Positions 1-64,000 of a stretch of 64,000 bases of DNA are shown piece after piece. The number at the start of each line of letters is the position of its first letter. Position 1 is the stretch's first letter. The DNA is from a virus. The stretch lies in the IMG/VR virus record IMGVR_UViG_3300032288_003197, positions 1 to 64,000 of that record; one strand, given 5' to 3'. Under the pieces are notes generated by a model. The model ran no database searches and was not told where the DNA came from. It saw only the letters and a program-made list of their open reading frames with translations. The position numbers and the translations under genes were made by a program.

Positions 1-306
1 AGTTTCAAAGGTTTGCCGTTGTGCTGATTGATCCCACAACAGGCACACAAGTATTCACGTTTTCTAGCGGGTTCTCTGAGCGGAACTGCTGATGCGGGCG
101 GCAGCCCCAGACTGTGATCTTGCGCATCATGCGGTGTGCGCTGTTTGACCAGTCCATCTATGCGACGTTGAATAAACGATTTTTGATTTAATCGTGTGTG
201 TTCAGATACTTCACAATCGCGACTACAAAACCCAGGGGTAATTTTTTCTTGGGATCTGGTGTATGCTTGGTTGCAATAACCACAGTAGTGTTGAAAGTAA
301 ATGCTC
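1..306 (-). CDS. HNH homing endonuclease, 5' part (runs off left edge)
   Basis: Open frame starting at ATG 306 and continuing beyond base 1. The first residues carry a CxxC...CxxxC zinc ribbon (CGYC, then FCSRDC), and the frame reaches a second CACCGI-NQHNGKPLK stretch that matches the CEECGI-NVYNGKPLS segment just before the HNH core of the endonuclease at 2474-2980. The catalytic His-Asn-His part would lie outside the window. The start codon is in the 3' arm of a short hairpin (301-306 with 322-327) whose loop holds a near-late promoter, AATAAATA on the minus strand. It follows tRNA-Cys directly. Confidence 0.75.
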
Positions 307-319
307 ATACTGTATTTAT

Positions 320-397
320 TGGAGCATCGGGCTGGATTTGAACCAGCGAATCAACGGATTTGCAATCCGCGCCATTAGACCGCTCTGGTACCGATGC
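320..397 (-). tRNA. tRNA-Cys(GCA)
   Basis: Seven-pair acceptor GCATCGG/CCGATGC, anticodon loop TTGCAAA, T-loop TTCAAAT, U73 discriminator as expected for Cys, CCA encoded at 320-322. Confidence 0.93.
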
Positions 398-403
398 ATT
401 GTT

Positions 404-478
404 TGGTAGGTGGTGACGGGATCGAACCGCCGACAGCTGCCGTGTAAAGACAGAGTTCTACCGCTGAACTAACCACCC
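404..478 (-). tRNA. tRNA-Val(TAC)
   Basis: Acceptor GGGTGGT/ACCACCT, anticodon loop TTTACAC, T-loop TTCGATC, A73 and encoded CCA. Confidence 0.92.
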
Positions 479-486
479 AAATTGCG

Positions 487-648
487 TTATTGTTTGGTGC
501 GTTTGCTGCCGCGCAGTTCGCTTTCAAGAATGCGAACATAGTCCCGAACAAATTCACCGCGATGGTGATCATCAAGAATCTTTGCAGCTATGCGTTTTAC
601 ACTCTTGGGGAGCTTCACTGCTCGTGGATCATAACCTCTGCATGTCAT
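487..648 (-). CDS. Conserved-looking small phage protein (53 aa)
   Basis: A 53-residue frame starting MTCRGYDPRAV and ending in a basic tail. I chose ATG 648 because the longer frame upstream would run through tRNA-Pro. It is charged (KLPKSVKR, a DDHHRGEF segment), has no membrane segment, and lies between tRNA-Val and tRNA-Pro on the same strand. An AGAAAGAG stretch sits upstream as a weak ribosome site. No function recognised. Confidence 0.65.
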   Translation of the reverse strand: MTCRGYDPRAVKLPKSVKRIAAKILDDHHRGEFVRDYVRILESELRGSKRTKQ

Positions 649-667
649 ATCTACTCTTTCTAAAAAA

Positions 668-744
668 TGGTCGGAGTACAAGGATTCGAACCTTGGACCC
701 CCTGGTCCCAAACCAGGTGCGCTACCAGACTGCGCCACACTCCG
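668..744 (-). tRNA. tRNA-Pro(TGG)
   Basis: Anticodon loop TTTGGGA on a five-pair CCTGG/CCAGG stem, T-loop TTCGAAT, encoded CCA at 668-670. Confidence 0.93.
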
Positions 745-751
745 AATAAAC

Positions 752-961
752 TTACTTTAACTTTGGATCAATGCTTTTGTCAACTTCATGCGACTCTGCA
801 AACCGTTGTGGTTGGTCCATCCACATGGGAAAAAACTTCCACCCAAAACTTTTCCAGTATTTGTGAATGATGTTATTGATGAGCACTGCTCCAGCAACAA
901 TCACAATCAAACCCATCATTATCAAAATGCTTGCTGCTAAAAACACAGCTGACTGATCCAT
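752..961 (-). CDS. Small membrane protein
   Basis: About 69 residues, MDQSAVFLAAS..., with one long hydrophobic segment (roughly residues 6-32) followed by a basic, aromatic patch (HKYWKSFGWKFF) and a soluble tail. ATG 961 or 967 are both possible; an AAAGGAA ribosome site precedes 967. One-pass topology with the basic side inside is expected. It sits between tRNA-Pro and tRNA-Gly. No family recognised. Confidence 0.6.
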   Translation of the reverse strand: MDQSAVFLAASILIMMGLIVIVAGAVLINNIIHKYWKSFGWKFFPMWMDQPQRFAESHEVDKSIDPKLK

Positions 962-977
962 GTTCATGTTATTCCTT

Positions 978-1051
978 TGGAGCGGGGCAGGAGAATCGAA
1001 CTCCTCGCATGAGCTTGGAAGGCTCAGGTATTACCACTATACGAGCCCCGC
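978..1051 (-). tRNA. tRNA-Gly(TCC)
   Basis: Acceptor GCGGGGC/GCCCCGC, anticodon loop CTTCCAA, U73, encoded CCA. Confidence 0.93.
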
Positions 1052-1065
1052 GTTGCAATTTAGTT

Positions 1066-1094
1066 ATTGTACGACAACTCGTCATTGTCGTCAA
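1066..1094 (-). promoter_or_regulatory. Early (sigma70-type) promoter in tRNA array
   Basis: TTGACG, 17-base spacer, TACAAT on the minus strand, placed between tRNA-Met/Ile(CAT) and tRNA-Gly. It would serve tRNA-Gly and the genes beyond. Confidence 0.6.
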
Positions 1095-1100
1095 CACATT

Positions 1101-1177
1101 TGGTGGTGAAGGTCAGGATCGAACTGACGACCTCAGGGTTATGAATCCTGCGCTCTCACCGGCTGAGCTACATCACC
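1101..1177 (-). tRNA. tRNA with CAT anticodon (Met or Ile2)
   Basis: Anticodon loop TTCATAA with an A-C mismatch closing the stem; G1-C72, so not the initiator. A second non-initiator CAT tRNA lies at 14413-14489, so this one could be the lysidine-modified Ile(AUA) reader. Encoded CCA. Confidence 0.85.
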
Positions 1178-1178
1178 A

Positions 1179-1253
1179 TGGGGTGTCGTATGAGAATCGA
1201 ACTCATGATAGCGGAATCACAACCCGCGGTTTTACCACTAAACTAACGTCACC
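1179..1253 (-). tRNA. tRNA-His(GTG)
   Basis: Anticodon loop TTGTGAT and the extra G-1 facing C73 that marks tRNA-His; one A-A mismatch in the acceptor stem. Encoded CCA. Confidence 0.9.
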
Positions 1254-1287
1254 ATATAGAAACACACTACAACAATAGGTTTTTATA

Positions 1288-1361
1288 TGGTAGGGGTGCA
1301 GGGGAACGATCCCTGTTTTACTGGTTAAAAGCCAGTTACTTCACCTTAAAGTTTCACCCCC
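1288..1361 (-). tRNA. tRNA-Lys(TTT) with altered T-loop
   Basis: Anticodon loop CTTTTAA on a perfect ACTGG/CCAGT stem, A73, encoded CCA. The T-stem CAGGG/CCCTG is perfect but the loop reads ATCGTTC where TTCGATC is usual: the bases at 54 and 58 are exchanged. Confidence 0.85.
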
Positions 1362-1436
1362 TGGGTTTATCACTCTTGTCACTGTCCATGGGACTCTCCT
1401 TTTAATTAAACTTTTGATGCAATCTGTAAATATTGC

Positions 1437-2234
1437 ATGTCAGATATCACAGTAATTTTTCAAAATCAACCGCCAATACATATCAAACTCTATGATACTG
1501 CTGCTGCCGCGCATTGGCGCAAACTGTTTGTTCAAAACTATCAACAAAAATTTCCACTGTTTCGGGACATGCAAAAATATACCTGGAAATATCTTGAACA
1601 TCTAGTAGATCAGGCAAACAAAACATGTGGATGGAATTTTACAACACAAATTCAAAATCTTCAAGACACAGTGGATTTGCACAAACACATTGAAGTCACG
1701 TTGGCCAACGGATATCAAAACATCCCATCTGACTGGGACCACTTGCTGGACGAGTTACATTTTGCCTTGCATACTGTCCAGCAAACAAAACTGTCTAACA
1801 TATCACGCCGTGGTAACTTTCTTCAAATTGAGTGGTTCAACGATGATTATGTTCCATTACCAGAAGATTTTGTGTTTACATCAAATCTTCAATTTGGAGA
1901 TCTAAGACTTCAAAATGCCTATGTGGGGCACATCCCGTTACAGATTTTTGAACAAAATGATTTTGCCAATGTTTTTCAAACTTGTCGATTTCATGACAGA
2001 ATCAAACCGGGACTAAACATTACAATTTTTTCAGGCAACCGTGTACTACCCAACATCGAAACCTATACTCAATGGTGGAATACTCATGCCCCAGAGTTTG
2101 TCAAATATCATGGCTGGAACAAAATTATGTACTACACTGGACATCCAATCATTGGGCAAGTTGTCAACACCGATGATCTTGCCAAGGTTGCCACATGTGC
2201 CGAAGTATTAGAACTTCAAGAAGTGATTTACTGA
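1437..2234 (+). CDS. Unknown phage protein (265 aa), lone plus-strand gene
   Basis: The only convincing plus-strand gene of the window. It starts MSDITVIFQNQPP and ends 11 bases before tRNA-Leu. The product is acidic-aromatic, without signal peptide or membrane segment; a conserved-looking WDHLLDELHFALH helix lies near residue 100. No Shine-Dalgarno sequence is visible before ATG 1437, and no clear promoter in 1362-1436. It faces the minus-strand tRNA genes on both sides. No family recognised; enzyme or virion role cannot be told. Confidence 0.7.
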   Translation: MSDITVIFQNQPPIHIKLYDTAAAAHWRKLFVQNYQQKFPLFRDMQKYTWKYLEHLVDQANKTCGWNFTTQIQNLQDTVDLHKHIEVTLANGYQNIPSDWDHLLDELHFALHTVQQTKLSNISRRGNFLQIEWFNDDYVPLPEDFVFTSNLQFGDLRLQNAYVGHIPLQIFEQNDFANVFQTCRFHDRIKPGLNITIFSGNRVLPNIETYTQWWNTHAPEFVKYHGWNKIMYYTGHPIIGQVVNTDDLAKVATCAEVLELQEVIY

Positions 2235-2244
2235 TTTAAAAATT

Positions 2245-2325
2245 TGGTACCCCAGACGGGATTTGAACCCGCATTTAAATTTCTCCTTTTGAGAGAGACG
2301 ACTTTGCCAATTTGTCTACTGGGGC
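2245..2325 (-). tRNA. tRNA-Leu(CAA)
   Basis: Acceptor GCCCCAG/CTGGGGT, anticodon loop CTCAAAA, enlarged variable region, T-loop TTCAAAT, A73, encoded CCA. Confidence 0.88.
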
Positions 2326-2332
2326 ACAAAAA

Positions 2333-2408
<76 letters not shown>

Positions 2409-2415
2409 ATTGTAT

Positions 2416-2491
2416 TGGCTCCCCGACCTGGATTCGAACCAGGCTTCACGGATTAACAGTCCGCCGCCTTCACCTAGATTGCTCTCGGGGA
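2416..2491 (-). tRNA. tRNA-Asn(GTT)
   Basis: Anticodon loop CTGTTAA, G73, encoded CCA. The 5' 18 bases (2474-2491) overlap the end of the HNH gene. Confidence 0.92.
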
Positions 2492-2980
2492 ATTTAATTT
2501 TTTGTATCTTATATTTTTTGCTCGGTGTGTCGGTGTTTGACTATGACAGTTCGGACACAAGATACGCAAGTTTTCAATTTTATTATTAACGTTGTTTCCG
2601 TCTATGTGATCTAATTCTAATGATAATGGCTTGCCGTTGTAAACATTGCTAATTCCACATTCTTCGCAAGTATGATTGCGTTCAACTAACAATCTTCTTC
2701 GCAATGAATCATGGGCCATTTCTTCGTGTGGACGACTCCAAGATTTTGCTCTATGAATTGCAGAAGTTTTTCTTTGGGCTTCCGCTTTATCATACTTTAA
2801 CATCTTTTGAGCATTAATTTCTTTGCGCTGTGCTTCGGTAGTATCAGAATAAAAGTCCAACATTGCCTTGCGCTTTTTTTCTTTAGATTTGTCTGTAAAA
2901 GTCCTGCTGTTAGCACAACTTCGGCTGCAAAACAAACCTTGTTTTTCATGAACCATGCTGCATTTTGGACATGCTTTCAT
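2474..2980 (-). CDS. HNH homing endonuclease
   Basis: 168 residues. N-terminal zinc ribbon (CPKCS...FCSRSC), a long basic helical linker rich in AQRK, then CEECGIS...LELDHIDGNN...NLRILCPNCHSQT, an HNH core with the DH pair, Asn and final His plus two CxxC metal knuckles. Free-standing genes of this kind are mobile in T4-like phages and cut cognate genomes. It lies inside the tRNA array and its last codons run into tRNA-Asn. The GGAGG ribosome site is locked in the hairpin annotated at 2984-3021, whose loop holds a late promoter; this suggests expression only late in infection. Confidence 0.88.
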   Translation of the reverse strand: MKACPKCSMVHEKQGLFCSRSCANSRTFTDKSKEKKRKAMLDFYSDTTEAQRKEINAQKMLKYDKAEAQRKTSAIHRAKSWSRPHEEMAHDSLRRRLLVERNHTCEECGISNVYNGKPLSLELDHIDGNNVNNKIENLRILCPNCHSQTPTHRAKNIRYKKLNSPRAI

Positions 2981-2983
2981 ATT

Positions 2984-3021
2984 GAACCTCCGATACTTTT
3001 ATTTATATCTTTCGGAGGTTC
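2984..3021 (-). promoter_or_regulatory. Ribosome-site hairpin with late promoter TATAAATA in its loop
   Basis: Perfect 10-pair stem (2984-2993 with 3012-3021), 18-base loop. The 3' arm on the minus strand contains the GGAGG site seven bases before the HNH start at 2980; the loop contains TATAAATA (3007-3000), the T4 late consensus. Read-through early RNA would fold and hide the site, while RNA begun at the late promoter lacks the 5' arm. Confidence 0.75.
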
Positions 3022-3035
3022 GACGCTAGATAACT

Positions 3036-3110
3036 TGGTGCCCCGGGGGTGAATCGAACACCCGACCTCGGATTACAAAACCGATGTTTTACCACTAGAA
3101 CTAACGGGGC
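3036..3110 (-). tRNA. tRNA-Thr(TGT)
   Basis: Anticodon loop TTTGTAA, T-loop TTCGATT, A73, encoded CCA; one T-T mismatch at the top of the anticodon stem. Confidence 0.9.
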
Positions 3111-3119
3111 TAAATTTTT

Positions 3120-3209
3120 TGGCGGAGAGTTAGGGAGTCGAACCCTATCAGCGGCTCGTCACCACCGCGGGATTAGCAATCCCGTGCCTTACCATCCGGC
3201 CCACTCTCC
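3120..3209 (-). tRNA. tRNA-Ser(GCT)
   Basis: Class II tRNA with long variable arm, anticodon loop TTGCTAA, G73, encoded CCA. Confidence 0.93.
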
Positions 3210-3218
3210 GTCTACGCT

Positions 3219-3247
3219 ATTATATAGTCGACACTGTTGTGTGTCAA
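3219..3247 (-). promoter_or_regulatory. Early promoter, consensus TTGACA-N17-TATAAT
   Basis: Exact consensus hexamers with a 17-base spacer on the minus strand, between tRNA-Ile and tRNA-Ser; expected to drive tRNA-Ser, tRNA-Thr and possibly read-through into the HNH leader. Confidence 0.8.
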
Positions 3248-3255
3248 CAAAATCT

Positions 3256-3332
3256 TGGTGCCTGTTCGTGGTCTCGAACCACGGACCCCCGCGTTATCAA
3301 CACGGTGCTCTAACCAACTGAGCTAAACAGGC
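3256..3332 (-). tRNA. tRNA-Ile(GAT)
   Basis: Anticodon loop TTGATAA, acceptor GCCTGTT/AACAGGC, T-loop TTCGAGA, A73, encoded CCA. Confidence 0.93.
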
Positions 3333-3335
3333 CAC

Positions 3336-3410
3336 TGGCAGGGGATGATGGGATCGAACCACCGAATGTCTGAATCAAAATCAGATGCCTTACCACTTGG
3401 CGAATCCCCT
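3336..3410 (-). tRNA. tRNA-Gln(TTG)
   Basis: Anticodon loop TTTTGAT on TCTGA/TCAGA, G73, encoded CCA. Confidence 0.92.
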
Positions 3411-3417
3411 ACAAACA

Positions 3418-3492
3418 TGGCATCCCGCCAGGGATTCGAACCCCGTCCCACGGTTTTGGAGACCGTCATGCTGCCGTTGACACCAGCGAGAT
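3418..3492 (-). tRNA. tRNA-Trp(CCA)
   Basis: Anticodon loop CTCCAAA on ACGGT/ACCGT, G73, encoded CCA. Confidence 0.93.
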
Positions 3493-3499
3493 ACAAATA

Positions 3500-3575
3500 T
3501 GGTGGAGGTAAACGGGATCGAACCGATGACCCCCTGCTTGCAAAGCAGGTGCTCTCCCAGCTGAGCTATACCCCC
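3500..3575 (-). tRNA. tRNA-Ala(TGC)
   Basis: Anticodon loop TTTGCAA on CCTGC/GCAGG, A73, encoded CCA. Confidence 0.93.
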
Positions 3576-3595
3576 AAACTTTTAACACACTCTTG

Positions 3596-3785
3596 AGAAT
3601 GTGTGTATTAAAGCATACTAGCCGCTCTGTTTCTTCTGTATGCCTACAGATTGTATCCATTCGTCTAATATGCTTTAATACGCTGTGATTTTTCACACCA
3701 CACAAGGTGCTCCATCCCACAGGCCGCCCATTTGCAACTGTTTAGAGTGTGTTGCAGGATCGCGTTTCCTGGTCGCACTTGGAGA
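3596..3785 (-). ncRNA. Structured intergenic region with long hairpin
   Basis: No credible reading frame. A 13-pair perfect inverted repeat (3605-3617 with 3669-3681), extendable by several pairs on both sides, encloses about 50 bases; a second hairpin pairs TGCAAC with GTTGCA near 3735-3760. The strand is uncertain; minus is assumed from its neighbours. It may be a small RNA or a processing signal between tRNA-Ala and the next gene. Confidence 0.4.
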
Positions 3786-3959
3786 TCAAAGATCAAAAAT
3801 TCGAGCTTTGGATTCTCTCTGGTTTACTTTTTCACGAAATGCTCGAGCTCGTTCATACTTTTCATCAATCAGTTTGCGAAACTGTTCCTCGGTAAGGTGA
3901 TTTTCAGTAGTGAATTTGATCTCTCGCATGCGTTTTCTAAAATCAATTTTTTCCTTCAT
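3786..3959 (-). CDS. Small charged protein (57 aa)
   Basis: MKEKIDFRKRMREIKF..., almost entirely charged helix, with EEQFRKLIDEKYERARAFREKV in the middle. ATG 3959 is chosen because a terminator hairpin ends just upstream and the longer frame would run through it. No membrane segment, no recognised family; a small phage regulator or host-binding protein is only a guess. Confidence 0.55.
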   Translation of the reverse strand: MKEKIDFRKRMREIKFTTENHLTEEQFRKLIDEKYERARAFREKVNQRESKARIFDL

Positions 3960-3969
3960 AATCTTTTGC

Positions 3970-4002
3970 AAAACAAAAAACCCAGGGTGTTTAGTCCTGG
4001 GT
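3970..4002 (-). terminator. Intrinsic terminator
   Basis: Minus strand ACCCAGG, 8-base loop, CCTGGGT, then TTTTTTGTTTT. It ends the short unit that starts at the promoter at 4152-4180. Confidence 0.8.
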
Positions 4003-4030
4003 CCTGGGGTAAGATACAGTTGTATGTTAC

Positions 4031-4141
4031 TTAGGACCCTGAGCCTCCTGGAATGCTGTTCAAGCCTGTAAATGTGCGTGGCCAGACTGATGTCTGAGGC
4101 ATCGCAGATTTTTGTAGCACTGAACACATTGTATGTTTCAT
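4031..4141 (-). CDS. Possible 36-residue leaderless peptide or small RNA
   Basis: A frame MKHTMCSVLQKSAMPQ... ends at 4031. The promoter TTGACA-N17-TACAAT would start RNA close to 4145, so the AUG would be within a few bases of the 5' end, and the AGGA before it would not be transcribed. With the terminator at 3970-4002 the transcript is about 170 bases, so this may equally be a small RNA. Several AGGA motifs occur near its 3' end. Confidence 0.4.
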   Translation of the reverse strand: MKHTMCSVLQKSAMPQTSVWPRTFTGLNSIPGGSGS

Positions 4142-4151
4142 CTTAAGTCCT

Positions 4152-4180
4152 ATTGTACTTTATTTATGATTGTTTGTCAA
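4152..4180 (-). promoter_or_regulatory. Early promoter TTGACA-N17-TACAAT
   Basis: Hexamers at 4180-4175 and 4157-4152 on the minus strand, spacer 17. A CATAAATA string lies in the spacer and is probably coincidental. Confidence 0.7.
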
Positions 4181-4209
4181 CCAAGAATTGATTCCGTGTT
4201 ACGCGGAAT

Positions 4210-4284
4210 TGGTTGCGGGGGGAGGAATCGAACCTCCGGCTTCCAGGTTATGAGCCTGGCGGTCTACCGCTGACGTACCCCGCG
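4210..4284 (-). tRNA. Initiator tRNA-fMet(CAT)
   Basis: Anticodon loop CTCATAA on CCAGG/CCTGG. The acceptor CGCGGGG/CCCCGCA leaves C1 facing A72, the initiator hallmark. A73 and encoded CCA. Confidence 0.88.
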
Positions 4285-4312
4285 ATATGTTATAAATCAA
4301 ACAAGTTGTTGG

Positions 4313-5173
4313 TCAGCCCGGAAACCAATCTTTTTCTTCGTCGAACTTGTAGTTGTCTGGCAGTACAACCTTGTTTGAATGATCAACCAAATCAAGCAAT
4401 TGAGGTTTGGGAACCCCAGTAATTCTAATTTGTCTTCTACGTGAAGTGCAAACCGGAACTCCATGCAAAAAGTAATCACTGGACAAATACACCGGATCGT
4501 TGGATTTCAAAACTGTTTTGTTGTCAGCACCGTCCAAACTCCACCACAGTGGAACACCGCCATCACTGAGATTTAGCACCATGATCACATGTCCTTGTTG
4601 ATATACACCATTGTTGACACCTAAATTTTTAGTAAATGATGTTCCACTATCAAATTCATATCTCAAGTCGCGATGTATGCAGGCAAACGATCCCGGCTCC
4701 ATGCTTACGCAATGTATACTTACAATTCTTTGAAACGGTAATTTTTTTAAAATAAATTCTACAATTTTTAATTGCTTGAACTCGGGTTTTAACTTGTACA
4801 ATCTATGCAAATGATGATTGCGCATGGTAGAACCGCCTATGCCAGCACGTAGTTTTACATACTCACTATCTGAGTCAACAAGGTGAAGTTCCAATAATTG
4901 AGTTATATCAAATTGAGGAATCCCATCAGAAATACCACATTCTGTTTCCACACTGATCTTATCATACAAGTCTGGATCTACCATGCCCCAACTTTGATTG
5001 AGTTGCCGGGTGTTACTCCAAACTGATTCAAGAGATCTTATTTGTCGTGCCGCTGGTAAAATACAATTATCATATTCATCGATAAAAATTGTAGGATCAA
5101 AATCAATGTTGAGTTTTGCGTAGGCAAAATTTGCAAATGGGTGCATGGGGTATTTATTGGTACAAAGTCGCAT
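4313..5173 (-). CDS. 2-oxoglutarate/Fe(II) oxygenase-like protein
   Basis: 286 residues. The second half has a double-stranded beta-helix signature: IHRDLRYEF (His-x-Asp metal pair), a VLNLSDGGVPLWWSLDG strand pair, then FLHGVPVCTSRRRQIRITG with the second His and the Arg expected to hold the 2-oxoglutarate carboxylate. This resembles aspartyl/asparaginyl hydroxylase-type folds found in T4-like phages. The substrate is unknown; protein, nucleic acid base or small molecule are all open. No signal peptide. Starts 19 bases from the end of the structured RNA region. Confidence 0.65.
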   Translation of the reverse strand: MRLCTNKYPMHPFANFAYAKLNIDFDPTIFIDEYDNCILPAARQIRSLESVWSNTRQLNQSWGMVDPDLYDKISVETECGISDGIPQFDITQLLELHLVDSDSEYVKLRAGIGGSTMRNHHLHRLYKLKPEFKQLKIVEFILKKLPFQRIVSIHCVSMEPGSFACIHRDLRYEFDSGTSFTKNLGVNNGVYQQGHVIMVLNLSDGGVPLWWSLDGADNKTVLKSNDPVYLSSDYFLHGVPVCTSRRRQIRITGVPKPQLLDLVDHSNKVVLPDNYKFDEEKDWFPG

Positions 5174-5191
5174 TTCAAACTATTACAACTT

Positions 5192-5411
5192 CAATTTGTT
5201 TTGGTCAAACTGGTCGTCTTCTGCTTTGCGTTTAAAGGTACACAATGCTTGTGTGTAAAGCATGGTCTTCCTTCCAGGCACATGGACTGACTGTGACTAG
5301 CAGTCCAGAACTTAATCCCCAGCGGCCCTGGATTCAGTATTGTCCTCAGCAGATAGGCCCGTCGTCATCGAGTTTTTGACACAGACAGACCAGTTTGACC
5401 AAAACAAATTG
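5192..5411 (-). ncRNA. Structured RNA region, 3' element closed by 24-pair stem
   Basis: A perfect 24-base inverted repeat (5192-5215 with 5388-5411) closes about 170 bases that hold further hairpins: ACACAA/TTGTGT, TGCTTT/AAAGCA, GGACTG/CAGTCC and CCAG/CTGG. There is no reading frame of note. The outer stem reaches into the CCA end of the adjacent tRNA, so the two are probably parts of one precursor. Together with 5519-5884 it forms a nearly 700-base structured RNA region, of the size and setting of GOLLD RNAs (lake-derived, phage-borne, next to tRNAs). That name is inferred and untested. Confidence 0.6.
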
Positions 5412-5510
5412 GTAGGAGTGGTGGGAATCGAACCCACATTCGCCGCCTTATCTAGACGGTGCTTACGAGGATATAAATCTCGCCCTTAGGCCAATATTAG
5501 CAACACTCCC
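5410..5510 (-). tRNA. Class II tRNA, apparent anticodon TAT (Ile?) inside structured RNA
   Basis: Acceptor GGGAGTG/CACTCCT, T-arm GTGGG-TTCGATT-CCCAC, A73 and encoded CCA are sound. The anticodon arm CGAGA/CCTCG has an A-C mismatch and loop TTTATAT, giving TAT. A long variable arm (CCGTC/GGCGG stem) makes it class II, which is not expected for Ile; a nine-base loop reading TTA is an alternative. Confidence 0.7.
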
Positions 5511-5518
5511 ATTATTCT

Positions 5519-5884
5519 CATAGTCAAGCACCGAGAGATGCCGATTTGTCAACAAAGGTGCTTCCTCTGACAAGCGAATAGCAGTTATATCAGGACCTGT
5601 TCCTCGCACAGTTAGGCCCGCATAGTGACAGCGTCCCGTCACGATACCTGTATCGATGCTTGACTATAAAAACAAAAATGCTCTGCATCCCCCGGCGGTA
5701 ATTGTACTGCATCAAGTACCAGGAACCCCCAGCACCATCACACACAGCTTCCACCCGCTTCACGACAGGGACCGTTATCGTATTGCCAACGCTGTTTAGG
5801 CTAGAACAGTACCGCCCGTGAGTGTCATCTCACTTCTCATCGTCTGGGACCAGACTATCCAGTGACGCTGGAACGTTTGTTTGC
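5519..5884 (-). ncRNA. Structured RNA region, 5' elements (GOLLD-like candidate)
   Basis: A domain of about 150 bases is closed by an 11-12 pair inverted repeat (about 5519-5530 with 5655-5667) and holds hairpins GTGAC/GTCAC, CGATA/TATCG and TTTGT/ACAAA. The following 5668-5884 part contains GTCTGG/CCAGAC, GTGAG/CTCAC, CTGTT/AACAG, GCTC/GAGC and a long-range GGCGGTA/TACCGCC pairing. Three reading directions show no gene. The density of perfect stems over 360 bases points to a folded RNA rather than spacer DNA. It starts at the stop codon of the gene at 5885. Confidence 0.6.
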
Positions 5885-6073
5885 TCACCGAACTGGCGAG
5901 CGTAATTTAAATGTTGGTGACGGTGTCAAGTTCTCTGGCGGCTTGACAACCACAGTGTTGGACTGTCGATAATCTCGAAAAATTTCCAACACCAACCATG
6001 CCCATACTGCTATAGAAGTCACAGCGATCATGCTCAAAAGAACGATGCCAAACCAATGCATAATAGTCGTCAT
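5885..6073 (-). CDS. Small membrane protein (62 aa)
   Basis: MTTIMHWFGIVLLSM..., with one hydrophobic segment over residues 7-31 followed by a basic/acidic tail rich in Pro. ATG 6073 is chosen; the longer frame would include tRNA-Asp and tRNA-Tyr. Resembles in plan the small membrane protein at 752-961. No family recognised. Confidence 0.6.
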   Translation of the reverse strand: MTTIMHWFGIVLLSMIAVTSIAVWAWLVLEIFRDYRQSNTVVVKPPENLTPSPTFKLRSPVR

Positions 6074-6084
6074 GTTGTATTTAA

Positions 6085-6161
6085 TGGCGCACCGTAGGGG
6101 ACTTGAACCCCTGACCCCTTGCGTGACAGGCAAGTGCGCTGACCAACTGCGCCAACGGTGC
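6085..6161 (-). tRNA. tRNA-Asp(GTC)
   Basis: Anticodon loop CTGTCAC on CTTGC/GCAAG, G73, encoded CCA. Confidence 0.93.
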
Positions 6162-6162
6162 A

Positions 6163-6247
6163 TGGTGGAGATGATTGGGATCGAACCAATTGTGACCGAA
6201 GTCGGCGGATTTACAGTCCGCTGCCATACCATTACGGCGGCACCTCC
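6163..6247 (-). tRNA. tRNA-Tyr(GTA)
   Basis: Class II variable arm, anticodon loop CTGTAAA on GCGGA/TCCGC, A73, encoded CCA. Confidence 0.93.
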
Positions 6248-6326
6248 ATGATACTTGCTACGGGACGCCAAATTCTTACGGTCGTTTAAGAGTAGGCGGC
6301 CACAGCCGCACACTCTCCCTTAAAAA

Positions 6327-6402
6327 TGGTACTCGGTACGGGAATCGAACCCGTCTTACTGACGTGAAAGGCCAGTGTCCTAAACCGATAGACGAACCGA
6401 GC
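6327..6402 (-). tRNA. tRNA-Glu(TTC)
   Basis: Anticodon loop CTTTCAC, T-loop TTCGATT, A73, encoded CCA. Between it and tRNA-Tyr a GCGGC/GCCGC hairpin (near 6285-6310) may be a processing signal. Confidence 0.92.
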
Positions 6403-6516
6403 AATTCTATATGTAAACACACAAATTGTGTGCTTGCATATAGAGTCTGCACTCAACGCAGACTCTATACGAATCTAATTTTTAAAGAACGTTGTCGGTT
6501 TCCCAACACAGCCTCT
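6403..6516 (-). other. tRNA leader with hairpins
   Basis: No gene. An 11-pair hairpin (6440-6450 with 6458-6468) and a CACACAA/TTGTGTG palindrome (6417-6431) lie in the leader between the promoter at 6517-6545 and tRNA-Glu. Confidence 0.55.
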
Positions 6517-6545
6517 AGTATAACACTCTAGGCTTTTTGTGTCTA
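6517..6545 (-). promoter_or_regulatory. Early promoter TAGACA-N17-TATACT
   Basis: Minus-strand hexamers with a 17-base spacer; would drive tRNA-Glu, tRNA-Tyr, tRNA-Asp and the structured RNA region. Confidence 0.6.
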
Positions 6546-6552
6546 CCACATA

Positions 6553-6580
6553 AAGAAAAACCCTGCTAGTTGCAGGGCCT
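6553..6580 (-). terminator. Intrinsic terminator
   Basis: CCCTGC, 5-base loop, GCAGGG, then TTTTTCTTT on the minus strand; closes the short unit below. Confidence 0.8.
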
Positions 6581-6602
6581 TTGTTGATGTAGTAATTTTT
6601 AC

Positions 6603-6680
6603 TTACTGACAAAGACCCAACAGAACACCCTGCTCATAATCTGAGCCCTGTATAGGATTGAATGCGATTGTTGTCATCAT
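6603..6680 (-). CDS. 25-residue leaderless peptide or small RNA
   Basis: Frame MMTTIAFNPIQGS... of 25 codons ending 6603. The promoter at 6687-6715 (TTGACA-N17-TACAAT) predicts a start at about 6680, exactly the ATGATG, so translation would be leaderless. A GCTCA/TGAGC hairpin lies inside. With its own promoter and terminator this is a discrete RNA of about 120 bases; a non-coding role is as likely as a peptide. Confidence 0.4.
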   Translation of the reverse strand: MMTTIAFNPIQGSDYEQGVLLGLCQ

Positions 6681-6686
6681 GGTGTA

Positions 6687-6715
6687 ATTGTATATGATTA
6701 TTTATACTGTGTCAA
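6687..6715 (-). promoter_or_regulatory. Early promoter TTGACA-N17-TACAAT
   Basis: Minus-strand hexamers, 17-base spacer; the spacer also contains TATAAATA, so overlap with a late promoter is possible. Confidence 0.7.
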
Positions 6716-6767
6716 GCGAAAGACTTCAAATTTGGACAAATAGATCGATTGCACAGCACGATCAAGC

Positions 6768-7490
6768 TCACAGAGCCCGAACCCACTCGGTGGGTCGCAA
6801 CCATGTGCTGTAGATATGATCTGCTGTGGCTTGATGTTGTGCCAAGTGTGGTTCTATGCCGGCCACTATGGCTGCACTGTCTTGTACAGATTCGTACAGC
6901 TCTCGTGCTTGGGCCCACTTGGGGTCTTCGTCTGCTGCCCAGGCCTGTGCTTTTTCTGCGTCCATTTCGATGTGAAACTGCATGGCTAGATGTGGACCCA
7001 TGCTCCAGGCTTGGTTAGGACAAGCACTGGATCCAGCCAAGCGTGTGGCGCCCCGAGGCACCGTGAATGCGTCATAGTGCCATTGAATCACTGTGGGTGT
7101 GGGTGCAGGACCAAACCATTTTTCAACTTCGGCATGGGTTTCATATTGTATAGACTGCCAACCAATCTCGGGCCGGGGCGAAGTGCCCACAGTTGCTCCT
7201 AGTGCTCGACTCATGAGTTGTCCGCCAAGACAGTGTCCAATCACTGGAACATCCCGAAGCACAGCCTGCAAGATCAATATTTCAGCCTGACGATTACTCA
7301 GCAAGTCATCATTGGCACTCATGCCACCGCCCATGACAGCCAAGGCTGCATAGGGTTCAATGCTGGCAGGGAATGGTTGTCCTAGCCCAGCGTTGTGAAC
7401 TTCAAACTTGATCTCGTGTTGGGTCAACCATGTCACAAGGTAAGCCGCCCACTCCGGGGTTTGATGCTGTAGTATTAGTATGGGTTTCAT
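6768..7490 (-). CDS. Class I glutamine amidotransferase (GMP synthase GATase-like)
   Basis: 240 residues forming one complete amidotransferase domain. The nucleophile elbow VIGHCLGGQL places Cys near residue 87, and FHIEMD in the second half supplies His and Glu of the triad. Such stand-alone domains hydrolyse glutamine and hand ammonia to a partner, or act on gamma-glutamyl compounds. Its start overlaps the stop of the hydrolase gene upstream as TAATG, so the two are translationally coupled. The partner is not obvious; the PP-loop proteins of this window are conceivable acceptors of ammonia. No signal peptide. Confidence 0.8.
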   Translation of the reverse strand: MKPILILQHQTPEWAAYLVTWLTQHEIKFEVHNAGLGQPFPASIEPYAALAVMGGGMSANDDLLSNRQAEILILQAVLRDVPVIGHCLGGQLMSRALGATVGTSPRPEIGWQSIQYETHAEVEKWFGPAPTPTVIQWHYDAFTVPRGATRLAGSSACPNQAWSMGPHLAMQFHIEMDAEKAQAWAADEDPKWAQARELYESVQDSAAIVAGIEPHLAQHQATADHIYSTWLRPTEWVRAL

Positions 7491-8074
7491 TACAAGGCCT
7501 GTTGGATTCTATCAAGTATGATTTCTACTACTTGATTGCTGAGTACAACTTCGTAGTGATTTAGTGGTAATTCTATGAGTTCAAAGTCTGTTCTTGATCG
7601 CATGCTTTCTATTGTGACAACACCATCATTGGATTCTTGAATCCAAGGACTGTCGCCACGAGTTGTGACAATATTGGTCCAACGTGGTGGTGCAGGTAAT
7701 TTTTTTGCGTCCAGCATGGGTCCACTCATGGTTCCGATATCTTTCATCAAGCGATTAAAGGGCAAAAAGTATCGTGCAAAGTCTGCTTGAGCACACCCAC
7801 CATACGGAGTGCTGAGTGATATGCCACCGCAGGTTCGATCTTGATAATGATTGGCCAGGTGCAAGGCATAGATACCGCCCAGGCTATGGCTGACAAAAAA
7901 CAGTCTTTCTGCATCATCCAAGGCGCCTTTCATGAGGCCAAGGTTGTGGGCAAACCCATCTGCACTGTTGTATTCAAGTGCGATGTCTGGCAATTCGGTG
8001 TGTTCTCTCACATATTCTCTAATGTGGGTGAAGCTTTCGGCAGTGGCACTGGCACCGTGTATATACACTATCAT
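7490..8074 (-). CDS. Alpha/beta hydrolase
   Basis: 194 residues. MIVYIHGASATAES gives the HG oxyanion region, VSHSLGG (Ser near residue 64) is the nucleophile elbow, and NHYEVV near the end supplies the catalytic His; a DG pair precedes it. Small lipase/esterase-type fold, cytoplasmic (no signal peptide). Substrate unknown. It follows the tmRNA terminator and is coupled to the amidotransferase gene. No clear ribosome site precedes ATG 8074. Confidence 0.75.
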   Translation of the reverse strand: MIVYIHGASATAESFTHIREYVREHTELPDIALEYNSADGFAHNLGLMKGALDDAERLFFVSHSLGGIYALHLANHYQDRTCGGISLSTPYGGCAQADFARYFLPFNRLMKDIGTMSGPMLDAKKLPAPPRWTNIVTTRGDSPWIQESNDGVVTIESMRSRTDFELIELPLNHYEVVLSNQVVEIILDRIQQAL

Positions 8075-8092
8075 CGAAATATTTAGCCAAAG

Positions 8093-8113
8093 GAAAACCC
8101 GCCGAAGCGGGCT
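8093..8113 (-). terminator. Intrinsic terminator after tmRNA
   Basis: CCCGC-TTCG-GCGGG hairpin followed by TTTTCC on the minus strand, about 45 bases after the tmRNA tag stop codon. Confidence 0.8.
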
Positions 8114-8274
8114 CCGAGTTTCTGTTACGAGGTATGTCTTACCCTAGGCTGCGTTTAGGCTGCCAATGCGAACTGTTCGTCGTTTGCGTTTACGTTTTTT
8201 GCTTGATTTACGGTCATCGCCTACCGTGCTGTCCACTCCGTTACTCTTGACCCAATCGATCCTGTGTCAGGCCC
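8096..8274 (-). ncRNA. ssrA: tmRNA, tag-coding piece (probable permuted two-piece tmRNA)
   Basis: A GCA resume codon at 8187 opens the ten-codon tag ANDEQFALAA ending in TAA at 8155, matching the E. coli tag ANDENYALAA. Upstream lies a pseudoknot-1-like stem (8223-8227 with 8210-8214) and a tRNA-like 5' end GGGCCTG at 8274 followed by a CAGGATCGATTGGG D-region like that of known tmRNAs. The transcript ends in a terminator shortly after the tag, leaving no room for a 3' tRNA half in the usual place. tmRNA with SmpB rescues stalled ribosomes and tags the products for proteolysis. The phage copy would keep this running late in infection, and the window also encodes ClpA. Confidence 0.85.
8155..8187 (-). 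other. tmRNA proteolysis tag reading frame
   Basis: Ten codons for ANDEQFALAA plus TAA. The last four residues ALAA are the degron read by ClpXP/ClpAP in bacteria. Confidence 0.9.
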
Positions 8275-8445
8275 ATCAAAAAGATTCTTCCATCTGTCCA
8301 GTGCTTCGTGATAGCTGATCCAGACACATCCTTCGCAACCTCGGCCACAACAAGTAGTTGGCTCTTGTGGTCTAGGGTAAAAATCTTTTTGGTGGACCTG
8401 GGCGGCACTGCCCCGCCGTCTTGAATCCGTTTCTCTTTGCTTCAT
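8221..8445 (-). CDS. Small oxidoreductase-like (Cys-rich) protein overlapping the tmRNA
   Basis: 74 codons. The centre, [18 protein letters not shown] followed by [10 protein letters not shown], matches the short oxidoreductase-like family with its CCGxGCxxCVW signature (human OXLD1 type), a possible metal or redox site. The core falls in the segment between the two tmRNA pieces; both ends of the frame overlap them. ATG 8445 has no ribosome site and lies only about eight bases after the predicted transcription start, so the true start is unclear. The protein match looks genuine but translation is not assured. Confidence 0.55.
8390..8440 (-). ncRNA. ssrA: Candidate tmRNA acceptor piece (upstream, permuted order)
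   Basis: CAGGTCC-A-CCA (8400-8390 on the minus strand) pairs with the 5' GGGCCTG of the coding piece, giving a G3-U70 pair, the alanine identity element of tmRNA. It is preceded by a five-pair GGCGG/CCGCC stem with a seven-base loop, and by GATTCAA, which pairs with TTGGGTC (8255-8249) as helix 2 would. The loop GGCAGTG is not a normal TTCRA T-loop, which lowers confidence. Confidence 0.45.
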
Positions 8446-8460
8446 ACAGCAATAACTTGC

Positions 8461-8489
8461 AGTATACTGTTTTTAGATATTGTCGTCAA
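8461..8489 (-). promoter_or_regulatory. Early promoter TTGACG-N17-TATACT for tmRNA unit
   Basis: Minus-strand hexamers, 17-base spacer, start predicted near 8454. With the terminator at 8093-8113 it defines a unit of about 360 bases, the length of a tmRNA precursor. Confidence 0.7.
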
Positions 8490-8685
8490 CCAGTTCGATC
8501 ACGTAGCCAATGTATTCTTTGGCGCGCTCACCGTCGCCAGCATCAATGGCTCCTTGTGCATCATCCAAGTAACCCATCATCTGACTGCGCAGATCGGCCA
8601 TGCTGCCTTCGCGTCGGTCTGGACGAGGAGCATCCATTGCGTCTGCTTCTTTGATGATGTCAATGTATCGTTTTAAATTGCTCAT
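8473..8685 (-). CDS. Small acidic phage protein (70 aa)
   Basis: MSNLKRYIDIIKEAD..., acidic and helical, ending GYVIELVDDNI. ATG 8685 has an AAGGAT ribosome site. A T4-type late promoter lies 18 bases upstream, so it is probably a late gene. No function recognised. Confidence 0.7.
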   Translation of the reverse strand: MSNLKRYIDIIKEADAMDAPRPDRREGSMADLRSQMMGYLDDAQGAIDAGDGERAKEYIGYVIELVDDNI

Positions 8686-8703
8686 GGTCAAAATCCTTTG
8701 GTG

Positions 8704-8711
8704 TATTTATA
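8704..8711 (-). promoter_or_regulatory. T4-type late promoter TATAAATA
   Basis: Exact octamer on the minus strand, with no -35 match, close upstream of the gene starting 8685. Confidence 0.6.
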
Positions 8712-8724
8712 GATAGATCAGTTT

Positions 8725-9378
8725 TTATTTGAGTATTTGTAGATCCTGGTGCTGGGACACGCGGGTAAACTCAATGTTGGGGGGCGTATTCCTACTGATT
8801 TGTATGGCCACACGAACGGACTCGACGTTCTCTACCGCATGCAATATTGCACTGTTGATACACACCCATTTCTCTGCGGGCAAGCAAACTCGATCAATTT
8901 CTTCCAATGTGTCAAAATTCTTTGTGATGAGATTGGGATCAAAAACTGACTTCAAGTCAGGGCGCAAGAGCGGATACCCATGCTGTCTGTACCATGATGT
9001 TTCTACACGACTGCCGCCAGTGTCCAGGATATACATGATAGTGTAGTCCCTACTGATGTCCACGTGCGGGGCAAAGAACGAACTGTGTGCGTCATATACT
9101 GCTACACCACATGGCGCAGGGTCTTGATCAAAATACTGGCGTACCCATGCATCAAACTCTTCGCTGATACTGTACCTATGAGACTTTATTGTCTTGACTT
9201 CCGACCCATCTCGCAGAGTAAAATTTCGATATTCATACTCTGCATAGCCTGGCCGATCAAGCCAATTATTCACCTTGACTTCGTGATTGCCCTTGTTTGT
9301 TTCTAGACTTGCCCAGGCCGCATCCACAATTGTTTGCGGCAAGGGTGGCAAGTCTAAAAATGCATAGGTAAATGTCAC
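8725..9378 (-). CDS. 2-oxoglutarate/Fe(II) oxygenase-like protein
   Basis: 217 residues. FFAPHVDISRDYTIMYILDTGG holds the HxD metal pair, and ILHAVENVESVRVAIQIS holds the second His and the Arg for 2-oxoglutarate. This matches the prolyl 4-hydroxylase-like fold of many phage 2OG oxygenases. Substrate unknown. Its start lies four bases inside the stop region of the TctC gene upstream, suggesting cotranscription. Little sequence likeness to the oxygenase at 4313-5173 outside the motifs, so they are probably separate acquisitions. Confidence 0.7.
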   Translation of the reverse strand: MTFTYAFLDLPPLPQTIVDAAWASLETNKGNHEVKVNNWLDRPGYAEYEYRNFTLRDGSEVKTIKSHRYSISEEFDAWVRQYFDQDPAPCGVAVYDAHSSFFAPHVDISRDYTIMYILDTGGSRVETSWYRQHGYPLLRPDLKSVFDPNLITKNFDTLEEIDRVCLPAEKWVCINSAILHAVENVESVRVAIQISRNTPPNIEFTRVSQHQDLQILK

Positions 9379-10262
9379 TTTTTGGTTTTTTCTGCTATTT
9401 GTTCAAAGATTCGAATTTCTCTGTTGGCATACTGCGCAGATCTCTGTGGTCCATAATTCAACACAGTAAGACCCAGCAAATCTTTGAAACTGGTATTGGT
9501 GGAATCTTGAACCAGTCGTGACATTTCTGTTACAGCAGTACGATCGGTGTCTTGTCTGGCCCAGACTGCGTACCAATTGTTGGTGTAATTTCCACTGAAT
9601 CCCATTTCACTGGCAGTGGGCACATTTGGCAGCTGAGGCAGTCTCCGCTCTCCAAACACCATGACAGGACGAACTTGTCCGTTGTTGAAAGACGGCCCAA
9701 TTCCGGTGTAAGCCAAAACTCCGTATTCAGTATGACCGGGCAACACATCGTTGACCATTGGTGCCAGCCCTTTGTAAGGAATCAAGTTGAGTCGCGTGGG
9801 CCATTTTAGATCATTGAGCCATATTTCTCCTTGATTGGCAACACCCACATTAATGATGTCTTGATTTCGGATCTGTTGTCTGATCTTGGTATCGCTGCCA
9901 GCGGTGAACATCACATATGGACTTTCGCCGATCAATGACACTGGTACAAATTCTCGATAAGTGTTGGTGCCCAGCATTGCCGGACCCACCACAAATCCAG
10001 CCTCGGCAACGATAAATGTGTGATTGTCGTTGGGCCTATTCAAAACATGTGTGGTAGCAACCGCCAGTGCCGCGCCAGGCATGTATTGAACTTCAACTGG
10101 AACTGAAACTTTACCTTGAAAGTCTTTTTGCATGGCTCTTGCAAATTTATCAATAAGTCCACCAGGCGGATACGGAACAATAAGAGTAATGGACTTAGAC
10201 GGCCATGCCAGTGCAGACACTGAGATTAGCATGGCCGAGATAAAGGTCAACAGTTTTTTCAT
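9375..10262 (-). CDS. TctC/Bug-type periplasmic solute-binding protein 1
   Basis: 295 residues from ATG 10262, which has an AGAGGA ribosome site; the longer frame from 10328 lacks one. MKKLLTFISAMLISVSALA is a signal peptide, followed by WPSKSITLIVPYPPGGLIDKFAR, the hallmark N-terminus of Bug (TctC) receptors of tripartite tricarboxylate transporters. Late segments (PNVPTASEMGF) also fit. Known members bind carboxylates or amides in the periplasm and pass them to TctAB membrane partners, which are absent here, so it must use host permeases or act otherwise. Family length is normal. Confidence 0.9.
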   Translation of the reverse strand: MKKLLTFISAMLISVSALAWPSKSITLIVPYPPGGLIDKFARAMQKDFQGKVSVPVEVQYMPGAALAVATTHVLNRPNDNHTFIVAEAGFVVGPAMLGTNTYREFVPVSLIGESPYVMFTAGSDTKIRQQIRNQDIINVGVANQGEIWLNDLKWPTRLNLIPYKGLAPMVNDVLPGHTEYGVLAYTGIGPSFNNGQVRPVMVFGERRLPQLPNVPTASEMGFSGNYTNNWYAVWARQDTDRTAVTEMSRLVQDSTNTSFKDLLGLTVLNYGPQRSAQYANREIRIFEQIAEKTKK

Positions 10263-10287
10263 ATATCCTCTCAAAAAGTAATTGTTG

Positions 10288-10313
10288 AACAAAAGCACTG
10301 CTAGAGTGCTTTT
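10288..10313 (-). terminator. Intrinsic terminator between DctP-like and TctC genes
   Basis: AAAAGCACT, 5-base loop, AGTGCTTTT, then GTT on the minus strand; a CAACG/CGTTG hairpin lies just before it. Confidence 0.65.
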
Positions 10314-10352
10314 GTCCGGTGCTGACAACGGGGACGATTCCCGCGTTGCTGT

Positions 10353-11312
10353 TTATTGATGTTGTTGAATGCTTTCGACCAAACCAGGAGTGAATGTATC
10401 GCGGAATTGATCATACACACCGCTCAGTGCAGCCTTGGCAGCTTCGCGTTGTTCTTGTGTCCACTTCACAATGTTGGCACCTTCTTCTGCAACAAGACGC
10501 TGTTCGGCACGAGCACCGTCACGAATGGTTTCGGCACGCTCTTCGCGACCAGCCAGCACAGCAGCTTGTTTGATCACTGCTTGAACTTCGGGACTCAATG
10601 TATCCCAGAACTTGTCGCCAATGATCATTGATGTAAGGAACAAACTGTGACCAGTGTCAATCACTGACTTGGTAACTTCGTTCTGACGCAGTGGATACAC
10701 ACGTGGGTAGTTGGTTTCACCGCCTTCAGCTTCACCGTCAACCACGACCTGACGCAGGTCTTCTACTTCGGCCACAACAGGCTTCATGCCCAGTGCAGAA
10801 ATAGTTGCTTGTGCAACAGGATTACGGTTTGAACGAACTGGTGTTCCTGCAAGCTCTTCCAATGTGCTGACTCGCTTGTTGGAAATCATTTGGCGGAAGC
10901 CACCTGAGTATGTGAAACTCAAGCCACGCACATTTGACTTGTCTGTGAGCTTGGCAAGCAGTGTTTCACCAACTTTGCCCTCTAGTACACGAGTTGCGTG
11001 ATCGTGGTCTTTGAACAAGAATGGGAGATCAAATACCAAAAAGTCCTGCTCGTACTTCTCAGCAAGCCATGTGGTGTACATTTGACTCATTTCAATTTTG
11101 CCCTGTTCCATGAGGTCCAGTAGATCGTGCTTGGTGACCACAACGCCGTTGTTGTAGCGTTGGCTGTACTCGGTAAGAGTCATGATTTCCACTTCGATTT
11201 TGTGCTCGCTTTGTTGCTCGTTTACACGACGCTCAAAGTCTTCAGCAGCACGAAGGAAAAGATTCAAAGGTTCATGGGCAATGACCCAGCGAATTTTGGT
11301 AGTGTTACTCAT
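10353..11312 (-). CDS. DctP-like TRAP solute-binding protein without signal peptide
   Basis: 319 residues from ATG 11312 (MSNTTKIRWVIAHEP). The body follows the DctP family: FDLPFLFKDHDHATRVLEGKVGE, then GFRQMISNKRVSTLEELAGTPVRS with the substrate-binding Arg region, then GGETN YP..., and SPEVQAVIKQAAVLAG. Normal DctP receptors are exported; here the protein begins directly at the first beta strand, so it appears cytoplasmic unless a start upstream is used. Even the longest frame (11381) has no hydrophobic leader. Flanked by two TctC genes that do have signals. No DctQM permease genes. Confidence 0.85.
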   Translation of the reverse strand: MSNTTKIRWVIAHEPLNLFLRAAEDFERRVNEQQSEHKIEVEIMTLTEYSQRYNNGVVVTKHDLLDLMEQGKIEMSQMYTTWLAEKYEQDFLVFDLPFLFKDHDHATRVLEGKVGETLLAKLTDKSNVRGLSFTYSGGFRQMISNKRVSTLEELAGTPVRSNRNPVAQATISALGMKPVVAEVEDLRQVVVDGEAEGGETNYPRVYPLRQNEVTKSVIDTGHSLFLTSMIIGDKFWDTLSPEVQAVIKQAAVLAGREERAETIRDGARAEQRLVAEEGANIVKWTQEQREAAKAALSGVYDQFRDTFTPGLVESIQQHQ

Positions 11313-11455
11313 TTTTATATCCAGATTAGGTAGTTTAAATGTGCTTGCGAGGTTGCTCGCTACGGTTGGCGTTCTAGGCATAACATGCTAGTAAAGGAGT
11401 CCATACTCCAGGCGTCTTTGACCCGACGTCGACCACTTGATCGGCGCTGCCATGT
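11313..11455 (-). other. Intergenic region with hairpins
   Basis: No gene. On the minus strand a GGAGT-ATGG-ACTCC hairpin followed by TTTACT may weakly terminate the TctC 2 message; a GCGAG/CTCGC hairpin is closer to the DctP-like start. Confidence 0.4.
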
Positions 11456-12355
11456 TTATTTAGTCAGAGACACGCCTTGACTCAAACGTTTCCATAGTGC
11501 CACCTGTGAATCAAACCAAATCTGTGTGGCCGTGGTGTTGAGGTTGCTGGGATCACAGTAGTCCACAGCATAGGCACGCTGCACTGCATCTGTTCGGCCG
11601 GCTTGCAGTACCAAACTTCGCAGTTCTTGGTACTGTGCTTCGGGCATGGATTTTGGCACTTGCAAACTGTGCATGTTAACCACCTCGCCCACTCCAGCAA
11701 AGCCCTGACTTTCCAAGGTGGCAATGCCACGCACTGTTTTCTTGCCTGAAATGCCCAGGGCGTTGAGGTCACCCTTGTCCAAGAATCCTTCAACTTCGCC
11801 CAAGAATGCCACGCTGAGATCAATGTTGCCCGAGATAGCATCAATACTGGCTTCGCGTGTGCCTTTGTAGGGCACCGGGGTGGCGTTGGGATAGCGTTTG
11901 ACAATTTCCATGGCCATGAGGTGTGAAGTGGCGCCAAGGCCAGAAATGCCAATGCTGATCTTTTGATTGCGGTCAATTTCACGCCAACTACGATACTTCT
12001 TGCTCACAATCAACATGGGTGCTGCACACTGAGTCATCAGCGGACGGAAGTCACTGACTCGATGACTCTCATCGGGATAAAAGTTAGGGCGCACAAAAAA
12101 AGCTGTACTCGCGGCCAGCACAGCGTTTGGTGTAGCTGCCACATGTTTGGCACCAATGGTTGCACCGGCACCGGGCTTGTTCTCCAAGATAAAGTTGTAT
12201 TTCTTTTGACCAGCGTTGAGCTCTTCTACCAAGCTGCGACTGTACTGTGCCTGTGTATCGCCCATGCCAAACGGCCAAACAATAGAAATAGTTTGTTGTG
12301 CTTGTGCAGCAAAATATGTCAGAGCCGCTGCTGCAGAAATTAGAAGTTTTTTCAT
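11456..12355 (-). CDS. TctC/Bug-type periplasmic solute-binding protein 2
   Basis: 299 residues. MKKLLISAAAALTYFAAQAQ is a signal peptide; then ISIVWPFGMGDTQAQYSRSLVEELN, a diverged version of the Bug motif, then NKPGAGATIGAKHVA (typical of TctC), and GISGLGATSHLMAMEI. Start overlaps the stop of the PP-loop gene as ATGA, so it is made with that enzyme. The binding-loop sequence differs from receptor 1, suggesting another ligand. No membrane partners nearby. Confidence 0.88.
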   Translation of the reverse strand: MKKLLISAAAALTYFAAQAQQTISIVWPFGMGDTQAQYSRSLVEELNAGQKKYNFILENKPGAGATIGAKHVAATPNAVLAASTAFFVRPNFYPDESHRVSDFRPLMTQCAAPMLIVSKKYRSWREIDRNQKISIGISGLGATSHLMAMEIVKRYPNATPVPYKGTREASIDAISGNIDLSVAFLGEVEGFLDKGDLNALGISGKKTVRGIATLESQGFAGVGEVVNMHSLQVPKSMPEAQYQELRSLVLQAGRTDAVQRAYAVDYCDPSNLNTTATQIWFDSQVALWKRLSQGVSLTK

Positions 12356-13536
12356 TTGAGATTTCCTTGTATGATGTCTGTGTTGACAAAGTCAGCAGGA
12401 CCTAGGTCGTAGAAGGTGTCCATGAACCCCACAAAGCCCACTGGCCGTCCCAACTCATAGGTGAAAAATTTGGGATCAATTTTGTCTACCATGTGTTGCA
12501 CGCCGGCTTTCCATACTTCGTAGAAGCGTGTTTCTGTGAAGTTTTTAAAGAACCACCAACCCATTTCACTGTAGAAGTTGTTGGTACTTTTCATGGTTTG
12601 CCATGTTGTGGGATCGTAGTCCTCATAGATCAGTGGGCGAGCAATTTGCTCGTAGGCATTGCGTTGTGCCGGACTGTGATTGGGCCAGCGCATCAAGAAC
12701 TGCAAGTGCTTGGTGTGTGGCAGTTGGAACCAGTTGCGGATTGTGTGAGCTTGTTTGATGATCAACTCAGGAATGTCTGGTTGCCAGTAAAAGTACTCTG
12801 TGGTCAAGTTGGTATAAGGACCAATTGTGGCCTGGCTATGGTTGGCTTGTATGTCTAAGAAGTACAGGTACCAACGCCCGTCCCGGATACAAATTTTAGG
12901 TTTGTCAATACCGTATAGTATACAAATGCTTTTGCCAGACTCTGCTAATTGTTTGTGCCCATCTAGGCCCAGTGGATCGTGTTTGAATGTGTGCTCGGGG
13001 TGCAAGTAATCTCTTGCACGTTCTACCCACGACTCGTCACCTTTGTAGTCCAGTATGTTTTGACTGAAGTCGTGCATGGTGATCTTTGTATTGGGGTGAC
13101 TAAGAGCCAGCTTTTGCAACACCGGCTTGGCTGCAAAATGCCATTCGCTCAGCGTATTCTCGGCTTTCATGTTCTTGGGATCAGGTCCAAGATTCTTGTC
13201 GCCCTGTGCAGGATAACGAAATACCACTTCGTCTATGTGAAGTCCGTTGTTGATAAAACTATAGAGTACTGTTGTACTGTCACTACCACCTGAGAACTCT
13301 AATCGAATATAATCGTATCGGTCTCGAAGCTGTTGTGCCCGCATGCGATACAGTTCACGCAGACTCAATTGTGGCTCAACTGTGGTGTCTATTCGACTGT
13401 ATACTTCTCTGTTGAAATTAAAATGAGGAAAGTGCCCGGTGGCTGTTGCTTCCAACAAAGCCTGCGGCTTGCTGTAAAATCGTTTGTCGCCTACAGTATA
13501 AAATCCCAGTCTGGGATTTTGTTCTAGTTCAATCAT
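12352..13536 (-). CDS. PP-loop ATP pyrophosphatase-type enzyme (paralogue 1)
   Basis: 394 residues. RAQQLRDRYDYIRLEFSGGS with DSTT (PP-loop near residues 82-89) is the ATP-binding loop of the adenine-nucleotide alpha-hydrolase superfamily, which adenylates a substrate before amidation or thiolation (asparagine synthetase, GuaA, QueC, TilS). An N-terminal region of 80 residues (YTVGDKRFYSKPQALLEA) is shared with the paralogue at 48884-50035. The four-Cys zinc site of QueC is not seen. Reaction unknown. Next to TctC 2 with an ATGA overlap, and overlapping the start region upstream. Confidence 0.7.
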   Translation of the reverse strand: MIELEQNPRLGFYTVGDKRFYSKPQALLEATATGHFPHFNFNREVYSRIDTTVEPQLSLRELYRMRAQQLRDRYDYIRLEFSGGSDSTTVLYSFINNGLHIDEVVFRYPAQGDKNLGPDPKNMKAENTLSEWHFAAKPVLQKLALSHPNTKITMHDFSQNILDYKGDESWVERARDYLHPEHTFKHDPLGLDGHKQLAESGKSICILYGIDKPKICIRDGRWYLYFLDIQANHSQATIGPYTNLTTEYFYWQPDIPELIIKQAHTIRNWFQLPHTKHLQFLMRWPNHSPAQRNAYEQIARPLIYEDYDPTTWQTMKSTNNFYSEMGWWFFKNFTETRFYEVWKAGVQHMVDKIDPKFFTYELGRPVGFVGFMDTFYDLGPADFVNTDIIQGNLK

Positions 13537-14092
13537 TGTTGTTTTCTTCTAGTACTTTCCAGCCCAACTTCAGTAGATCCTCTCGGATCTCATCAGTCAC
13601 AACACTCTCACCGACAAAGTTTTCTTGATACCACTCATGTTTGGCACGTTCGTCTTCAGTCATTGACTCTAGATCTTCGTCGGTGGGTTTACCGCGAATC
13701 CCGGTGCAATACCAGTCGATGTAGTCGCCCTCTTCGCGCATGTCTGCAACAATGCCCCCAGCATAACGCCATGAGCACGAGTAGGTTTGACCTTTGAGCA
13801 AAGGCCATGTTTCTAGCTTCTGGAAGTCATTGTTGCACATTGCGGCATACAGGTTCTGTGCATACTCTTCACGAGCTTTGGCCTTGTCGCAGATCCATTT
13901 GGTACTGCGCAAATCGTATTCAAGATTGTTTTCTTTCCACTCGGGCTTGGCTTCACGCTCAGCTTGGTGTTGAGCAAAAATGTTATGAAACTCAATCATT
14001 TCCTCAGCATGTTCGGCAGTGGTATTGCCCTCTTCCACACGTCGAAGAAGACTATCTCGTTGAAACTTACCACGCTCAGGACTGGAATTCAT
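13529..14092 (-). CDS. Unknown phage protein (187 aa)
   Basis: MNSSPERGKFQRDSL..., very acidic and aromatic, with an EEGDYIDWYCTGIRG segment and no membrane part. ATG 14092 overlaps the stop of the previous gene as ATGA. Its end overlaps the PP-loop gene start by 8 bases. No family recognised. Confidence 0.7.
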   Translation of the reverse strand: MNSSPERGKFQRDSLLRRVEEGNTTAEHAEEMIEFHNIFAQHQAEREAKPEWKENNLEYDLRSTKWICDKAKAREEYAQNLYAAMCNNDFQKLETWPLLKGQTYSCSWRYAGGIVADMREEGDYIDWYCTGIRGKPTDEDLESMTEDERAKHEWYQENFVGESVVTDEIREDLLKLGWKVLEENNND

Positions 14093-14322
14093 TGTCTCTG
14101 TAAGTTCGCCCATGCCAACCACTGTTTGAAAGCAAGATACACAGCCTCTGCTTCTTGGTCATCTGCAGACACTCGCACACCACGCACATAAAAACCATCT
14201 CGGGTAACCCGGAGCATCTCATCACCACCGGCAATGTGCATGGCAATTGCAGCCTCCTCGTAGGGCGCATAAATTTGAATTGCGCCGTCGCTTAGTCCTG
14301 TTTCCCGCATGTTGTCTGCCAT
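14089..14322 (-). CDS. Small phage protein (77 aa)
   Basis: MADNMRETGLSDGAIQIYAPYEEAAIAM... ending AFKQWLAWANLQRQ. Start 14322 follows an AGGATATAT site; the longer frame would cross tRNA-Arg. Looks like a compact alpha/beta protein (ARVTRDGFYVRG-like strand pair). No function recognised. Confidence 0.65.
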   Translation of the reverse strand: MADNMRETGLSDGAIQIYAPYEEAAIAMHIAGGDEMLRVTRDGFYVRGVRVSADDQEAEAVYLAFKQWLAWANLQRQ

Positions 14323-14334
14323 GTATATATCCTT

Positions 14335-14409
14335 TGGTCCGGCCACCAGGAATCGAACCTGGATTGACTGCTTAGAAGGCAGATGTTCTATCCATTGAAC
14401 TATGGCCAG
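14335..14409 (-). tRNA. tRNA-Arg(TCT)
   Basis: Anticodon loop CTTCTAA, T-loop TTCGATT, A73, encoded CCA. Confidence 0.92.
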
Positions 14410-14412
14410 AAT

Positions 14413-14489
14413 TGGTGCGCCCACTAGGACTTGAACCTAGGACCAATGGATTATGAGTCCACTGCTCTGACCAACTGAGCTATAGGCGC
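14413..14489 (-). tRNA. tRNA-Met(CAT), elongator type
   Basis: Anticodon loop CTCATAA, acceptor GCGCCTA/TGGGCGC, T-loop TTCAAGT, A73, encoded CCA; body resembles proteobacterial elongator Met. Confidence 0.88.
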
Positions 14490-14499
14490 ATTTAAACTT

Positions 14500-14529
14500 A
14501 TTATAACAGAAAATTTATTTAACCGTCAA
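14500..14529 (-). promoter_or_regulatory. Early promoter TTGACG-N18-TATAAT
   Basis: Minus strand, 10 bases before tRNA-Met; drives the two tRNAs and probably the genes to 12352. Confidence 0.65.
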
Positions 14530-14544
14530 GTTCTTTTTGGTATT

Positions 14545-14907
14545 TCATGTCACTAGCGAAACCAGCCAAATGTATGTCAAGGCATGTAGGAATTGATCCA
14601 GGCCCAGCAACCACCAAAATTGATCGTGTGTGCTGGGCGCCCAGCCCATTTTAGCGTTGAGATTAGTTTTGACCCAGTCGATGTGATAGTGAATTACAGC
14701 ATCCGCACAGGCCAACCAGGCCGCAGCCATGGGAGCATACCACGCAAAACAAATCCAGGTACCAATGCCATGCAGGCCTGCATGCAGTAGGCCGCCCGGG
14801 TGCAGGTAGATGCCTTTGTTGCTGTACTGATATCGATGTTGCAGTGGAAAATCTACCACAAAGTGTTTGGCAAACAATGCCAACACCAGCCACAAGGTTG
14901 GATTCAT
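14545..14907 (-). CDS. DUF3307-type membrane protein
   Basis: 120 residues. AKHFVVDFPLQ, then LHPGGLLHAGLHGIGT, DAVIHYHIDWVKT and HDQFWWLLGLDQFLHALTYI follow the pattern of the DUF3307 membrane family, with His/Asp residues inside four hydrophobic helices. Inner-membrane location is expected. Function of the family is unknown. ATGA overlap with the gene upstream. Confidence 0.75.
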   Translation of the reverse strand: MNPTLWLVLALFAKHFVVDFPLQHRYQYSNKGIYLHPGGLLHAGLHGIGTWICFAWYAPMAAAWLACADAVIHYHIDWVKTNLNAKMGWAPSTHDQFWWLLGLDQFLHALTYIWLVSLVT

Positions 14908-15134
14908 TGCACGGCTTTCATGTCAAAGTCATCCAGGATTTCCATGGCCAGGGCCTGCAAAGTTGACATGGCGTAGTGCTCTTCTTGTCGATACGCCTGG
15001 TCAATTTCTTTTTCAATTTTGTCTAGGATGTGCTTGACAATGGCTTCACCAAACTGTTGTTGTAGAGCAGGATTGATGGTGGGGTAGTGCGAACCACCGG
15101 CCATGAGACTGAAGTTTTTGAACACGTCATTCAT
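14904..15134 (-). CDS. Small phage protein (76 aa)
   Basis: MNDVFKNFSLMAGGSHYPTINPALQQQFGEAIV... mainly helical, ending DDFDMKAVQ. ATG 15134 has an AAGGAGA site; the longer frame would overlap the membrane gene upstream by 70 bases. No function recognised. Confidence 0.7.
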   Translation of the reverse strand: MNDVFKNFSLMAGGSHYPTINPALQQQFGEAIVKHILDKIEKEIDQAYRQEEHYAMSTLQALAMEILDDFDMKAVQ

Positions 15135-15399
15135 GTAGGTCTCCTTTGAGGCTGTGCCAAAGTTTGGGATCGGTGCCCAAGTAAATTTTATATTTGACAT
15201 AGTTTCGCCACCTGGTATAGCGATTGACCAGATGTTCTACCCAATTAAACATCCTGTCTCTGAACCACAGCGGGTTCAAAACGGCTGTGAGCAACATCAC
15301 AAACAAAAAAGGCACGGACACAACAACCGATGCCCAGTGAAAAGTCATGGCCTGATAGTAACGCCCACCTTCGGGGGTGAGTGTGATTTCTTTGTTCAT
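15127..15399 (-). CDS. Small membrane protein (90 aa)
   Basis: One strongly hydrophobic helix (AMTFHWASVVVSVPFLFVMLLTA cut into two halves here: residues about 17-40) then a basic amphipathic tail (VNRYTRWRNYVKYKIY). Start overlaps the previous gene's stop (ATGA). Unknown role. Confidence 0.65.
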   Translation of the reverse strand: MNKEITLTPEGGRYYQAMTFHWASVVVSVPFLFVMLLTAVLNPLWFRDRMFNWVEHLVNRYTRWRNYVKYKIYLGTDPKLWHSLKGDLHE

Positions 15400-15593
15400 T
15401 GCTGCACCTTTCTACATTCAAAGACGCCAGGCACCATTCTATTTTCTCGGACCATTTGGTCCATGTTTGCAACCAAGGAGGCCTTGACCTTTTCGCACTC
15501 TGCCACCTCACGAAACCGACTGATGTGTTCCGTGTGAGAACCTGCTGGGCCAGCCCGGGTCAAAATCAAAACAGTAAAGATCAGTTCGTACAT
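15396..15593 (-). CDS. Small secreted or anchored protein (65 aa)
   Basis: MYELIFTVLILTRAGPAG, a short hydrophobic leader, then a charged helix with two Cys (AECEK, FECRK). Could be exported with one disulphide. Begins inside the tail of the first FGVEE cassette. Confidence 0.5.
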   Translation of the reverse strand: MYELIFTVLILTRAGPAGSHTEHISRFREVAECEKVKASLVANMDQMVRENRMVPGVFECRKVQQ

Positions 15594-15802
15594 TCTTCAA
15601 CTCCGAAATGTTTTTTGATAGCATCGCCTTCTTCGCTTCTTTCAAAATCTTCTGCGTCAGGATAACGATCAAAGTAAATTTTGTTACAGATATCAGCACA
15701 TTCCCGCACAATCAACTCGGCGAACTTTTCTAACTTTGGGTGATGTTCTAACAACCATTCTATGTCAGCCTGTTCTGCAAGTTCTTTAATTCGTTCGTTC
15801 AT
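15581..15802 (-). CDS. FGVEE-family small protein, copy 1
   Basis: 73 residues: MNERIKELAEQA head, FAELIVRECADI centre, IKKHFGVEE tail plus CTN. Head, centre and tail are shared with copies at 15799, 16417 and 16952. Here the stop following FGVEE is lost and the frame reads on 13 bases into the next gene. Helical, acidic, no catalytic motif. Role unknown. Confidence 0.75.
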   Translation of the reverse strand: MNERIKELAEQADIEWLLEHHPKLEKFAELIVRECADICNKIYFDRYPDAEDFERSEEGDAIKKHFGVEECTN

Positions 15803-15996
15803 TCTTCAACTCCGAAATGTTCTCGAATCTCTTCGTAAATGTCTAATGCATCGTGTTCAGCGGCAACATTGGCACATTCCCTCACAATCAGTTCAGCGAA
15901 CTTTTCTACGGTATATTCCCACTTGTATCTTTCCTTGCCTAGACCATATACATCTAAGTTGGATTCTCTAACAAGTTCTTTAATTCGTTCGTTCAC
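15799..15996 (-). CDS. FGVEE-family small protein, copy 2
   Basis: 65 residues: MNERIKELVRES, KFAELIVRECANV, IREHFGVEE. ATGA overlaps on both sides. The middle (YGLGKERYKWEY) is unlike the other copies. Confidence 0.75.
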   Translation of the reverse strand: MNERIKELVRESNLDVYGLGKERYKWEYTVEKFAELIVRECANVAAEHDALDIYEEIREHFGVEE

Positions 15997-16187
15997 TCTT
16001 CAACTCCGAACCAAACCAACACATCTGCTCGGCCAGTGAATACCATCCAAGCGGCAGTTATTCTTTTTCGTAGATTTATTCCTGGCCATGACATAGGTCT
16101 TGCCTGAGTCCATAATCCATTTTTTCCGGCGGATTGAACATCCCAACATTTGATTTGGTCCGCAGAATATACCATAGGTGTTCTCAT
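15993..16187 (-). CDS. Small protein in cassette array, FGVEE tail only
   Basis: 64 residues, MRTPMVYSADQIKCWDVQ... with a RKRITAAWMVFTGRADVLVWF stretch (20 residues quoted at most: ITAAWMVFTGRADVLVW) that resembles small phage proteins. Only the last residues FGVEE match its neighbours, and ATGA overlaps are kept at both ends, as if an unrelated gene had been swapped between shared junctions. A rival frame at 16000-16194 is rejected. Confidence 0.6.
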   Translation of the reverse strand: MRTPMVYSADQIKCWDVQSAGKNGLWTQARPMSWPGINLRKRITAAWMVFTGRADVLVWFGVEE

Positions 16188-16420
16188 TCTTCAACTCCGA
16201 AATGTTGTTTAATCAAATCATATGCTTGACCACGGCTAACCATGTCACGTAGCATAGGACTCAATGCTACACCACATTCCCGAACAATCAACTCAATCAA
16301 ACCGTCAACTTCTTCTCGATACATGAAATAGTGGTCATCTTCTACTGTTTCACCATACGAATTGAAGTAATCTCGGCAATAATGCTGTTTTAGGTATGCT
16401 TCAATATGTTCAATCATCAT
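16184..16420 (-). CDS. FGVEE-family small protein, copy 3 (diverged head)
   Basis: 78 residues. LIELIVRECGVAL centre and IKQHFGVEE tail match the family, but the head MMIEHIEAYLKQHYC replaces MNERI. ATGA overlap with both neighbours. Confidence 0.72.
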   Translation of the reverse strand: MMIEHIEAYLKQHYCRDYFNSYGETVEDDHYFMYREEVDGLIELIVRECGVALSPMLRDMVSRGQAYDLIKQHFGVEE

Positions 16421-16677
16421 TCAACTCCGAAATGTTCTTTGATCGTATCGCCACACGAATAAGCAGTATCTCTACCATCAGCATCATTGTATCCTGCTCT
16501 AACTGCCGCAATACCTGCACAAACTTCTACACATTCTGCCACAATCAACTCGGCGAACTTTTCAAACCGAATTTTATCCCACGTTTGAATATTAAACCCT
16601 TCTTCGGGTGTGTATGTATGTGTCTTGTCGGCATAGTCAATAGCCTCTTGGAAAAGTTCTCGAATTCGTTCGTTCAT
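16417..16677 (-). CDS. FGVEE-family small protein, copy 4
   Basis: 86 residues: MNERIRELFQEA, KFAELIVAECVEV, IKEHFGVE. The insert between centre and tail (GYNDADGRDTAYSCGD) is longer than in other copies. Confidence 0.75.
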   Translation of the reverse strand: MNERIRELFQEAIDYADKTHTYTPEEGFNIQTWDKIRFEKFAELIVAECVEVCAGIAAVRAGYNDADGRDTAYSCGDTIKEHFGVE

Positions 16678-16955
16678 CGTTCAATCCAATTATAAAAATT
16701 CAATACTTCGTCCACGCTGTTTGCCCACCGATCAAAATCCGACAAAGGGCAACTAACATCCACAAAGAACTCACCCTCATCACCCCACCAACGGAAACGA
16801 TATGCTCGGCCTTTATAATGCGATACAGAACCCATCTTGAAGAAGTCACGAGTTACACTATGTCCACGTTTCTTCAACATAGTTTTGAATTCGCTGGGAC
16901 TCATACCCCATAGTTGCTCTCTTGTTGGCTTGCGGTGTTTATATTTGAACTTCAT
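16674..16955 (-). CDS. Small basic protein in cassette array (93 aa)
   Basis: MKFKYKHRKPTREQLWGMSPSEF..., basic first half and aromatic second half (YRFRWWGDEGEFFVDV). No likeness to the FGVEE family, but ATGA overlaps join it to copies on both sides. Could bind nucleic acid; not recognised. Confidence 0.65.
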   Translation of the reverse strand: MKFKYKHRKPTREQLWGMSPSEFKTMLKKRGHSVTRDFFKMGSVSHYKGRAYRFRWWGDEGEFFVDVSCPLSDFDRWANSVDEVLNFYNWIER

Positions 16956-17179
16956 TCTTCAACTCCGAAACGTTTCTTAATCTCAGCCGCAGTCCAACTG
17001 TCTCGGTCATTCAGCCCCGAAGCTGCACTAAACTGTTCGTTAGCAATGTCAGCACATTCCCTTACAATCAACTCGGCGAACTTTTCTTTGAAATTGTCAA
17101 ACCATTCCAATCCCTGTGGTGTCACATACTCCGCATAATCTCTTGCCTGTTCAGCAAGTTCTCGAATTCGTTCATTCAT
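16952..17179 (-). CDS. FGVEE-family small protein, copy 5
   Basis: 75 residues from ATG 17179: MNERIRELAEQA, KFAELIVRECADI, IKKRFGVEE. First member of the array in transcription order. Overlaps the stop of the next upstream gene by 8 bases. Confidence 0.75.
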   Translation of the reverse strand: MNERIRELAEQARDYAEYVTPQGLEWFDNFKEKFAELIVRECADIANEQFSAASGLNDRDSWTAAEIKKRFGVEE

Positions 17180-17576
17180 AGTCATAGCCTTCAGTCTCGT
17201 AACTGCCGGCGGTTTCAATATGCACATGGCCGAAACGGATCAAGCCATGATCCTCACTGACTTCAAACGGCTGATCAAAATCCACAATGGCGCCCAGACG
17301 TTTGATATCGCGAGTGTTGTCGCGAATGTCGTCTACCAGGATGCAACCAATCAGGCCAGCATCCACTGAGTGGCTGGTGCCAATGTTTGATTGGTATACC
17401 CCGTCGCCATGCGCAGTTCCGAAGCTGGCAAAGCGTCGTCCGTCAGCAAACACAAACTCGCCATCTACACATTGATTGTTGGGCATGGTGATCTCACAGA
17501 ATTCACCCCACTCATCGTGCATCACATAGCACAGGTCACCGATGTAATAACGTCCAGCGGGCATGGTCATGATCAA
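17172..17576 (-). CDS. Conserved-looking phage protein (134 aa)
   Basis: MIMTMPAGRYYIGDLCYVM..., beta-rich with a DGVYQSNIGTSHSVDAGLIGCILVDD centre. The pattern PAGRYYIGDLCYV recurs in many phage and bacterial proteins of unknown function. Start either 17576 or the second Met. ATGA overlap upstream. Confidence 0.7.
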   Translation of the reverse strand: MIMTMPAGRYYIGDLCYVMHDEWGEFCEITMPNNQCVDGEFVFADGRRFASFGTAHGDGVYQSNIGTSHSVDAGLIGCILVDDIRDNTRDIKRLGAIVDFDQPFEVSEDHGLIRFGHVHIETAGSYETEGYDYE

Positions 17577-17830
17577 CCCCAGTCCTTTTTGTCACCGTGT
17601 TGTTCATTGTAATTGAAGCCTGCGGTGTAGGCCACAATCTGTTCAGCAGTCATGTCGTCCATTTCCACGCGGCGTGAAGAGCCAGTGTCGCCCACATAGA
17701 AGTGTGGATTGTATCCGCGATGGTAATAACTGTCAGCCGAGCCGCGATCAAACGCACCGCCATGCCGGCGATCATACAGTCGGCCGTTGATTTCAATAGA
17801 TTGGTTCATGGTTGCAATTGATTCAGTCAT
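17573..17830 (-). CDS. Small phage protein (85 aa)
   Basis: MTESIATMNQSIEINGRLYDRRHGGAFDRG..., rich in Tyr, Gly and His, with a SADSYYHRGYNPHFYVG segment. ATG 17830 follows an AAGGAG site. Not recognised. Confidence 0.7.
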   Translation of the reverse strand: MTESIATMNQSIEINGRLYDRRHGGAFDRGSADSYYHRGYNPHFYVGDTGSSRRVEMDDMTAEQIVAYTAGFNYNEQHGDKKDWG

Positions 17831-17840
17831 GTCATACTCC

Positions 17841-18158
17841 TTAAAACGCAAGTTCTTGGGCGGGGAAGCGGATCTTGCCTTCAAACTCCAGCTGATCGCG
17901 CTCAAATTCAGTAAGGTAGTCATCGGCCACCACAGACCAGTGCACAATGCGTTCTTTGAAGGCATCATTGTCCTGTTCGACTTGGCCGCGCACACGATCC
18001 ACGATGATGTCCACCATGTCGCATTCATCCACACTGCGGACCACATAGTCCGAGCCGCCCTTGGCCTTCCAGTAGGCTTCGGCGCCAGTGCCTAGGCTAC
18101 CGTCTTCGCGCCAGGCGTAATTTTCGTAAACTTGAGTGGTGATCAGCAGTTTGGACAT
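17841..18158 (-). CDS. Conserved-looking phage protein (105 aa)
   Basis: MSKLLITTQVYENYAWREDG... with GAEAYWKAKGGSDYVV, a sequence pattern I have seen in phage and bacterial hypothetical proteins. It has a normal ribosome site (AAGGAG) and a strong early promoter 30 bases upstream, so it leads the early unit that runs to about 14500. Function unknown. Confidence 0.75.
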   Translation of the reverse strand: MSKLLITTQVYENYAWREDGSLGTGAEAYWKAKGGSDYVVRSVDECDMVDIIVDRVRGQVEQDNDAFKERIVHWSVVADDYLTEFERDQLEFEGKIRFPAQELAF

Positions 18159-18187
18159 TTGGGCTCCTTGTTACTTTCTATGCTTCT

Positions 18188-18216
18188 ATTATAGCAAAAT
18201 GGGAATTATTGGTCAA
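18188..18216 (-). promoter_or_regulatory. Early promoter TTGACC-N17-TATAAT
   Basis: Minus strand; shares TTTTGCTATAATA with the promoter at 18564-18592. Leads the small-gene operon starting 18158. Confidence 0.8.
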
Positions 18217-18557
18217 CCGATTTCTACGCCGCGCATGTCGGTGTTCAAGTTGGGGCAGTGCGCACGGATCAAATCACGCTCAAACGTGTGTGCTAAAGTT
18301 TTACCGCGCAACACAGCCAAGACGCTGACAGTGAACGCCTGGGTACCACGCTCGCGCAGGGCTTCATACAGTGCCCAGCTCTTGTCCTCGCTACGTGAGC
18401 GGTACAGGTGCTTGCGGCAACGAGTCATCACGCTGAGTTTAACAGTCGAAGCAGTCTTGGCAGTGACACCGATGTAGAAGTCCGAGCCCGAAGTCAGCAT
18501 GTAAACAATGTGGGTACGATCCGAGCGCTTCTTGCGTGACTGCTTTTTAAGTTCCAT
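18213..18557 (-). CDS. GIY-YIG endonuclease
   Basis: 114 residues from ATG 18557. A basic head (KKQSRKKRSDR), then HIVYMLTSGSDFYIGVT, the GIY-YIG motif in a VYM...YIG form, with Arg, Glu and further residues (RCRKHLYRS, FERDLIRAH) as in small free-standing nucleases. Likely mobile, without a DNA-binding extension. The promoter upstream places the transcription start at or next to the AUG, so translation may be leaderless. Confidence 0.8.
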   Translation of the reverse strand: MELKKQSRKKRSDRTHIVYMLTSGSDFYIGVTAKTASTVKLSVMTRCRKHLYRSRSEDKSWALYEALRERGTQAFTVSVLAVLRGKTLAHTFERDLIRAHCPNLNTDMRGVEIG

Positions 18558-18563
18558 ACAAGT

Positions 18564-18592
18564 ATTATAGCAAAAAGGGAAATTCTGGTCAA
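18564..18592 (-). promoter_or_regulatory. Early promoter TTGACC-N17-TATAAT
   Basis: Minus strand; -10 ends seven bases before the GIY-YIG start codon. Confidence 0.78.
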
Positions 18593-18597
18593 CCGTT

Positions 18598-18963
18598 TTA
18601 GTACCGTTGTAAACTTGCCACAAATCGGTTGACATCATTATACAGGGCATACATGGTGGCTTCTTTACTGGCAAAGAAGCATAGTTTGGAACGCTTGCCT
18701 GCTTTGATATAGTAAGGTGCAGTAAGTTTGCGGTCCAACATCAACAGTATTCTAGGAATGGCTTGAATAGCTACCTCGGTTTCAAAATCCCAGTGTTCGA
18801 GTTTGTATTGCTCAAATGCTTCAAACCCAACAGAGGAAAGCCGCCAGCCACCATCAGGATTTTGCCACCATTCTCTCATGGCTTCTTCCACGGTCCATAT
18901 GTCAGACTGTGCTACTAAATTTTTTGTGAATTTTGTTTTATTGGGCACTAACTGCAAATTCAA
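18598..18963 (-). CDS. Unknown phage protein (121 aa)
   Basis: Begins with a TTG-type codon at 18963 overlapping the stop of the previous gene. WTVEEAMREWWQNPDGGWRL and ASKEATMYALYNDVNRF are its clearest segments. Likely a small soluble alpha/beta protein. Start is uncertain. Confidence 0.6.
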   Translation of the reverse strand: MNLQLVPNKTKFTKNLVAQSDIWTVEEAMREWWQNPDGGWRLSSVGFEAFEQYKLEHWDFETEVAIQAIPRILLMLDRKLTAPYYIKAGKRSKLCFFASKEATMYALYNDVNRFVASLQRY

Positions 18964-19247
18964 GGGAATATCTGAGTCCCAGCAGTCATTAAAACAACCG
19001 TGAACTTGTCGGTCTTGAATTGAACGTTTAGTTTCCGGGCTAAGTTGATTGCGTGGCCTTTGTTTGAAAACGAAACTTTTTTGTATTTGGGTCCAGGGTA
19101 TTGTGTGAGCATGTTTGATGTTTTTAAGTTGATGGGCTTGGTATCAAAAAACACAGCCCACACTCCCTCGGAGGCCAACACTTGCTCGGTCTTGTAAGTT
19201 GCTTTGTCAGTGTGCTCGATCAGCACCGTTGGCTTGGGTCTACTCAT
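18960..19247 (-). CDS. Unknown phage protein (95 aa)
   Basis: MSRPKPTVLIEHTDKATYKTEQ..., basic, ending VVLMTAGTQIFP. GGAGA ribosome site before ATG 19247; a GATAAATA string just upstream may be a variant late promoter. Not recognised. Confidence 0.65.
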   Translation of the reverse strand: MSRPKPTVLIEHTDKATYKTEQVLASEGVWAVFFDTKPINLKTSNMLTQYPGPKYKKVSFSNKGHAINLARKLNVQFKTDKFTVVLMTAGTQIFP

Positions 19248-19278
19248 CGTTATCTCCGTAGTTTATTTATCTCAAAAA

Positions 19279-19488
19279 CTACGTGCTTTTAAAACCACCA
19301 CCACTCATCTCCACTGTGACAGTTTCTTCGCGACTGACCGAATTGCGCATACTTTCCAAGGTCAACAACAGTTTGGTAATGTCCCCGTGTAGGTCTTTGG
19401 CATCACGCAAGGTCATTGTGAGATCACGTTGGCCACGACTTTCTGCAGCCTTGATTGTATCCACAAAACGATTGATATGCAGACTCAT
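19279..19488 (-). CDS. Small phage protein (69 aa)
   Basis: MSLHINRFVDTIKAAESRG..., helical, with a glycine-rich end (MSGGGFKST). Resembles in plan the protein at 8473-8685 (both begin with an RYID/RFVDTIK-like helix). Function unknown. Confidence 0.65.
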   Translation of the reverse strand: MSLHINRFVDTIKAAESRGQRDLTMTLRDAKDLHGDITKLLLTLESMRNSVSREETVTVEMSGGGFKST

Positions 19489-19489
19489 T

Positions 19490-19873
19490 TCAAGAAAATT
19501 TCTTCATGAAATGTGTTTTACTGAGATACTGCTCAAGTTCAGGTGGAGTCCATCCCTGTGGCTTGAGTACTTTGCCATCTTCACGTTTACGAACCTTGCC
19601 GGTGTCTCGATCGATCTTGGCAAAGTTTGTGCGCATGACTTCTTTCCAGGCACCTTCGCCGTCTGCACCCAGGCTGTGAATAGCACCAATTGTGACCACC
19701 AAGATGTCAATCAGGGCATCTAAGTCGTCTTTGGCTGTGGTGCTGGCCACAAGTTCATCAAATTCTTCTCTAATGAGGTTACAATACATTTGGTATTGTT
19801 GTTCATTGAACTCGCCTGTGGTTTGATCACAGGCCTTCATGAATTTTTCTTGATCACGAAACGGATTGGTCAT
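19490..19873 (-). CDS. MazG-like nucleotide pyrophosphohydrolase
   Basis: 127 residues from ATG 19873. NLIREEFDELVAS with KDDLDALIDILVVTIGAI gives the EExxE...D helix pair of all-alpha NTP pyrophosphatases (MazG/HisE/dUTPase-2 group), followed by WKEVMRTNFAKIDRDTGKV, typical of the single-domain phage type. Such enzymes hydrolyse (d)NTPs and are common in phages, where alarmone or dNTP-pool roles have been discussed. Overlaps the previous gene by 20 bases. Confidence 0.75.
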   Translation of the reverse strand: MTNPFRDQEKFMKACDQTTGEFNEQQYQMYCNLIREEFDELVASTTAKDDLDALIDILVVTIGAIHSLGADGEGAWKEVMRTNFAKIDRDTGKVRKREDGKVLKPQGWTPPELEQYLSKTHFMKKFS

Positions 19874-20306
19874 TGGCTTGCTCTTGAGTTTGAAAAGGAC
19901 CTTGGTAAGCATACCGCTCCAAGGCAATAAGTTTGGGGTGTTGTACCACTCGCCACTTGCGATGTTGTTTGACTCGGTACCAGCCTGCAGCGAACCAGGA
20001 CTTGGATTTTTCTTCTCTAGTAAACAACGGTAATTTATGTTTGACATCCCACAGTGGATTGAATACCGCACCCATGACCTCGTGTCCATATACCAGATTT
20101 GCCGGCTGCGGTGTTGCTGTTTCGGCTGGCTCGAATTGGATGTTTATGGCATCGCGAGCCATTTTAATGGTTTGATATTTTGCTACACTGTCTAGGATTT
20201 TTATAGTACAGTTGCCGTTGTCAGCAACTTCAAGTTGGCCAATCTTGCGATTATCCTTCTTGAGGATCCAATACTGATTCTCTACTATGGGTTTGGCTAG
20301 TATCAT
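19854..20306 (-). CDS. Unknown phage protein (150 aa)
   Basis: MILAKPIVENQYWILKKDNRKIGQLE..., beta-rich first half, then FNPLWDVKHKLPLFTREEKSKSWFAAGWY. Similar pieces occur in T4-like phage proteins with no known role. Overlaps the RNase H gene end by 56 bases. Confidence 0.65.
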   Translation of the reverse strand: MILAKPIVENQYWILKKDNRKIGQLEVADNGNCTIKILDSVAKYQTIKMARDAINIQFEPAETATPQPANLVYGHEVMGAVFNPLWDVKHKLPLFTREEKSKSWFAAGWYRVKQHRKWRVVQHPKLIALERYAYQGPFQTQEQANDQSVS

Positions 20307-21300
20307 CTAGTACTCCTTTATATGTTTCGTTGAGCCATCGACTGACTTGTTCGGCGTTCTCACTGAGTTTGGTCAACTCATACCGGCCACAGAATCGCAT
20401 GAAGTGAACTCCAACTTGTCCAACATCCTTGTGACTGATTTGTTCACGAATGCAACCATCTACTACGGCCTTGACGTCATCTGGCTGTGCAGTGAGGTCA
20501 ACCAAGGTACGATTGCGTTCGTAATCATCTTTCACACGATGTTCCGCACCATTGTGGTCGGTCCAACGTTGTAGCATCAGGTTGTTCCAGTTGTAGCCTT
20601 TATTACCGCGATCCGCGTAGGCTTCACGGAGACCAACCTTATTCTTTGTGCCTTTTTCACGTACTCCCGGATAAGCACTAAACACATTGTCGGAGGTGTC
20701 CCCACGCATGCACTTTTCAAACAGTAGCCATTGCGGGTCCGGAGTGGTTTTTGGTTGTTTAGTTTTCTTATCAAGGACAGGGTTACCTTTGGCATCAAAT
20801 ATACCTTCCAGGGTCAATAGTTCGTCTGTGATACCGTTGTACTGTTGCACATTGGCGGCCAGCAACTGCACAAAATCTGTGTCCGAGCTTACAATGGTGT
20901 GTTCATCTTGGGGGTGTAGAGCAATCCAACGTGCAATGATGTCATCTGCTTCAGCAGTGGCGCAACGCACAACGCTACAGTTTGTTCGAGTAGACAAGTA
21001 TTTAGTCAGCTCATCATAGGTTTCCCAGAACAACCGGTCTTCTTCTGCTTCGGTTTCGCTCATGGCCCCACGTGCTACAGCACGGTTTTTCTTGTAGGGT
21101 TCGTAGAAGTCCTTGCGCCAGCTACGCCCTTCTAGTGCAAAAATCACATGATCTGCTTGGAAGCGTCGGGCCACTTTGTTGGCAGCCATGATGGTCACAT
21201 GCAGGGCAAAGCCCAATTTGGTCCATGTGTCACTGGCACGATGTGCACTGTGCCTGGCACGGAAAAACATGTTGGCAGTGTCAATCAGCAGATATTTCAT
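20251..21300 (-). CDS. rnh: T4 RNase H-type 5'-3' exonuclease
   Basis: 349 residues from ATG 21300. MKYLLIDTANMFFRARH gives the first metal Asp; VIFALEGRSWRKDFYEPYKKNR is the arch-region signature; ATAEADDIIARWIA and TIVSSDTDFVQLL carry the remaining acidic ligands; the helix-hairpin-helix region follows. It belongs to the FEN1/T4 RNase H family that removes RNA primers from lagging-strand fragments. Together with the polymerase and clamp of this window it is part of the phage replisome. Overlaps the next gene upstream by 20 bases. Confidence 0.88.
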   Translation of the reverse strand: MKYLLIDTANMFFRARHSAHRASDTWTKLGFALHVTIMAANKVARRFQADHVIFALEGRSWRKDFYEPYKKNRAVARGAMSETEAEEDRLFWETYDELTKYLSTRTNCSVVRCATAEADDIIARWIALHPQDEHTIVSSDTDFVQLLAANVQQYNGITDELLTLEGIFDAKGNPVLDKKTKQPKTTPDPQWLLFEKCMRGDTSDNVFSAYPGVREKGTKNKVGLREAYADRGNKGYNWNNLMLQRWTDHNGAEHRVKDDYERNRTLVDLTAQPDDVKAVVDGCIREQISHKDVGQVGVHFMRFCGRYELTKLSENAEQVSRWLNETYKGVLDDTSQTHSRESVLDPQEG

Positions 21301-22006
21301 TGGGCGCAATCAGATTGTTGTCGTTGATGTATTGTAACACATAGTTGGCCCAAAAGCAATGGGCATCAGCACCAAAATGGTAACTTTTGGGGTTGACATA
21401 TTCAAAACCGTTGTTTCTACACACAGCACTATAGGAATGATCTATGGAATAAGGTTGGATATACGAAATCCCCCAATCCCGATCTGCTGGCAATTCACTG
21501 AATGTACTGTGTCCGTTGAAGAACAAGTGTGGTATCTGAAGGTGGATCAACTCTTGATGGAAATCCCAAATTCGGTCATGTGCTCTGCGAGTGGCCACTT
21601 TCCAATCCACATCAATCACATACTGCTTGTACCTATCGCGTAGCTCAGGTGGAACTATATCCCAGCCACTGGCGTTGACTTGATACCAGATGCCATTGTG
21701 TAACCACTCCTCGCGTTCCCAAGTTGACCACTGTATGATCATAAAAGTGTTGGATAGTTTATCTGGATTGTTTGTGATCCAATCACGTGTGGTACGAATC
21801 ATGCGGTCATTGCTACTGGCCGATTCTGCATCACAATACATTTCAACACCAAGTTGTTGGGCCAATTTGGTACACCAACTCACTGCTAGATTTGCTGGAT
21901 GCGGCCTACGATCTATGCCATTCTGACCGTCATCTACAGCAAATGCTTCTTTGACTGCGGCTTCTGCAGCCGCGGTATGGCTACAGCCATTAACGTATAG
22001 TATCAT
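21281..22006 (-). CDS. SGNH/GDSL hydrolase-like phage protein
   Basis: 241 residues. MILYVNGCSHTAAA has the nucleophile-block GCSH, ASSNDRMIRTT gives an Asn, IIQWSTWEREEW follows as in phage SGNH-like proteins, and FGADAHCFWANYV near the end supplies the Asp-x-x-His pair. Related phage proteins lack a known substrate; sugar or lipid ester cleavage is possible. It neighbours the sugar-nucleotide genes. Confidence 0.6.
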   Translation of the reverse strand: MILYVNGCSHTAAAEAAVKEAFAVDDGQNGIDRRPHPANLAVSWCTKLAQQLGVEMYCDAESASSNDRMIRTTRDWITNNPDKLSNTFMIIQWSTWEREEWLHNGIWYQVNASGWDIVPPELRDRYKQYVIDVDWKVATRRAHDRIWDFHQELIHLQIPHLFFNGHSTFSELPADRDWGISYIQPYSIDHSYSAVCRNNGFEYVNPKSYHFGADAHCFWANYVLQYINDNNLIAPNEISAD

Positions 22007-22242
22007 TTTTTATAGACTGGATTGGGTACTTCTAGTTCAAACACATGATATTCGCTGAACCCTGAGTCTGTGTTTTTGAGCAGCTCTAATGTTCTTAATT
22101 GTTCAGCTTCTTCTCGACTGCCATAAAATCCTGCACCAAATGTAACGCTGCTACCGCTGCCATACACATAGCTCATTTGAAGTCCGGTCTGTTTGATTAC
22201 AGCATAGACCTTGAATGTGGGCAAGGGTTTAAGTGGTTCCAT
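22003..22242 (-). CDS. Small phage protein (79 aa)
   Basis: MEPLKPLPTFKVYAVIKQTG... with a YGSGSSVTFGAGFYGSREEAEQL middle, ending HVFELEVPNPVYKK. Probably a two-layer alpha/beta protein. ATGA-type overlap with its neighbour. Unknown. Confidence 0.65.
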   Translation of the reverse strand: MEPLKPLPTFKVYAVIKQTGLQMSYVYGSGSSVTFGAGFYGSREEAEQLRTLELLKNTDSGFSEYHVFELEVPNPVYKK

Positions 22243-22711
22243 CTTTCAACACCTTGAATGTTTCTGCAGCCACCACACGTTTGCGCAGGCTTGAACTGGA
22301 GAAGCTGTGATCTCGACGGTTGAAAACAAGTTCGATACCTCTCTCCCCACATTCATACCTTCCAGAGAAATCTTTGTTTTCGTACTCTACTCCTAGGATG
22401 CGCACATCCACAGGTAATATCAACAATAGGTCACAGAGATCTTGTTCGGTTTGGTACACAACAACTTCATCCACATAACGGCATGCTGCCAACTGAATTT
22501 GTCGCTCCACCACACTTTGAATAGGTTTGTTTTTGGTGTCAGGTCTATCGATAGTTGGGTCAGTTTGTAGTCCTGCGATGAGATAATCACAGTGATTTTT
22601 GGCTTCTGATAGCATTGCAATATGACCTGCATGCAACATGTCAAAGGTCGAGAATGTGATGCCAATTTTCTTACCGTCTGCTTTGAGCTTTTTGATGTGA
22701 TTAAAGATCAT
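22229..22711 (-). CDS. Cytidylyltransferase-like nucleotidyltransferase (TagD type)
   Basis: 160 residues. GITFSTFDMLHAGHIAMLSEAK holds the HxGH nucleotide-binding motif; LIAGLQTDP and the SSSSLRKRV end, equal to the ISSTxxR motif, complete the site. Length and order match glycerol-3-phosphate cytidylyltransferase and RfaE-like adenylyltransferases. It probably activates a sugar or polyol phosphate for the glycosylation genes downstream. Confidence 0.8.
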   Translation of the reverse strand: MIFNHIKKLKADGKKIGITFSTFDMLHAGHIAMLSEAKNHCDYLIAGLQTDPTIDRPDTKNKPIQSVVERQIQLAACRYVDEVVVYQTEQDLCDLLLILPVDVRILGVEYENKDFSGRYECGERGIELVFNRRDHSFSSSSLRKRVVAAETFKVLKDGTT

Positions 22712-23100
22712 GATACTTCGCTCCGCCCCCCACCAATGTCGCGGGTACTGACATATTGACTACTGTATTTTTGTATGGCTTGTTCTTGTTCCCAAGTTTC
22801 CATCACAACATGCCTGCAGATATTTTGGAACCAGCGATCCACAATGTCTGCATCAGTGTCCGTGGGTTTCATCATGTAGCCAGCTTTGACCAGTCGTGCT
22901 ACAAAAATCTCATTCCAGTCCAATTCAAATGCGCCCTGATGCAGATTACTGGGATCAATGTCCATCTTGACAATGCTCACATACGGTTCATTGTTTTCTG
23001 TGGCTAGCTCTTTTTCGGTTTTCTCTGGTGCCCGTGGTTTGGGTTCAGATTTGACCTTGACTGGTTCAGGTTTTTTTCTAAAGCGATCAAATATCCCCAT
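22708..23100 (-). CDS. Unknown phage protein (130 aa)
   Basis: MGIFDRFRKKPEPVKVKSEPK: a basic head, a Pro/Glu/Lys linker of about 35 residues, then a compact domain (FELDWNEIFVARLVKAGYMMKPTDTDADIVDRWF). Start overlaps the queE stop as TAATG. T4-like phages of marine and fresh water carry similar proteins of no known role. Confidence 0.65.
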   Translation of the reverse strand: MGIFDRFRKKPEPVKVKSEPKPRAPEKTEKELATENNEPYVSIVKMDIDPSNLHQGAFELDWNEIFVARLVKAGYMMKPTDTDADIVDRWFQNICRHVVMETWEQEQAIQKYSSQYVSTRDIGGGRSEVS

Positions 23101-23936
23101 TAGGTTCCCCATTCATTCTTGAAGAGTGGCACTTGAAGTCGATCACTGTACCGCCATCCTTTTCGCATTGCCATTTCTGCCACTGCACGATTGTTAAGGG
23201 TATACACCCGCTCAACACCACCAACGGGCATAATATAAACAGGACCCGTAAAACCTGCCGCACGATATTCATCAACAGCTCGTTCCGCATCATGGAGATC
23301 CTCCTCAGTGGACACAACAAACTTTAGATATGTATATCCAACATCTTGATATTCGCAAACAATTTCTGGACAGATAGCATCTTCCCACCGCTCACCACTG
23401 CATGGAAGTTTGGCGCTTACGCTGAATGTGATTTCTCGCCCTACCTTGTTCCAGTCTTGCAAGTAATTTTTGAACTCTGGTGAGAGTTTTTGAGTGCCAT
23501 TGGTTTCAAACGTAATCTCTGTTAGCTCACGCATGTCTGGATGATCCAACAAGTCTGGATAAGAACGTTGCCAACCCAACAATGGTTCACCACCTGTGAT
23601 TACTAGATGTTCGTCCCGCCATTTCTTGTGCGGTAGCGAATCCACAACAGCAAGGGCAACCGCATCAGTATCAAGAACGGGAGATAAATGACGAAAGCGA
23701 GGATCCCAACTAGCGTAACTATCACAACCTGTACTAACCAAAGGAAGAGACTTGTACTCGGTGTACTGATCAGGGTCAATATTGTTTGCTTCATTGCTTA
23801 GTTCTCCACGAGACATGCCAAAACCTGCACACTTGAAGTTGCAGCCAAAAACACGCAAGAATACACTGGGCACCCCCATGTAACGACCTTCGCCTTGAAT
23901 TGAATAAAATAGTTCTGCTACCTTGAGTTTAGACAT
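23100..23936 (-). CDS. queE: 7-carboxy-7-deazaguanine synthase, phage type
   Basis: 278 residues. AELFYSIQGEGRYMGVPSVFLRVFGCNFKC is a QueE N-terminus cut here into pieces: FYSIQGEG, then FLRVFGCNFKCAGF. Cys 32 and Cys 36 are present, but the third cluster Cys is absent from its usual place; it seems to return at Cys 71 (STGCDSYASW) after a 34-residue insert. HLVITGGEPLLGWQ is the GGEP motif that contacts S-adenosylmethionine. The enzyme makes CDG from carboxytetrahydropterin, the third step of preQ0 synthesis. FolE, QueD and DpdA are in the same window. Confidence 0.85.
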   Translation of the reverse strand: MSKLKVAELFYSIQGEGRYMGVPSVFLRVFGCNFKCAGFGMSRGELSNEANNIDPDQYTEYKSLPLVSTGCDSYASWDPRFRHLSPVLDTDAVALAVVDSLPHKKWRDEHLVITGGEPLLGWQRSYPDLLDHPDMRELTEITFETNGTQKLSPEFKNYLQDWNKVGREITFSVSAKLPCSGERWEDAICPEIVCEYQDVGYTYLKFVVSTEEDLHDAERAVDEYRAAGFTGPVYIMPVGGVERVYTLNNRAVAEMAMRKGWRYSDRLQVPLFKNEWGT

Positions 23937-23999
23937 CTGTATCCTTTGTTGTATGCCCTGCTATTGTACATGAAATCAGCACAATCTGCAACACGCACA

Positions 24000-24896
24000 C
24001 TAGGCAATTTGGCCAATTGACTTTTGCACACCCGATTCAAACGACATGGGATTGTAGTCGGGCATGATGCTTTTGAGTTTTGATATATTGGGTCTACGGT
24101 TGGCTGTGCTTCCAGGTTTGCCGGGAGTGGTTTCCCAGTCAGCGTTGGGATGGCCCAAGGCAGTGGCAATGATTTTGGCTGCATCCATGATGGTGATTTC
24201 TCGGTCATTACCGATATTGATCACATCACGAGTTTGTGTTTCGGCACAGTAGATACTGGCTCTCACAGCATCTTCCACATGACAGAAACTTCTGGTCTCG
24301 TTGGCACCAAAGCACTCGAAGCGACCTGCTTTTATTTTTGTAATCTGATCGGCCAAGAAGTGTCCGGCCTTGCTGTTCTCTCCGTACACATTGAAATAAC
24401 GCAACATCACATAGGGCAAGTTGCTGTTGGCCAGGTAATTTTCACTGCATACCTTGGCCAGTCTGTAACTCCAGCGAGCATTGTGAATGTCTCGGATAGC
24501 AATGTCTGAGTGTTCAGGAACCGGGCTCACAGGATCGTCACTGACAATTTCGCTACTGCTGGCATACACAATTTTTTTAAGACCGGGCAACCGGGCAGCC
24601 CATTCAAACACATTGATGTCACACACAAAGTTATTGCGTAGCACTTGGTTGGGACGCTCATAAAAGTTTTTGGTACCATTGATAGCACCATAGTGATAGA
24701 TGTAGTCAAAGTCTTGCGGCAACCGGCTCAAAGCCGTGGGGTCGTTCAAGTCCATGGGCCGGAATTCATCACAGGGAGGTATGGTGCTACTACGACTGTG
24801 ATTGTCAACAGCCCACACTGTGTGGCCGCTGTTTTTGAGTTGTCTACAGATTTCAGTGCCCAACAATCCACTGGCACCAGTTACTAAAATTTTCAT
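24000..24896 (-). CDS. NAD-dependent sugar-nucleotide epimerase/dehydratase
   Basis: 298 residues, extended short-chain dehydrogenase. GASGLLGTEI is the NAD loop, YASSSEIV holds the catalytic Ser, and WSYRLAKVCSEN gives Tyr-x3-Lys. YFNVYGE and GNDREITIMDAAKII fit UDP-sugar epimerases or UDP-glucuronate decarboxylases. ATGA overlap with the UDP-sugar dehydrogenase gene points to a shared pathway: oxidation to a uronate then epimerisation or decarboxylation. Confidence 0.82.
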   Translation of the reverse strand: MKILVTGASGLLGTEICRQLKNSGHTVWAVDNHSRSSTIPPCDEFRPMDLNDPTALSRLPQDFDYIYHYGAINGTKNFYERPNQVLRNNFVCDINVFEWAARLPGLKKIVYASSSEIVSDDPVSPVPEHSDIAIRDIHNARWSYRLAKVCSENYLANSNLPYVMLRYFNVYGENSKAGHFLADQITKIKAGRFECFGANETRSFCHVEDAVRASIYCAETQTRDVINIGNDREITIMDAAKIIATALGHPNADWETTPGKPGSTANRRPNISKLKSIMPDYNPMSFESGVQKSIGQIA

Positions 24897-25666
24897 TTGC
24901 TTACCTTGTTGTTGTCGTCAATCACACTTTGAATCAGTGTATAGGGCAGGCCAAGATTGTGAATCAAGTTGTTCCATGCACTGGTGTCTTTGGGCAAACA
25001 ATGTCCGCCGTAACCACGCATGTTCTCATTGGCCATCAAGTAGTGTGGGTTGATACATTCTCTGCGAGTGATTGCATCATACACATTCTTGTAGTCAGCA
25101 CCCAATTTCTTGCACACATCATATGTGATATTGGCAAAGGTCACGCTCATGGCATGATGCACGTTGTTGAAATATTTCACCACTTCAGCTTCAGTGGGAC
25201 TCACACGAGCCACGGTCTTTGGGAAATGTCCGTGTATTTTTTCAATTAGGTCAAAATCTTCCTCGCGGTCACTGCCAATGATCAATAGGTCATGATTGTA
25301 AACAAAATCTGCTAGAGCTGTTTTGGCACGTAAAAATTCAGGCACACTGCAAATCTTTAAATTGGGATATGCTTCACTCAGTCGTCGACTGGTACCAGGA
25401 ACCACAGTGCTCTTGATTGCTACCAATCCCGAGTACCGGTGTTGGTTCAATTCCGCAACCACTCGTTCAACAATGCTGGTGTCGCAATCTCCGTTGGCTG
25501 CTTGATTTGTGGGCACACTGAGAAACACACATTCGGCATCCAGCACATCAGCAAGTTTGCTGCCTTCATAAGCCGGATCATAGAAACACATGTTGTGTCC
25601 AAGGTATTCAAGGCCTTCGTACACAGCCTTGCCCACTGTGCCTTTTCCAATAATTCCTATTTTCAT
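24893..25666 (-). CDS. UDP-glucose/GDP-mannose dehydrogenase, short form
   Basis: 257 residues. IGIIGKGTVGKAV binds NAD, KSTVVPGTS and GGHCLPKD (catalytic Cys in YGGHCLPKDT) are the family signatures. Cellular enzymes have about 390-450 residues; the C-terminal UDP-sugar domain is missing here, so this is a compact phage version or a partner-dependent one. Overlaps its neighbours by ATGA. Confidence 0.82.
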   Translation of the reverse strand: MKIGIIGKGTVGKAVYEGLEYLGHNMCFYDPAYEGSKLADVLDAECVFLSVPTNQAANGDCDTSIVERVVAELNQHRYSGLVAIKSTVVPGTSRRLSEAYPNLKICSVPEFLRAKTALADFVYNHDLLIIGSDREEDFDLIEKIHGHFPKTVARVSPTEAEVVKYFNNVHHAMSVTFANITYDVCKKLGADYKNVYDAITRRECINPHYLMANENMRGYGGHCLPKDTSAWNNLIHNLGLPYTLIQSVIDDNNKVSK

Positions 25667-26277
25667 TTTACATCCTTAAAAGTCATGTCTACGCAACTAC
25701 TGGCCAAATTGGATTTGGCCAATTTGAAAATTTCTTCAGCCACCTGTTGGGGTTCTAGATAGTCCAACTTGGGATCAAATTGTTTGCCTGCTGTGGCCAT
25801 CCGGGTGCGTGTTCGCACTGGGTTTAGTAAATCTACTTGAGTGCTGGATCCAGCAAAGTGATCTCTAGCCGATTCCCACAAATTGTATAAAGCAGCCTTG
25901 CTGGCACTGTACAGTGGATACAGCACTCGCCCGCCGGTGTAACTGCTGCTGCCGATCATGATGATTCTTGCGGGCTTGGCGGAATCTTGGTGCGACATAT
26001 AGTAACTGACAATGGACCAATTGCTGCCAAAATTAATATTCATGGTTGCTGTGTGAGTATCAGAGTGTCCGTTGACAAATATTCCAACACAGTTCACAAC
26101 CACATCGGCCTGTGTGTAATGCAGTAGCCTAGCAACATCTTTGTGACTTTGTGCATACTCAAAATTTAGCTGATCGCGATTCACCGCAATCACACGATAA
26201 CCTTGATCTTGAAACAGTTTGGCAGCGGCACTGCCAATCCCACCGTTTGCACCAAAGATCACCACAGTTCTTGTCAT
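25663..26277 (-). CDS. Short-chain dehydrogenase/reductase
   Basis: 204 residues. VVIFGANGGIGSAAAKLF (NAD(P) loop), NCVGI, IMIGSSSY (Ser), YSASKAALYN (Tyr-x3-Lys). Classical SDR, a little short. Probably reduces a keto-sugar intermediate of the cluster; substrate not readable. Confidence 0.82.
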   Translation of the reverse strand: MTRTVVIFGANGGIGSAAAKLFQDQGYRVIAVNRDQLNFEYAQSHKDVARLLHYTQADVVVNCVGIFVNGHSDTHTATMNINFGSNWSIVSYYMSHQDSAKPARIIMIGSSSYTGGRVLYPLYSASKAALYNLWESARDHFAGSSTQVDLLNPVRTRTRMATAGKQFDPKLDYLEPQQVAEEIFKLAKSNLASSCVDMTFKDVK

Positions 26278-26279
26278 TG

Positions 26280-26693
26280 TTATACCGCGGTGATGTCATC
26301 TACTCGATAGGTGTCAGATTCGTAGTCTGCACCGCCTCTTGGTCCTTCTGCAAATGCAATAAAGGTGCATCCATCTGGCCCTGCCCGCATGGCATGAATT
26401 TCAAAAGGCTCGCTGATGATCATATCACCAGCACTGGCCTGTAACACATTTGGAGGCTGATCGGTAATATACAAGTTTTTACTGTAGTATGTCAACGTGC
26501 CCGACATCACAAAAGTGTATTGTGTAGTCAACTTGTGATAGTGATTACCACGCACTGCACCGGGCTGGTTGGTAATCACGCAACCGTGATTCATGTTGGC
26601 CTGATAAAAAATGTCAGTGATACTGCCGCGATCGTCTTTGAATGCACCAAGTCCAGGCAATCCGTGTTGGCTATAGATGTTGTAAGTTTTCAT
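26280..26693 (-). CDS. Cupin sugar epimerase/isomerase-like (WxcM/RmlC type)
   Basis: 137 residues of a single cupin. RGNHYHKLTTQYTFVMSG gives the metal His pair and PFEIHAMR the second motif; DDRGSITDIFY near residue 20 is typical of dTDP-sugar 3,4-ketoisomerases and epimerases. Likely acts on the 4-keto sugar made by its neighbours. Confidence 0.78.
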   Translation of the reverse strand: MKTYNIYSQHGLPGLGAFKDDRGSITDIFYQANMNHGCVITNQPGAVRGNHYHKLTTQYTFVMSGTLTYYSKNLYITDQPPNVLQASAGDMIISEPFEIHAMRAGPDGCTFIAFAEGPRGGADYESDTYRVDDITAV

Positions 26694-27949
26694 TGTGAAA
26701 TAAATCTTGTGTTGGGGTTGATATTTAATATGGCGCGGCGCAGGCCCTCACCAATGTTCCAGCTCAAAATCAAAGCATATGGTTGTCGATGTTGGGCAAA
26801 CTCTTCGTCTCCAACAACAGGAATTCTGGTCAACGGCGTAAACTTGCCCTGTTTGTGTTCACTGGCATCAGTTATGCAGTGAATCACTGTGTTGTCAAGC
26901 CCATGCCACTTCAGCCATGTGTTGGCTTTGGCGGCAGCCCCCACACCAATTACCACTGCATCGGGATCTTGTTCCAGCAAATTATAAAAATTGGCCAACC
27001 AGGTGACCTTGGCTTTTTCAAATTTGCGCTGTAGGCCTTGATAAAAATCGGGATCAAATAGTCCCATTTGGGTTTCTTGGCTGATGGCCTGTTGAATTTT
27101 GTCAGGCATGCCAGCACCTGTGGCATGTCTGGCGAATACTCTCAAACTGCCGCCGTGATAGTCAACCACATCAAAATCAACTATTTCTAATCCGGCTGCC
27201 TGTAGCACACTGCTGGCCATTTTGACAGTGAAATAAGCGGGATGCTCATGATACACCATGTCAGTGAATCTGCCGGACTCAATCATGCTGAGCCAATACG
27301 GAACTTCAAACACAAACTCACCAGCAGGAGCCAGCAGTTTTGCCACACTGCGAGCAAATGCCACAGGGTTGTTGGCATGGTTGAACACATTGTTGGCAAT
27401 CACAGTTTGGGCTGTTCCATGTCGCGATCGTATCAGTTCAGCGGTGCTGTTATCAAACAAGGCATGCACAGTTTCAACACCTCGAGCCTGGCTCAATGCA
27501 CACATTTCTGCACTGCTGTCCACAGCCACTGCTTGATCAAACTGCGAAACAAGATACCCGTCGTTGCTGCCAATCTCAACCACAAGTCCCGAACGCCCAC
27601 GATGTTTGATTGTTTGAACATATTCGTCCCAGTGGTCTCTAGCAGTCTTGCTGTTGCTGGAGGTGTAACTGTAACTGTAGAGATTGTAACGGTCTTCGGC
27701 TGAACTTAGATAGCCCAACTGTATACTGCCAGTGTCACTGTTCAAGAAAACCTGTAGTGGAAACACTGGTTCACTGAGATGAAGTTGGTCGGCCCTGACA
27801 AAAGTGTCAGCATAGGCATGCTGACCAAAATCAAGTATTTTTACAACCGGCTGTTGGGAAACTACACATTTGGTAACCGCATCACTCACAGTTATATTAT
27901 TTTTTGACAACACCATTCCTGACATCCTCACTTCTTTGATCCGGTTCAA
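26690..27949 (-). CDS. Sugar C-methyltransferase
   Basis: Up to 419 residues (start could be 27949, 27925 or 27916). VVEIGSNDGYLVSQF is the SAM motif; VIANNVFNHANNP, EFVFEVPYWLSMI and VYHEHPAYFT are the central signature of TylC3/NovU-like enzymes; the C-terminal third (VIGVGAAAKANTWLKWHGL) is the conserved GxGAAAKxNT domain. Such enzymes methylate C3 or C5 of 4-keto-dTDP sugars. It overlaps the glycosyltransferase gene by 20-50 bases. Confidence 0.85.
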   Translation of the reverse strand: MNRIKEVRMSGMVLSKNNITVSDAVTKCVVSQQPVVKILDFGQHAYADTFVRADQLHLSEPVFPLQVFLNSDTGSIQLGYLSSAEDRYNLYSYSYTSSNSKTARDHWDEYVQTIKHRGRSGLVVEIGSNDGYLVSQFDQAVAVDSSAEMCALSQARGVETVHALFDNSTAELIRSRHGTAQTVIANNVFNHANNPVAFARSVAKLLAPAGEFVFEVPYWLSMIESGRFTDMVYHEHPAYFTVKMASSVLQAAGLEIVDFDVVDYHGGSLRVFARHATGAGMPDKIQQAISQETQMGLFDPDFYQGLQRKFEKAKVTWLANFYNLLEQDPDAVVIGVGAAAKANTWLKWHGLDNTVIHCITDASEHKQGKFTPLTRIPVVGDEEFAQHRQPYALILSWNIGEGLRRAILNINPNTRFISQ

Positions 27950-28787
27950 CGGATATTATTTGGCCTTGGTCGTCTAGTCTCATCACGAATTGGCTCATTT
28001 GTCGATTGACATCTAGTTCGGCCAATTTTTGCCAGGCATAGTTTTTGCCGCTTTTGACACCTTCCCACCAAGAAGTATCCAGGCCCAGTGTTTTCATGTA
28101 TTCAGCAATGGCGTTGCATCGTTCCACTCGAAGAAATGTATTTTGCGGATAATGAAAGTCAATGGGGTTGGTTGGGTCACCTTCAAATCTCACCTTGGGC
28201 TTGAGCGGATCCTTTTCATCCTTGGTGAGTTCGACTTGATTGTGCACAACATCAACGTCAACGACCTGCATGAGATCCAACAGAAAAGCAATCTGACTCA
28301 ACTCAGCATCAATCATTTGATGTCTGCTGAGCTCTTGTGTGAGCTCATACCATGCTCGAGGAACTATGGGAAAAATACTGTAGGGATGATCGTTGTGAGT
28401 GTGAACTTTCAGCAATCGAAATTGGCCGGTGTATTGACCAATAACAGTGTCCCAGCCCTGCGTCTGCATCACAGCATCGTCATTCCACACAAACAGCCAG
28501 TCTGACGAAGTTGACTTGGCCAAATGATTGTAATATCTATTGAGTCCAGCATAGCCCATGCTTTTGAACACCTGAGCCTCGTAGACAACTTCGTGCTGAT
28601 CTAAAAATGGTTGAATAACTTTGGCAAAGTGATCCAGGCCCACCTGATCGTCGTCATCAAAGCCAAACAACAATTGTATGCGTGAAACGTCGTCGGCTAG
28701 ATTTACAATGCTGGTCACACTAGAAGTCAATGCATCAGTGCGACTGCGGGTGGGCAGCAAAACTGCTATGCTGTATTCGTTGGTCAT
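27897..28787 (-). CDS. GT-A glycosyltransferase
   Basis: 296 residues. IAVLLPTRSRTDALTSSVTSI opens a family 2-like GT-A fold (20-residue limit kept: IAVLLPTRSRTDAL), LLFGFDDDDQVGL and LFVWNDDAVMQT supply acidic metal sites. WEGVKSGKNYAW lies near the end. Probably transfers the modified sugar built by the preceding genes, either to host surface glycans, virion proteins or DNA. Confidence 0.72.
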   Translation of the reverse strand: MTNEYSIAVLLPTRSRTDALTSSVTSIVNLADDVSRIQLLFGFDDDDQVGLDHFAKVIQPFLDQHEVVYEAQVFKSMGYAGLNRYYNHLAKSTSSDWLFVWNDDAVMQTQGWDTVIGQYTGQFRLLKVHTHNDHPYSIFPIVPRAWYELTQELSRHQMIDAELSQIAFLLDLMQVVDVDVVHNQVELTKDEKDPLKPKVRFEGDPTNPIDFHYPQNTFLRVERCNAIAEYMKTLGLDTSWWEGVKSGKNYAWQKLAELDVNRQMSQFVMRLDDQGQIISVEPDQRSEDVRNGVVKK

Positions 28788-28814
28788 TGTAAAAATTTTT
28801 ATATGCGTATATTA

Positions 28815-29318
28815 TTATGCAAATAAATCTTCGTTCCACTCACGGTGGCCTTCACGGAAAGCCATGTTGGCCTGTGTTTCGCGAACTTCTACTCTATAGC
28901 ACCACAAGCGAGCAGCCTCTCCTGGCCCCCACATTTCGGGAATGTAAACACCGTTGACATATTTGTAAAGCATGTCACTAAGACCTTCACAGCCCAATTT
29001 AGGCAGCACCACAATTTTGGCCATGTTACGCTCTTGTAGCAATTGGAACGTGGCCATCTCAGGGTCGTCTTGTGCCACAATAAGTGTGTGGTCAAACTGA
29101 TCTTCTAATGTCTTCTTTAGTTCTTTGAGTCCACCATAATCAGCCGCCCAGTTGCGAACGTCTAGATCGTTGGTGCCAAAGTAAAATTTCATAGAAAAAC
29201 TATAACCATGAATGAGATTACAGTGACTATCAGCACGCCATTGGCGATAAGCGCAGGGAAAAGCATCATGATACTCCTTTGTGCTGGTATATTTGTAAGT
29301 TACGGGTAGATTTGCCAT
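28815..29318 (-). CDS. queD: 6-carboxytetrahydropterin synthase
   Basis: 167 residues. DSHCNLIHGYSFSMKFYF contains two zinc His and the Cys of the T-fold enzyme; WAADYGGLKELKKTLEDQFDHTL holds the third His and the FDH motif; CEGLSDMLYKYV and VEVRETQANMA complete substrate binding. QueD converts dihydroneopterin triphosphate (the FolE product) to carboxytetrahydropterin. A GGAGGA ribosome site precedes ATG 29318. Confidence 0.88.
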   Translation of the reverse strand: MANLPVTYKYTSTKEYHDAFPCAYRQWRADSHCNLIHGYSFSMKFYFGTNDLDVRNWAADYGGLKELKKTLEDQFDHTLIVAQDDPEMATFQLLQERNMAKIVVLPKLGCEGLSDMLYKYVNGVYIPEMWGPGEAARLWCYRVEVRETQANMAFREGHREWNEDLFA

Positions 29319-29398
29319 ATTGTCCTCCTATGTACTATAGCATAGGCAGCAGAGTTTGTATAGCGGGATGATGCCGGACAGGCCGCATAGAGAAATAT

Positions 29399-29803
29399 TT
29401 AGTTGGGTTTTTGATAGCCTGCAGTTTTGTAATTCTGCTGACCAAAAATAACACCACGAACACCGCCAGTGGGATCGTCACAGTCGCCGTGTTTGCGTGG
29501 AATCAAATGCACATGTGGATACATCACTGTTTGTCCAGCTGCTTGACCTTGATTTAGGCCAATGTTGAAACCATCGCAATGATTGTTTGCTACCCAGTCA
29601 CGACCGGTAGACAAAGCAAGTTCCATGGCTTCTGCAATTGATTGGTCGGTGTTGAATCGAGGCACAAACAGCAAATGACCTTGTGTGACCGGATAAGCAT
29701 CTCGAAACACTGCCACGTGTAAATTGCCAAGTTCAGGAACGCTGTGGGTCCAAGGTGCCACATTGGCCTCTTGTGCGGCTGTCAACGTTGTGTATAAAAT
29801 CAT
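29399..29803 (-). CDS. HIT-family hydrolase
   Basis: 134 residues. QGHLLFVPRF, FNIGLNQGQAAGQTVMYPHVHLIPRKHGD give the HIT motif in the form HVHLIPR preceded by the Asn/Gly loop (piece lengths under the limit: GQTVMYPHVHLIPR). HIT enzymes split adenylylated or guanylylated compounds such as ApnA or AMP-lysine. Could clean up products of the ligases and PP-loop enzymes encoded here; that is inference. Confidence 0.85.
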   Translation of the reverse strand: MILYTTLTAAQEANVAPWTHSVPELGNLHVAVFRDAYPVTQGHLLFVPRFNTDQSIAEAMELALSTGRDWVANNHCDGFNIGLNQGQAAGQTVMYPHVHLIPRKHGDCDDPTGGVRGVIFGQQNYKTAGYQKPN

Positions 29804-29827
29804 TTTTGTTTTTCCTAATGAGTGACG

Positions 29828-32200
29828 TTAAAGATTAAACTTAAAAGTTGCCTTGGCTTGGTAAGCTTTCTGATCATTGATCACTGCACCAATATTGAAC
29901 AAATGCTTTCCTACTTTCCAAGTGTAATCCGATCCGACAAACGTCACTGCTTGGTTACGAATTGCAACACTGTGTGTAGTATAATGCATGGTTCCCTGTG
30001 TGTCAACGGAAGTTGGCAATTTTACTTTTATATTGCCGCTGAATGCAGTGGGTTGTAGACCACCATACACTGTAAGTCCGTTGCCTTTCCATCCTCCCAC
30101 AACATAGCCCAACCACATGGGAGAAATTTTTTCAACTAATCCAGGTGTGAGGTCCACCATGGATTGAATTGTGCCCAGTTGCCCAAAAAATCCATTGTTC
30201 CAAAATCTCGTGGCATTGAAATCATACATTGTGGTTCGATTTATGCTGCCAAACATACCACCCACACTGATCCACGGATTGCCTTTTTGCAACACTGCCA
30301 CACCCATGCGATATACCCACGACGAGTTGGTATTTAGATCAAGGGCTTTGTTGGTAAAACTCAATGAATACGACGACTCGTCGCTGCCACTGAGGCTAAA
30401 TCCATTGACGTTGTAATTTTCCGCACCGGTAAATCTGCTGCTCCAATTTTGAGTAATGTCAGAAGTGTATAGATTAAATTTGATTGGAATGCCCAAGGGC
30501 TGCGGCGCCATGCCCTCAAGATTTACAGAAAAATTTCGATTCAACGAATCAACGGCTTGAATGTTGTTCAGCAGTGCAGAATTCATTCCAGGAACACTCA
30601 AAGAACCATTGATGGGAATCCTGTGTCCTGTTCGACCGTTCAAAGTAATTGCCAGTGTGCCAATGGGCTTCATCACTGCGTCGAAGTCTATGACCGGAAT
30701 GCCATCTACCCAGTTTACAACAGATTTGGCCAACGCTGAGTTGGCCTCTGCCGGACTCATCCAGGGCCATGCTTGTTGTAACACTGCCACAGTGGCTGGT
30801 GCAGTCACAGTTCCGGTTGAACCGATCAAACTTAGATAAACAGCAATCTGCGGCGCACCGTTGGCATCAGTGGTTTCAACACCGGTCATTAAGTATCGTT
30901 TCCCCTCAGGTCCCGATACTATGGCAATGGCCTGATTTTGTATTGCACCAGGAGTCATTGCCTTGGTTTGATTGGCAAAATCGGTAAACACCTGACTGTA
31001 ACTTTCAACAAACTTGCCTTCTTTGGTGGCCAGCAACACAGATGTAGACGCCTGGCCGGTGTAATCTGTGGCTGAAATCAAAATGTCCATCAGCCCGTCG
31101 TTGTTGACGTCAATCAACTGTGGGTTATACGTTGTGGTTTTGTTGGTGTTGTAGTTGACCAGCACTGTATCAGTCACATCGACAAATCTACCACTGCCGT
31201 AGTTTTTAAGAAACTGCACTTCGCTATAGCCATGTGCATTACTGCCCTTGGGCATGGTGCTGAACACCACAACATCTGGCACACCGTCGTTGTCAAAATC
31301 CATGGTAATGTTACGAACTGCGTGTGGAGCTAGACTGGTCGACGCACGAACTGTGTTCCATTTGGGCAACATAAATCTGTCCGGAGGCAGGTCTGCAATT
31401 TTTGTAAGAACCAGTTTGCCATTTTCGATTTTCCAAGAAAATAGCCTGGTGTCATCACCACCACTAGTGCCTTGTGGAGAATCAGTGATTACCATGGTTT
31501 TGGTTCCGTTGCCTAAGTAGTCAGCAACACTGATACCCGCACCACCGCCAAAATTATCGCTGCGATACACCGTGAAGTTGCCAGACCTTGATCCAAATGC
31601 CACAGCGGGTTTGGTGTTTAAAATATCAGTGACAAAAATGTCAGCAATGCCATCACCGTTGAGATCTGTTACAATACTGTCGTGCGCACCCACATCGCCA
31701 AGATTCACATTGACTCGGGTGAAACTGCTGCCGTTGTTGAAAAACACAGGCATGGGCGCGGTGATGTTGGTGTCCGAAAACGTGGCAGCAAACATATCAA
31801 TCTTGCCATCACCGTTGAAATCGCCAAATCTAATTGTGGTGCCGCCCAGGTAACGAGTGTCTGTGCCCGAAAGCCATCTAGTGGTTTCGTTTGAAAATTT
31901 ACCTGTGTTGAATCCGTAAATTTGTAAATTGGAATCTTTCCACCCACCTGGTTTGTTTTGACTGTTGAACGCCACCGACGAAACAACAACTTCGTCGCTG
32001 TTGTCGTTGTTCAAGTCTCGGGTGAAAATTTCTGTAACAGGTGTTGTATAGGACGAAGTTACAACGGGATTGTAGTGGTTAATGGCTTGGGGCGCATAAA
32101 AAGGAACTTCCGAGCGGAGGTATCCACCAGCGGTCCCGCCACCACCACCACACCCAGTTAAAACCAAAGTTGACAGAAAGAGCGCAACAATTTTTTTCAT
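29828..32200 (-). CDS. Surface lipoprotein with FG-GAP propeller and C-terminal barrel-like region
   Basis: 790 residues. MKKIVALFLSTLVLTGCGGGGG is a lipoprotein signal with lipobox LTGC. Residues 60-430 contain repeated calcium-type loops (DLNNDNSDEV, DFNGDGKIDM, DLNGDGIADI, DFDNDGVPDV, DVNNDGLMDI) of an FG-GAP/VCBS beta propeller. The last 250 residues are amphipathic strands ending AKATFKFNL, as in outer-membrane autotransporter barrels. Together this predicts an outer-membrane display protein made in the infected cell. It has its own early promoter and leader hairpin. Roles in superinfection exclusion, adhesion or nutrient capture are guesses. Confidence 0.75.
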   Translation of the reverse strand: MKKIVALFLSTLVLTGCGGGGGTAGGYLRSEVPFYAPQAINHYNPVVTSSYTTPVTEIFTRDLNNDNSDEVVVSSVAFNSQNKPGGWKDSNLQIYGFNTGKFSNETTRWLSGTDTRYLGGTTIRFGDFNGDGKIDMFAATFSDTNITAPMPVFFNNGSSFTRVNVNLGDVGAHDSIVTDLNGDGIADIFVTDILNTKPAVAFGSRSGNFTVYRSDNFGGGAGISVADYLGNGTKTMVITDSPQGTSGGDDTRLFSWKIENGKLVLTKIADLPPDRFMLPKWNTVRASTSLAPHAVRNITMDFDNDGVPDVVVFSTMPKGSNAHGYSEVQFLKNYGSGRFVDVTDTVLVNYNTNKTTTYNPQLIDVNNDGLMDILISATDYTGQASTSVLLATKEGKFVESYSQVFTDFANQTKAMTPGAIQNQAIAIVSGPEGKRYLMTGVETTDANGAPQIAVYLSLIGSTGTVTAPATVAVLQQAWPWMSPAEANSALAKSVVNWVDGIPVIDFDAVMKPIGTLAITLNGRTGHRIPINGSLSVPGMNSALLNNIQAVDSLNRNFSVNLEGMAPQPLGIPIKFNLYTSDITQNWSSRFTGAENYNVNGFSLSGSDESSYSLSFTNKALDLNTNSSWVYRMGVAVLQKGNPWISVGGMFGSINRTTMYDFNATRFWNNGFFGQLGTIQSMVDLTPGLVEKISPMWLGYVVGGWKGNGLTVYGGLQPTAFSGNIKVKLPTSVDTQGTMHYTTHSVAIRNQAVTFVGSDYTWKVGKHLFNIGAVINDQKAYQAKATFKFNL

Positions 32201-32203
32201 AAA

Positions 32204-32235
32204 AATAGGTGCAGATAGTTAATCATACACCTATT
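32204..32235 (-). promoter_or_regulatory. Leader hairpin of lipoprotein gene
   Basis: AATAGGTG pairs with CACCTATT across a 16-base loop, followed by TTTTATG: a terminator-like hairpin ending at the start codon. No separate ribosome site is visible. Confidence 0.55.
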
Positions 32236-32261
32236 ATAAACGATTTTTAATTTTTAGTCAA
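32233..32261 (-). promoter_or_regulatory. Early promoter TTGACT-N17-TATAAT
   Basis: Minus strand, AT-rich spacer, start expected near 32226, within the leader hairpin. Confidence 0.75.
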
Positions 32262-32263
32262 AT

Positions 32264-32965
32264 TTATCGTGGTGCAAAGTCCTGTTGCAGTTTGATATTG
32301 TCAAAGAATTCTTTCTTCACGCTTTGGTCTGTTTTAAAGGCACCGTGAAGCACTGTGGTCTGGGTGAGACTACTATGAGCCATAATACCACGATTCTCAC
32401 AACAACCATGGGTAGCTTGTATATAAACGGCCACATCTTGAGATCCGGTTGCGCTCCTGATTTCACTAGCGATATCCATACATAGTTCTTCTTGGAGAGT
32501 ACCACGTCGTGCACACCACTGGGCAATACGGGTGTACTTGGAAAGACCAATGAGTTTGGGACCAGCAATGATTCCAATATAAGCCACACCCGAGACAGGT
32601 TGGTGATGATGGCTACACATGCTCTTAAGCTCCGAACGCACCACAAGCATACCGTCGTATGCTCCTTCCGTGTCGTTCGGGAAAGCCGTTGCATTAGGGC
32701 TCTCCTCGTACCTACCAGCCATGATTTCATATACATACATCTTTGCTAAACGTCGGGCTGTGCCTTGTGAGTTCGGATCATTGAATCGATCAATAATCAA
32801 ACTATCTAGTACCCCTTCAAACTTGCCAGTGAGTTCATCCACTAGCAAGTCTTTCTCTTTGTCAGTGATGTATTCACTGATGTTGTCTCCGGCCCAATAA
32901 CGTTTGTCTGCGTCCGTAAGGCGTTTGCGAATTACTTGTGATAGATTCAAACTGTTGTCGGTCAT
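32264..32965 (-). CDS. folE: GTP cyclohydrolase I
   Basis: 233 residues. MCSHHHQPVSGVAYIG holds the first zinc Cys and His; GLSKYTRIAQWCARR and TLQEELCMDIASEI are active-site signatures; HGCCENRGI has the second zinc Cys. The enzyme turns GTP into dihydroneopterin triphosphate, first step for both folate and deazaguanine. With QueD and QueE here it most likely feeds DNA modification. Confidence 0.92.
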   Translation of the reverse strand: MTDNSLNLSQVIRKRLTDADKRYWAGDNISEYITDKEKDLLVDELTGKFEGVLDSLIIDRFNDPNSQGTARRLAKMYVYEIMAGRYEESPNATAFPNDTEGAYDGMLVVRSELKSMCSHHHQPVSGVAYIGIIAGPKLIGLSKYTRIAQWCARRGTLQEELCMDIASEIRSATGSQDVAVYIQATHGCCENRGIMAHSSLTQTTVLHGAFKTDQSVKKEFFDNIKLQQDFAPR

Positions 32966-32966
32966 T

Positions 32967-33554
32967 TTAGTCCTTGATGGTGATTGTTCTTAAATCTGGA
33001 TATACAACTTGTCGTGGTGGCGGGCAGTATTCTTTCAAACCTTCCAGTAAAGCAATTCCTTGCATGGCTTCTTCAGGGGTAGGCTTGTAGTGATAACCAA
33101 CTTCAAATTCATGCTGTGTTGCCCAGGGTGATATACTTAGATCGCGACCATCATACCGCATGCGAATCAGTCTACGATATGCTGTCTCGTCATCCAACAG
33201 TATAGCACCTCCGCGGCCTATGTGTAAAGGCTTGTCATGCCCAAAACTCAAACATTGCATTTGCCCAGTTCTATACATATTGGGTTCCAGTCGGCGAGCA
33301 CTATCCCAAATTCGGGTACCGTGGAATTGATATTCGCCTGTCCACTCTTCTTCGCGGTAGTAGTATTTGATGCCCAGCTTGTGCATGGTCATGGGGATGC
33401 TCAAGTAGCTGTAAGGAGTCATTACCAATTCTTGCACACGATCATACCGCAAACACAGTTCAATGGCATGAGTGCAGCAGTCGGTCATGACTGCATAAGG
33501 TGCACCAGTGAACTCAGCCAGCTCTTGTTCAAATTTTAAAATCTTATCGAACAT
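32967..33554 (-). CDS. DegT/DnrJ/EryC1-type aminotransferase, short
   Basis: 195 residues from Met 33554. FTGAPYAVMTDCCTHAIELCL is the PLP phosphate-binding start (cut: YAVMTDCCTHAIELCL), IWDSARRL has the Asp for the pyridine nitrogen, and SFGHDKPLHIGRGGAILL the Schiff-base Lys. Cellular members have about 370 residues; the C-terminal half is gone. The key residues remain, so it may be active as a compact sugar aminotransferase. Overlaps galE by 11 bases. Confidence 0.75.
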   Translation of the reverse strand: MFDKILKFEQELAEFTGAPYAVMTDCCTHAIELCLRYDRVQELVMTPYSYLSIPMTMHKLGIKYYYREEEWTGEYQFHGTRIWDSARRLEPNMYRTGQMQCLSFGHDKPLHIGRGGAILLDDETAYRRLIRMRYDGRDLSISPWATQHEFEVGYHYKPTPEEAMQGIALLEGLKEYCPPPRQVVYPDLRTITIKD

Positions 33555-34491
33555 ACCAATTCCATGCATGGTTGATAACATCATTTAAATTGTGATTGCG
33601 CCAGGCCTGGCCCACTGCTGTATCAAATTTGTCGGGGTTGGCAGTGAGCATGGCAGGATCGCCTGCTCTTGCAGACACAACATCAATTTCTGGCAGCCGT
33701 CCCACAACCTCTTGAACACTGTTGATTATTTCACGCACACTGGTGCCTGACCCTTGTGCAAGATTGTAAGCGCCACTCTTGATACTGGAATTCAAGGCCA
33801 AGATGTGTGCATGGGCAATATCATCCACGTGCACATAATCTCTAACACAGGTACCATCTGTAGTGGGATACCCGTCGCCGTAGATGGAAAATTTGCTGTT
33901 GTCTCGTGTGGCTTCGAGTAATCGAGCAACCACGTGTGTTGCCCCAGGTTCTTGACCGTGCCTGCACTGGGGGTCAGCACCGCAGGCATTGAAATAACGA
34001 AATGCCACGTAGTCCAGGCCATATGCTCGATGGTAACTGGCCAAGATTTGTTCTATCATGCGTTTGCTCTCGCCATAGGGAGATATTGGTTCGCAAGGAT
34101 CAACTTCGTGACAAGGATTCATGATGGGTTCACCGTAAACAGCAGCACTGCTACTAAACACAAACCTCACCCGCGGTAGAGCCAGTCGCACAATGTCCAA
34201 CAATTTTAATGTCTTTACTACATTGTTGTTGTAGTATTCGGCTGGGTTTTTCATGCTTGGTCCAACCAAACTGGTGCCGGCACAGTGTATGATGGCTGTG
34301 GGCTGTACTTCAATCATTTTGGTCAATGCTTCTTTTTCTGCAAAATCGCCTTGCACAAATTTAGTAAATGCTGACGCAATGCCAGAGTGAGCAGGACGCA
34401 GGTCAATGCCCATGACCTTTTGTCCAGCATCGGCCAGTTTCAATGCAATTTGTCCACCAATATAACCAGCGGCTCCTGTTACAACAATCAT
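33544..34491 (-). CDS. galE: UDP-glucose 4-epimerase
   Basis: 315 residues. VTGAAGYIGGQIAL binds NAD; FSSSAAVYGEP has the Ser; YGESKRMIEQ gives Tyr-x3-Lys; FRYFNACGADP and GTCVRDYVHVDDIAHAH are GalE signatures. Full length. Interconverts UDP-glucose and UDP-galactose or related N-acetyl sugars, supplying the glycosyltransferase just upstream. Confidence 0.88.
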   Translation of the reverse strand: MIVVTGAAGYIGGQIALKLADAGQKVMGIDLRPAHSGIASAFTKFVQGDFAEKEALTKMIEVQPTAIIHCAGTSLVGPSMKNPAEYYNNNVVKTLKLLDIVRLALPRVRFVFSSSAAVYGEPIMNPCHEVDPCEPISPYGESKRMIEQILASYHRAYGLDYVAFRYFNACGADPQCRHGQEPGATHVVARLLEATRDNSKFSIYGDGYPTTDGTCVRDYVHVDDIAHAHILALNSSIKSGAYNLAQGSGTSVREIINSVQEVVGRLPEIDVVSARAGDPAMLTANPDKFDTAVGQAWRNHNLNDVINHAWNWYVR

Positions 34492-34503
34492 GATACTCCT
34501 GCT

Positions 34504-35718
34504 TTAGTTTTCAATTTTTACAACCGGATATTTTTCGTGAGCAACGTGGTCACGATAGCGATTGCCCGCTCGATTCCACTGCTCACCTTGTCCAAGAATA
34601 ATGTCAACCACACGATCCACAGTGGCATTGTTCCAGTCGCTAATAAGTCCCATGTTGTGATGTGGTTCTCGCAATAGGTTTTGTAACTTGTGATAAGCAT
34701 CATCTATGCTCCATGGTACATAAAGACGGTTGGGGTCATTAGCAAAGGTTTCAGGGAAAGAGCGATACGCTGGATACAATACATTGCATCCAAGAGTATC
34801 GGCCTCTGATACGGTGTTTGAAACCCAGTCCTGTAGAGCACAATTAAACAACACACGAGTATCGTTGACAAGAGCATAATACTGATCCTTCTTCAAGTTA
34901 TCATAGATCTTGAGCCGGCCCTCTGCCTCCATACGGCGGGCACGAACAATATACTCTGGGTTATTGGATCTGAGAGGTCCGCCACTGAAAATTGCAAATT
35001 CACATGGTTCCTTGGCAAGCTCACCATACATTTCAATAAGGTCCATGAAAAAGCCAGGTTGCTTTTCTTGGTCAAAGCGAGCTGCGAAGCCAACCCTGCG
35101 GGCCCGCTGAGCAAAGGGCGTAATTTTTGTCCGTCCTCCAATGCGCTCAAGAACTTCTTCTTTTCCAAATGCAAGACCGGAAATGTTGTAGATCGGAGCA
35201 GTCCACCCAGCAATCCGCATGTGAGCGACCATTTCTTCGTTGGTTGCAAGAACTGCGCCACCACTGAACGCCACCACCTCATTGACCATTTGTTCATATA
35301 GATTCATCCACTTGCTCATACCCCACACATGCACAAAGTCATCGGGATCAATGGCCTGTGCCAAACAGCGAACATAGATTCGGGGACATTGTTCGCGTGG
35401 AATCTGGTTCATGATGTAGCCCAGACTTTCAAAGCCAGGCTGGAACATATCTTCAAAGTAGATCACATCCTCACCGGTGACTTCTCCGTTCTTCATGAGT
35501 TGAACCAAGTTCATCATTTGGCTCATGGAGAAGTAACTGCGGCCATGTGCATCCAACACTTGCCCCACACTGATAGCCTGTGTGTTGTCAATGGTGTTGC
35601 CAGGCACATAAACAACGTCCAAGCCACGGCGCTCAAACACACGACGATTCCACTCAGTGAGTTGCAGTGTGTATCGGGCTTCGTAACTTTCCAAGCCCAT
35701 GTAATACAGTTTTCTCAT
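34504..35718 (-). CDS. Phage glycosyltransferase (GT-B-like)
   Basis: 404 residues from ATG 35718 (AGGGGTT site). MRKLYYMGLESYEARYTLQL, DVIYFEDMFQPGFESL, a mid-protein Arg/Asp pair RVGFAARFDQEKQPG (donor-phosphate region), EFAIFSGGPLRSNN, and FNCALQDWVSNTVSEADTLG, the C-terminal E-x7-E-like donor-binding helix. The fold matches GT-B enzymes; homologues occur in marine T4-like phages. Target could be DNA base or surface glycan. Confidence 0.7.
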   Translation of the reverse strand: MRKLYYMGLESYEARYTLQLTEWNRRVFERRGLDVVYVPGNTIDNTQAISVGQVLDAHGRSYFSMSQMMNLVQLMKNGEVTGEDVIYFEDMFQPGFESLGYIMNQIPREQCPRIYVRCLAQAIDPDDFVHVWGMSKWMNLYEQMVNEVVAFSGGAVLATNEEMVAHMRIAGWTAPIYNISGLAFGKEEVLERIGGRTKITPFAQRARRVGFAARFDQEKQPGFFMDLIEMYGELAKEPCEFAIFSGGPLRSNNPEYIVRARRMEAEGRLKIYDNLKKDQYYALVNDTRVLFNCALQDWVSNTVSEADTLGCNVLYPAYRSFPETFANDPNRLYVPWSIDDAYHKLQNLLREPHHNMGLISDWNNATVDRVVDIILGQGEQWNRAGNRYRDHVAHEKYPVVKIEN

Positions 35719-35720
35719 AC

Positions 35721-35945
35721 TCAACCCCTAGAGGTAGCAAATCGACGCAGGTCCTCACTCCACATGTTCTTGGCGTTCTTGCCTTGTGTGAATTTGTTGA
35801 ACTGTTGCCATGCATAGCTCTTGAAGTTGTAGAGATCTGACTCATTGTAACGATACCCGTAGTCTTGACAGAACTCCAAGAATTTGTCAAGGTCGTTGAA
35901 AATCTCAGCAACACGGGGATTGGGTTTGAACGATGGCTTGGCCAT
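35721..35945 (-). CDS. Small phage protein (74 aa)
   Basis: MAKPSFKPNPRVAEIFNDLDKFLEFCQDYG..., basic and aromatic, with NFKSYAWQQFNKFTQGK. No known function; neighbours (glycosyltransferase, T-fold protein) suggest a shared late-middle operon. Confidence 0.7.
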   Translation of the reverse strand: MAKPSFKPNPRVAEIFNDLDKFLEFCQDYGYRYNESDLYNFKSYAWQQFNKFTQGKNAKNMWSEDLRRFATSRG

Positions 35946-35954
35946 TTTATTTCC

Positions 35955-36410
35955 TTAGATATTAACAGAAAGTGAAGGACGGTGAGTTTCGTATTTGATG
36001 AGAGCCCCGTTTTCACCATCTTCGGAGACCTCAATCCAGACCGCACGGTCAGGATAGCGTGATGCAATTTGAATGTACAGATCGTCTGCCATCATTTCGC
36101 AAGATTTGTAATCGAGTTGGAGTGTGCCCGACTCGTAGAGTTTTTGGAGCCATCGTTTGAATTGGATGAACTCGATGTCTCGATCGTTGTGTACGACATC
36201 GATCCACACCCGGAAGTGGAAGATATGACGGTGAGGGCTACCAAGGAAACTAACATCATACTCATCGCCCGTCGCAAGTTCGGGCGCTGTGGCGGCTGCT
36301 GGGTAACAGTGGATTCCTTCTTTTTGGAAGGTAACCCAGATTTTTCGTTCTGCATGTTGCATGATCCTTTCTTTTTGTTCTACCAGTGCTTGTTCTCGTT
36401 GTGTGTTCAT
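35955..36410 (-). CDS. Phage protein with QueD/QueF-like T-fold features
   Basis: 151 residues. KIWVTFQKEGIHCYPAAA, then YDVSFLGSPHRHIFHFRVWIDV, FIQFKRWLQKLY, YKSCEMMADDLYIQIA and VWIEVSEDGENGALIKYE. The strand-helix order, the HRHIFH pair, the KSCE segment with a free Cys, and the VWIEVSEDGENG end recall tunnelling-fold enzymes of the QueD/QueF group, but no exact family motif is present. It lies between the glycosyltransferase and the DpdA-like gene. A role in deazaguanine chemistry is inference. Confidence 0.5.
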   Translation of the reverse strand: MNTQREQALVEQKERIMQHAERKIWVTFQKEGIHCYPAAATAPELATGDEYDVSFLGSPHRHIFHFRVWIDVVHNDRDIEFIQFKRWLQKLYESGTLQLDYKSCEMMADDLYIQIASRYPDRAVWIEVSEDGENGALIKYETHRPSLSVNI

Positions 36411-36820
36411 GATTTTAATGCTTCCAGGGTTATGATTTGACCAATGGCTTGGCCAAGATCTTGATTGTCACCGATTACATGTAGTTCATACACACTGTCT
36501 CCGGTGCGTCGATCAGGTCTACGTGTTTCAATCACTGTGCCACCATTGGCACGATACACTTCAAATCTGATGCCAGTGGCGCTGATTCTACAGGTGTCTT
36601 CTGATATTGCAATATCTTCTTGACGCTGATGGTCATCGGCCAGGCTCCAGGTGACCAAGCCTCTGATGATTCGCTTAAACATATTGGGTCCTTTTGTTTG
36701 ATATTTTCTTACTGGTTTGACTGCGGTACCGGTACTGATGGCGGTGCCATAGATTTTGTTCATTCTATGTTGTTTGCTACTGGTTTTAGCACCTATAACT
36801 TGTGGATATGTTGCCATCAC
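36407..36820 (-). CDS. Unknown phage protein (up to 137 aa)
   Basis: Two starts fit: ATG 36820 (ATGA overlap with upstream gene) or ATG 36682 (90 residues, MFKRIIRGLVTWSLADD). The shorter form is a beta-rich domain (EDTCRISATGIRFEVYRANGG) with VYELHVIGDNQDLGQAIGQ at the end. The first 46 residues of the longer form are basic and low in structure. No family recognised. Confidence 0.6.
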   Translation of the reverse strand: MMATYPQVIGAKTSSKQHRMNKIYGTAISTGTAVKPVRKYQTKGPNMFKRIIRGLVTWSLADDHQRQEDIAISEDTCRISATGIRFEVYRANGGTVIETRRPDRRTGDSVYELHVIGDNQDLGQAIGQIITLEALKS

Positions 36821-37332
36821 AGCACCCGATCTTTGGTGTATTCGGACCAGTCGGTGAACTGTGATCTGGTCATCAGGTCATGAATGCTGTGACACCAAAC
36901 ACCAGGGTTGGAATGATCAAAGTCGGTATCATCCAGTTTGAGAGTGGCATTGTAGCCCAGCAAACCAATGTAAGGCAATTTGGCTGAAATCATGGGAATA
37001 AAATATCTGTTCTCACACAGGCCAGATTCGGCTAGACCTTCCACACAACTGATGTCTAGATCCAATGTACATTGAATATTTTTTCCCAGAAAGTGAAAAA
37101 TCATGAGTTCCCACTTGGCCCATTCGCCGCCATCATTGACTTTAAGATTGGGAAAACTGTGATTGGCACCAAAATAAATGTGCTCAATACTGTGATTCTC
37201 ATCTAGATATTTTTGAATATCAGCAACCGACTGGACTCCCACAACAAACAGAGTTGTTTTACCATGTGCAGGTGTGCGCTCAACTTCGGTGCCAATAAAA
37301 AAGTTGGCTGTTTCGTGCCCGTGTCTATTCAT
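36817..37332 (-). CDS. Unknown protein coupled to DpdA-like gene (171 aa)
   Basis: MNRHGHETANFFIGTEVERTPAHG..., then TLFVVGVQSVADIQKYLD, IEHIYFGANHSFPNL, WELMIFHFL, ISAKLPYIGLLGYNATLKLDD, NPGVWCH. The alternation of strands and helices with VGVQS, YFGANHS, LDLDISC and ISAKLPY at strand ends looks like a partial TIM barrel, as in radical-SAM or aldolase-type folds, but no CxxxCxxC is present. Start overlaps the transglycosylase stop by 8 bases. A partner in base modification is plausible. Confidence 0.6.
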   Translation of the reverse strand: MNRHGHETANFFIGTEVERTPAHGKTTLFVVGVQSVADIQKYLDENHSIEHIYFGANHSFPNLKVNDGGEWAKWELMIFHFLGKNIQCTLDLDISCVEGLAESGLCENRYFIPMISAKLPYIGLLGYNATLKLDDTDFDHSNPGVWCHSIHDLMTRSQFTDWSEYTKDRVL

Positions 37333-38896
37333 TGTGAATCGCTTTTTCCATTTGATCCAATGTGGTAGTGTCTAATATTACACTATCATCGCTGGTGTTG
37401 TCAACATCATCTTCTTCAAAACTGAACAGTGCATTGAATTGAGTACGAGCATTCTTGGTTTTCTTGCCTTTGAAACCTCGTGTGCCCACAATCTCCATCC
37501 AATACGTATCGTACAATTCTATAATATCTTCGGCAGTTTGTCTATCCGGTGCGGCAAATATGGCTTCCACAATATCTTCAAATCGAGCATAGTCTCCGGT
37601 GCTACGACGCATCATGGCCGGATGTTCTCCTGCATCAAAACGTCGATTGGCTTCTTGCACAGCGGTCAGGTGCATGTAAACATTGTGGCCCATTAGCAAC
37701 GCATAACTGAAACTATCCCACGACGTTTTGCCTTCCTTGCCGTTTTTATTTAGATCGCCAGGCCGGTAGATACAGATATCTTTCATCTGCAACATGTTGC
37801 TGATGGGACTGTCTTGCCAACGTGGATAGATGCCGTCTGCAACTACCCCTTGTGCCCAAGGTCTTGTGTCTGTGGCGTATTTTTTGTCATCGGCTGAAGG
37901 AGCCATGCGATACGACCACTTTGAGTCGTGTTCAAATACGTTTTCAAAGTAGACCTGTCCGTTTGCTGTTGCAAGGAACGGTGAGGCGCAGTCAAACGAG
38001 ATTGTGAATTGTGGATTGACATATTTTCTTACGGCCCTTTGGATCACAGTTAATAAAACAGCCCACTCCAGTTTGGAGGTTCCCAAGAAGTGCATCCAGT
38101 CATGAACACCTTCTTGAAGTAGATTGTCGTAGCGCAGAGCCACCAGGCGTTTGAGCACCAGGTGCACGTCGCACATGTTCTGGCCGCCCATGGCCCAACC
38201 GTCAAAGTGAGTGTTGGGATACTTTACAGGGTCACAGTACTCTTTCATGATCTGGTACCATTCTTCAGCAGATGTGTGATTGTCGCCCTGCAACACATTC
38301 AAGAATCGGGCGCCGCCATTGTTCTTGCCCCGGCGGTTGGCCATGAAGTATTCGTTGTTGAACTTGGTGGCTGCCACTGCTTCTTCCAGTGTGGTGATAC
38401 CGCACGCCTGGCTGGCTTCTCGACTGTGTATGACCCATGTGGGGATATCCAAGATCATGCCATAGTCGGCCACATTGTCCAGCCAATTCAGAACGAGTTG
38501 CCGCTTCTTTTGGGCCCGAGCACAACCCGAGTTGGCCTTCCAATCTCCTTCCCAAAGTCCCTTAGCAATCTGAAAGCCGCCCGAGTCTCCCAATATAAAA
38601 GTCCCAGGTTCCCGGTTTCGTACCATGTCCTCTGACCAGTCCTGCTTGGCAAGATCAAGGTTGGCATGTCCACCCGAATAAAGCGACCACTTGTAAGGAA
38701 ACAAGCCTTTGGTAGAGTTGAGCCAATTAAGTTGTTCCATATCCGTGAGGCCCTGCGGAAATCGTGCGGGATCCACATAAGGTTCATTCCTTTGCTTGCC
38801 TATGAATGTGGCATAGAAGCCGGAGATAGCCGGAAGAAACACAGCATAGTCCAACTGCTTGGCAGTCAAGTTGTCTCGAACTACGGGCTCGGTCAT
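37325..38896 (-). CDS. dpdA: DpdA-like tRNA-guanine transglycosylase family protein
   Basis: 523 residues. FILGDSGGFQIAKG (Asp 104) is the base-binding motif of TGT enzymes; MILDIPTWVI, WAMGGQN (GG ribose/base loop) and MHFLGTSKLEWAV follow in order; ISFDCASPF (Asp 302) carries the nucleophile. The C-terminal 200 residues differ from tRNA enzymes and lack the zinc Cys cluster. Phage members (DpdA) exchange guanine in DNA for a preQ0-type base, giving resistance to restriction. FolE, QueD, QueE in the same genome support this. TAATG overlap with the clamp gene. Confidence 0.82.
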   Translation of the reverse strand: MTEPVVRDNLTAKQLDYAVFLPAISGFYATFIGKQRNEPYVDPARFPQGLTDMEQLNWLNSTKGLFPYKWSLYSGGHANLDLAKQDWSEDMVRNREPGTFILGDSGGFQIAKGLWEGDWKANSGCARAQKKRQLVLNWLDNVADYGMILDIPTWVIHSREASQACGITTLEEAVAATKFNNEYFMANRRGKNNGGARFLNVLQGDNHTSAEEWYQIMKEYCDPVKYPNTHFDGWAMGGQNMCDVHLVLKRLVALRYDNLLQEGVHDWMHFLGTSKLEWAVLLTVIQRAVRKYVNPQFTISFDCASPFLATANGQVYFENVFEHDSKWSYRMAPSADDKKYATDTRPWAQGVVADGIYPRWQDSPISNMLQMKDICIYRPGDLNKNGKEGKTSWDSFSYALLMGHNVYMHLTAVQEANRRFDAGEHPAMMRRSTGDYARFEDIVEAIFAAPDRQTAEDIIELYDTYWMEIVGTRGFKGKKTKNARTQFNALFSFEEDDVDNTSDDSVILDTTTLDQMEKAIHNE

Positions 38897-39618
38897 TACT
38901 TGCTTTGTGCAGGAAGGGTGTAGTTATAAACTGCCAGGCCAGAATCCACAGTGATTTCAGCGGCACCATCATCCGAGATGCGTACTTTCTTGTCACCGGT
39001 CAAGTCCATGATGCTGACAAATTGCTTGGCGGGCCAGGACCATGCACGTTTGAGTTGGCCGCTTACGCCAGGGTGGAACACAAAGTTGCCCGAGTGCGTG
39101 GAGTGATCACCAAAGAAGAATTTGAGATCACCGCCATCGGTCTTGGCTTGGAAGTTGGCTTCTTCTGCGTTGGCGCTCATCTGCCACTTCAGTCTCTGAA
39201 TGGCAGCATTGGTGGGTTCAAACTCAATGTGCCAAGTCACAGGACGAATCTTGGCAGTTTTGAGTTTTTCTTTTACCACTCCCGACGCCATGAAGCGATA
39301 GTTGTTTTTAAAGTCGCCCACTTTGTTTTCAAAGTTGATACCATCGGGTTCACCAGTTGAGCCTTTGGTGATACTGAGTTTGCTGTCTTCACGATACTCT
39401 TGCAAGTTCAGCAGTGTTTTGAGTTTGCCTAGATTGGGCATACCAAATGTTCCCACGAAGTCGGCCACAGGGTTGTGAAAGTTGCCGCGAATCACAACAC
39501 TCAGGTCTTCGGCCAGACCCACAATTTCAGTTTTGCTGGTATCGCCAACAATTTTGATCAAGTCAATGCAGCCAAGATCATAAGTGTGTTCTACTAAATC
39601 TAACAGGTAATCTCTCAT
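38896..39618 (-). CDS. gp45: DNA polymerase sliding clamp (gp45 type)
   Basis: 240 residues, close to T4 gp45 (228). The order of segments LVEHTYDLGCIDLIKI, VIRGNFHNPVADFVGTFGM, LNLQEYREDSKLSI, then VTWHIEFEPTNAAIQRLKW, and a final hydrophobic strand YNYTLPAQSK matches phage clamps from T4-like viruses. It holds the polymerase on DNA and in T4 also activates late promoters. Promoter TTGCAA-N17-TACACT lies 20 bases upstream. Confidence 0.82.
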   Translation of the reverse strand: MRDYLLDLVEHTYDLGCIDLIKIVGDTSKTEIVGLAEDLSVVIRGNFHNPVADFVGTFGMPNLGKLKTLLNLQEYREDSKLSITKGSTGEPDGINFENKVGDFKNNYRFMASGVVKEKLKTAKIRPVTWHIEFEPTNAAIQRLKWQMSANAEEANFQAKTDGGDLKFFFGDHSTHSGNFVFHPGVSGQLKRAWSWPAKQFVSIMDLTGDKKVRISDDGAAEITVDSGLAVYNYTLPAQSK

Positions 39619-39637
39619 GTGTTTCTCCTAATGTTAA

Positions 39638-39666
39638 AGTGTACAGGAATCATGTTGTTTTTGCAA
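39638..39666 (-). promoter_or_regulatory. Promoter TTGCAA-N17-TACACT before clamp
   Basis: Minus strand; followed by a TTAGGAG ribosome site for ATG 39618. Confidence 0.55.
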
Positions 39667-40594
39667 CAACTTTGGCCAAAGTCTGGCCGCCTCGTAGACT
39701 GGACAAGTCGCCAGGCTTTTTGAATTCAAACCAACTTACGTCTCCTTGACCATCATAGGCTTCACGCAGTTCAAACCCCAGTGCCACAGCATGTGCTTCG
39801 ATCATTCTGCGCGGTGTGTACATCATCCATGCATGTTCAGCACGTATCACACCGTATGCAAGATCGCAGTTGTTGTAGGTCATGATCACTACACCGCCGG
39901 GCCGCAATTTTTCAAAAAACTCATCTAGAAATTTGCATATGATTGGCACGGGTTTGTGATTGAAATAGTTGTAGGCAAATATTGCACCAAATTGATTGTT
40001 GGGCAGTTGGTGCAGTATTGGCCCCGGTGCCCAATCATTTATCACGTACTCACGCAGTCTGCGTTGATATGCAGGAGTAAATTTTTCAATGGCTGGTTGC
40101 ATGAGTTCTGACTTGTGATCAACCACATACAGTGGATCCAACGGAACCATGTCTTCAATATAGTTTTCAAGGCCGGGCCGCAGAATCATGCCCGGCAGTC
40201 GCCAGTCAGTGATGTTTCTTAGATGAGTTCTCAAGCGTAGATCATCTTCGCTGTCAATACCCATGCGCCGTGCAAATATAGCATTTGCAGAGTCACGCCA
40301 GTGCTCTTCAAGATAGATATGCATGCTTTTCTCAAGATACTCATGTTCTCCAATGGCTATTTGTTGTTTTAAAGTTTGTTTTAAATTTTCTACCTGGTCG
40401 GCAAATTTGTCAATTGAGTATGAAATATCACTGTAAGTGCTATCAATCAGTTTTGATATGCCTTCAAATTGATCTGCATGTTCAGCAACGGTGTGACGAA
40501 TGTGGTTGATTTTACCAACCGCAGTCACACACTCACTTCTAACATCAAGTGAGTCTAACAAATTGAGATAGGCAACTAATTTACTGAGCTTCAT
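39650..40594 (-). CDS. SAM-dependent methyltransferase-like protein
   Basis: 314 residues. First 130 residues are coiled-coil-like (YSISYSIDKFADQVENLKQTL region); the second half has LYVVDHKSELM, FGAIFAYNYFNHKP and FFEKLRPGGVVIMTYNNCD, matching strands 2, 4 and 5 of a class I methyltransferase, though the glycine loop for SAM is weak (ILRPGLENYIEDM). ATGA overlap with the polymerase gene. Substrate unknown. Confidence 0.6.
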   Translation of the reverse strand: MKLSKLVAYLNLLDSLDVRSECVTAVGKINHIRHTVAEHADQFEGISKLIDSTYSDISYSIDKFADQVENLKQTLKQQIAIGEHEYLEKSMHIYLEEHWRDSANAIFARRMGIDSEDDLRLRTHLRNITDWRLPGMILRPGLENYIEDMVPLDPLYVVDHKSELMQPAIEKFTPAYQRRLREYVINDWAPGPILHQLPNNQFGAIFAYNYFNHKPVPIICKFLDEFFEKLRPGGVVIMTYNNCDLAYGVIRAEHAWMMYTPRRMIEAHAVALGFELREAYDGQGDVSWFEFKKPGDLSSLRGGQTLAKVVAKTT

Positions 40595-43251
40595 TCAAAT
40601 TCAAACAAACTACTAAATGTATTTTCTGTGTTGGTTGCACTTGCAAGATCCCAATCCAACACACCCAACAAGTTGTCAACTTTGCCATCCACCACAGTTG
40701 CCTCCATCTCTCCGTCATCAAACGGCAAAGACGTAAACCAACTTGGCAATCTTTGTTCATCTGTTGGATAACCAATTGAAGTCCAACCTAGAGCATTGCT
40801 TCTTAGTTTGCAAACAATAGTTTTCATGCCATCCACAATCTGCATACTATAGTTGTCGCCATTCATCTTGCGCATGTTGTTCCAGTTGATTGCGGCTCGC
40901 ACATGCCCGGGCATGTTGGCTTTGCCAAGTCTTGCTTCCTCTGCTGAATACTTGGTCAAGTTGTTCACACGCTTGGGGCTACCCTTTTCCCAACCTGGAC
41001 GTTCTTTGAACTCGTATTTGAATTCACGGATGCGTTCCACAATCTCATCTCGACCTGCACCAGCAAGTAGTTTATTTAGAATTTCCAACAAGAAGTCTTG
41101 AATTACCTTGGGGGTATCTGAGCGTTTAAGGTCAAGTCCTGTGGCTTTGGTTTTGCCAATTGAGCCATTGACATCAAGACGCTTGCCTTCGATGTCAATG
41201 GCGTTGACAGCATAACGCTTTTTTGTGATAAACAAGCCACGGTCTGCCACAGTTTCACGACCGCATTTGATCAGTTCACCCATGTCTCGGGGGCAGTGGA
41301 ACGCCTGTTCCATAAAGCCCGGGAAACTCGAGTTGACTTGGTCAGCAAGGCTGTCATACAGTTGAATACAAGTCTCTTTTGACCACGCCATACGTCCTTC
41401 TTCAACTTCCTTCTTAAGCGCGGGCCATGCTGAAAAATAACATGAGTCCGTATCTCCATATATGACTGCTTTTCCAACATGATCATACTCGCCCGTGATG
41501 AGTTCGTTAAGATAAGCATCCATGTGTTTTGCAATCGAACGACCAGTAAGAGTGGTGGACTGCCCAATACGTTTGTCAAAGAACCTACAGCCAGGATTAA
41601 GAATAGCACCGTACAAACTGTTGAGGTTAATCTTTTTAACTAACTGACGCTTGTCCCAGAATGCAATTTCTTTGGCATCTTTGGCTTCCTTCTTCTTGGC
41701 CTGCAATTCCTTACGTTCCGAATACCAACGCTCTAGCAAGCCGGGGATGATGCCCTTCTTCTCAAATGTGAGAATAGTGCCGTTGGCAGTCAATATCCAC
41801 GGCTGGTTACTATCAAAGATAATGTTCCAGATTTCTGCGGCTGAGTGTACACTTTCTTCGCCGTTTTCCCAGTCAATGGTGATCTCAGTGCCGCGTTCTT
41901 GATTCATCACAGCAGTGTATTCAAGACAAGCAAACAAACCTTCCCAAGCAGCCGCAAAGCTCTGACCCTTGGCCATGTTGTTTTTGATCAACTGGTTGGT
42001 CATCACAGGGCGCAGTTGACCCACAATGGTTTCTGGTCCCATGTTGCAGGCACGAATCGCACTGGGGTATAGGCTGTTGATGTCCACTGACCCAATCCAT
42101 TCATGCACACCTTTCTTGGGATAGGCCACATAAGCACCTGCGGCCTGTGTGTCTTCATCTGTAAGGCGTTGCTTGCGGTTAGGCACAACCATGCCACGTT
42201 CATGTGCTTCGTTGATGATGGCTTGTTCAGTCACTGCCACGGCACCCATGGTGGTCTGTAATAACACAGTGTTGGCATGTGCCAGTTCGTTGGCCAGATC
42301 CAAAAAGCGCAACTTCTTGTCTAGTTTACCAATCAGTGCAGTGTCTTGGCGGTTGTATTCAATGAACGTTCGGAAGTGCTGGTTGTACAGTTGATCCAGT
42401 GTGCCTTCAAACTGTGTCTTGCGTTCGCCCAGTTCGTATTCACAAATAGCATCCAAGCTGTATGAATGGCGTTCTTCGTATGTGTACTTGCGATACAGTT
42501 GCATATAGTCCATATGCACACGACCGATCAAATCATAAGTTTCGTTTTCAGCGCCAAAGCGTTCAAACATGCGCTTCTTGGGCAGTTGCCCCCACAAGCA
42601 GAATTTACGTGTGTCATCTTTTGACAGCACACGCACACATCTGTTGACAGTATAAGGAATATCATAGCCCTCTGAGTTCCAACCACTCAGCACATCGGCG
42701 TCGTCAATCAAGTCAAGGAATGTCTTGATCATTTCAGCTTCGTCTTCAAACAAAATAGTGTTGTCAAAGTCTTTGACCAACTCATGTGCAGTTTCCCAAC
42801 TTAGATGTCGGGGCGGTACTGCCAATGTAACAAGTTGATCTAACCAATCAAGGTAAACTGAAATAGCGGTGATAGGATTGAATGGATCCTCAACTGGTGA
42901 GAAACCACGCTCTTTGTCAAATGCAACCTCGATGTCGAAAAAAGCTGTGTGTAGTTCAGGGGCGTCAGCACCTTTGTAGTTTTCTTCAAGACATCGGAAT
43001 ATGGGATTGATGTCTGATTCATAAAGTTGCTTGCCGCTGTGAATACGGACTTCCTTGCGGAACTCTTTGTTATTGCGTGTAGAAAATCTTGATACGGGTG
43101 TGCCGTAGATGCTGCGAAACTTTCCACGTGGATCATCGTAATAGAAAATGTAATTTGCTGGATACTCTTTGTAGACTCGCACGCCGTCACGGCGTTCCAC
43201 AGTATGAATGCGATCGTGTTCACGATCAAATAGTGCGTCAATATAACTCAT
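40591..43251 (-). CDS. gp43: Family B DNA polymerase (gp43 type)
   Basis: 886 residues, as T4 gp43 (898). Exonuclease motif AFFDIEVAFD (Asp 106, Glu 108), WNSEGYDIPY (exo II) and YNRQDTALIG (exo III); polymerase motif A GSVDINSLYPSAIR (Asp 390), motif B KINLNSLYGAI, motif C YGDTDSCYFS near residue 600; C-terminal SLFEFE is the clamp-binding tail known in T4 (ending ...FGF-like). Intact and uninterrupted by introns. It replicates the phage genome with the clamp and RNase H. A TATAAATA octamer at 43321-43328 precedes it. Confidence 0.95.
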   Translation of the reverse strand: MSYIDALFDREHDRIHTVERRDGVRVYKEYPANYIFYYDDPRGKFRSIYGTPVSRFSTRNNKEFRKEVRIHSGKQLYESDINPIFRCLEENYKGADAPELHTAFFDIEVAFDKERGFSPVEDPFNPITAISVYLDWLDQLVTLAVPPRHLSWETAHELVKDFDNTILFEDEAEMIKTFLDLIDDADVLSGWNSEGYDIPYTVNRCVRVLSKDDTRKFCLWGQLPKKRMFERFGAENETYDLIGRVHMDYMQLYRKYTYEERHSYSLDAICEYELGERKTQFEGTLDQLYNQHFRTFIEYNRQDTALIGKLDKKLRFLDLANELAHANTVLLQTTMGAVAVTEQAIINEAHERGMVVPNRKQRLTDEDTQAAGAYVAYPKKGVHEWIGSVDINSLYPSAIRACNMGPETIVGQLRPVMTNQLIKNNMAKGQSFAAAWEGLFACLEYTAVMNQERGTEITIDWENGEESVHSAAEIWNIIFDSNQPWILTANGTILTFEKKGIIPGLLERWYSERKELQAKKKEAKDAKEIAFWDKRQLVKKINLNSLYGAILNPGCRFFDKRIGQSTTLTGRSIAKHMDAYLNELITGEYDHVGKAVIYGDTDSCYFSAWPALKKEVEEGRMAWSKETCIQLYDSLADQVNSSFPGFMEQAFHCPRDMGELIKCGRETVADRGLFITKKRYAVNAIDIEGKRLDVNGSIGKTKATGLDLKRSDTPKVIQDFLLEILNKLLAGAGRDEIVERIREFKYEFKERPGWEKGSPKRVNNLTKYSAEEARLGKANMPGHVRAAINWNNMRKMNGDNYSMQIVDGMKTIVCKLRSNALGWTSIGYPTDEQRLPSWFTSLPFDDGEMEATVVDGKVDNLLGVLDWDLASATNTENTFSSLFEFE

Positions 43252-43320
43252 TGTTCTCCGTTTGTGGCCGGCTAGCCTTGATACATGCTCGTGACGTGAG
43301 CGACTCGTCTACTGAGTAGA

Positions 43321-43328
43321 TATTTATA
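43321..43328 (-). promoter_or_regulatory. Late-type promoter octamer TATAAATA
   Basis: Exact T4 late consensus on the minus strand, 70 bases before the DNA polymerase start; it overlaps the stop region of the DsbA gene. Confidence 0.45.
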
Positions 43329-43584
43329 GAGTTTTGCCCACAGTTTCAAGAATTGTTTCCAGGGTCTCGTGGTCTTGCTTTTCTTTGCCGAATTCTGCTT
43401 TGTGAGCCAGCTTGATGGCTTTCTTGAGAATGGCAGGTTTGACTTCTAACTCTTCGGCCACAGCCTTGATGGTATCGTTGAGGCCACCTTGCAGCGTGTC
43501 AATCTCATGCATGACCTGCATGCCTTCGTTGATGATTTGAGTGAGTTTGACCTTTTGGTCACCGTTGAATGTTTTGGTTGACAT
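43324..43584 (-). CDS. dsbA: DsbA-like double-strand DNA-binding regulator
   Basis: 86 residues from ATG 43584 (AGGAG six bases upstream). FNGDQKVKLTQIINEGMQVM, LQGGLNDTIKAVAEELEVKPAILKKAIKLAHKAEFG (read in two pieces) matches T4 DsbA, a helix-turn-helix protein that binds DNA near late promoters. Own promoter with an operator-like palindrome. Confidence 0.85.
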   Translation of the reverse strand: MSTKTFNGDQKVKLTQIINEGMQVMHEIDTLQGGLNDTIKAVAEELEVKPAILKKAIKLAHKAEFGKEKQDHETLETILETVGKTL

Positions 43585-43596
43585 AGACATCTCCTA

Positions 43597-43631
43597 AAGT
43601 GTTATTATAACACTTATTTTGGAGATGTCAA
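43597..43631 (-). promoter_or_regulatory. Promoter TTGACA-N16-TATAAT with palindromic operator
   Basis: The -10 lies in the palindrome AAGTGTTA-TTA-TAACACTT (43597-43615), which suggests a repressor site, possibly autoregulation of DsbA. Confidence 0.65.
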
Positions 43632-43713
43632 GGTGTATGTGCTCGTTTTGGACCTCAAGGTAGCGAATCTCTTGGTCCAGGCAGCAGCCGCCCACTCGGT
43701 CCTAAGGGCTGAG

Positions 43714-46700
43714 TTACTTGGCCATTCGCTGGCTGTATTCTCTACGACGTTGAGCACCAACTCGGGTTACATGTTCAATCAGTTGGTTGCGAACTGCAAA
43801 TGCTGATTCGCTTACTGCACCGTATCGCACAAATGTTTGGTCAATAAACTGTTTGATACGAGCAATGTCTTCTTTGGTTTCTACCATGTTCAACATTTCT
43901 GCCACAGGCTGTTTTGCTGCCTGAGCAATACGTTGGGCCAATTTGGCTTGTTCCTCGGGAGTTGGTCCCCCGGCGGTTACTTTGGGTCCTGCGGGCACAG
44001 CAGCCTTTACACCTGCGCCACCACCTGCTGGCAATGAGGCAGTGGTTGGGGCAGCAGTTTTCATGCCTGGAATACCAGTCATGGGCTTGACTGTGGTTGT
44101 GGTTTTGCCATAGCCGCTGGGTCCTGCAAAACTAGGTGTCTGGGCAGGTGCAGTCTTCTTGGCATACTTTTCCATGCCAGGCAGTTTCATTACATTGGCG
44201 CCACTGAATGTTGCTGGGCCAGTTGATTTGGTGGTTGCTGTCTGTGGCGCCGGTTGCGTATCCGGGGCAGCAGCCTGCTCGGGCTCCTTGCCATAAGCCA
44301 ATAACTCATCCACGGTGTAAGGTTTCTCGGTTTTAGGATTAATACCAGCATAAGCCTGTCGTTGTGCCCCACCAGCAACAGGTGCACGGGGAACTCCAGC
44401 CTTTTCTGCACCTGCTGGTTGATCAGCAGTGGTTGGTGTTGCAGAGACTGGCAGGCCCATGGTTGAATACACAGAATTGACCACGCCAATTGGAACGCCT
44501 TGTTTGACCAGCCAAGCAGACAATTGATCGCTGTCTGTAGGCTTGCCGCCCTGTTGCCAATTCATCTTGAGTTTTTCTTTTGTGACGTTTCTAGTAAGCT
44601 GCCGCCCAGCAGTGCTCAATGCACTGCCCACTGCCTTGGTGCCACGATCTAAGGCATCAAGTCCCCGGCCAAACCAACTCTTTTTTGCAGGGTCTGCGGG
44701 TGTGTACGGTGCATCGGGTGCATCAGGACGATAAAGATCAGGCAGTTCTTCACGACCGGGGCCTGTTGGGGTAGTGTTAACAGGTGCAGTAGGTGCCGGA
44801 GTAGGTGCCGGAGTAGGTGCTAATGGCACAGTGGTCGCAGACCGGCTACGACTTCTATTGATTGTGTCCTCGGGTGATCCAAACTTTAGTTCTGGTCCCA
44901 ACGGAGCAGGTGCTGGCGTGGGTGTAGGTGCTGGCCTAGGTGTCGGGGGCGGATTGTATTGAAATGGATCTAATGGTTCTGGTGGAACTTCATCTACTGG
45001 CCCAAATGGTTCAGGAGCTGGCCCGGACACAGGTTTATCACCAGCAGCAAGTCGTCGTTCCAATTCTGCTTTGACTTGGCGGGAAACATCATTGTCTTTA
45101 TCACCATGCATTCCCACCCAGTTTTGTAAATCTTGTGTAGATCTTTTAGCCAGTGTAGCAGAAAGATCAAGTTCTGCTAGGGTTTGAATGTTTTCAAACA
45201 CTGCATCGATACCGCGCTGTGTTAAGTGTACACTACGACCTTGTGGCTTGCCTACGCTTTCATTTAAAGCCCAAGACAACTTGGTGAGCTTTTGATCAAT
45301 CATTTGTTCAGCTGGCAAGGTGCGTAGTTTTACACTTTCTTTAATGGCACCAGCCATGGCAGCCTTGGCCTTGAGTGTGGCAATCTGCTGTGCAGACTGA
45401 ATTGCTCTGGCACTGGGTTCAGCACCGTATTTGGCAATCTCTTGTGCATAGATTTGTTTGTAAACAGGATTGTCAAAAATATTTTGAGCAGTTACACCAC
45501 CAAGTGTGCCGGCGCCGCCGGTTGTTGCACTACTGACCGCATCAGCTGGAAATTTTGTAAAGTAAGCTGTACCATTGTAAACGTATCCAGTGACTTCTTG
45601 TCCGTTGTATGGAATTACAATTTTTTCTGCGCCTACTGGGATCCTTGGTTGGAATTGACCACCTTGTGGGAACACTGCTGCCTTGATAGTTTCTCCGGAA
45701 GGCAGTTGCACTGTGCCTGAGTTTGTGACAGGATCAAAAGTCAAGGGACTACTTGCAGGTGCAGCAGCCGCAGCAGAGGCAACATCATCCATTGGAACCA
45801 AACGCATTGGTTGACCGTTTGGGCCAATTGGGGTAATGCCTGAATCAAATGGCTTGCCTATTGTACTGCCACCAGCAGCAGAGGCAGCATCACCAGCAGC
45901 GGGACCACCCAGCAATTCTGGTCCAGTCACTTTGTCCCCGTACATGCCACCTTGGTAGCCAGACCACACACTGCCTTGTCCAGGTGTGCCACCGGGCGGC
46001 AAGTTGAGTTCCATGCCCTTTTGCAATGCTTTGCTGAAATCAATGTTGGGATTGGCGGCTCGAATGGCTTCGGGGGTAGTGCCTTGTGCTTGTGCAATAA
46101 AGCCTAGTTGATCTCCATCTACCACAGTATAAGAACCGCCTCCGGTTGGAGCAACACTACCACTTGGGGCAGCGTCAAATTTAGTACCTTGAGGAACAGT
46201 GTCTGCAGCAGCAGCGTCGCCGCTAAACATTGAAGCGACTTTTGATGCAGCCCAAGCAGTGGCAGCAGCTCCGCCGGCCTTGAGTGCAATATCTGAGAAC
46301 TTCTCGCCCTTGATGGCCGAATCCAATCCATACACAAATGCAGCAATTGCAGGAGCACCTGCGCCTCCAGTGGCAAGACCAGTGATGGCAACTATGGCAG
46401 CTTTGGCCAGGCCAGCTGTCTTGGGATATTCTTTGGCCAACATGCGATACTTCTTGATCGCTGACATGATTTTGCCTTTTTCGCCGCCAGCAACGTCGGC
46501 CAGCGCATCTGTGGCTTTGTCGTAGGCCACGTCAACAAAAGAAATAGGAGTAGAACTTTGGATGCCGCTCCAAACACCTTTCAGTGCATCGGCCACACCA
46601 CCTGCAAAATCTGTAGCGGTATCTTTACCACGGCCCAGCCAAGTACGGTTAGCACCAGTGGCTTTGTCAGTCATGCCGTTTTCAACATCAGCAAACACTT

Positions 46701-47190
46701 GCAAGATTTCTTTTTCTGTCATCTTGCGTTCAGCAATATAGCGGCCTACCTTTTTAAAATTACGATAGACAGGATCTTCCATGAGCCAGGCTTCGTCAAT
46801 GCGACGCTTTTTGTTTTGTTTGCCTTCGGCCATGCCTTGCTTTAACTTTTGTTTGATAGCGTTGATCTGTTGATTAATTCCGTGCTGTTCTTTCCAGAAT
46901 CTGTGATCATCGCTGTATTCAAAACTAGGATCAAATTCAGCTTCTAGCTTTTTTAGTTTGGATTCAAGGCCAGCACGTTCTTCGTCGCTGAGTGGTATAG
47001 GAGCAGGAGCAGGTGCGTTGGCACGATCAGCCGCACGTTGCTTTAGCATGGCATCAGTTCTAGCACGTTCTTCGTCAGGAGTTCCTGCCAGGCGCGGGTT
47101 CATGCCTTTGGCTTTTGCCATGGCCATGAATTCATCTGCGAGACCTTCTTGGAGATTTTTTTTGTTATCAAATAATTGGTCTACTATCAT
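43714..47190 (-). CDS. Large Pro/Ala-rich protein with LysM domain, probable capsid-internal protein
   Basis: 1158 residues. N-terminus MIVDQLFDNKKNLQEGLADEF contains an LxE-G site of the kind cut by T4 prohead protease. Residues 180-330 have hydrophobic, Gly-rich helices (KAAIVAITGLATGGAGAPAI) that could span a membrane. At about 355-400 a LysM domain reads YTVVDGDQLGFIAQAQGTTPEAIRAANPNI (two pieces). The remainder is Ala/Pro/Thr/Gly linkers with short repeats (PAPTPTP). No enzyme core found. LysM suggests peptidoglycan contact during DNA entry. Confidence 0.65.
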   Translation of the reverse strand: MIVDQLFDNKKNLQEGLADEFMAMAKAKGMNPRLAGTPDEERARTDAMLKQRAADRANAPAPAPIPLSDEERAGLESKLKKLEAEFDPSFEYSDDHRFWKEQHGINQQINAIKQKLKQGMAEGKQNKKRRIDEAWLMEDPVYRNFKKVGRYIAERKMTEKEILQVFADVENGMTDKATGANRTWLGRGKDTATDFAGGVADALKGVWSGIQSSTPISFVDVAYDKATDALADVAGGEKGKIMSAIKKYRMLAKEYPKTAGLAKAAIVAITGLATGGAGAPAIAAFVYGLDSAIKGEKFSDIALKAGGAAATAWAASKVASMFSGDAAAADTVPQGTKFDAAPSGSVAPTGGGSYTVVDGDQLGFIAQAQGTTPEAIRAANPNIDFSKALQKGMELNLPPGGTPGQGSVWSGYQGGMYGDKVTGPELLGGPAAGDAASAAGGSTIGKPFDSGITPIGPNGQPMRLVPMDDVASAAAAAPASSPLTFDPVTNSGTVQLPSGETIKAAVFPQGGQFQPRIPVGAEKIVIPYNGQEVTGYVYNGTAYFTKFPADAVSSATTGGAGTLGGVTAQNIFDNPVYKQIYAQEIAKYGAEPSARAIQSAQQIATLKAKAAMAGAIKESVKLRTLPAEQMIDQKLTKLSWALNESVGKPQGRSVHLTQRGIDAVFENIQTLAELDLSATLAKRSTQDLQNWVGMHGDKDNDVSRQVKAELERRLAAGDKPVSGPAPEPFGPVDEVPPEPLDPFQYNPPPTPRPAPTPTPAPAPLGPELKFGSPEDTINRSRSRSATTVPLAPTPAPTPAPTAPVNTTPTGPGREELPDLYRPDAPDAPYTPADPAKKSWFGRGLDALDRGTKAVGSALSTAGRQLTRNVTKEKLKMNWQQGGKPTDSDQLSAWLVKQGVPIGVVNSVYSTMGLPVSATPTTADQPAGAEKAGVPRAPVAGGAQRQAYAGINPKTEKPYTVDELLAYGKEPEQAAAPDTQPAPQTATTKSTGPATFSGANVMKLPGMEKYAKKTAPAQTPSFAGPSGYGKTTTTVKPMTGIPGMKTAAPTTASLPAGGGAGVKAAVPAGPKVTAGGPTPEEQAKLAQRIAQAAKQPVAEMLNMVETKEDIARIKQFIDQTFVRYGAVSESAFAVRNQLIEHVTRVGAQRRREYSQRMAK

Positions 47191-47191
47191 G

Positions 47192-47929
47192 TCAACGTTC
47201 TTCTATGTAATCTTGACTGAGATCTTGTTTTTGTCTACGCTTCTGGAACAGGCGTACCGCAATGTCAGCTTCGTCGGGTGTTCGAAAGCGTGATGGCAAT
47301 GCTTTGTTGTTTCTGCGCAGTTCGTATCCTTGCTTGTCGTCACCCCAGCATTCCAAACAAGAACCATCTTCCATGGCGTAGGTTTTTACAGGCGCTTCGC
47401 TCACAGCTGACATTGGTGCAGCAGGTGCAGCCACAGCAGCCGCAATATGATCTTCTATGCCATGTGCCACTTCTGAATCAGCTGGATCACCAATGGGTTG
47501 CACATCTTGGTCCCAGGTGGCATTTTCTTCGACTTCGCTTTCGGTTTGCGGATCATCGTCAATGTTTAATTCGGCCTTGGCCTTGCGAACCAAGCGGCGA
47601 TCGAGACGATTTTCGCGCTCCAATTTCTCAAGATAGTCTGCAAAGTTTGCCTTGACCTTGCCCAGCATGTCTTCTTCAATGCCCTGCATGGCTTCTTCCA
47701 AGGCATTCTTTTTGGGTTCAACGGAATCGCCCACTAACTTGCCATCCATGGGATGTTTTTGATAGGGTTTCTTTGACAGTGTGGGTGAGATGTCTCGGGG
47801 CTTGAACAATGCAGGTAGCTGTCCTGCTGATCGTTGTTGAGGATTCAAGCCGTGTTTGACTGAAACTGGTGTGGTCTTGCCCTCGATCAAGGCCAGGCGT
47901 TCGATTATCTTGTAGATTGGGTCACTCAT
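47192..47929 (-). CDS. Phage protein, probable head-associated (245 aa)
   Basis: MSDPIYKIIERLALIEGKTTPVS carries LIE-G near the start, a possible prohead-protease site. NALEEAMQGIEEDMLGKVKANFADYLEKLERENR is a long helix (read in two halves), followed by an acidic Ala-rich linker and a C-terminal CLECWGDDKQGYELRRNNKALPSRF domain. Ends overlap both neighbours by ATGA. No known family. Confidence 0.6.
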   Translation of the reverse strand: MSDPIYKIIERLALIEGKTTPVSVKHGLNPQQRSAGQLPALFKPRDISPTLSKKPYQKHPMDGKLVGDSVEPKKNALEEAMQGIEEDMLGKVKANFADYLEKLERENRLDRRLVRKAKAELNIDDDPQTESEVEENATWDQDVQPIGDPADSEVAHGIEDHIAAAVAAPAAPMSAVSEAPVKTYAMEDGSCLECWGDDKQGYELRRNNKALPSRFRTPDEADIAVRLFQKRRQKQDLSQDYIEER

Positions 47930-48369
47930 GCTCGCTCATCTTTCAGGAAACTTCTCAACATCCAGCCATGCTTTTGATGGGCATCGATGCGTTCTGCTAT
48001 GAAGTTGGCAATGCCCTGCTGATTTTCTTGTTCAGCAGTGGCAAATGTTTCGTTGAGCAATTCAAGAAGTTGATCGTTGTTGGCCAATAATTCTTGAATC
48101 ATGAGACGAGCACGCGGAATCTTGGTTTGTCCTTTGATAATTGACAGTTCTGCAAAACGTTCAAAACTGCCTGGGCTGTAGTCTCCCATGGCACGAATGT
48201 ATTCAGCAGTCTGGTCTATACTACCATCGTAGACTTCTTCGTATAGATTACCAAAGAACTCGTGCAATTGTGCAAAGTCTGGTCCTTCTACGTTCCAGTG
48301 AAATAGTTGGGCCTTGATACTGAATGCGTATTCAGTTGCCAGGAGAATTTTTAAACTGTCCGCGAGCAC
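47926..48369 (-). CDS. Dps/ferritin-like protein
   Basis: 147 residues of a four-helix bundle. FSIKAQLFHWNVEGPDFAQL matches the Dps first helix with its ferroxidase His and Asp region, NLYEEVYDGSIDQTAEYIRAMG the second helix, and IDAHQKHGWMLRSFL the last. Dps proteins oxidise Fe(II) and bind DNA. In a phage it could protect DNA against peroxide or be packaged. Sits among capsid-targeted candidates. Confidence 0.8.
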   Translation of the reverse strand: MLADSLKILLATEYAFSIKAQLFHWNVEGPDFAQLHEFFGNLYEEVYDGSIDQTAEYIRAMGDYSPGSFERFAELSIIKGQTKIPRARLMIQELLANNDQLLELLNETFATAEQENQQGIANFIAERIDAHQKHGWMLRSFLKDERA

Positions 48370-48547
48370 GATTTCGATTCCTTTTGTATTCTTTAGGCGT
48401 GTTCGGAGTAGGATCCGAACTCGTTACATATTTACCTGTGAGCATGCTTCCGCCTGATCTTGATATCATGCCCATGGGCATGACAACCGGAGCAAATCCG
48501 CCGCTGACAGTGCCCGCTGAGCTTTCCATTATTTCATGTATTTTCAT
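48332..48547 (-). CDS. Small phage protein (71 aa) with protease-site-like head
   Basis: MKIHEIMESSAGTVSGGFAPVVMPMG..., IME-S at residues 6-9. Gly/Met-rich middle (GMISRSGGSMLTGKYV) and basic end. Overlaps both neighbours. Possibly an internal head peptide after cleavage. Confidence 0.65.
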   Translation of the reverse strand: MKIHEIMESSAGTVSGGFAPVVMPMGMISRSGGSMLTGKYVTSSDPTPNTPKEYKRNRNRARGQFKNSPGN

Positions 48548-48842
48548 CAACGGATTTCCATATTGTTACACAGCCATGTTGATCCACTGAGCCTGATCCT
48601 GACTGAATTTTATAGTTGGCGGCGTGCAATTTTACATCACAATCAGTGTCTACAAGTTCATATCTTACTTGATACGTGCCCGGTGCACCCTGTATAACCA
48701 GGGCTTCTTCCAAGTACATGTCACTCCAGATCCAGGTGCGTTCTGTAAACAGTTCATCGTTGACATAACATCTATAACGTGGGGGATTGCGAAACCACTC
48801 GCAGTCCACATCAACCACAACAGTGACACATTCATTTTGCAT
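48534..48842 (-). CDS. Small beta-rich phage protein (102 aa)
   Basis: MQNECVTVVVDVDCEWFRNPPRYRC..., repeated strands with RTWIWSDMYLEEALVIQGAPGTYQV, plan of a carbohydrate-binding or Ig-like beta sandwich. Three Cys. Virion decoration is possible but not shown. Confidence 0.6.
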   Translation of the reverse strand: MQNECVTVVVDVDCEWFRNPPRYRCYVNDELFTERTWIWSDMYLEEALVIQGAPGTYQVRYELVDTDCDVKLHAANYKIQSGSGSVDQHGCVTIWKSVDENT

Positions 48843-48883
48843 ATGATATTTAGCAAAATGTATGCCTATATTTTTGTGTTTGA

Positions 48884-50035
48884 TTACTTGGGCACTACAC
48901 CAATGGGAAAATTTCTACCATAAAATGTCTTGATACTGTGAACACGATTGGAGTTGGGATAAAAAGTAAAATATTTAGAATCAATCATGTTGGTGTGAGC
49001 GTTCAACGTACTTTGCCAAGCCTCTAGTGCTGTGGTTTTTTCTCGCATGATCCAGGAATGTTGCGAGCTCCACACAGTTGAATCTGCTTTGTCGGCTTGA
49101 AAAATGTTGAGATCCCAGTCTGGGTAAATGATACTTTTTATCAAGTTCTGTCGGTATGCTGTGTATTTTGATTGTGTGTCAAACAAGTGTTTTAATTTGG
49201 GATTGGCCAACACATGTTGGTATATCAGGTGTGCTTGTTCGCGCACAATCTCTGGCATGTCGCCGCTCCAATAAAAATACTCAACCACACGATTTTCGGG
49301 CACATGAGATGACTTGAAGAAACAGTGATTGTCCCCGACAATCACACAAAAAATATTTTTTTCAATGAACACCTCGGGTTTGTCGCAGCCCAAAATTATA
49401 GCAGCACGATCGATTTTTTTGTTGATTTCGCTGAATCTCCGGGCCACATTTTTGTATCGTTTGGTGCTTTGATACGGCCCCATGTGGCTGATGGTAAAGG
49501 TATGTTCGGTATCTTCTATGGATAAATCTTCGGTGGTGTCGGTGATGGTTATTTTTATTCGGGGATGGTGCTCCCTAACATAGTTTAACATGGGTTTGAT
49601 GGCTAGTTCCCATTCGCTGATGTGATTGTACGGTGTGGGATCATTGGACACTGTCCAGTCACTGGTGTGTTTCAACGGCCAGTCACATATGATTTCATCC
49701 AGGTGTATGTTGTTGCTGATAAAACTTTTCAGTATGGTGGTGCTGTCAGATCCACCGCTGAAACACAGCATCAGGTAATCATAGCGGTCTCGCAATTGTT
49801 GCGCTCGCTGTCGGTACAGAGATCTAATGTCCACCTGCAACGGACGGCGCCAATCAAGAGATCTAAATTGCGCACTATTAAATTCCCACTTAACGTCCTG
49901 CTGGGTTTTTGATGCATACATCAAGGCATTGAATTTGAAATTAAAATTCTTGTTTCCTACGATGTAGTATCCGTTTTTCTCCACAAGCGGAACCGTGGCT
50001 GAATCATCTTCGAGCTGAATATTAAGTGGAGTCAT
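48884..50035 (-). CDS. PP-loop ATP pyrophosphatase-type enzyme (paralogue 2)
   Basis: 383 residues. RQRAQQLRDRYDYLMLCFSG then GSDSTT (PP-loop residues 93-100). N-terminal YYIVGNKNFNFKFNALMYAS aligns with the same part of the protein at 12352-13536, as do HLDEIICDWP, LGCDKPEVFIEKN and EYFYWSGDMPEIVREQAH. The two are clear paralogues some 35 kb apart, diverged over most of their length. Reaction unknown. Confidence 0.7.
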   Translation of the reverse strand: MTPLNIQLEDDSATVPLVEKNGYYIVGNKNFNFKFNALMYASKTQQDVKWEFNSAQFRSLDWRRPLQVDIRSLYRQRAQQLRDRYDYLMLCFSGGSDSTTILKSFISNNIHLDEIICDWPLKHTSDWTVSNDPTPYNHISEWELAIKPMLNYVREHHPRIKITITDTTEDLSIEDTEHTFTISHMGPYQSTKRYKNVARRFSEINKKIDRAAIILGCDKPEVFIEKNIFCVIVGDNHCFFKSSHVPENRVVEYFYWSGDMPEIVREQAHLIYQHVLANPKLKHLFDTQSKYTAYRQNLIKSIIYPDWDLNIFQADKADSTVWSSQHSWIMREKTTALEAWQSTLNAHTNMIDSKYFTFYPNSNRVHSIKTFYGRNFPIGVVPK

Positions 50036-50075
50036 TGAAAAATTACTTACCGATGACTCTGTTGGTGTTAGTTTT

Positions 50076-50300
50076 TTATGCTATTTGTACCACGTTGGTA
50101 ATCACAGAATCTTTGCCGTACTGTGCCATCAGCAGCTGACGAGCCATTGCGGGATTCTTGGCAAATATGGCCACATCCATAGAATTGGTATACAATTCGT
50201 TTTTGACTTTGACTCGGGCTTGGTACACATGAAATCCAGGTACCACTGCTTCCTGTAAATTGTACTGCGATCCGCGAGAGTTGTTTTGATATTGTTTCAT
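50076..50300 (-). CDS. Small phage protein (74 aa)
   Basis: MKQYQNNSRGSQYNLQEAVVPGFHVYQARVKV..., ending DSVITNVVQIA. Looks like a Lsr2-free, beta-alpha-beta small domain (VYQARVKVKNELYTNSMDVAIFAK). ATG 50300 overlaps the region after the next gene's stop. LQE-A near residue 17 is another possible protease site. Confidence 0.65.
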   Translation of the reverse strand: MKQYQNNSRGSQYNLQEAVVPGFHVYQARVKVKNELYTNSMDVAIFAKNPAMARQLLMAQYGKDSVITNVVQIA

Positions 50301-50301
50301 T

Positions 50302-50730
50302 TTAGTCGGCTGCTTTGTTGCGATCTTTTTCGGTGATGGGTCCGCCTGTGATCCAGGCCTTGCAACTACGTGAGCCCGCGCACTTGAAATGCAGGAAATT
50401 ACAGTAACCAAGGTCTGCCAAGTTGATACTGGCATTGGCATCCACTGCGGGCTCATCTCCTCGGATACCGTTGGCAATGCATTCTCTCATGCTGTCACTG
50501 ACATCAAAAGCTCCGCAGTTGCCGCACTGCATGGTCCGGGCAGTGGCCACGCTGACTTTGAATATTTTTGCGCTTTTCTTCCAGTAGTCTTCGGCACGAT
50601 CAGGATTGGCAGGTCCGTAGTGATAATCGTCTATGGCCCGTTGACGGTTTTTCAAGTTCACATCTATGTCATGTGTTGCTGTGGGGCAACCTTTTTCGAT
50701 TGCCTCCAGTAGATTGATATAGTTTCTCAT
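50302..50730 (-). CDS. Phage protein with Cys clusters and protease-site head (142 aa)
   Basis: MRNYINLLEAIEKGCPTATHD... has LLE-A at residues 7-10, close to T4 internal-protein leaders. Then MQCGNCGAFDVSDSMREC and GYCNFLHFKCAGSRSCKAW, two Cys-rich knuckles fit for zinc or an iron-sulphur centre. Function unknown; likely packaged. Confidence 0.65.
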   Translation of the reverse strand: MRNYINLLEAIEKGCPTATHDIDVNLKNRQRAIDDYHYGPANPDRAEDYWKKSAKIFKVSVATARTMQCGNCGAFDVSDSMRECIANGIRGDEPAVDANASINLADLGYCNFLHFKCAGSRSCKAWITGGPITEKDRNKAAD

Positions 50731-51383
50731 CATGTATTTACTTGAAAACTAAAACCAATTTGATTTGGAGTTAGCCCAACATGTGCAATTTTTAAAAATC
50801 CTTTGCTTCTGCACAGACTCAAATATGATATAGGAATTTGATTTTTAAAAGTGCAAAAGTTGAGAATGGCAACGGCGGATATATTAGATGATGGACATGC
50901 TTTTGCAGCAAGTCTTGACGATTCATAAGTCCCCCACGGAGTCACATAATGTCCTTTATAGTTAGGATTGTTTTTTCCAGTTTTGGATTCTGAATAATTT
51001 TTTCTTGCAATGGCACTACGTGATGGTTGTGTGCAACCTTTCTTTTGTTCGCTTACAAATTTAGATACTTGTATTCTTAAATTTTCATAAAGTTGAGACT
51101 TTTTGACTCGATTATATCGACTCGACTTACCTCTTCCTGTTAGATAAAACACAGATGATATCATCTTCCTTTTATCCATTCCTGCGGTCATTTTAGTAAG
51201 CAAGATATGACAAATAAAATGTTCACGTGCAGTCAATGCAACAAGATTTACTTTTGCGTCGGTGCCGCCCAGGCTACGAGGAATAATGTGATGCTTTTCT
51301 GTATAACAAGAAATTGATCTTGTTTTTGCTCTGTCTATTATTTTGTAATATACTCGAGTATATTTGTTATCTATAAATATCAT
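50730..51383 (-). CDS. HNH homing endonuclease
   Basis: 217 residues from ATG 51383. Y-TEKHHIIPRSLGG is the HH-I-PRSLGG form of the HNH motif, followed by NLVALTAREHFICHILL; a NUMOD-like repeat area appears later (RKNYSESKTGKNNPNY, GTYESSRLAAKACPSSN). Inserted between two probable capsid-protein genes. AATAAATA, a near-late promoter, lies about 60 bases upstream, and a GCGTT/AACGC hairpin in the leader. Confidence 0.85.
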   Translation of the reverse strand: MIFIDNKYTRVYYKIIDRAKTRSISCYTEKHHIIPRSLGGTDAKVNLVALTAREHFICHILLTKMTAGMDKRKMISSVFYLTGRGKSSRYNRVKKSQLYENLRIQVSKFVSEQKKGCTQPSRSAIARKNYSESKTGKNNPNYKGHYVTPWGTYESSRLAAKACPSSNISAVAILNFCTFKNQIPISYLSLCRSKGFLKIAHVGLTPNQIGFSFQVNT

Positions 51384-51442
51384 TGCTGATGCCCTCCACG
51401 GCGTTAGGGTAGTTGGGAACGCCAATTCCGCGAACTACACTT

Positions 51443-52003
51443 TTATTTATTCTTTTTTGCTTTCCCGCGACGCATGTTCAACTGCCACTGAGCCATTCTT
51501 CTTCGTTCTCCGGTGCTTGACTTAGCAATTTTGGATAGCTGTGCGAGAGTTGGTTTTTTTGGAATACCAACTCTTCTGCTCAATCCTTTGCGTCCGGGAT
51601 TCTTGCCGTCCGCAAAGTTTTCATTGAGTCTAGTCAACGCTTGTTGCAATCCTGGATGTAAAGGTTCGGGCCAATCTCCGGCTTCTACCCAACATGAGTC
51701 CTGACTTTCAGAGTTTAGTCGGGGTTCAAATTCATGTGGCACATGTCCAATATAAGTGGCATAGCGTTGATTCATCATCAAGGGCTCCAGCTTCAACGGT
51801 CCGGTGTATCCACCTTCTTCTGCCAGCTCTCTGCGCACTGTTTGTTCTAGTGTTTCGCCAGGCTCGCGTCCACCGCCCCAGGTTGACCATACACCGGGAT
51901 CACCGACGTCTTCACTGCGTTGCTGTAAGCACCAACGGCCGGTATCTGCTGCTCGAAGGATGCAGCCTGCTGCTCGAGGTTCAGTGAATTCTCGGGCTCT
52001 CAT
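51443..52003 (-). CDS. NUDIX hydrolase with capsid-targeting-like head
   Basis: 186 residues. MRAREFTEPRAAG resembles the T4 internal-protein leader. WSTWGGGREPGETLEQTVRR and ELAEEGGY together form the NUDIX box Gx5Ex7REUxEExGU. The last 60 residues are strongly basic (RKGLSRRVGIPKK, RRRMAQWQLNMRRGKAKKNK), fit for DNA binding in the head. NUDIX enzymes cleave nucleoside diphosphate-X compounds. Packaging is inferred. ATGA overlap with the gene upstream. Confidence 0.8.
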   Translation of the reverse strand: MRAREFTEPRAAGCILRAADTGRWCLQQRSEDVGDPGVWSTWGGGREPGETLEQTVRRELAEEGGYTGPLKLEPLMMNQRYATYIGHVPHEFEPRLNSESQDSCWVEAGDWPEPLHPGLQQALTRLNENFADGKNPGRKGLSRRVGIPKKPTLAQLSKIAKSSTGERRRMAQWQLNMRRGKAKKNK

Positions 52004-52551
52004 GCTTGACCTCGTATGCGATCAAAAAAGCTGGGCCCTGGCCTACCTCGTACTTTGCCATGTCTGCGATGTTGTTCGGCGTAGTTGTAATATTTGCCCA
52101 CAACATCAAAACCGTAAGTAAAAAATATTGCCGCTGGCGGTCGAGTCATTCTTATAATACCCACACGCTGTTTGCCAGCAGGTGCTGCCACAGCTTGACG
52201 ATCGCCGTCTTTTACTGTTTGCAGCCAAGCATTGGGTTTGAGTTTGACCAACCAAGCATATGGTTTGTCTGTGGCATAGGCCCCATGAATTTCTTTGAGA
52301 TAATATGCGGCAGGATAAAACCACAAGCTACGGCGTCCAGTGTTTTGTCCCAGAGCATCGAAGTCAAAGTTGGGATCATCAACATCAGGAGTTTTCTTGA
52401 ACGTTTGTTTATTGCTGAAGCCCAACTTGTCTGTGTCAGTGAATCGCACAAAGTAATCGTCCACACTGCCGCCGTGTCGGCGAACATCAGCAATGATCTG
52501 ATCACGCACTGGCGGAACTCGGGCTTCTACAATGAACTCTTGTGCTCTCAT
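52000..52551 (-). CDS. Probable injected capsid protein (183 aa)
   Basis: MRAQEFIVEARVPP is very close to the T4 capsid-targeting leader MKTYQEFIAEA, with cleavage expected after IVE. The body (DTDKLGFSNKQTFKKTPDVDDP, GRRSLWFYPAAYYLKEI, PYAWLVKLKPNAWL, FFTYGFDVVGKYYNYAEQHRRHG) is a mixed alpha/beta domain that I cannot name. An ADP-ribosyltransferase-like toxin fold was considered but no R-S-E triad is convincing. Confidence 0.7.
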   Translation of the reverse strand: MRAQEFIVEARVPPVRDQIIADVRRHGGSVDDYFVRFTDTDKLGFSNKQTFKKTPDVDDPNFDFDALGQNTGRRSLWFYPAAYYLKEIHGAYATDKPYAWLVKLKPNAWLQTVKDGDRQAVAAPAGKQRVGIIRMTRPPAAIFFTYGFDVVGKYYNYAEQHRRHGKVRGRPGPSFFDRIRGQA

Positions 52552-52563
52552 GTTATCGTCTCA

Positions 52564-55500
52564 TCATCTCATGATTGGGAGTACTTCTACTTGGGTTCCG
52601 TATGTATAACCTTGTTGCGCCAGCCAGCGAGTTGCAACACGATTTGCATCACCTTGACTGTTGCCCACACCACCAAATCGATACAGCTCGCGACCATTGT
52701 TGTCGACCACTTGCCACTCGCCTGTGAACCTGCCGCTGGCAGCAAGACCTTGATCTATTAGACTGCCAGGATCTGAACTTTGCTGTGTGCTCGGAGTCTG
52801 CGTAGCCAGTGGAATATCAAGTTCAACGTCAGTGACTCCCGGTATAGGCACAGATTGATATTGAGCTGCTCGTTGACGTTGTAGGTCTAGAGTGGATCCA
52901 GGAACAGGTGGTTGTCCTAATCGTTGGCCGGGATCATATCTCAGTTGCCATTCTCCAGGATTCTCACGGCTCCATTGCAGCAACACTGTGTCGGCATCGC
53001 CGGCATCTGCTGCCATGAAACGATAGGCGATTGGATCGTCCACAGAGGCACGGTTTCTCACTATAACATAGGAGCCATCAGGATTGCTGGGACGACCGTT
53101 CACAGTCGGTCCTGCACTTTTCGGTGCGGATCCTTGATATGGGCGAAGCGGTTTTGCTCGTAGAGATTGCGCAGCCTGACTCATTGGATGAATTCCCCAC
53201 TCTCGTACCGCAGCAGCAATGGCTTCTTGCGCATTGCTGGCCACAACTTCTATGCTGCGAGTGTTTTCCCATTCCACATTCCACCACATGGCACCAGTTT
53301 GTTTGCCCTTGGCCACACTGCGTTGCAACTGTGCTTGGCGCACAAAACTCTTCAAGGCCTGCTGAGGCAAATCACCAACTGCATATTTTGTAAAGTATTG
53401 TATTGTGTCTGTATCTGCTGAATCTTTTGACAACAACTTGTACAGCTTTTTTTGATATTCTTCTCGATATGCTTCAGGATCCAGGGCCGCGCTCATGGCC
53501 ACTGTAAATCTCAACAATGTGTTTTCAATTTGATCAAAGTTTTCGTTGAGCCAATCACCACCTGGTGAGCGAAATTCTATCCAGCCCTCTTTGGTGTTGA
53601 TACTGGTGTATTTTCCTGTTTCACCTGAATGTATGGCCTTGGATGCCAAGTCCTCCATGTGTCCGCGCATTTTGTTCAGCAGCGATTGTGCAGCATTAGG
53701 ATCCTGTTTTACTCTGTCTTTGACAATTTTCAAAGCAGATTCACAATAGGAGTTGCTGGATCTGCCAAATGTGTCCAGTACATATTGATCGCCCATGAGC
53801 AAGGCCAGTTTAACAAAGTCTAATCGGTCCTGAGAATATCCCGGCACCGAAATGTTGATGTGTAAACCTGTGCTGCTATTGGTGTAACAACCACGACTCG
53901 TGGCCCAGGCCTTGACTTTGTTAAGATCACTCAGCATTTGATCAATGGGCAAGGGCGGAGATACAAATTCTAGACCGGCATCGTTGTGGTCGTCGGCTTC
54001 AATACTGCCATCAGGCTCTACCACATAGTGTCCGGCTTCTCTGCGACCTTGACTATAGCTAGAGCTGGTATTGACAGGACGACCGATGGCCGCTTCAAAA
54101 TCGTCACCAACGCTGTCTATAGCAGTATTGGTTTCTGGATATACCCAGTGCGGCCAGTTAACATCATAGTTACGGAGAACATCACGCATGGTTTCAATAC
54201 CTTCTGACTCCAACCACTCTGATTCCAGGGCCGCATTTTCATTAAATTCTTCGCTCCATTCTTCATAGGCAGCATCCATGTCGCTGCTGCCCACACCGTC
54301 AAGGGCTGCGTCGTGTTTTTCTTGAACCAATTCTTCAATCTTGGATCTGAGTTCTTCATCGTTGACGCCAAACTCAGGAGCACTGTCTAGAATTTGTTGT
54401 TCGGCTTCTTGGCGCCATTCATCTTCGTAGGTTCGCCAAAGCCAGTCACGAACATAATCATCAACGTCTTCTTTCCACTGTTGCTCTCTCCGCTCTTCCA
54501 ACCACTCATAATATTGATTGGTCATTTCTTCCCGCAAGTCGGCAATCTCTCTACCACCGTTGTATTCGCCGTCATCAAAGAATCGAACTGCATCTTCAAT
54601 GTCACCTACTGATTCGTTGTAATTCCAATCGGGCTCTGGGTCGACGCTGCCTACGCCATCGCCATTATCAATATCTACGTTGGGCACAACCATTTCAAAT
54701 TCCATGCCCGCACGTGCACCGGTTTTTGCAGCTTCTTGACGCAGATTGCTGGGACTCATTCGAATCTCGCCCAGCACTTCATCTTCTAATAGTTCAAACT
54801 CTCTACGCAGGCTTTCCACCAGATCATCTTCTTCGTCTACATTGTACGTGGGATCTGTCTTGATCTTACGCATGCCTGCAGGTTGCTGGGGATCCTTGGG
54901 GTCAATGTCTGTGACGTCAAGTCCTGTGGCTTTGAGATCTTTGATAAATTTGTGTTCGGTTTCTTCGTCGCCGAAGCTTATGATAGCACTGGGCGGTCCC
55001 TTGCCAAAATCATGTTTGCCCAGGCCTTTCATGTTGCTGATATGCTGTCCCAACTTATACCAATCATACACATCACTCACATCCACTCGCACAGTGCCTG
55101 CAGGCATGGTAGGCGGAGTCTCAGGACCCAGGGGCTGATTCAGTTCGCGATACTGGCCGGGACCTTGGCTGGGCTGTGGCATACGACCTTCGCGTAGGTT
55201 CACAGTTTTCATAAGCAACGCAGGTTTACCTTGACTGTCGGTGTCCAAGGCCAGCTTGTTGGCTTCCCGGCCAACTTGACCTGGTTTGATGTCCACAGTC
55301 AGAGCCATTGAGTAACGTGGATCGCGAGCTTGTTTTTTGTTCTTGGGAATGTAGCCACTTGCACTTTCCTCTAGCGACACATCTCGAAACATTTCAGGGT
55401 GTTTGTCCGCCCAGTGACGCATGATTCTGCCGGCCATGGCATTGGCTTCATCTTCCCAGGGACTGCCTGTACCACCTGCATCGTCCGGCAAAGTTTGCAG

Positions 55501-56670
55501 TTCGTTTTGTCGGCAATGAGTGAGCTCATGTGCCATGGTTCTCAGGATGTCCAACACATGACGTCCGCTGGTGGCTAGATGCAATAAGTTGTTATCTGGA
55601 TCAAATTGACCAAAGCTGCCGGTGCTTTCGCTCCAGTCTGTGTTGTGATGCAACACCATTTCGGGAGCGTTTTCAATATCTAAAAAGTCTATGCAATTGT
55701 CGAAAAATCTTGATAGAACAATGTCAATGTCATTTTCAGTGAGGAACATGGCAGTGGTGGGATTCACACCATCTGGTGATTCATCAACAGGTTCTTCCAG
55801 GATGCTCTTGGTACTGGGGTTGACACCATCTGGTGATTCTGAAAAGCGACTTTCGCCGCCACCACCGTCACCGCCGACCTCGCCGCTGTCACTGAAGCTG
55901 AAGCCGGGAGCCCAATAACCACCAAAGCCATATTTGACTTTTTTCTTTTTGTTTTTCTTTTTAGCTTCAGCCATGCTCAAGTCTCGATCTCGAGCAGCAG
56001 TCACGGCGTCTTTCAGCAACTTGATGCAACCACTGTTTCTCAACAGTTTGAAAGCAATGTTTTCGCAACCAAACTCACCGTGTTGAGCCAGGCCAGCTTG
56101 ACGCATCTGTTTGATCTTTTGCCACAGTGCGTTGATAACAGTCTCGTCGCCTTGCTTGACTGCATCATGAATTCGTGCGTCAAGGTCAGCCACTTTGTCA
56201 CGCACACAGGCATCATCTATCTTGGCACGTCTGCGACGAGGAACTGAGATCCACTTGCGGTCTTTTACGGAATAGATGCCTTGACTGTGATGCGGTTGAT
56301 CAGCGGGTTGCACATACAACTCAACGTCAGCACCACCAATGGTTATGTTGTGCTCGTTGTTGTACTGATATTTCTTGGCCGTGAACAGTTCTTGATACAC
56401 CGGATCCGACGGCATTTGCACCACAAGGTGCAAATCAATGTCAGAATTGGGAGTGTAACTGTAGGCTGCGTTTGAGCCTGAAAGTGTGATGTCTTGGATG
56501 TCAAGATTTTCTACACCCAAAAATTCTTGGAAATCAGCAGCGATGGCCAAGAGTTTTTCACGCACTTGCGGCAACAAGTGTTCGTCACGACCCCAGAGCT
56601 TGGGGTTGAGACGATTGTGAAATTTTACCGCATCGGCAAGATTATAAGAGTCCAGTTCTAGAATGTTCAT
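52564..56670 (-). CDS. Giant multidomain protein: nucleotidyltransferase, zinc metallopeptidase, amidoligase
   Basis: 1368 residues, uninterrupted. Head MNILELDSYN has ILE-L. Residues 60-125 form a pol-beta-type nucleotidyltransferase: SGSNAAYSYTPNSDIDL (GS...SDID) and Asp 115. Residues 240-310 are a Lys-rich linker and two copies of ESPDGVNP. Residues 375-415 hold HELTHC (HExxH, His 381, His 385) with Glu ligands nearby, a zinc peptidase. From 653 GMEFEMVVPN to about 1075, with VVEPDGSIEADDHNDAGLEF, VSPPL, GLHINISVPG and WIEFRSPGG, is an ATP-grasp amidoligase. The tail (1100-1368) is Pro/Gln-rich with two small repeats. Probably packaged and injected. Confidence 0.75.
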   Translation of the reverse strand: MNILELDSYNLADAVKFHNRLNPKLWGRDEHLLPQVREKLLAIAADFQEFLGVENLDIQDITLSGSNAAYSYTPNSDIDLHLVVQMPSDPVYQELFTAKKYQYNNEHNITIGGADVELYVQPADQPHHSQGIYSVKDRKWISVPRRRRAKIDDACVRDKVADLDARIHDAVKQGDETVINALWQKIKQMRQAGLAQHGEFGCENIAFKLLRNSGCIKLLKDAVTAARDRDLSMAEAKKKNKKKKVKYGFGGYWAPGFSFSDSGEVGGDGGGGESRFSESPDGVNPSTKSILEEPVDESPDGVNPTTAMFLTENDIDIVLSRFFDNCIDFLDIENAPEMVLHHNTDWSESTGSFGQFDPDNNLLHLATSGRHVLDILRTMAHELTHCRQNELQTLPDDAGGTGSPWEDEANAMAGRIMRHWADKHPEMFRDVSLEESASGYIPKNKKQARDPRYSMALTVDIKPGQVGREANKLALDTDSQGKPALLMKTVNLREGRMPQPSQGPGQYRELNQPLGPETPPTMPAGTVRVDVSDVYDWYKLGQHISNMKGLGKHDFGKGPPSAIISFGDEETEHKFIKDLKATGLDVTDIDPKDPQQPAGMRKIKTDPTYNVDEEDDLVESLRREFELLEDEVLGEIRMSPSNLRQEAAKTGARAGMEFEMVVPNVDIDNGDGVGSVDPEPDWNYNESVGDIEDAVRFFDDGEYNGGREIADLREEMTNQYYEWLEERREQQWKEDVDDYVRDWLWRTYEDEWRQEAEQQILDSAPEFGVNDEELRSKIEELVQEKHDAALDGVGSSDMDAAYEEWSEEFNENAALESEWLESEGIETMRDVLRNYDVNWPHWVYPETNTAIDSVGDDFEAAIGRPVNTSSSYSQGRREAGHYVVEPDGSIEADDHNDAGLEFVSPPLPIDQMLSDLNKVKAWATSRGCYTNSSTGLHINISVPGYSQDRLDFVKLALLMGDQYVLDTFGRSSNSYCESALKIVKDRVKQDPNAAQSLLNKMRGHMEDLASKAIHSGETGKYTSINTKEGWIEFRSPGGDWLNENFDQIENTLLRFTVAMSAALDPEAYREEYQKKLYKLLSKDSADTDTIQYFTKYAVGDLPQQALKSFVRQAQLQRSVAKGKQTGAMWWNVEWENTRSIEVVASNAQEAIAAAVREWGIHPMSQAAQSLRAKPLRPYQGSAPKSAGPTVNGRPSNPDGSYVIVRNRASVDDPIAYRFMAADAGDADTVLLQWSRENPGEWQLRYDPGQRLGQPPVPGSTLDLQRQRAAQYQSVPIPGVTDVELDIPLATQTPSTQQSSDPGSLIDQGLAASGRFTGEWQVVDNNGRELYRFGGVGNSQGDANRVATRWLAQQGYTYGTQVEVLPIMR

Positions 56671-56687
56671 TGAACTCTTATTTATTG

Positions 56688-57569
56688 TTAATCGCCGTTG
56701 GCTGCTTTCTTGGGTTTCTTCCGGCTGGCAGCAATCACCTTGCTCTCAGGTTCGGCCACTGGTTCAGGAGCTGCAGGTGCAGGTGCAGGTTCAAATACTG
56801 CTTTGAGATCACGGTACACTTGTTCTTGTGCATTGCCGTCAAATGTGTAGGTGCCAGTATGGCGCAACAACACACGTTTATCCACCCAGACTTGACCGCC
56901 TAGATCACGCCAGTTTTCACAGAATGTCCAGTCTTCACTGTAGTAGCGGCCTTCGCGCACAGCAGTGTCAAAGTAGGTTTTCATGTACTGGTCAAGTTCA
57001 CGTGGCAAACCAATGTCATTGGCAAAAGTACGCACAGCAGGGTGAGCATTCAACTTGTCAAATACATCACGCTTGATCAACAAGAATCCTGTGCCAGTTT
57101 TTGATACTTCAATCAAGGGCGAATTAGGATCTTCCACCACACCAGGAATGCCGTTCACACACCATTTCACTGGCAGACTCTTCATGGGGTACAAACCGCC
57201 TATGACGTCTTTTTGTGCATCCAACATCACCAGTAAATGCCAGGGCTCCCAGCCAATGTCTGCGTCAATAAACATCAAGTGTGTGCTGTCTTTGTTGTGC
57301 AAGAACTTGGCAGTAAGCGTGTTTCTAGCACGACTAATCAAGCTCTCGTTGGTCATGGTTTCTACAGTCCAATCCAGGCCCAGTTGTCTAGCAGTATTGC
57401 TCCACTTGATGTAACTCATGAATGTTGATTCAGTGAGTTGTCCACCGTAACATGGCATACAGATGTGAACTCGAGTGGTTCTCAAATAGTCAATGTTGAC
57501 TTGAATGTTTTGTTGATTTGTTTGCGCAGGATTGGTGGGCGCAGTTGTTGTGGGTTGGGCGTCAGCCAT
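56688..57569 (-). CDS. Phage family 2-like glycosyltransferase
   Basis: 293 residues. VHICMPCYGGQLTESTF, then NESLISRARNTLTAKFL, THLMFIDADIGWEP (DxD), VIGGLYPMKSLP, TGFLLIKRDVF and YYSEDWTFCENWRDLGG form the GT-A core common in phages. The end is an Ala/Pro/Glu tail with RKKPKKAAN. Likely glycosylates virion or host structures. Confidence 0.8.
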   Translation of the reverse strand: MADAQPTTTAPTNPAQTNQQNIQVNIDYLRTTRVHICMPCYGGQLTESTFMSYIKWSNTARQLGLDWTVETMTNESLISRARNTLTAKFLHNKDSTHLMFIDADIGWEPWHLLVMLDAQKDVIGGLYPMKSLPVKWCVNGIPGVVEDPNSPLIEVSKTGTGFLLIKRDVFDKLNAHPAVRTFANDIGLPRELDQYMKTYFDTAVREGRYYSEDWTFCENWRDLGGQVWVDKRVLLRHTGTYTFDGNAQEQVYRDLKAVFEPAPAPAAPEPVAEPESKVIAASRKKPKKAANGD

Positions 57570-57632
57570 GTTTACTCCATAAAAGTTGTGTATTATTTAC
57601 AGAGTATAACACCCCAGCTGAATTTTTTCTAG

Positions 57633-58202
57633 TTATTTCCGGCCAATAACCATGAAACGACTGTATTCAGTTTCGGGATCTTCTAGATCTAGACTGCCTG
57701 AATACAGCACTTGACTCAAGGGAAATTGTTGTTCGATGTCTTGGGCACCGCGAAATTTGGCACCAGGGTCTTGGTCTCGGGCCTGCAAGGCCACCAAGGT
57801 TCCCGGAGGAATATTATCAAACCATGCACGACCTGGCATGTCTGTAAGACTGGTGTTGACCACAGCGCCCTTGCGATCCAGCTGTCTGTAGTCTATGTCA
57901 TTGGCATCTTTCAGCATGAATTCAACGCGGGGTACTCCGTGCCGGCGCAGCATTTTTTCACTGGTTCGGACAAATTCTGGGTCAGTTTCCACGTTGATGA
58001 TTTGATCTACTTGTAGATATCCTGACTTGTCAATCAGCATGGCGAGATTGCCATACCATGCACCCAGCACATACATCACAGTGATATGCGGTTGTATTTT
58101 TGCCAGTTCACTGATCAGCCACAACTTACTGAACACCAGGTCGGGTGTGTAACTGCCTTCAAGACTGTAGCCCGAACTTTCGGTCAAGTCTGCGATTTTC
58201 AT
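57633..58202 (-). CDS. Methyltransferase-like phage protein (189 aa)
   Basis: From ATG 58202 (ATGA overlap with the next gene): MKIADLTESSGYSLEGSYT, with LTE-S near the start. MYVLGAWYGNLAMLIDK takes the place of the SAM glycine loop, IINVETDPEFVRTSEKML the acidic strand 2, and VNTSLTDMPGRAWFDNIP strand 4. Substrate unknown. Similar proteins occur in T4-like phages. Confidence 0.6.
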   Translation of the reverse strand: MKIADLTESSGYSLEGSYTPDLVFSKLWLISELAKIQPHITVMYVLGAWYGNLAMLIDKSGYLQVDQIINVETDPEFVRTSEKMLRRHGVPRVEFMLKDANDIDYRQLDRKGAVVNTSLTDMPGRAWFDNIPPGTLVALQARDQDPGAKFRGAQDIEQQFPLSQVLYSGSLDLEDPETEYSRFMVIGRK

Positions 58203-59086
58203 TTCTTTTTGCGTCCAGCGCAGTGAGCACGTTGACTGAAGCCTTGAGGGCGGGCACAGTTGATTGACTTTTTGTACTTCTGGCTCCACTTTTCTTCAAC
58301 GTAGTCTTCGTCAATGGGCTGATTTTCACGCTGTTGATATCCAGCCCACATACCGCCCACAGCCGGTGTGCCGGCCATTTGTCCCGACTCTTCATCCATG
58401 GGCTCACGATGCAGTCTTTGCTGTAGCTGACGAAACTGCGGAGTCAATTCTGGTCGCTGGCTTTCCAAGGTGGCTGCCCAGCCTTGATTTTCATCCACTG
58501 TGCTGCCAATCGCTGTGTCCAACATCTTGACCACCGTGGTAGCCAACTTAGGATTCTTTTGTGTGGCAGGATACAGGCTCATCACAAGAGCAGTCTTGCG
58601 CTTTTCATTCAATTGCGGCCAAGCAGTGCGAATCTCTGTGGCCGATGTCATACCAGGGCCAAACTCCACTGTGGGCAAGTAGGCCATGTAGGCGTGCCGA
58701 TTAAATGATTCCAATCGATTGGCTCCCTCCAAGGGTTGCAAGTATGCTGGCTCACCATTCTTTTTGACTCCACCGGCCTGTGGTGGTTTGTCAGCGTCTT
58801 TTTCTGAACGCACAAAAATCAGTCGATCCGATTCGGGGTCAAAACTCTTGGTGATTTCTTCGGCTCTAAATGGTGACTTGACCTGTACAAAGTGTCCGGG
58901 TTCAACGCCGGCCAGTTGAGCCAGCTTTTCTTTTACAGCAAAGGGAAATGGTCTTGAACTGGTGTCATTTGTGGCTGCCACAAATACTTCAGCGTCGGGA
59001 AATGCTCGTTGAATGCTGTGATAAAGCGCCGCGTGTCCTGCGTGAAACGGGTGAAAGCCCCCGGGCATGATGACTACTGTACTCAT
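58199..59086 (-). CDS. Nucleotidyltransferase (HIGH-type adenylyl/cytidylyltransferase)
   Basis: 295 residues. VIMPGGFHPFHAGHAALYHS holds the HxGH motif (FHAGH). VEVFVAATNDTS, VRSEKDADKPPQAGG and MTSATEIRTAW (the ISSTxxR counterpart) follow. C-terminal third is a basic tail with RPQGFSQRAHCAGRKKK. The fold is that of NMN/PPAT adenylyltransferases; T4-like phages encode similar proteins, some linked to NAD. The tail suggests nucleic-acid or head association. Confidence 0.75.
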   Translation of the reverse strand: MSTVVIMPGGFHPFHAGHAALYHSIQRAFPDAEVFVAATNDTSSRPFPFAVKEKLAQLAGVEPGHFVQVKSPFRAEEITKSFDPESDRLIFVRSEKDADKPPQAGGVKKNGEPAYLQPLEGANRLESFNRHAYMAYLPTVEFGPGMTSATEIRTAWPQLNEKRKTALVMSLYPATQKNPKLATTVVKMLDTAIGSTVDENQGWAATLESQRPELTPQFRQLQQRLHREPMDEESGQMAGTPAVGGMWAGYQQRENQPIDEDYVEEKWSQKYKKSINCARPQGFSQRAHCAGRKKK

Positions 59087-59101
59087 AATGAGTATTTAGC
59101 G

Positions 59102-59545
59102 TCACATGTTTTCTAGGAACCAAAGGTATATGGGAGTGGTAAACTTGAATTTTACAGCACCGTTGCAGCCCATGAATCCGTAAAATTTATGATCTGCTGA
59201 TGACTGTGAGCCGTTGAAATCATGAGTGTACGTGGCCAGCTGCTGAAATAGATGGTTGATATCTATTTCATCCATGTTCAAGTTTGTCACACTCAACATG
59301 GCGTCCGACAGTATTTCACCAGCTTCGTTGATTTTGGTATGTTCGGGTAATTTTCCAAACATTTCAAATGCCAATTCGTGTTCGCCATCATCGTCTGAAA
59401 AATCATGCTGTATCTCTGTTTCACTGCTTACGTGAGCATTTTCGTATATCACTGCGCCGTTGAAATGAATACGCAATCCCAAGGGCACAGCAAAGTCAGT
59501 GGATCCCACAGTGAGTTTTAGCGTAATTTTTTCGGAGGTTGACAT
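59102..59545 (-). CDS. Beta-sandwich phage protein, possible virion component
   Basis: 147 residues: KITLKLTVGSTDFAVPLGLRIHFNG..., acidic strands, SDDDGEHELAFEMFGK, and a C-terminal HKFYGFMGCNGAVKFKFTTPIYLWFLENM region. Plan of a jelly-roll. Next to another virion-like gene. Not recognised. Confidence 0.6.
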   Translation of the reverse strand: MSTSEKITLKLTVGSTDFAVPLGLRIHFNGAVIYENAHVSSETEIQHDFSDDDGEHELAFEMFGKLPEHTKINEAGEILSDAMLSVTNLNMDEIDINHLFQQLATYTHDFNGSQSSADHKFYGFMGCNGAVKFKFTTPIYLWFLENM

Positions 59546-59555
59546 TCTTGATTCC

Positions 59556-59921
59556 TCAGTACGTAATAGTTACTTGATTGATGGTACCACCTGAAAAACC
59601 CTCCACTCTCACTCGCATCCAAGTAAAGTTTCCAGTCACTGTTTCGGGGTGATAATCCGTGAGTGGGGTAGTGGAGCCATCGCCGTACACAAAAGTGGTG
59701 AACCAAGTGGCCGAATCTGCGTCAGAATCCAAGGTGGCTTCCAGGGTCATGACACCTTCAAAGCCCGTGACCGAAAACAACACAGTCTGAACTCCGCCTT
59801 GACCACGATAGTAATTTGATGCCAGGCGGGCATCACTTATCCAATCTTGACTTGACCCGTCGTAGTTGCCCGAAGGTGTTCCGTACACAGTGGTATCAAG
59901 AATGGTGTACGTTGTGGTCAT
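59556..59921 (-). CDS. Virion-like beta protein (121 aa)
   Basis: MTTTYTILDTTVYGTPSGNYDGSS..., Gly/Thr/Ser-rich strands, WFTTFVYGDGSTTPLTD and VTGNFTWMRVRVEGFSGGTINQV, as in small tail or fibre accessory domains. TAATG coupling with the next gene. Confidence 0.65.
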   Translation of the reverse strand: MTTTYTILDTTVYGTPSGNYDGSSQDWISDARLASNYYRGQGGVQTVLFSVTGFEGVMTLEATLDSDADSATWFTTFVYGDGSTTPLTDYHPETVTGNFTWMRVRVEGFSGGTINQVTITY

Positions 59922-60085
59922 TATGCTCGTTCCGCTTCCACAACCACGCCAGCCCCGGCTAGTTCTTCGGCCACTGATTGCAGTGCAGCCACAATATCAG
60001 ATGTGGCAATCTCGCCGCCCTGATCGCTGTCTTTGACCAATTTTGATAGTTTGATCACAACTATTTCTTCGTGAATTTTTGCCAT
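59921..60085 (-). CDS. Small phage protein (54 aa)
   Basis: Frame MAKIHEEIVVIKLSKLVKDS... ending VVVEAERA, 54 residues. Start at ATG 60085; stop overlaps the next start (TAATG). A helix-strand pattern with SDIVAALQSVAEELAG. Its place between coding genes and coupling at the end support it as real, although it is short. Function unknown. Confidence 0.7.
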   Translation of the reverse strand: MAKIHEEIVVIKLSKLVKDSDQGGEIATSDIVAALQSVAEELAGAGVVVEAERA

Positions 60086-60091
60086 AGTCAA

Positions 60092-60751
60092 TTATTTAGC
60101 ACGGCCCACTATTGGCAGGGTCTTTCTTACTACCCCGGGCACAACCATGCTGATCAATAGATCTGCGTTGGGCTCGTTGTGATCTACAAAGTTGTTAGAA
60201 CCCAAATAAATGCGCTTGCTGTTTACAAATCTTTCAAACCCCGGACTCAATCTGAATTGATCAGATCTTGTAGAAAAGTATTTGCGCAGTGATTCGATTT
60301 CATCTTGACTGATCCAGCGTTCTCGAAAGTAGGTTCTGAAACAGTGTTGAGGATCAACCAACGTGACAGCATTGGGCATGAGAGTCAGTGAAGCTTGATC
60401 AATTTTTTTGATTTTTCCAGTGGGCATGGACTCTAGATCTTGAAAATCTTCCGGGTGATTGGTATACAACCACATGCAGTGCCCCGAAACTGTTTTCTTA
60501 AATGGTCGGGTGCGAGACTGTAAAAAGTCACATACCCGGTGCAAAATGTCCTGTGTTGTCTGATCAATGTGTGAAGGGGCCGCCAGGTGGCGGCTATGCC
60601 AACTGTTTCTATAACGTATGGCTGTGTTGATTTTTGCATGATCTAATTCACGCAAAAAACTAGCATGCGGCAAATCAAACTGAACTGCATACTGCCACTG
60701 GCCAAAGTACAATTCACTGCGGGCCACCTCACGGATCTTGGAATCAAACAT
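60092..60751 (-). CDS. Unknown phage protein (219 aa)
   Basis: MFDSKIREVARSELYFGQWQYAV..., basic and aromatic. MPTGKIKKIDQASLTLMPNAV and YLGSNNFVDHNEPNADLLISMVVPG are its best-ordered parts. Start overlaps the ClpA stop by 8 bases. No motif identified. Confidence 0.65.
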   Translation of the reverse strand: MFDSKIREVARSELYFGQWQYAVQFDLPHASFLRELDHAKINTAIRYRNSWHSRHLAAPSHIDQTTQDILHRVCDFLQSRTRPFKKTVSGHCMWLYTNHPEDFQDLESMPTGKIKKIDQASLTLMPNAVTLVDPQHCFRTYFRERWISQDEIESLRKYFSTRSDQFRLSPGFERFVNSKRIYLGSNNFVDHNEPNADLLISMVVPGVVRKTLPIVGRAK

Positions 60752-63011
60752 CCGCTACCTTTATGATACCATTCTCTGAGACACCAATGTTGGATCTAGG
60801 AACCACATCAAATTCAACTTGGTCATCCAGCATGTTCACTGTGATGTCACAATCAGTGAGTCGATCAAACAAGATCTTCTTTGACAGCGGCACACGAATC
60901 AGCTGGTCGATTTTGCGCGACAGCGGTCTTGCACCCATTTTGGGATCGTAGCCTCGGTCGGCCAGCATGTCCACAACTGCTTCACTCAAGTTGAGTCGAA
61001 TGCCTTTGGCACTCAAGCTGGTCTTGAGTTCGTCCACGAATTTAACAACAACTTTCTTGATGGCCAAAGTATCCAACTTGTTGAACTTGACAATTTGATC
61101 AATACGATTGCGCAGTTCAGGTTTGAAGAACTCCTTGACTGCTTTGTCATCTTCGCCGGTCTTTTCAAAGTTGCCAAAGCCAATGTTGTTGGCTTCACTG
61201 TCTCGTGCACCTAGATTTGACGTCATAATGATGATGCAGTTTTTGCAGTTGGCTTTTTTGCCATTGCTGCTGGTGATAACACCTTCGTCCAACATCTGCA
61301 GCAGGATATTGGTGACATCGGGGTGTGCTTTTTCAATCTCATCAAACAAGATAACACTGAACGGATTTTTAGTAAGATCAGAGATCAGTTTGCCACCGCC
61401 TACGTTGCCATCCTCAAAGCCCACATAGCCCGGAGGAGCACCAATCAAACTACTCACTGAATGACGCTCTTGATATTCACTCATGTCATATTTGAGCAGC
61501 TTCATATCCAAGTTGTCACTCAGCAGTCGTGCCAGTTCAGTTTTACCTGTACCGGTTGGACCCAAGAACAAGAAGCTGGCCATGGGCCGTTTGTCATTGG
61601 CAATGCCGGCAAAGTTGATGTACACCCGCTCCAGCACACTATCCACTGCTGAGTCTTGTCCGTACAACTTCTGCTTGATGTTGCCTTCCAGCTCCATGAT
61701 CTTGGCACTACGCTCGTTTTGCAGTTTGTCTGTGGGCACGCCTGTCACACGAGTCAGCTGTTCTTCGATCATGCTTTTGGTAACTGTTACCAAGCCAGCA
61801 TCTTTCACACGCTCACGAGCACAGGCTGCATCAATCAAGTCAATGCTTTTGTCAGGATTCTTTTTATCGTGGATATAGCGATTTGCAAGTTCCACGGCAC
61901 TGGTGATCGCCTCGGTTTCAATGAGTACATTATGAAACTGTTCGAGCCTAGGTGATAGGCCAATGAGGATTTGTTCAGTGGTCGACGCATCCGGTTCATC
62001 AATCGCCAAGCGATAGAAACGCCGCATGAGTGCGCGATCTTTCTCAAAACTTTCATAGAATTCTTCCCAGGTGGTGCTGGCCACAACTTTAAGACTGCCC
62101 TTGGTGATAGCTGGTTTCAACATGTTGGCAAAGTCCAGGCTGCTGTTGCTGCCTGCACCAGCACCCTTCATGGTGTGTGCTTCGTCCACAAACAAGATAC
62201 AGTTCCGCTTGGCTTCCAGTGCAGCAATCACTGCCTTGAACTTTTCTTCAAATTCGCCGCGGTACTTGCTTCCTGCCAACAGCGAGCCAATTTCCAAGCT
62301 CCATACTTCGTGTCCCTTTAAGAATTCGGGCACACGGTCAGCGGCAATCTCCTGCGCCAAGCCGTCAATGATGGCAGTTTTGCCTACACCAGGATCGCCT
62401 ACCATGAGCACGTTGGCCTTGAAACGTCGAGCCAGCACAGTGATCATTTCTTCCAGTTCTTTGCTGCGACCAATTAGCGGCTCCAGTTGATTTTTGTTGG
62501 CTCGGGCAGTGAGATTTTCACAGTATTCATTCAAGATGTCGTCGGCTTGATCGGTGCTCATACCAGTGTCGGCAGCCGAAGTTTTGTAGGCCTTTTGCCA
62601 GTGATCCACAAACTCCTGTTTCTTCACACCGTATTTCAGCAAGAAGTAGTGTGCATGGCTGTTGGTTTCGGCCATGATTGACAGATACATGTCTATGGTT
62701 GTGACCAGTCTGCGGCCGGTAAACATCACCTGCACATGCACACGATTGAAAATGCGCTCCAAGGCCACAGTGCGTCGTGGTTGGGCGTCGGTGCTGTTGG
62801 TCACAAGATGTACTTGACTCAACAAATACTGCTGGATCTCGTTTTCCATTTGGTCAACTTCTACACCAAAAGCATCCAGGCATTTTCTAAATGCTGGATA
62901 ACGGATCATGCTCAACAGCAGGTGTTCAGTGGTGACATACTCGTGTTTGAGATTTTGGGCCAGTTTGACTGCGTTGTCAACAATGTGTTTGATTTCGGGA
63001 TTTTCTTGCAT
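60744..63011 (-). CDS. clpA: ClpA-type AAA+ unfoldase
   Basis: 755 residues, as E. coli ClpA (758). N-domain residues 1-140 (TTEHLLLSMI), Walker A1 GDPGVGKT (205-212) with LFVDEAHT, sensor region LKVVASTTWEEF, then a second module GPTGTGKTELARLL, SLIGAPPGYVGFEDG and LFDEIEKAHPDV. No ClpB middle coiled coil. NNIGFGNFEK near residue 610 looks like the IGL/F ClpP-docking loop, so it could feed the host ClpP. ClpA pulls proteins through and the ALAA tag is a known ClpAP substrate, suggesting a link with the phage tmRNA. Promoter TTGCTT-N17-TATAAT upstream. Confidence 0.92.
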   Translation of the reverse strand: MQENPEIKHIVDNAVKLAQNLKHEYVTTEHLLLSMIRYPAFRKCLDAFGVEVDQMENEIQQYLLSQVHLVTNSTDAQPRRTVALERIFNRVHVQVMFTGRRLVTTIDMYLSIMAETNSHAHYFLLKYGVKKQEFVDHWQKAYKTSAADTGMSTDQADDILNEYCENLTARANKNQLEPLIGRSKELEEMITVLARRFKANVLMVGDPGVGKTAIIDGLAQEIAADRVPEFLKGHEVWSLEIGSLLAGSKYRGEFEEKFKAVIAALEAKRNCILFVDEAHTMKGAGAGSNSSLDFANMLKPAITKGSLKVVASTTWEEFYESFEKDRALMRRFYRLAIDEPDASTTEQILIGLSPRLEQFHNVLIETEAITSAVELANRYIHDKKNPDKSIDLIDAACARERVKDAGLVTVTKSMIEEQLTRVTGVPTDKLQNERSAKIMELEGNIKQKLYGQDSAVDSVLERVYINFAGIANDKRPMASFLFLGPTGTGKTELARLLSDNLDMKLLKYDMSEYQERHSVSSLIGAPPGYVGFEDGNVGGGKLISDLTKNPFSVILFDEIEKAHPDVTNILLQMLDEGVITSSNGKKANCKNCIIIMTSNLGARDSEANNIGFGNFEKTGEDDKAVKEFFKPELRNRIDQIVKFNKLDTLAIKKVVVKFVDELKTSLSAKGIRLNLSEAVVDMLADRGYDPKMGARPLSRKIDQLIRVPLSKKILFDRLTDCDITVNMLDDQVEFDVVPRSNIGVSENGIIKVADV

Positions 63012-63038
63012 AGAATTTGATCTAGGTTCCTATGGTTT

Positions 63039-63067
63039 ATTATATTACTTACTGCTTTGATAAGCAA
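63039..63067 (-). promoter_or_regulatory. Promoter TTGCTT-N17-TATAAT before clpA
   Basis: Minus strand; good -10, moderate -35. Confidence 0.5.
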
Positions 63068-63081
63068 GCATTCTGACACTA

Positions 63082-63870
63082 TTATCGGTGTTGTTGAATG
63101 GCCTCGGCCAATTCTGGCGAGATTGACTCTGGTAACTGCGCTTGTAGTCGTACAAAAAGATCTCCTTGGTTGCTGTGCCGATCCTGAATCCCACGCCCGC
63201 GCAGACGCAGGGTTGTGCCGTTGGCAGTGAGTGGCGGAATTGTGACCACTAACCGGTGGCCGTCAATGTTGACAACTTCGGTTTCGCCGCCTAGAATCAT
63301 GTCCCAAACACTGGCACGGTGTTCTGTGGTGAGATTCAATTCATCTCTGCGAAACTGTGGGTGTGGTTGCACTCTGAATTCAATCACAAGATCTTGACCA
63401 CCGGGCGCAATGCCTTGATACTGCACCATGTCGCCGTCGTTGATGCCCCGGGGAATATCTATTTCTATGGTACTTTGGCCTTGCATGCTGCCCAGGGCCA
63501 CTTGCCTGCGGCCGCCGGTGACCACATCTCGCAGTGTGATCCACAAGCTCATTCTCATGTGATTGCGTCGGGGATGTTGGCCAGCAAAACCTCCCATGTG
63601 CTGCCCAAACATTTGATTGAGTATGTCGTTCATGTTGAACTGTGCACCAAAACCATTGGGAACGCCTTGAAACTGTGGTTGTGGATTGTCGTAGGCCCTG
63701 CGCTTGGCTTCATTGCCCAGCACATCATAGGCTGCTTGTATCTGCTGAAATCTAGCGGTGTCGCCACCTTTGTCGGGATGATGTTGACTGGCCAACTTTC
63801 TAAAAGCTCGCTTGATGTCATCTGCTGTAGCTGTTTTTGCAACACCCAAGGTGGCGTAGTGATCGGTCAT
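63082..63870 (-). CDS. dnaJ: J-domain protein (class B, CbpA-like)
   Basis: 262 residues. J-domain residues 1-62: [28 protein letters not shown] (HPD motif), IQAAYDVLG. Gly-poor Asn/Phe linker, then two beta client domains ([31 protein letters not shown]). The Cys-rich zinc domain of DnaJ is absent and the length is about 40 short of CbpA. It would stimulate host DnaK and hand clients to it. Lies next to ClpA, forming a chaperone pair. Confidence 0.9.
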
Positions 63871-63876
63871 AGAAAA

Positions 63877-63904
63877 GGCCCTGTGTGTTTAATTATACAG
63901 GGCC
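63877..63904 (-). terminator. Terminator-like hairpin overlapping promoter
   Basis: GGCCCTGT, 12-base loop, ACAGGGCC, then TTTTCT on the minus strand, ending at the dnaJ start. The loop contains TATAAT (see 63892-63920). Confidence 0.6.
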
Positions 63905-63920
63905 TGTGTGGATGAGTTAA
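63892..63920 (-). promoter_or_regulatory. Promoter TTAACT-N17-TATAAT for dnaJ
   Basis: Minus strand; the -10 is in the loop of the hairpin above. Confidence 0.5.
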
Positions 63921-63923
63921 AAC

Positions 63924-64000
63924 TTATTTCTTTTTGGGATCGGGTACTTTTTCAGCGTCTTCTAGTTTCTTGTGTGCTTTGACTTCTTTGCAATTTTGTT
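63924..64000 (-). CDS. 3' end of a gene running off the right edge
   Basis: 25 codons to TAA at 63924, ending KKLEDAEKVPDPKKK: a charged C-terminus. Too short to name. Confidence 0.5.
   Translation of the reverse strand, partial: QNCKEVKAHKKLEDAEKVPDPKKK

Follow-up and report, generated by a model that had tools for sequence, protein, structure and literature searches.

The minus strand of positions 8092-8489 carries a permuted (two-piece) tmRNA gene of a phage. The window, that is, the whole stretch analysed here, comprises bases 1-64000 of an IMG/VR virus record of 72,339 bases, which may itself be a fragment. We assigned the record to a phage because it contains members of the phage DNA polymerase family phrog_262 and of the phage ATP-dependent protease family phrog_4871 (60744-63011, minus strand, E=1e-239); the protease is a possible partner for the degradation of tmRNA-tagged proteins. 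The best named relatives of a 523-aa protein were found in PA5oct-like jumbo Pseudomonas phages (35.7% identity), and the virus carrying the gene is probably a jumbo-type phage. Beside the tmRNA gene lies a run of three genes encoding periplasmic solute-binding proteins, TctC, DctP and TctC (9375-12355, minus strand; Pfam E values 6.5e-14, 6e-47 and 1.9e-15), which are unusual cargo for a phage. ARAGORN listed 22 tRNA genes and missed an extra tRNA-like gene at 5413-5510 (minus strand), which was matched by RF00005 with 41 bits and, at 98 nt, is unusually long for a tRNA.

The 3' half of the tmRNA gene, with an encoded CCA, precedes the 5' half; an intervening sequence (IVS) lies between them, and the acceptor strands pair across it (Table 1). 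The first-pass annotation had read a permuted tmRNA from a TTGACG-N17-TATACT promoter, a CAGGTCC-A-CCA end that pairs with GGGCCTG and includes a G3-U70 wobble, a 5-pair stem with a 7-base loop beside it, a GATTCAA/TTGGGTC helix 2, a GCA-started frame for ANDEQFALAA followed by TAA, and a terminator after the tag. All of these elements were confirmed on the minus strand, and the stem beside the acceptor proved to be the T-stem. The tag has a hydrophobic degron end, and G3-U70 provides the alanine identity. In many relatives (loci L015, L024, L062, L099 and L008), the 3' piece at the start of the tmRNA is immediately preceded by TAAATA, which resembles a T4-type late promoter; the window has its sigma70-like promoter there.

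Table 1. Features of the permuted tmRNA gene in the window, and GOLLD RNAs beside related genes.
Feature	Positions	Strand	Details or basis
Sigma70-like promoter	8461-8489	-	-35 TTGACG 8484-8489, 17-nt spacer, -10 TATACT 8461-8466; sequence
tRNA-like 3' piece, first in gene	8390-8451	-	encoded CCA end 8390-8392; RF04321 alignment
74-codon open frame across 3' piece, IVS and 5' piece	8221-8445	-	stop TAG 8221-8223
Helix 2, 3' strand GATTCAA	8421-8427	-	partner 8249-8255; compensatory changes in relatives
T-arm GGCGG-GGCAGTG-CCGCC	8401-8417	-	5-bp stem; 7-base loop 8406-8412 with G54 G55 C56 A57 G58
Acceptor 3' strand CAGGTCC and A73	8393-8400	-	U70 at 8396
IVS, 115 nt, predicted protein-coding	8275-8389	-	ends AAAAGATT/AATCTTTT pair, lengthening the acceptor helix
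Oxidored-like domain PF09791, residues 24-54, wholly within IVS	8284-8376	-	E=3.3e-12; 46.4 bits, curated cut-off 24
Acceptor 5' strand GGGCCTG, opens mRNA-like piece	8268-8274	-	G3 at 8272
D-loop ACACAGGATCGA, then helix 2 5' strand TTGGGTC	8249-8267	-	A18 (8263), G19 (8262); helix 2 strand 8249-8255
Tag frame GCA AAC GAC GAA CAG TTC GCA TTG GCA GCC TAA	8155-8187	-	ANDEQFALAA and stop
Intrinsic terminator AGCCCGC-TTCG-GCGGG-TTTT	8094-8113	-	sequence; end of RF01850 match
GOLLD RNA	L446 770-1233; L447 613-1080; L449 711-1144; L450 706-1139		

Covariance models supported the permuted reading. Using cmscan, RF01850 (beta_tmRNA) matched 8092-8489 with 109.6 bits (E=7.6e-34; cut-off 84), and RF04321 (tmRNA_permuted) matched 8155-8451 with 124.2 bits (cut-off 47). 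The alpha model RF01849 gave the same RNA 72.7 bits. ARAGORN, with permuted genes included in its search, did not recover the window gene; it found other loci with the same T-loop.

Viral contigs were then scanned with a degenerate pattern for the tag alone, and the hits with at least 600 nt upstream were used (108 among the matches listed). A full permuted tRNA-like domain, with the acceptor paired at 7/7, the T-stem at 5/5, C56 and usually ACCA, was present in 102 of these 108 tag-picked loci among the matches listed; that is, the pairing was kept along with the tag. Dinucleotide shuffles of the same upstream sequences gave no complete domain in 540 trials. Across the 102 loci among the matches listed, the acceptor occurred in 11 sequence combinations and the T-stem in 13, and helix 2 was paired at 7/7 in one fixed register in 94 of the 102. 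The helix 2 types differ widely (TTGGGTC/GATTCAA, CAGGGCA/TGTTCTG and CATGGTG/CACTGTG). The pairing is thus conserved and compensated, and the permuted gene is therefore genuine. An alternative reading, in which the locus is a pseudogene or tRNA-like pieces came together by chance, would agree with the failure of ARAGORN and with a T-loop that departs from the tRNA rule. However, the Rfam scores lie far over their cut-offs, the helices are compensated and the tertiary positions are coupled, as described below; this reading is refuted by conservation, and we give it almost no weight.

Phage permuted tmRNAs as such are already known. The first-pass annotation had considered a phage copy to be new, which was wrong: a published survey counted 53 two-piece tmRNA structures among phage genomes, of which 50 were marine or aquatic, and the cultured methylophage Melnitz has one (PMC9004378). 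The Melnitz tmRNA resembles that of the window in being phage-borne and permuted, with a frame in the IVS; it differs in being alpha-type and in its tag ANDNYVPVDYALAA and a glutamine riboswitch (PMC9004378). The betaproteobacterial two-piece tmRNA (RF01850, RF04321) shares with the window the gene order, the G3-U70 acceptor, helix 2, the tag and the terminator. In contrast, its IVS is 24-42 nt in three cellular examples and that of the window is 115 nt and predicted to be coding, and the elbow formed by the T-loop and D-loop in the window is of the alphaproteobacterial type. The alphaproteobacterial tmRNA (RF01849) is like the window in its T-loop GGCRGTA and D-loop A18 G19, and unlike it in body, tag and covariance score.

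The T-loop GGCAGTG had been called odd. Its sequence was read correctly, and the oddity fell away, since the loop belongs to a known alphaproteobacterial T-loop class. The window has G54 G55 C56 R57 G58 together with A18 G19, which is the alphaproteobacterial elbow type and no defect; the RF01850-type elbow, a TTCRA T-loop with G18 G19 in the D-loop, is absent. The G54 G55 G58 + A18 state is the alphaproteobacterial norm, as the RF01849 consensus is GGCgGUA with AAAuAGGAUCGAC. In Pseudomonadota genomes we found the T-loops GGCGGTA and GGCAGTA, and also TGCGATT, with A18 in each case where the domain was readable. According to a 2005 study, Caulobacter has G in place of U55, and the Reclinomonas mitochondrion has GG (PMC1168896). 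The occurrence of this loop class in the Rfam alpha_tmRNA consensus and in Pseudomonadota genomes rules out the idea that the T-loop is degenerate or phage-only.

Three elbow states were observed in viral permuted tmRNAs: T54 T55 A58 with G18, T54 G55 A58 with A18, and G54 G55 G58 with A18. The coupling between positions 55 and 18 was perfect in the tag-selected set among the matches listed, with G55 accompanied by A18 in 52/52 and T55 by G18 in 42/42 scorable cases (8 were unscorable). In the wider viral set, L125 was an exception; L324 was also off, its halves being probably mispaired by the finder. On a tree built without the loop columns, about 23 state changes were counted. For supported independent (starred-branch) pairs, 55 switched together with 18 in 11/11 in most pairings, nearly all together, and 54 switched together with 58 in 10/10. 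One one-piece viral tmRNA also has a GGCAGAA/A18 elbow; therefore, this type of elbow is not confined to permuted tmRNAs.

The window RNA ranks as beta-type, with 109.6 bits compared with 72.7 for the alpha model, so that an alpha-type elbow is here joined to a beta-type body. Its elbow segments are common to L015, L018 and L021, and its body is common to L024, L062 and L025, which have other elbows. A single recombination tract that brought in the elbow and the IVS is disfavoured, because the IVS gene of the window matches L014-type loci and the elbow matches those of the L015, L018 and L021 type. Readable Burkholderiales tmRNAs, whether one-piece or permuted, had TTCRA with G18, as did all 3 cellular beta-type permuted genes found. 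A pattern for odd T-loops gave 20 matches in Burkholderiales, none with a T-stem. A control pattern matched 97/399 genomes, but it also caught tRNAs, and only 3/120 Burkholderiales had a beta-type permuted gene over the cut-off; therefore, the cellular comparison is small. Blast of the window tmRNA against named phages returned terminators and short pieces only. A marine relative led to roseophages bearing the same elbow. Four roseophages (DSS3_MAL1, MD18, DSS3P8 and vB_RpoS-V10), all of which have the alpha-type elbow, carry a GOLLD RNA immediately upstream of their permuted tmRNA.

An altered elbow could change the contacts of SmpB, EF-Tu or modification enzymes, and no SmpB gene was found in the record (partial, 72,339 bases). 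The RNA might then be a decoy or inhibitor of host trans-translation and not a working tmRNA, like the form of phage DS6A that consists of the tRNA-like domain only and inhibits tmRNA (PMC11915505). We consider this very improbable. The tag is complete and ends in ALAA; ANDEQFALAA was kept in 101/212 loci, many of them selected by that tag, and most of the others had other ALAA-type tags. G3-U70 was present in 211/212 relatives, and alphaproteobacterial tmRNAs normally have this same elbow.

The IVS of the window contributes 38 residues to an open frame that also runs through both flanking pieces, and these residues are Oxidored-like. The sole canonical in-frame start is an ATG at 8443-8445, within the tmRNA 3' piece and without a Shine-Dalgarno (SD) site; the IVS itself has no canonical start and no SD. 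The same frame was found in the IVS of L014, L040, L064, L111, L121 and L309 and, more distantly, of L300; the frame is thus kept in eight loci. In all loci with the Oxidored-like IVS frame, the only canonical in-frame start is the ATG in the 3' piece, again without an SD, and the frame ends in the 5' piece. Between the window and L014, 11 synonymous and 3 non-synonymous differences were counted over 40 codons (pS 0.49, pN 0.03). The nested peptide had no match in named phages. We conclude that the IVS of the window is protein-coding, with a conserved Oxidored-like domain under strong purifying selection in the predicted protein.

It is unlikely that this is an ordinary phage permuted tmRNA whose IVS frame is a non-functional leftover. 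The absence of an own start and SD would fit such a leftover, a 115-nt stop-free frame arose in 8% of shuffles, and genes of the nested kind also occur outside the tmRNA in other phages, so that insertions could decay in the IVS. However, the six close relatives differ from the window by 10-11 synonymous and 3-4.5 non-synonymous changes over the 40 codons, the frame is retained across loci, and the PF09791 match exceeds its curated cut-off.

Coding-like IVSs were present in 42 of the 102 tag-selected viral tmRNAs among the matches listed. The other 60/102 among the matches listed had no recognisable IVS gene; therefore, tmRNA function does not depend on a nested gene. There were 18 nonredundant IVSs with a length of 150 nt or more. 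In 16 of them, an open frame covered at least 80% of the IVS (shuffles predict 0.19), and 12 carried an SD-like site within their first 14 nt, compared with 0.89 expected. The open-frame and SD signal was much weaker in shorter IVSs. A second scan used the pattern CCA followed by TAAGGA and ATG, which selects only the start, and yielded 79 permuted tmRNA loci in 51 nonredundant families. In this SD+ATG set, the frame met no stop before the final 14 nt of the IVS in 25/26 families of at least 150 nt (0.44 expected) and in 8/8 families of 100-150 nt (0.67 expected), and in 42/79 loci the stop was the TGA of a conserved end, TGAT|GGG. The window frame departs from this layout of an own SD, a start after CCA and a stop at the IVS end, in that it begins upstream and ends downstream of the IVS. 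Within twelve nested families, pN/pS was below 1 in 33/33 comparisons (pooled 0.28); a family of 24-residue membrane peptides had a pS of 0.48 and a pN of 0.10. The recognised nested domains were thioredoxin (4e-21), DUF2061 (3.5e-20), CxxCxxCC (1e-5), PGDYG (3e-6) and a sub-threshold HNH. Two other nested peptides had no match in named phages.

Predicted coding IVSs are a general, recurrent feature of permuted tmRNAs in related viruses, and this is the new point. The nested-gene habit looks phage-specific within the sample examined, because the IVSs of readable cellular permuted tmRNAs (23-55 nt) are too short for nested genes and the SD+ATG nested pattern gave 3 matches in 398 Pseudomonadota genomes, none of them a tmRNA. 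Our search of the open-access literature turned up no account of IVS genes in permuted tmRNAs; most subscription papers lie outside that literature, and priority is uncertain. For Melnitz and the other aquatic phage two-piece tmRNAs, the accessible part of the survey describes no gene in the IVS (PMC9004378). The IVS contents mentioned in a 2025 database paper are only one tRNA-Ala and one repeat (PMC11915505). The closest parallel is offered by tmRNA genes with group I introns, some of which carry homing endonuclease genes (PMC11915505), the shared trait being a protein gene nested in a tmRNA gene. There, a self-splicing intron lies in the T-loop of a one-piece gene, whereas the phage loci use the spacer of a permuted gene, presumably with tRNA-type processing, and their IVS proteins are varied and mostly non-homing.

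For approximately ten nested families, other phages have a homologue on the same strand immediately before the tmRNA 3' piece; no homologue was found within 500 nt downstream of a tmRNA. The nested L613 protein and its upstream counterpart in L309 share 68% identity, and the nested family of L541 has upstream counterparts in L125, L160, L343 and L592. A 62-aa family nested in six loci is 51-70% identical to gene 85 of Melnitz (L620, MZ577097), which lies at 1201-1383, just upstream of SsrA. The Melnitz IVS (1486-1627, 142 nt) has a frame inside the annotated SsrA that is preceded by an SD, GGAG, and starts with ATG. It seems that genes flanking the tmRNA relocate to the spacer, or that spacer genes relocate to the flank.

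In the loci with a nested SD and ATG, the initial ten IVS bases, including the SD, pair with the bases just before TGAT (TAAGGACACT/AGTGTCTTTA, TAAGGACATT/AATGTCTTTA), extending the acceptor helix. Helix positions 7-10, which lie outside the shared TAAGGA, covary: 3.73 of 4 were paired, compared with 2.72 with exchanged partners, and 0/1000 shuffles were as high. In the precursor, the mean unpaired probability of the SD was 0.04; it rose to 0.52 when the 3' arm was missing. The IVS ends of the window also pair within the fold (z=-3.25), but without an SD site.

Taken jointly, the locus is very probably best explained as a phage permuted tmRNA with an alpha-type elbow on a beta-type RNA, in which the IVS doubles as a coding region. 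A single transcript of approximately 360 nt would contain the tRNA-like 3' piece, the IVS and the mRNA-like 5' piece with the tag, and its acceptor stem would run on into a helix made by both IVS ends. Cuts at the CCA end and before G1, by host RNase P and 3'-processing enzymes, would free the IVS and leave a mature two-piece tmRNA held together by the acceptor and helix 2. This RNA would be charged with alanine via G3-U70 and, with host SmpB as its partner, would tag stalled proteins with ANDEQFALAA; its elbow follows the alphaproteobacterial design (G54/G58, G55/A18), and the rest of the RNA is of betaproteobacterial type.

In many related phages, the IVS would be a complete gene, with its SD buried in the end-helix and frequently a TGA stop among the final IVS bases. 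At any one time, a single precursor may then either have its nested gene translated or fold or mature as a tmRNA, but not both. The nested gene could be translated as long as the 3' arm is still to be synthesised or as long as a ribosome holds the helix open, and folding of the pre-tmRNA would then shut translation off. We tentatively propose that the spacer of phage permuted tmRNAs serves small protein genes as a general site of insertion, with the ribosome-binding site sealed by the acceptor-extending helix, so that a precursor yields the nested protein or the rescue RNA at a time; the window protein would start inside the tRNA-like half, which would be both RNA and coding. We rate this proposal at slightly less than an even chance.

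Permuted tmRNA genes have been known since 2000, and to our knowledge their spacer has so far been treated as discarded sequence. The permuted tmRNA of the window was correctly recognised and is of a known kind; follow-up should be directed at the spacer genes. The elbow results document a set of naturally occurring, coupled exchanges at tertiary positions (18-55, 54-58) of functional tRNA-like molecules. Diverse conserved proteins, including thioredoxin, DUF2061 and zinc- or iron-binding types, are predicted in the spacers of approximately 40% of the tag-selected viral set among the matches listed. These spacer proteins would give the permutation a possible use in phages, in which a rescue RNA may be linked to protein expression on one precursor.
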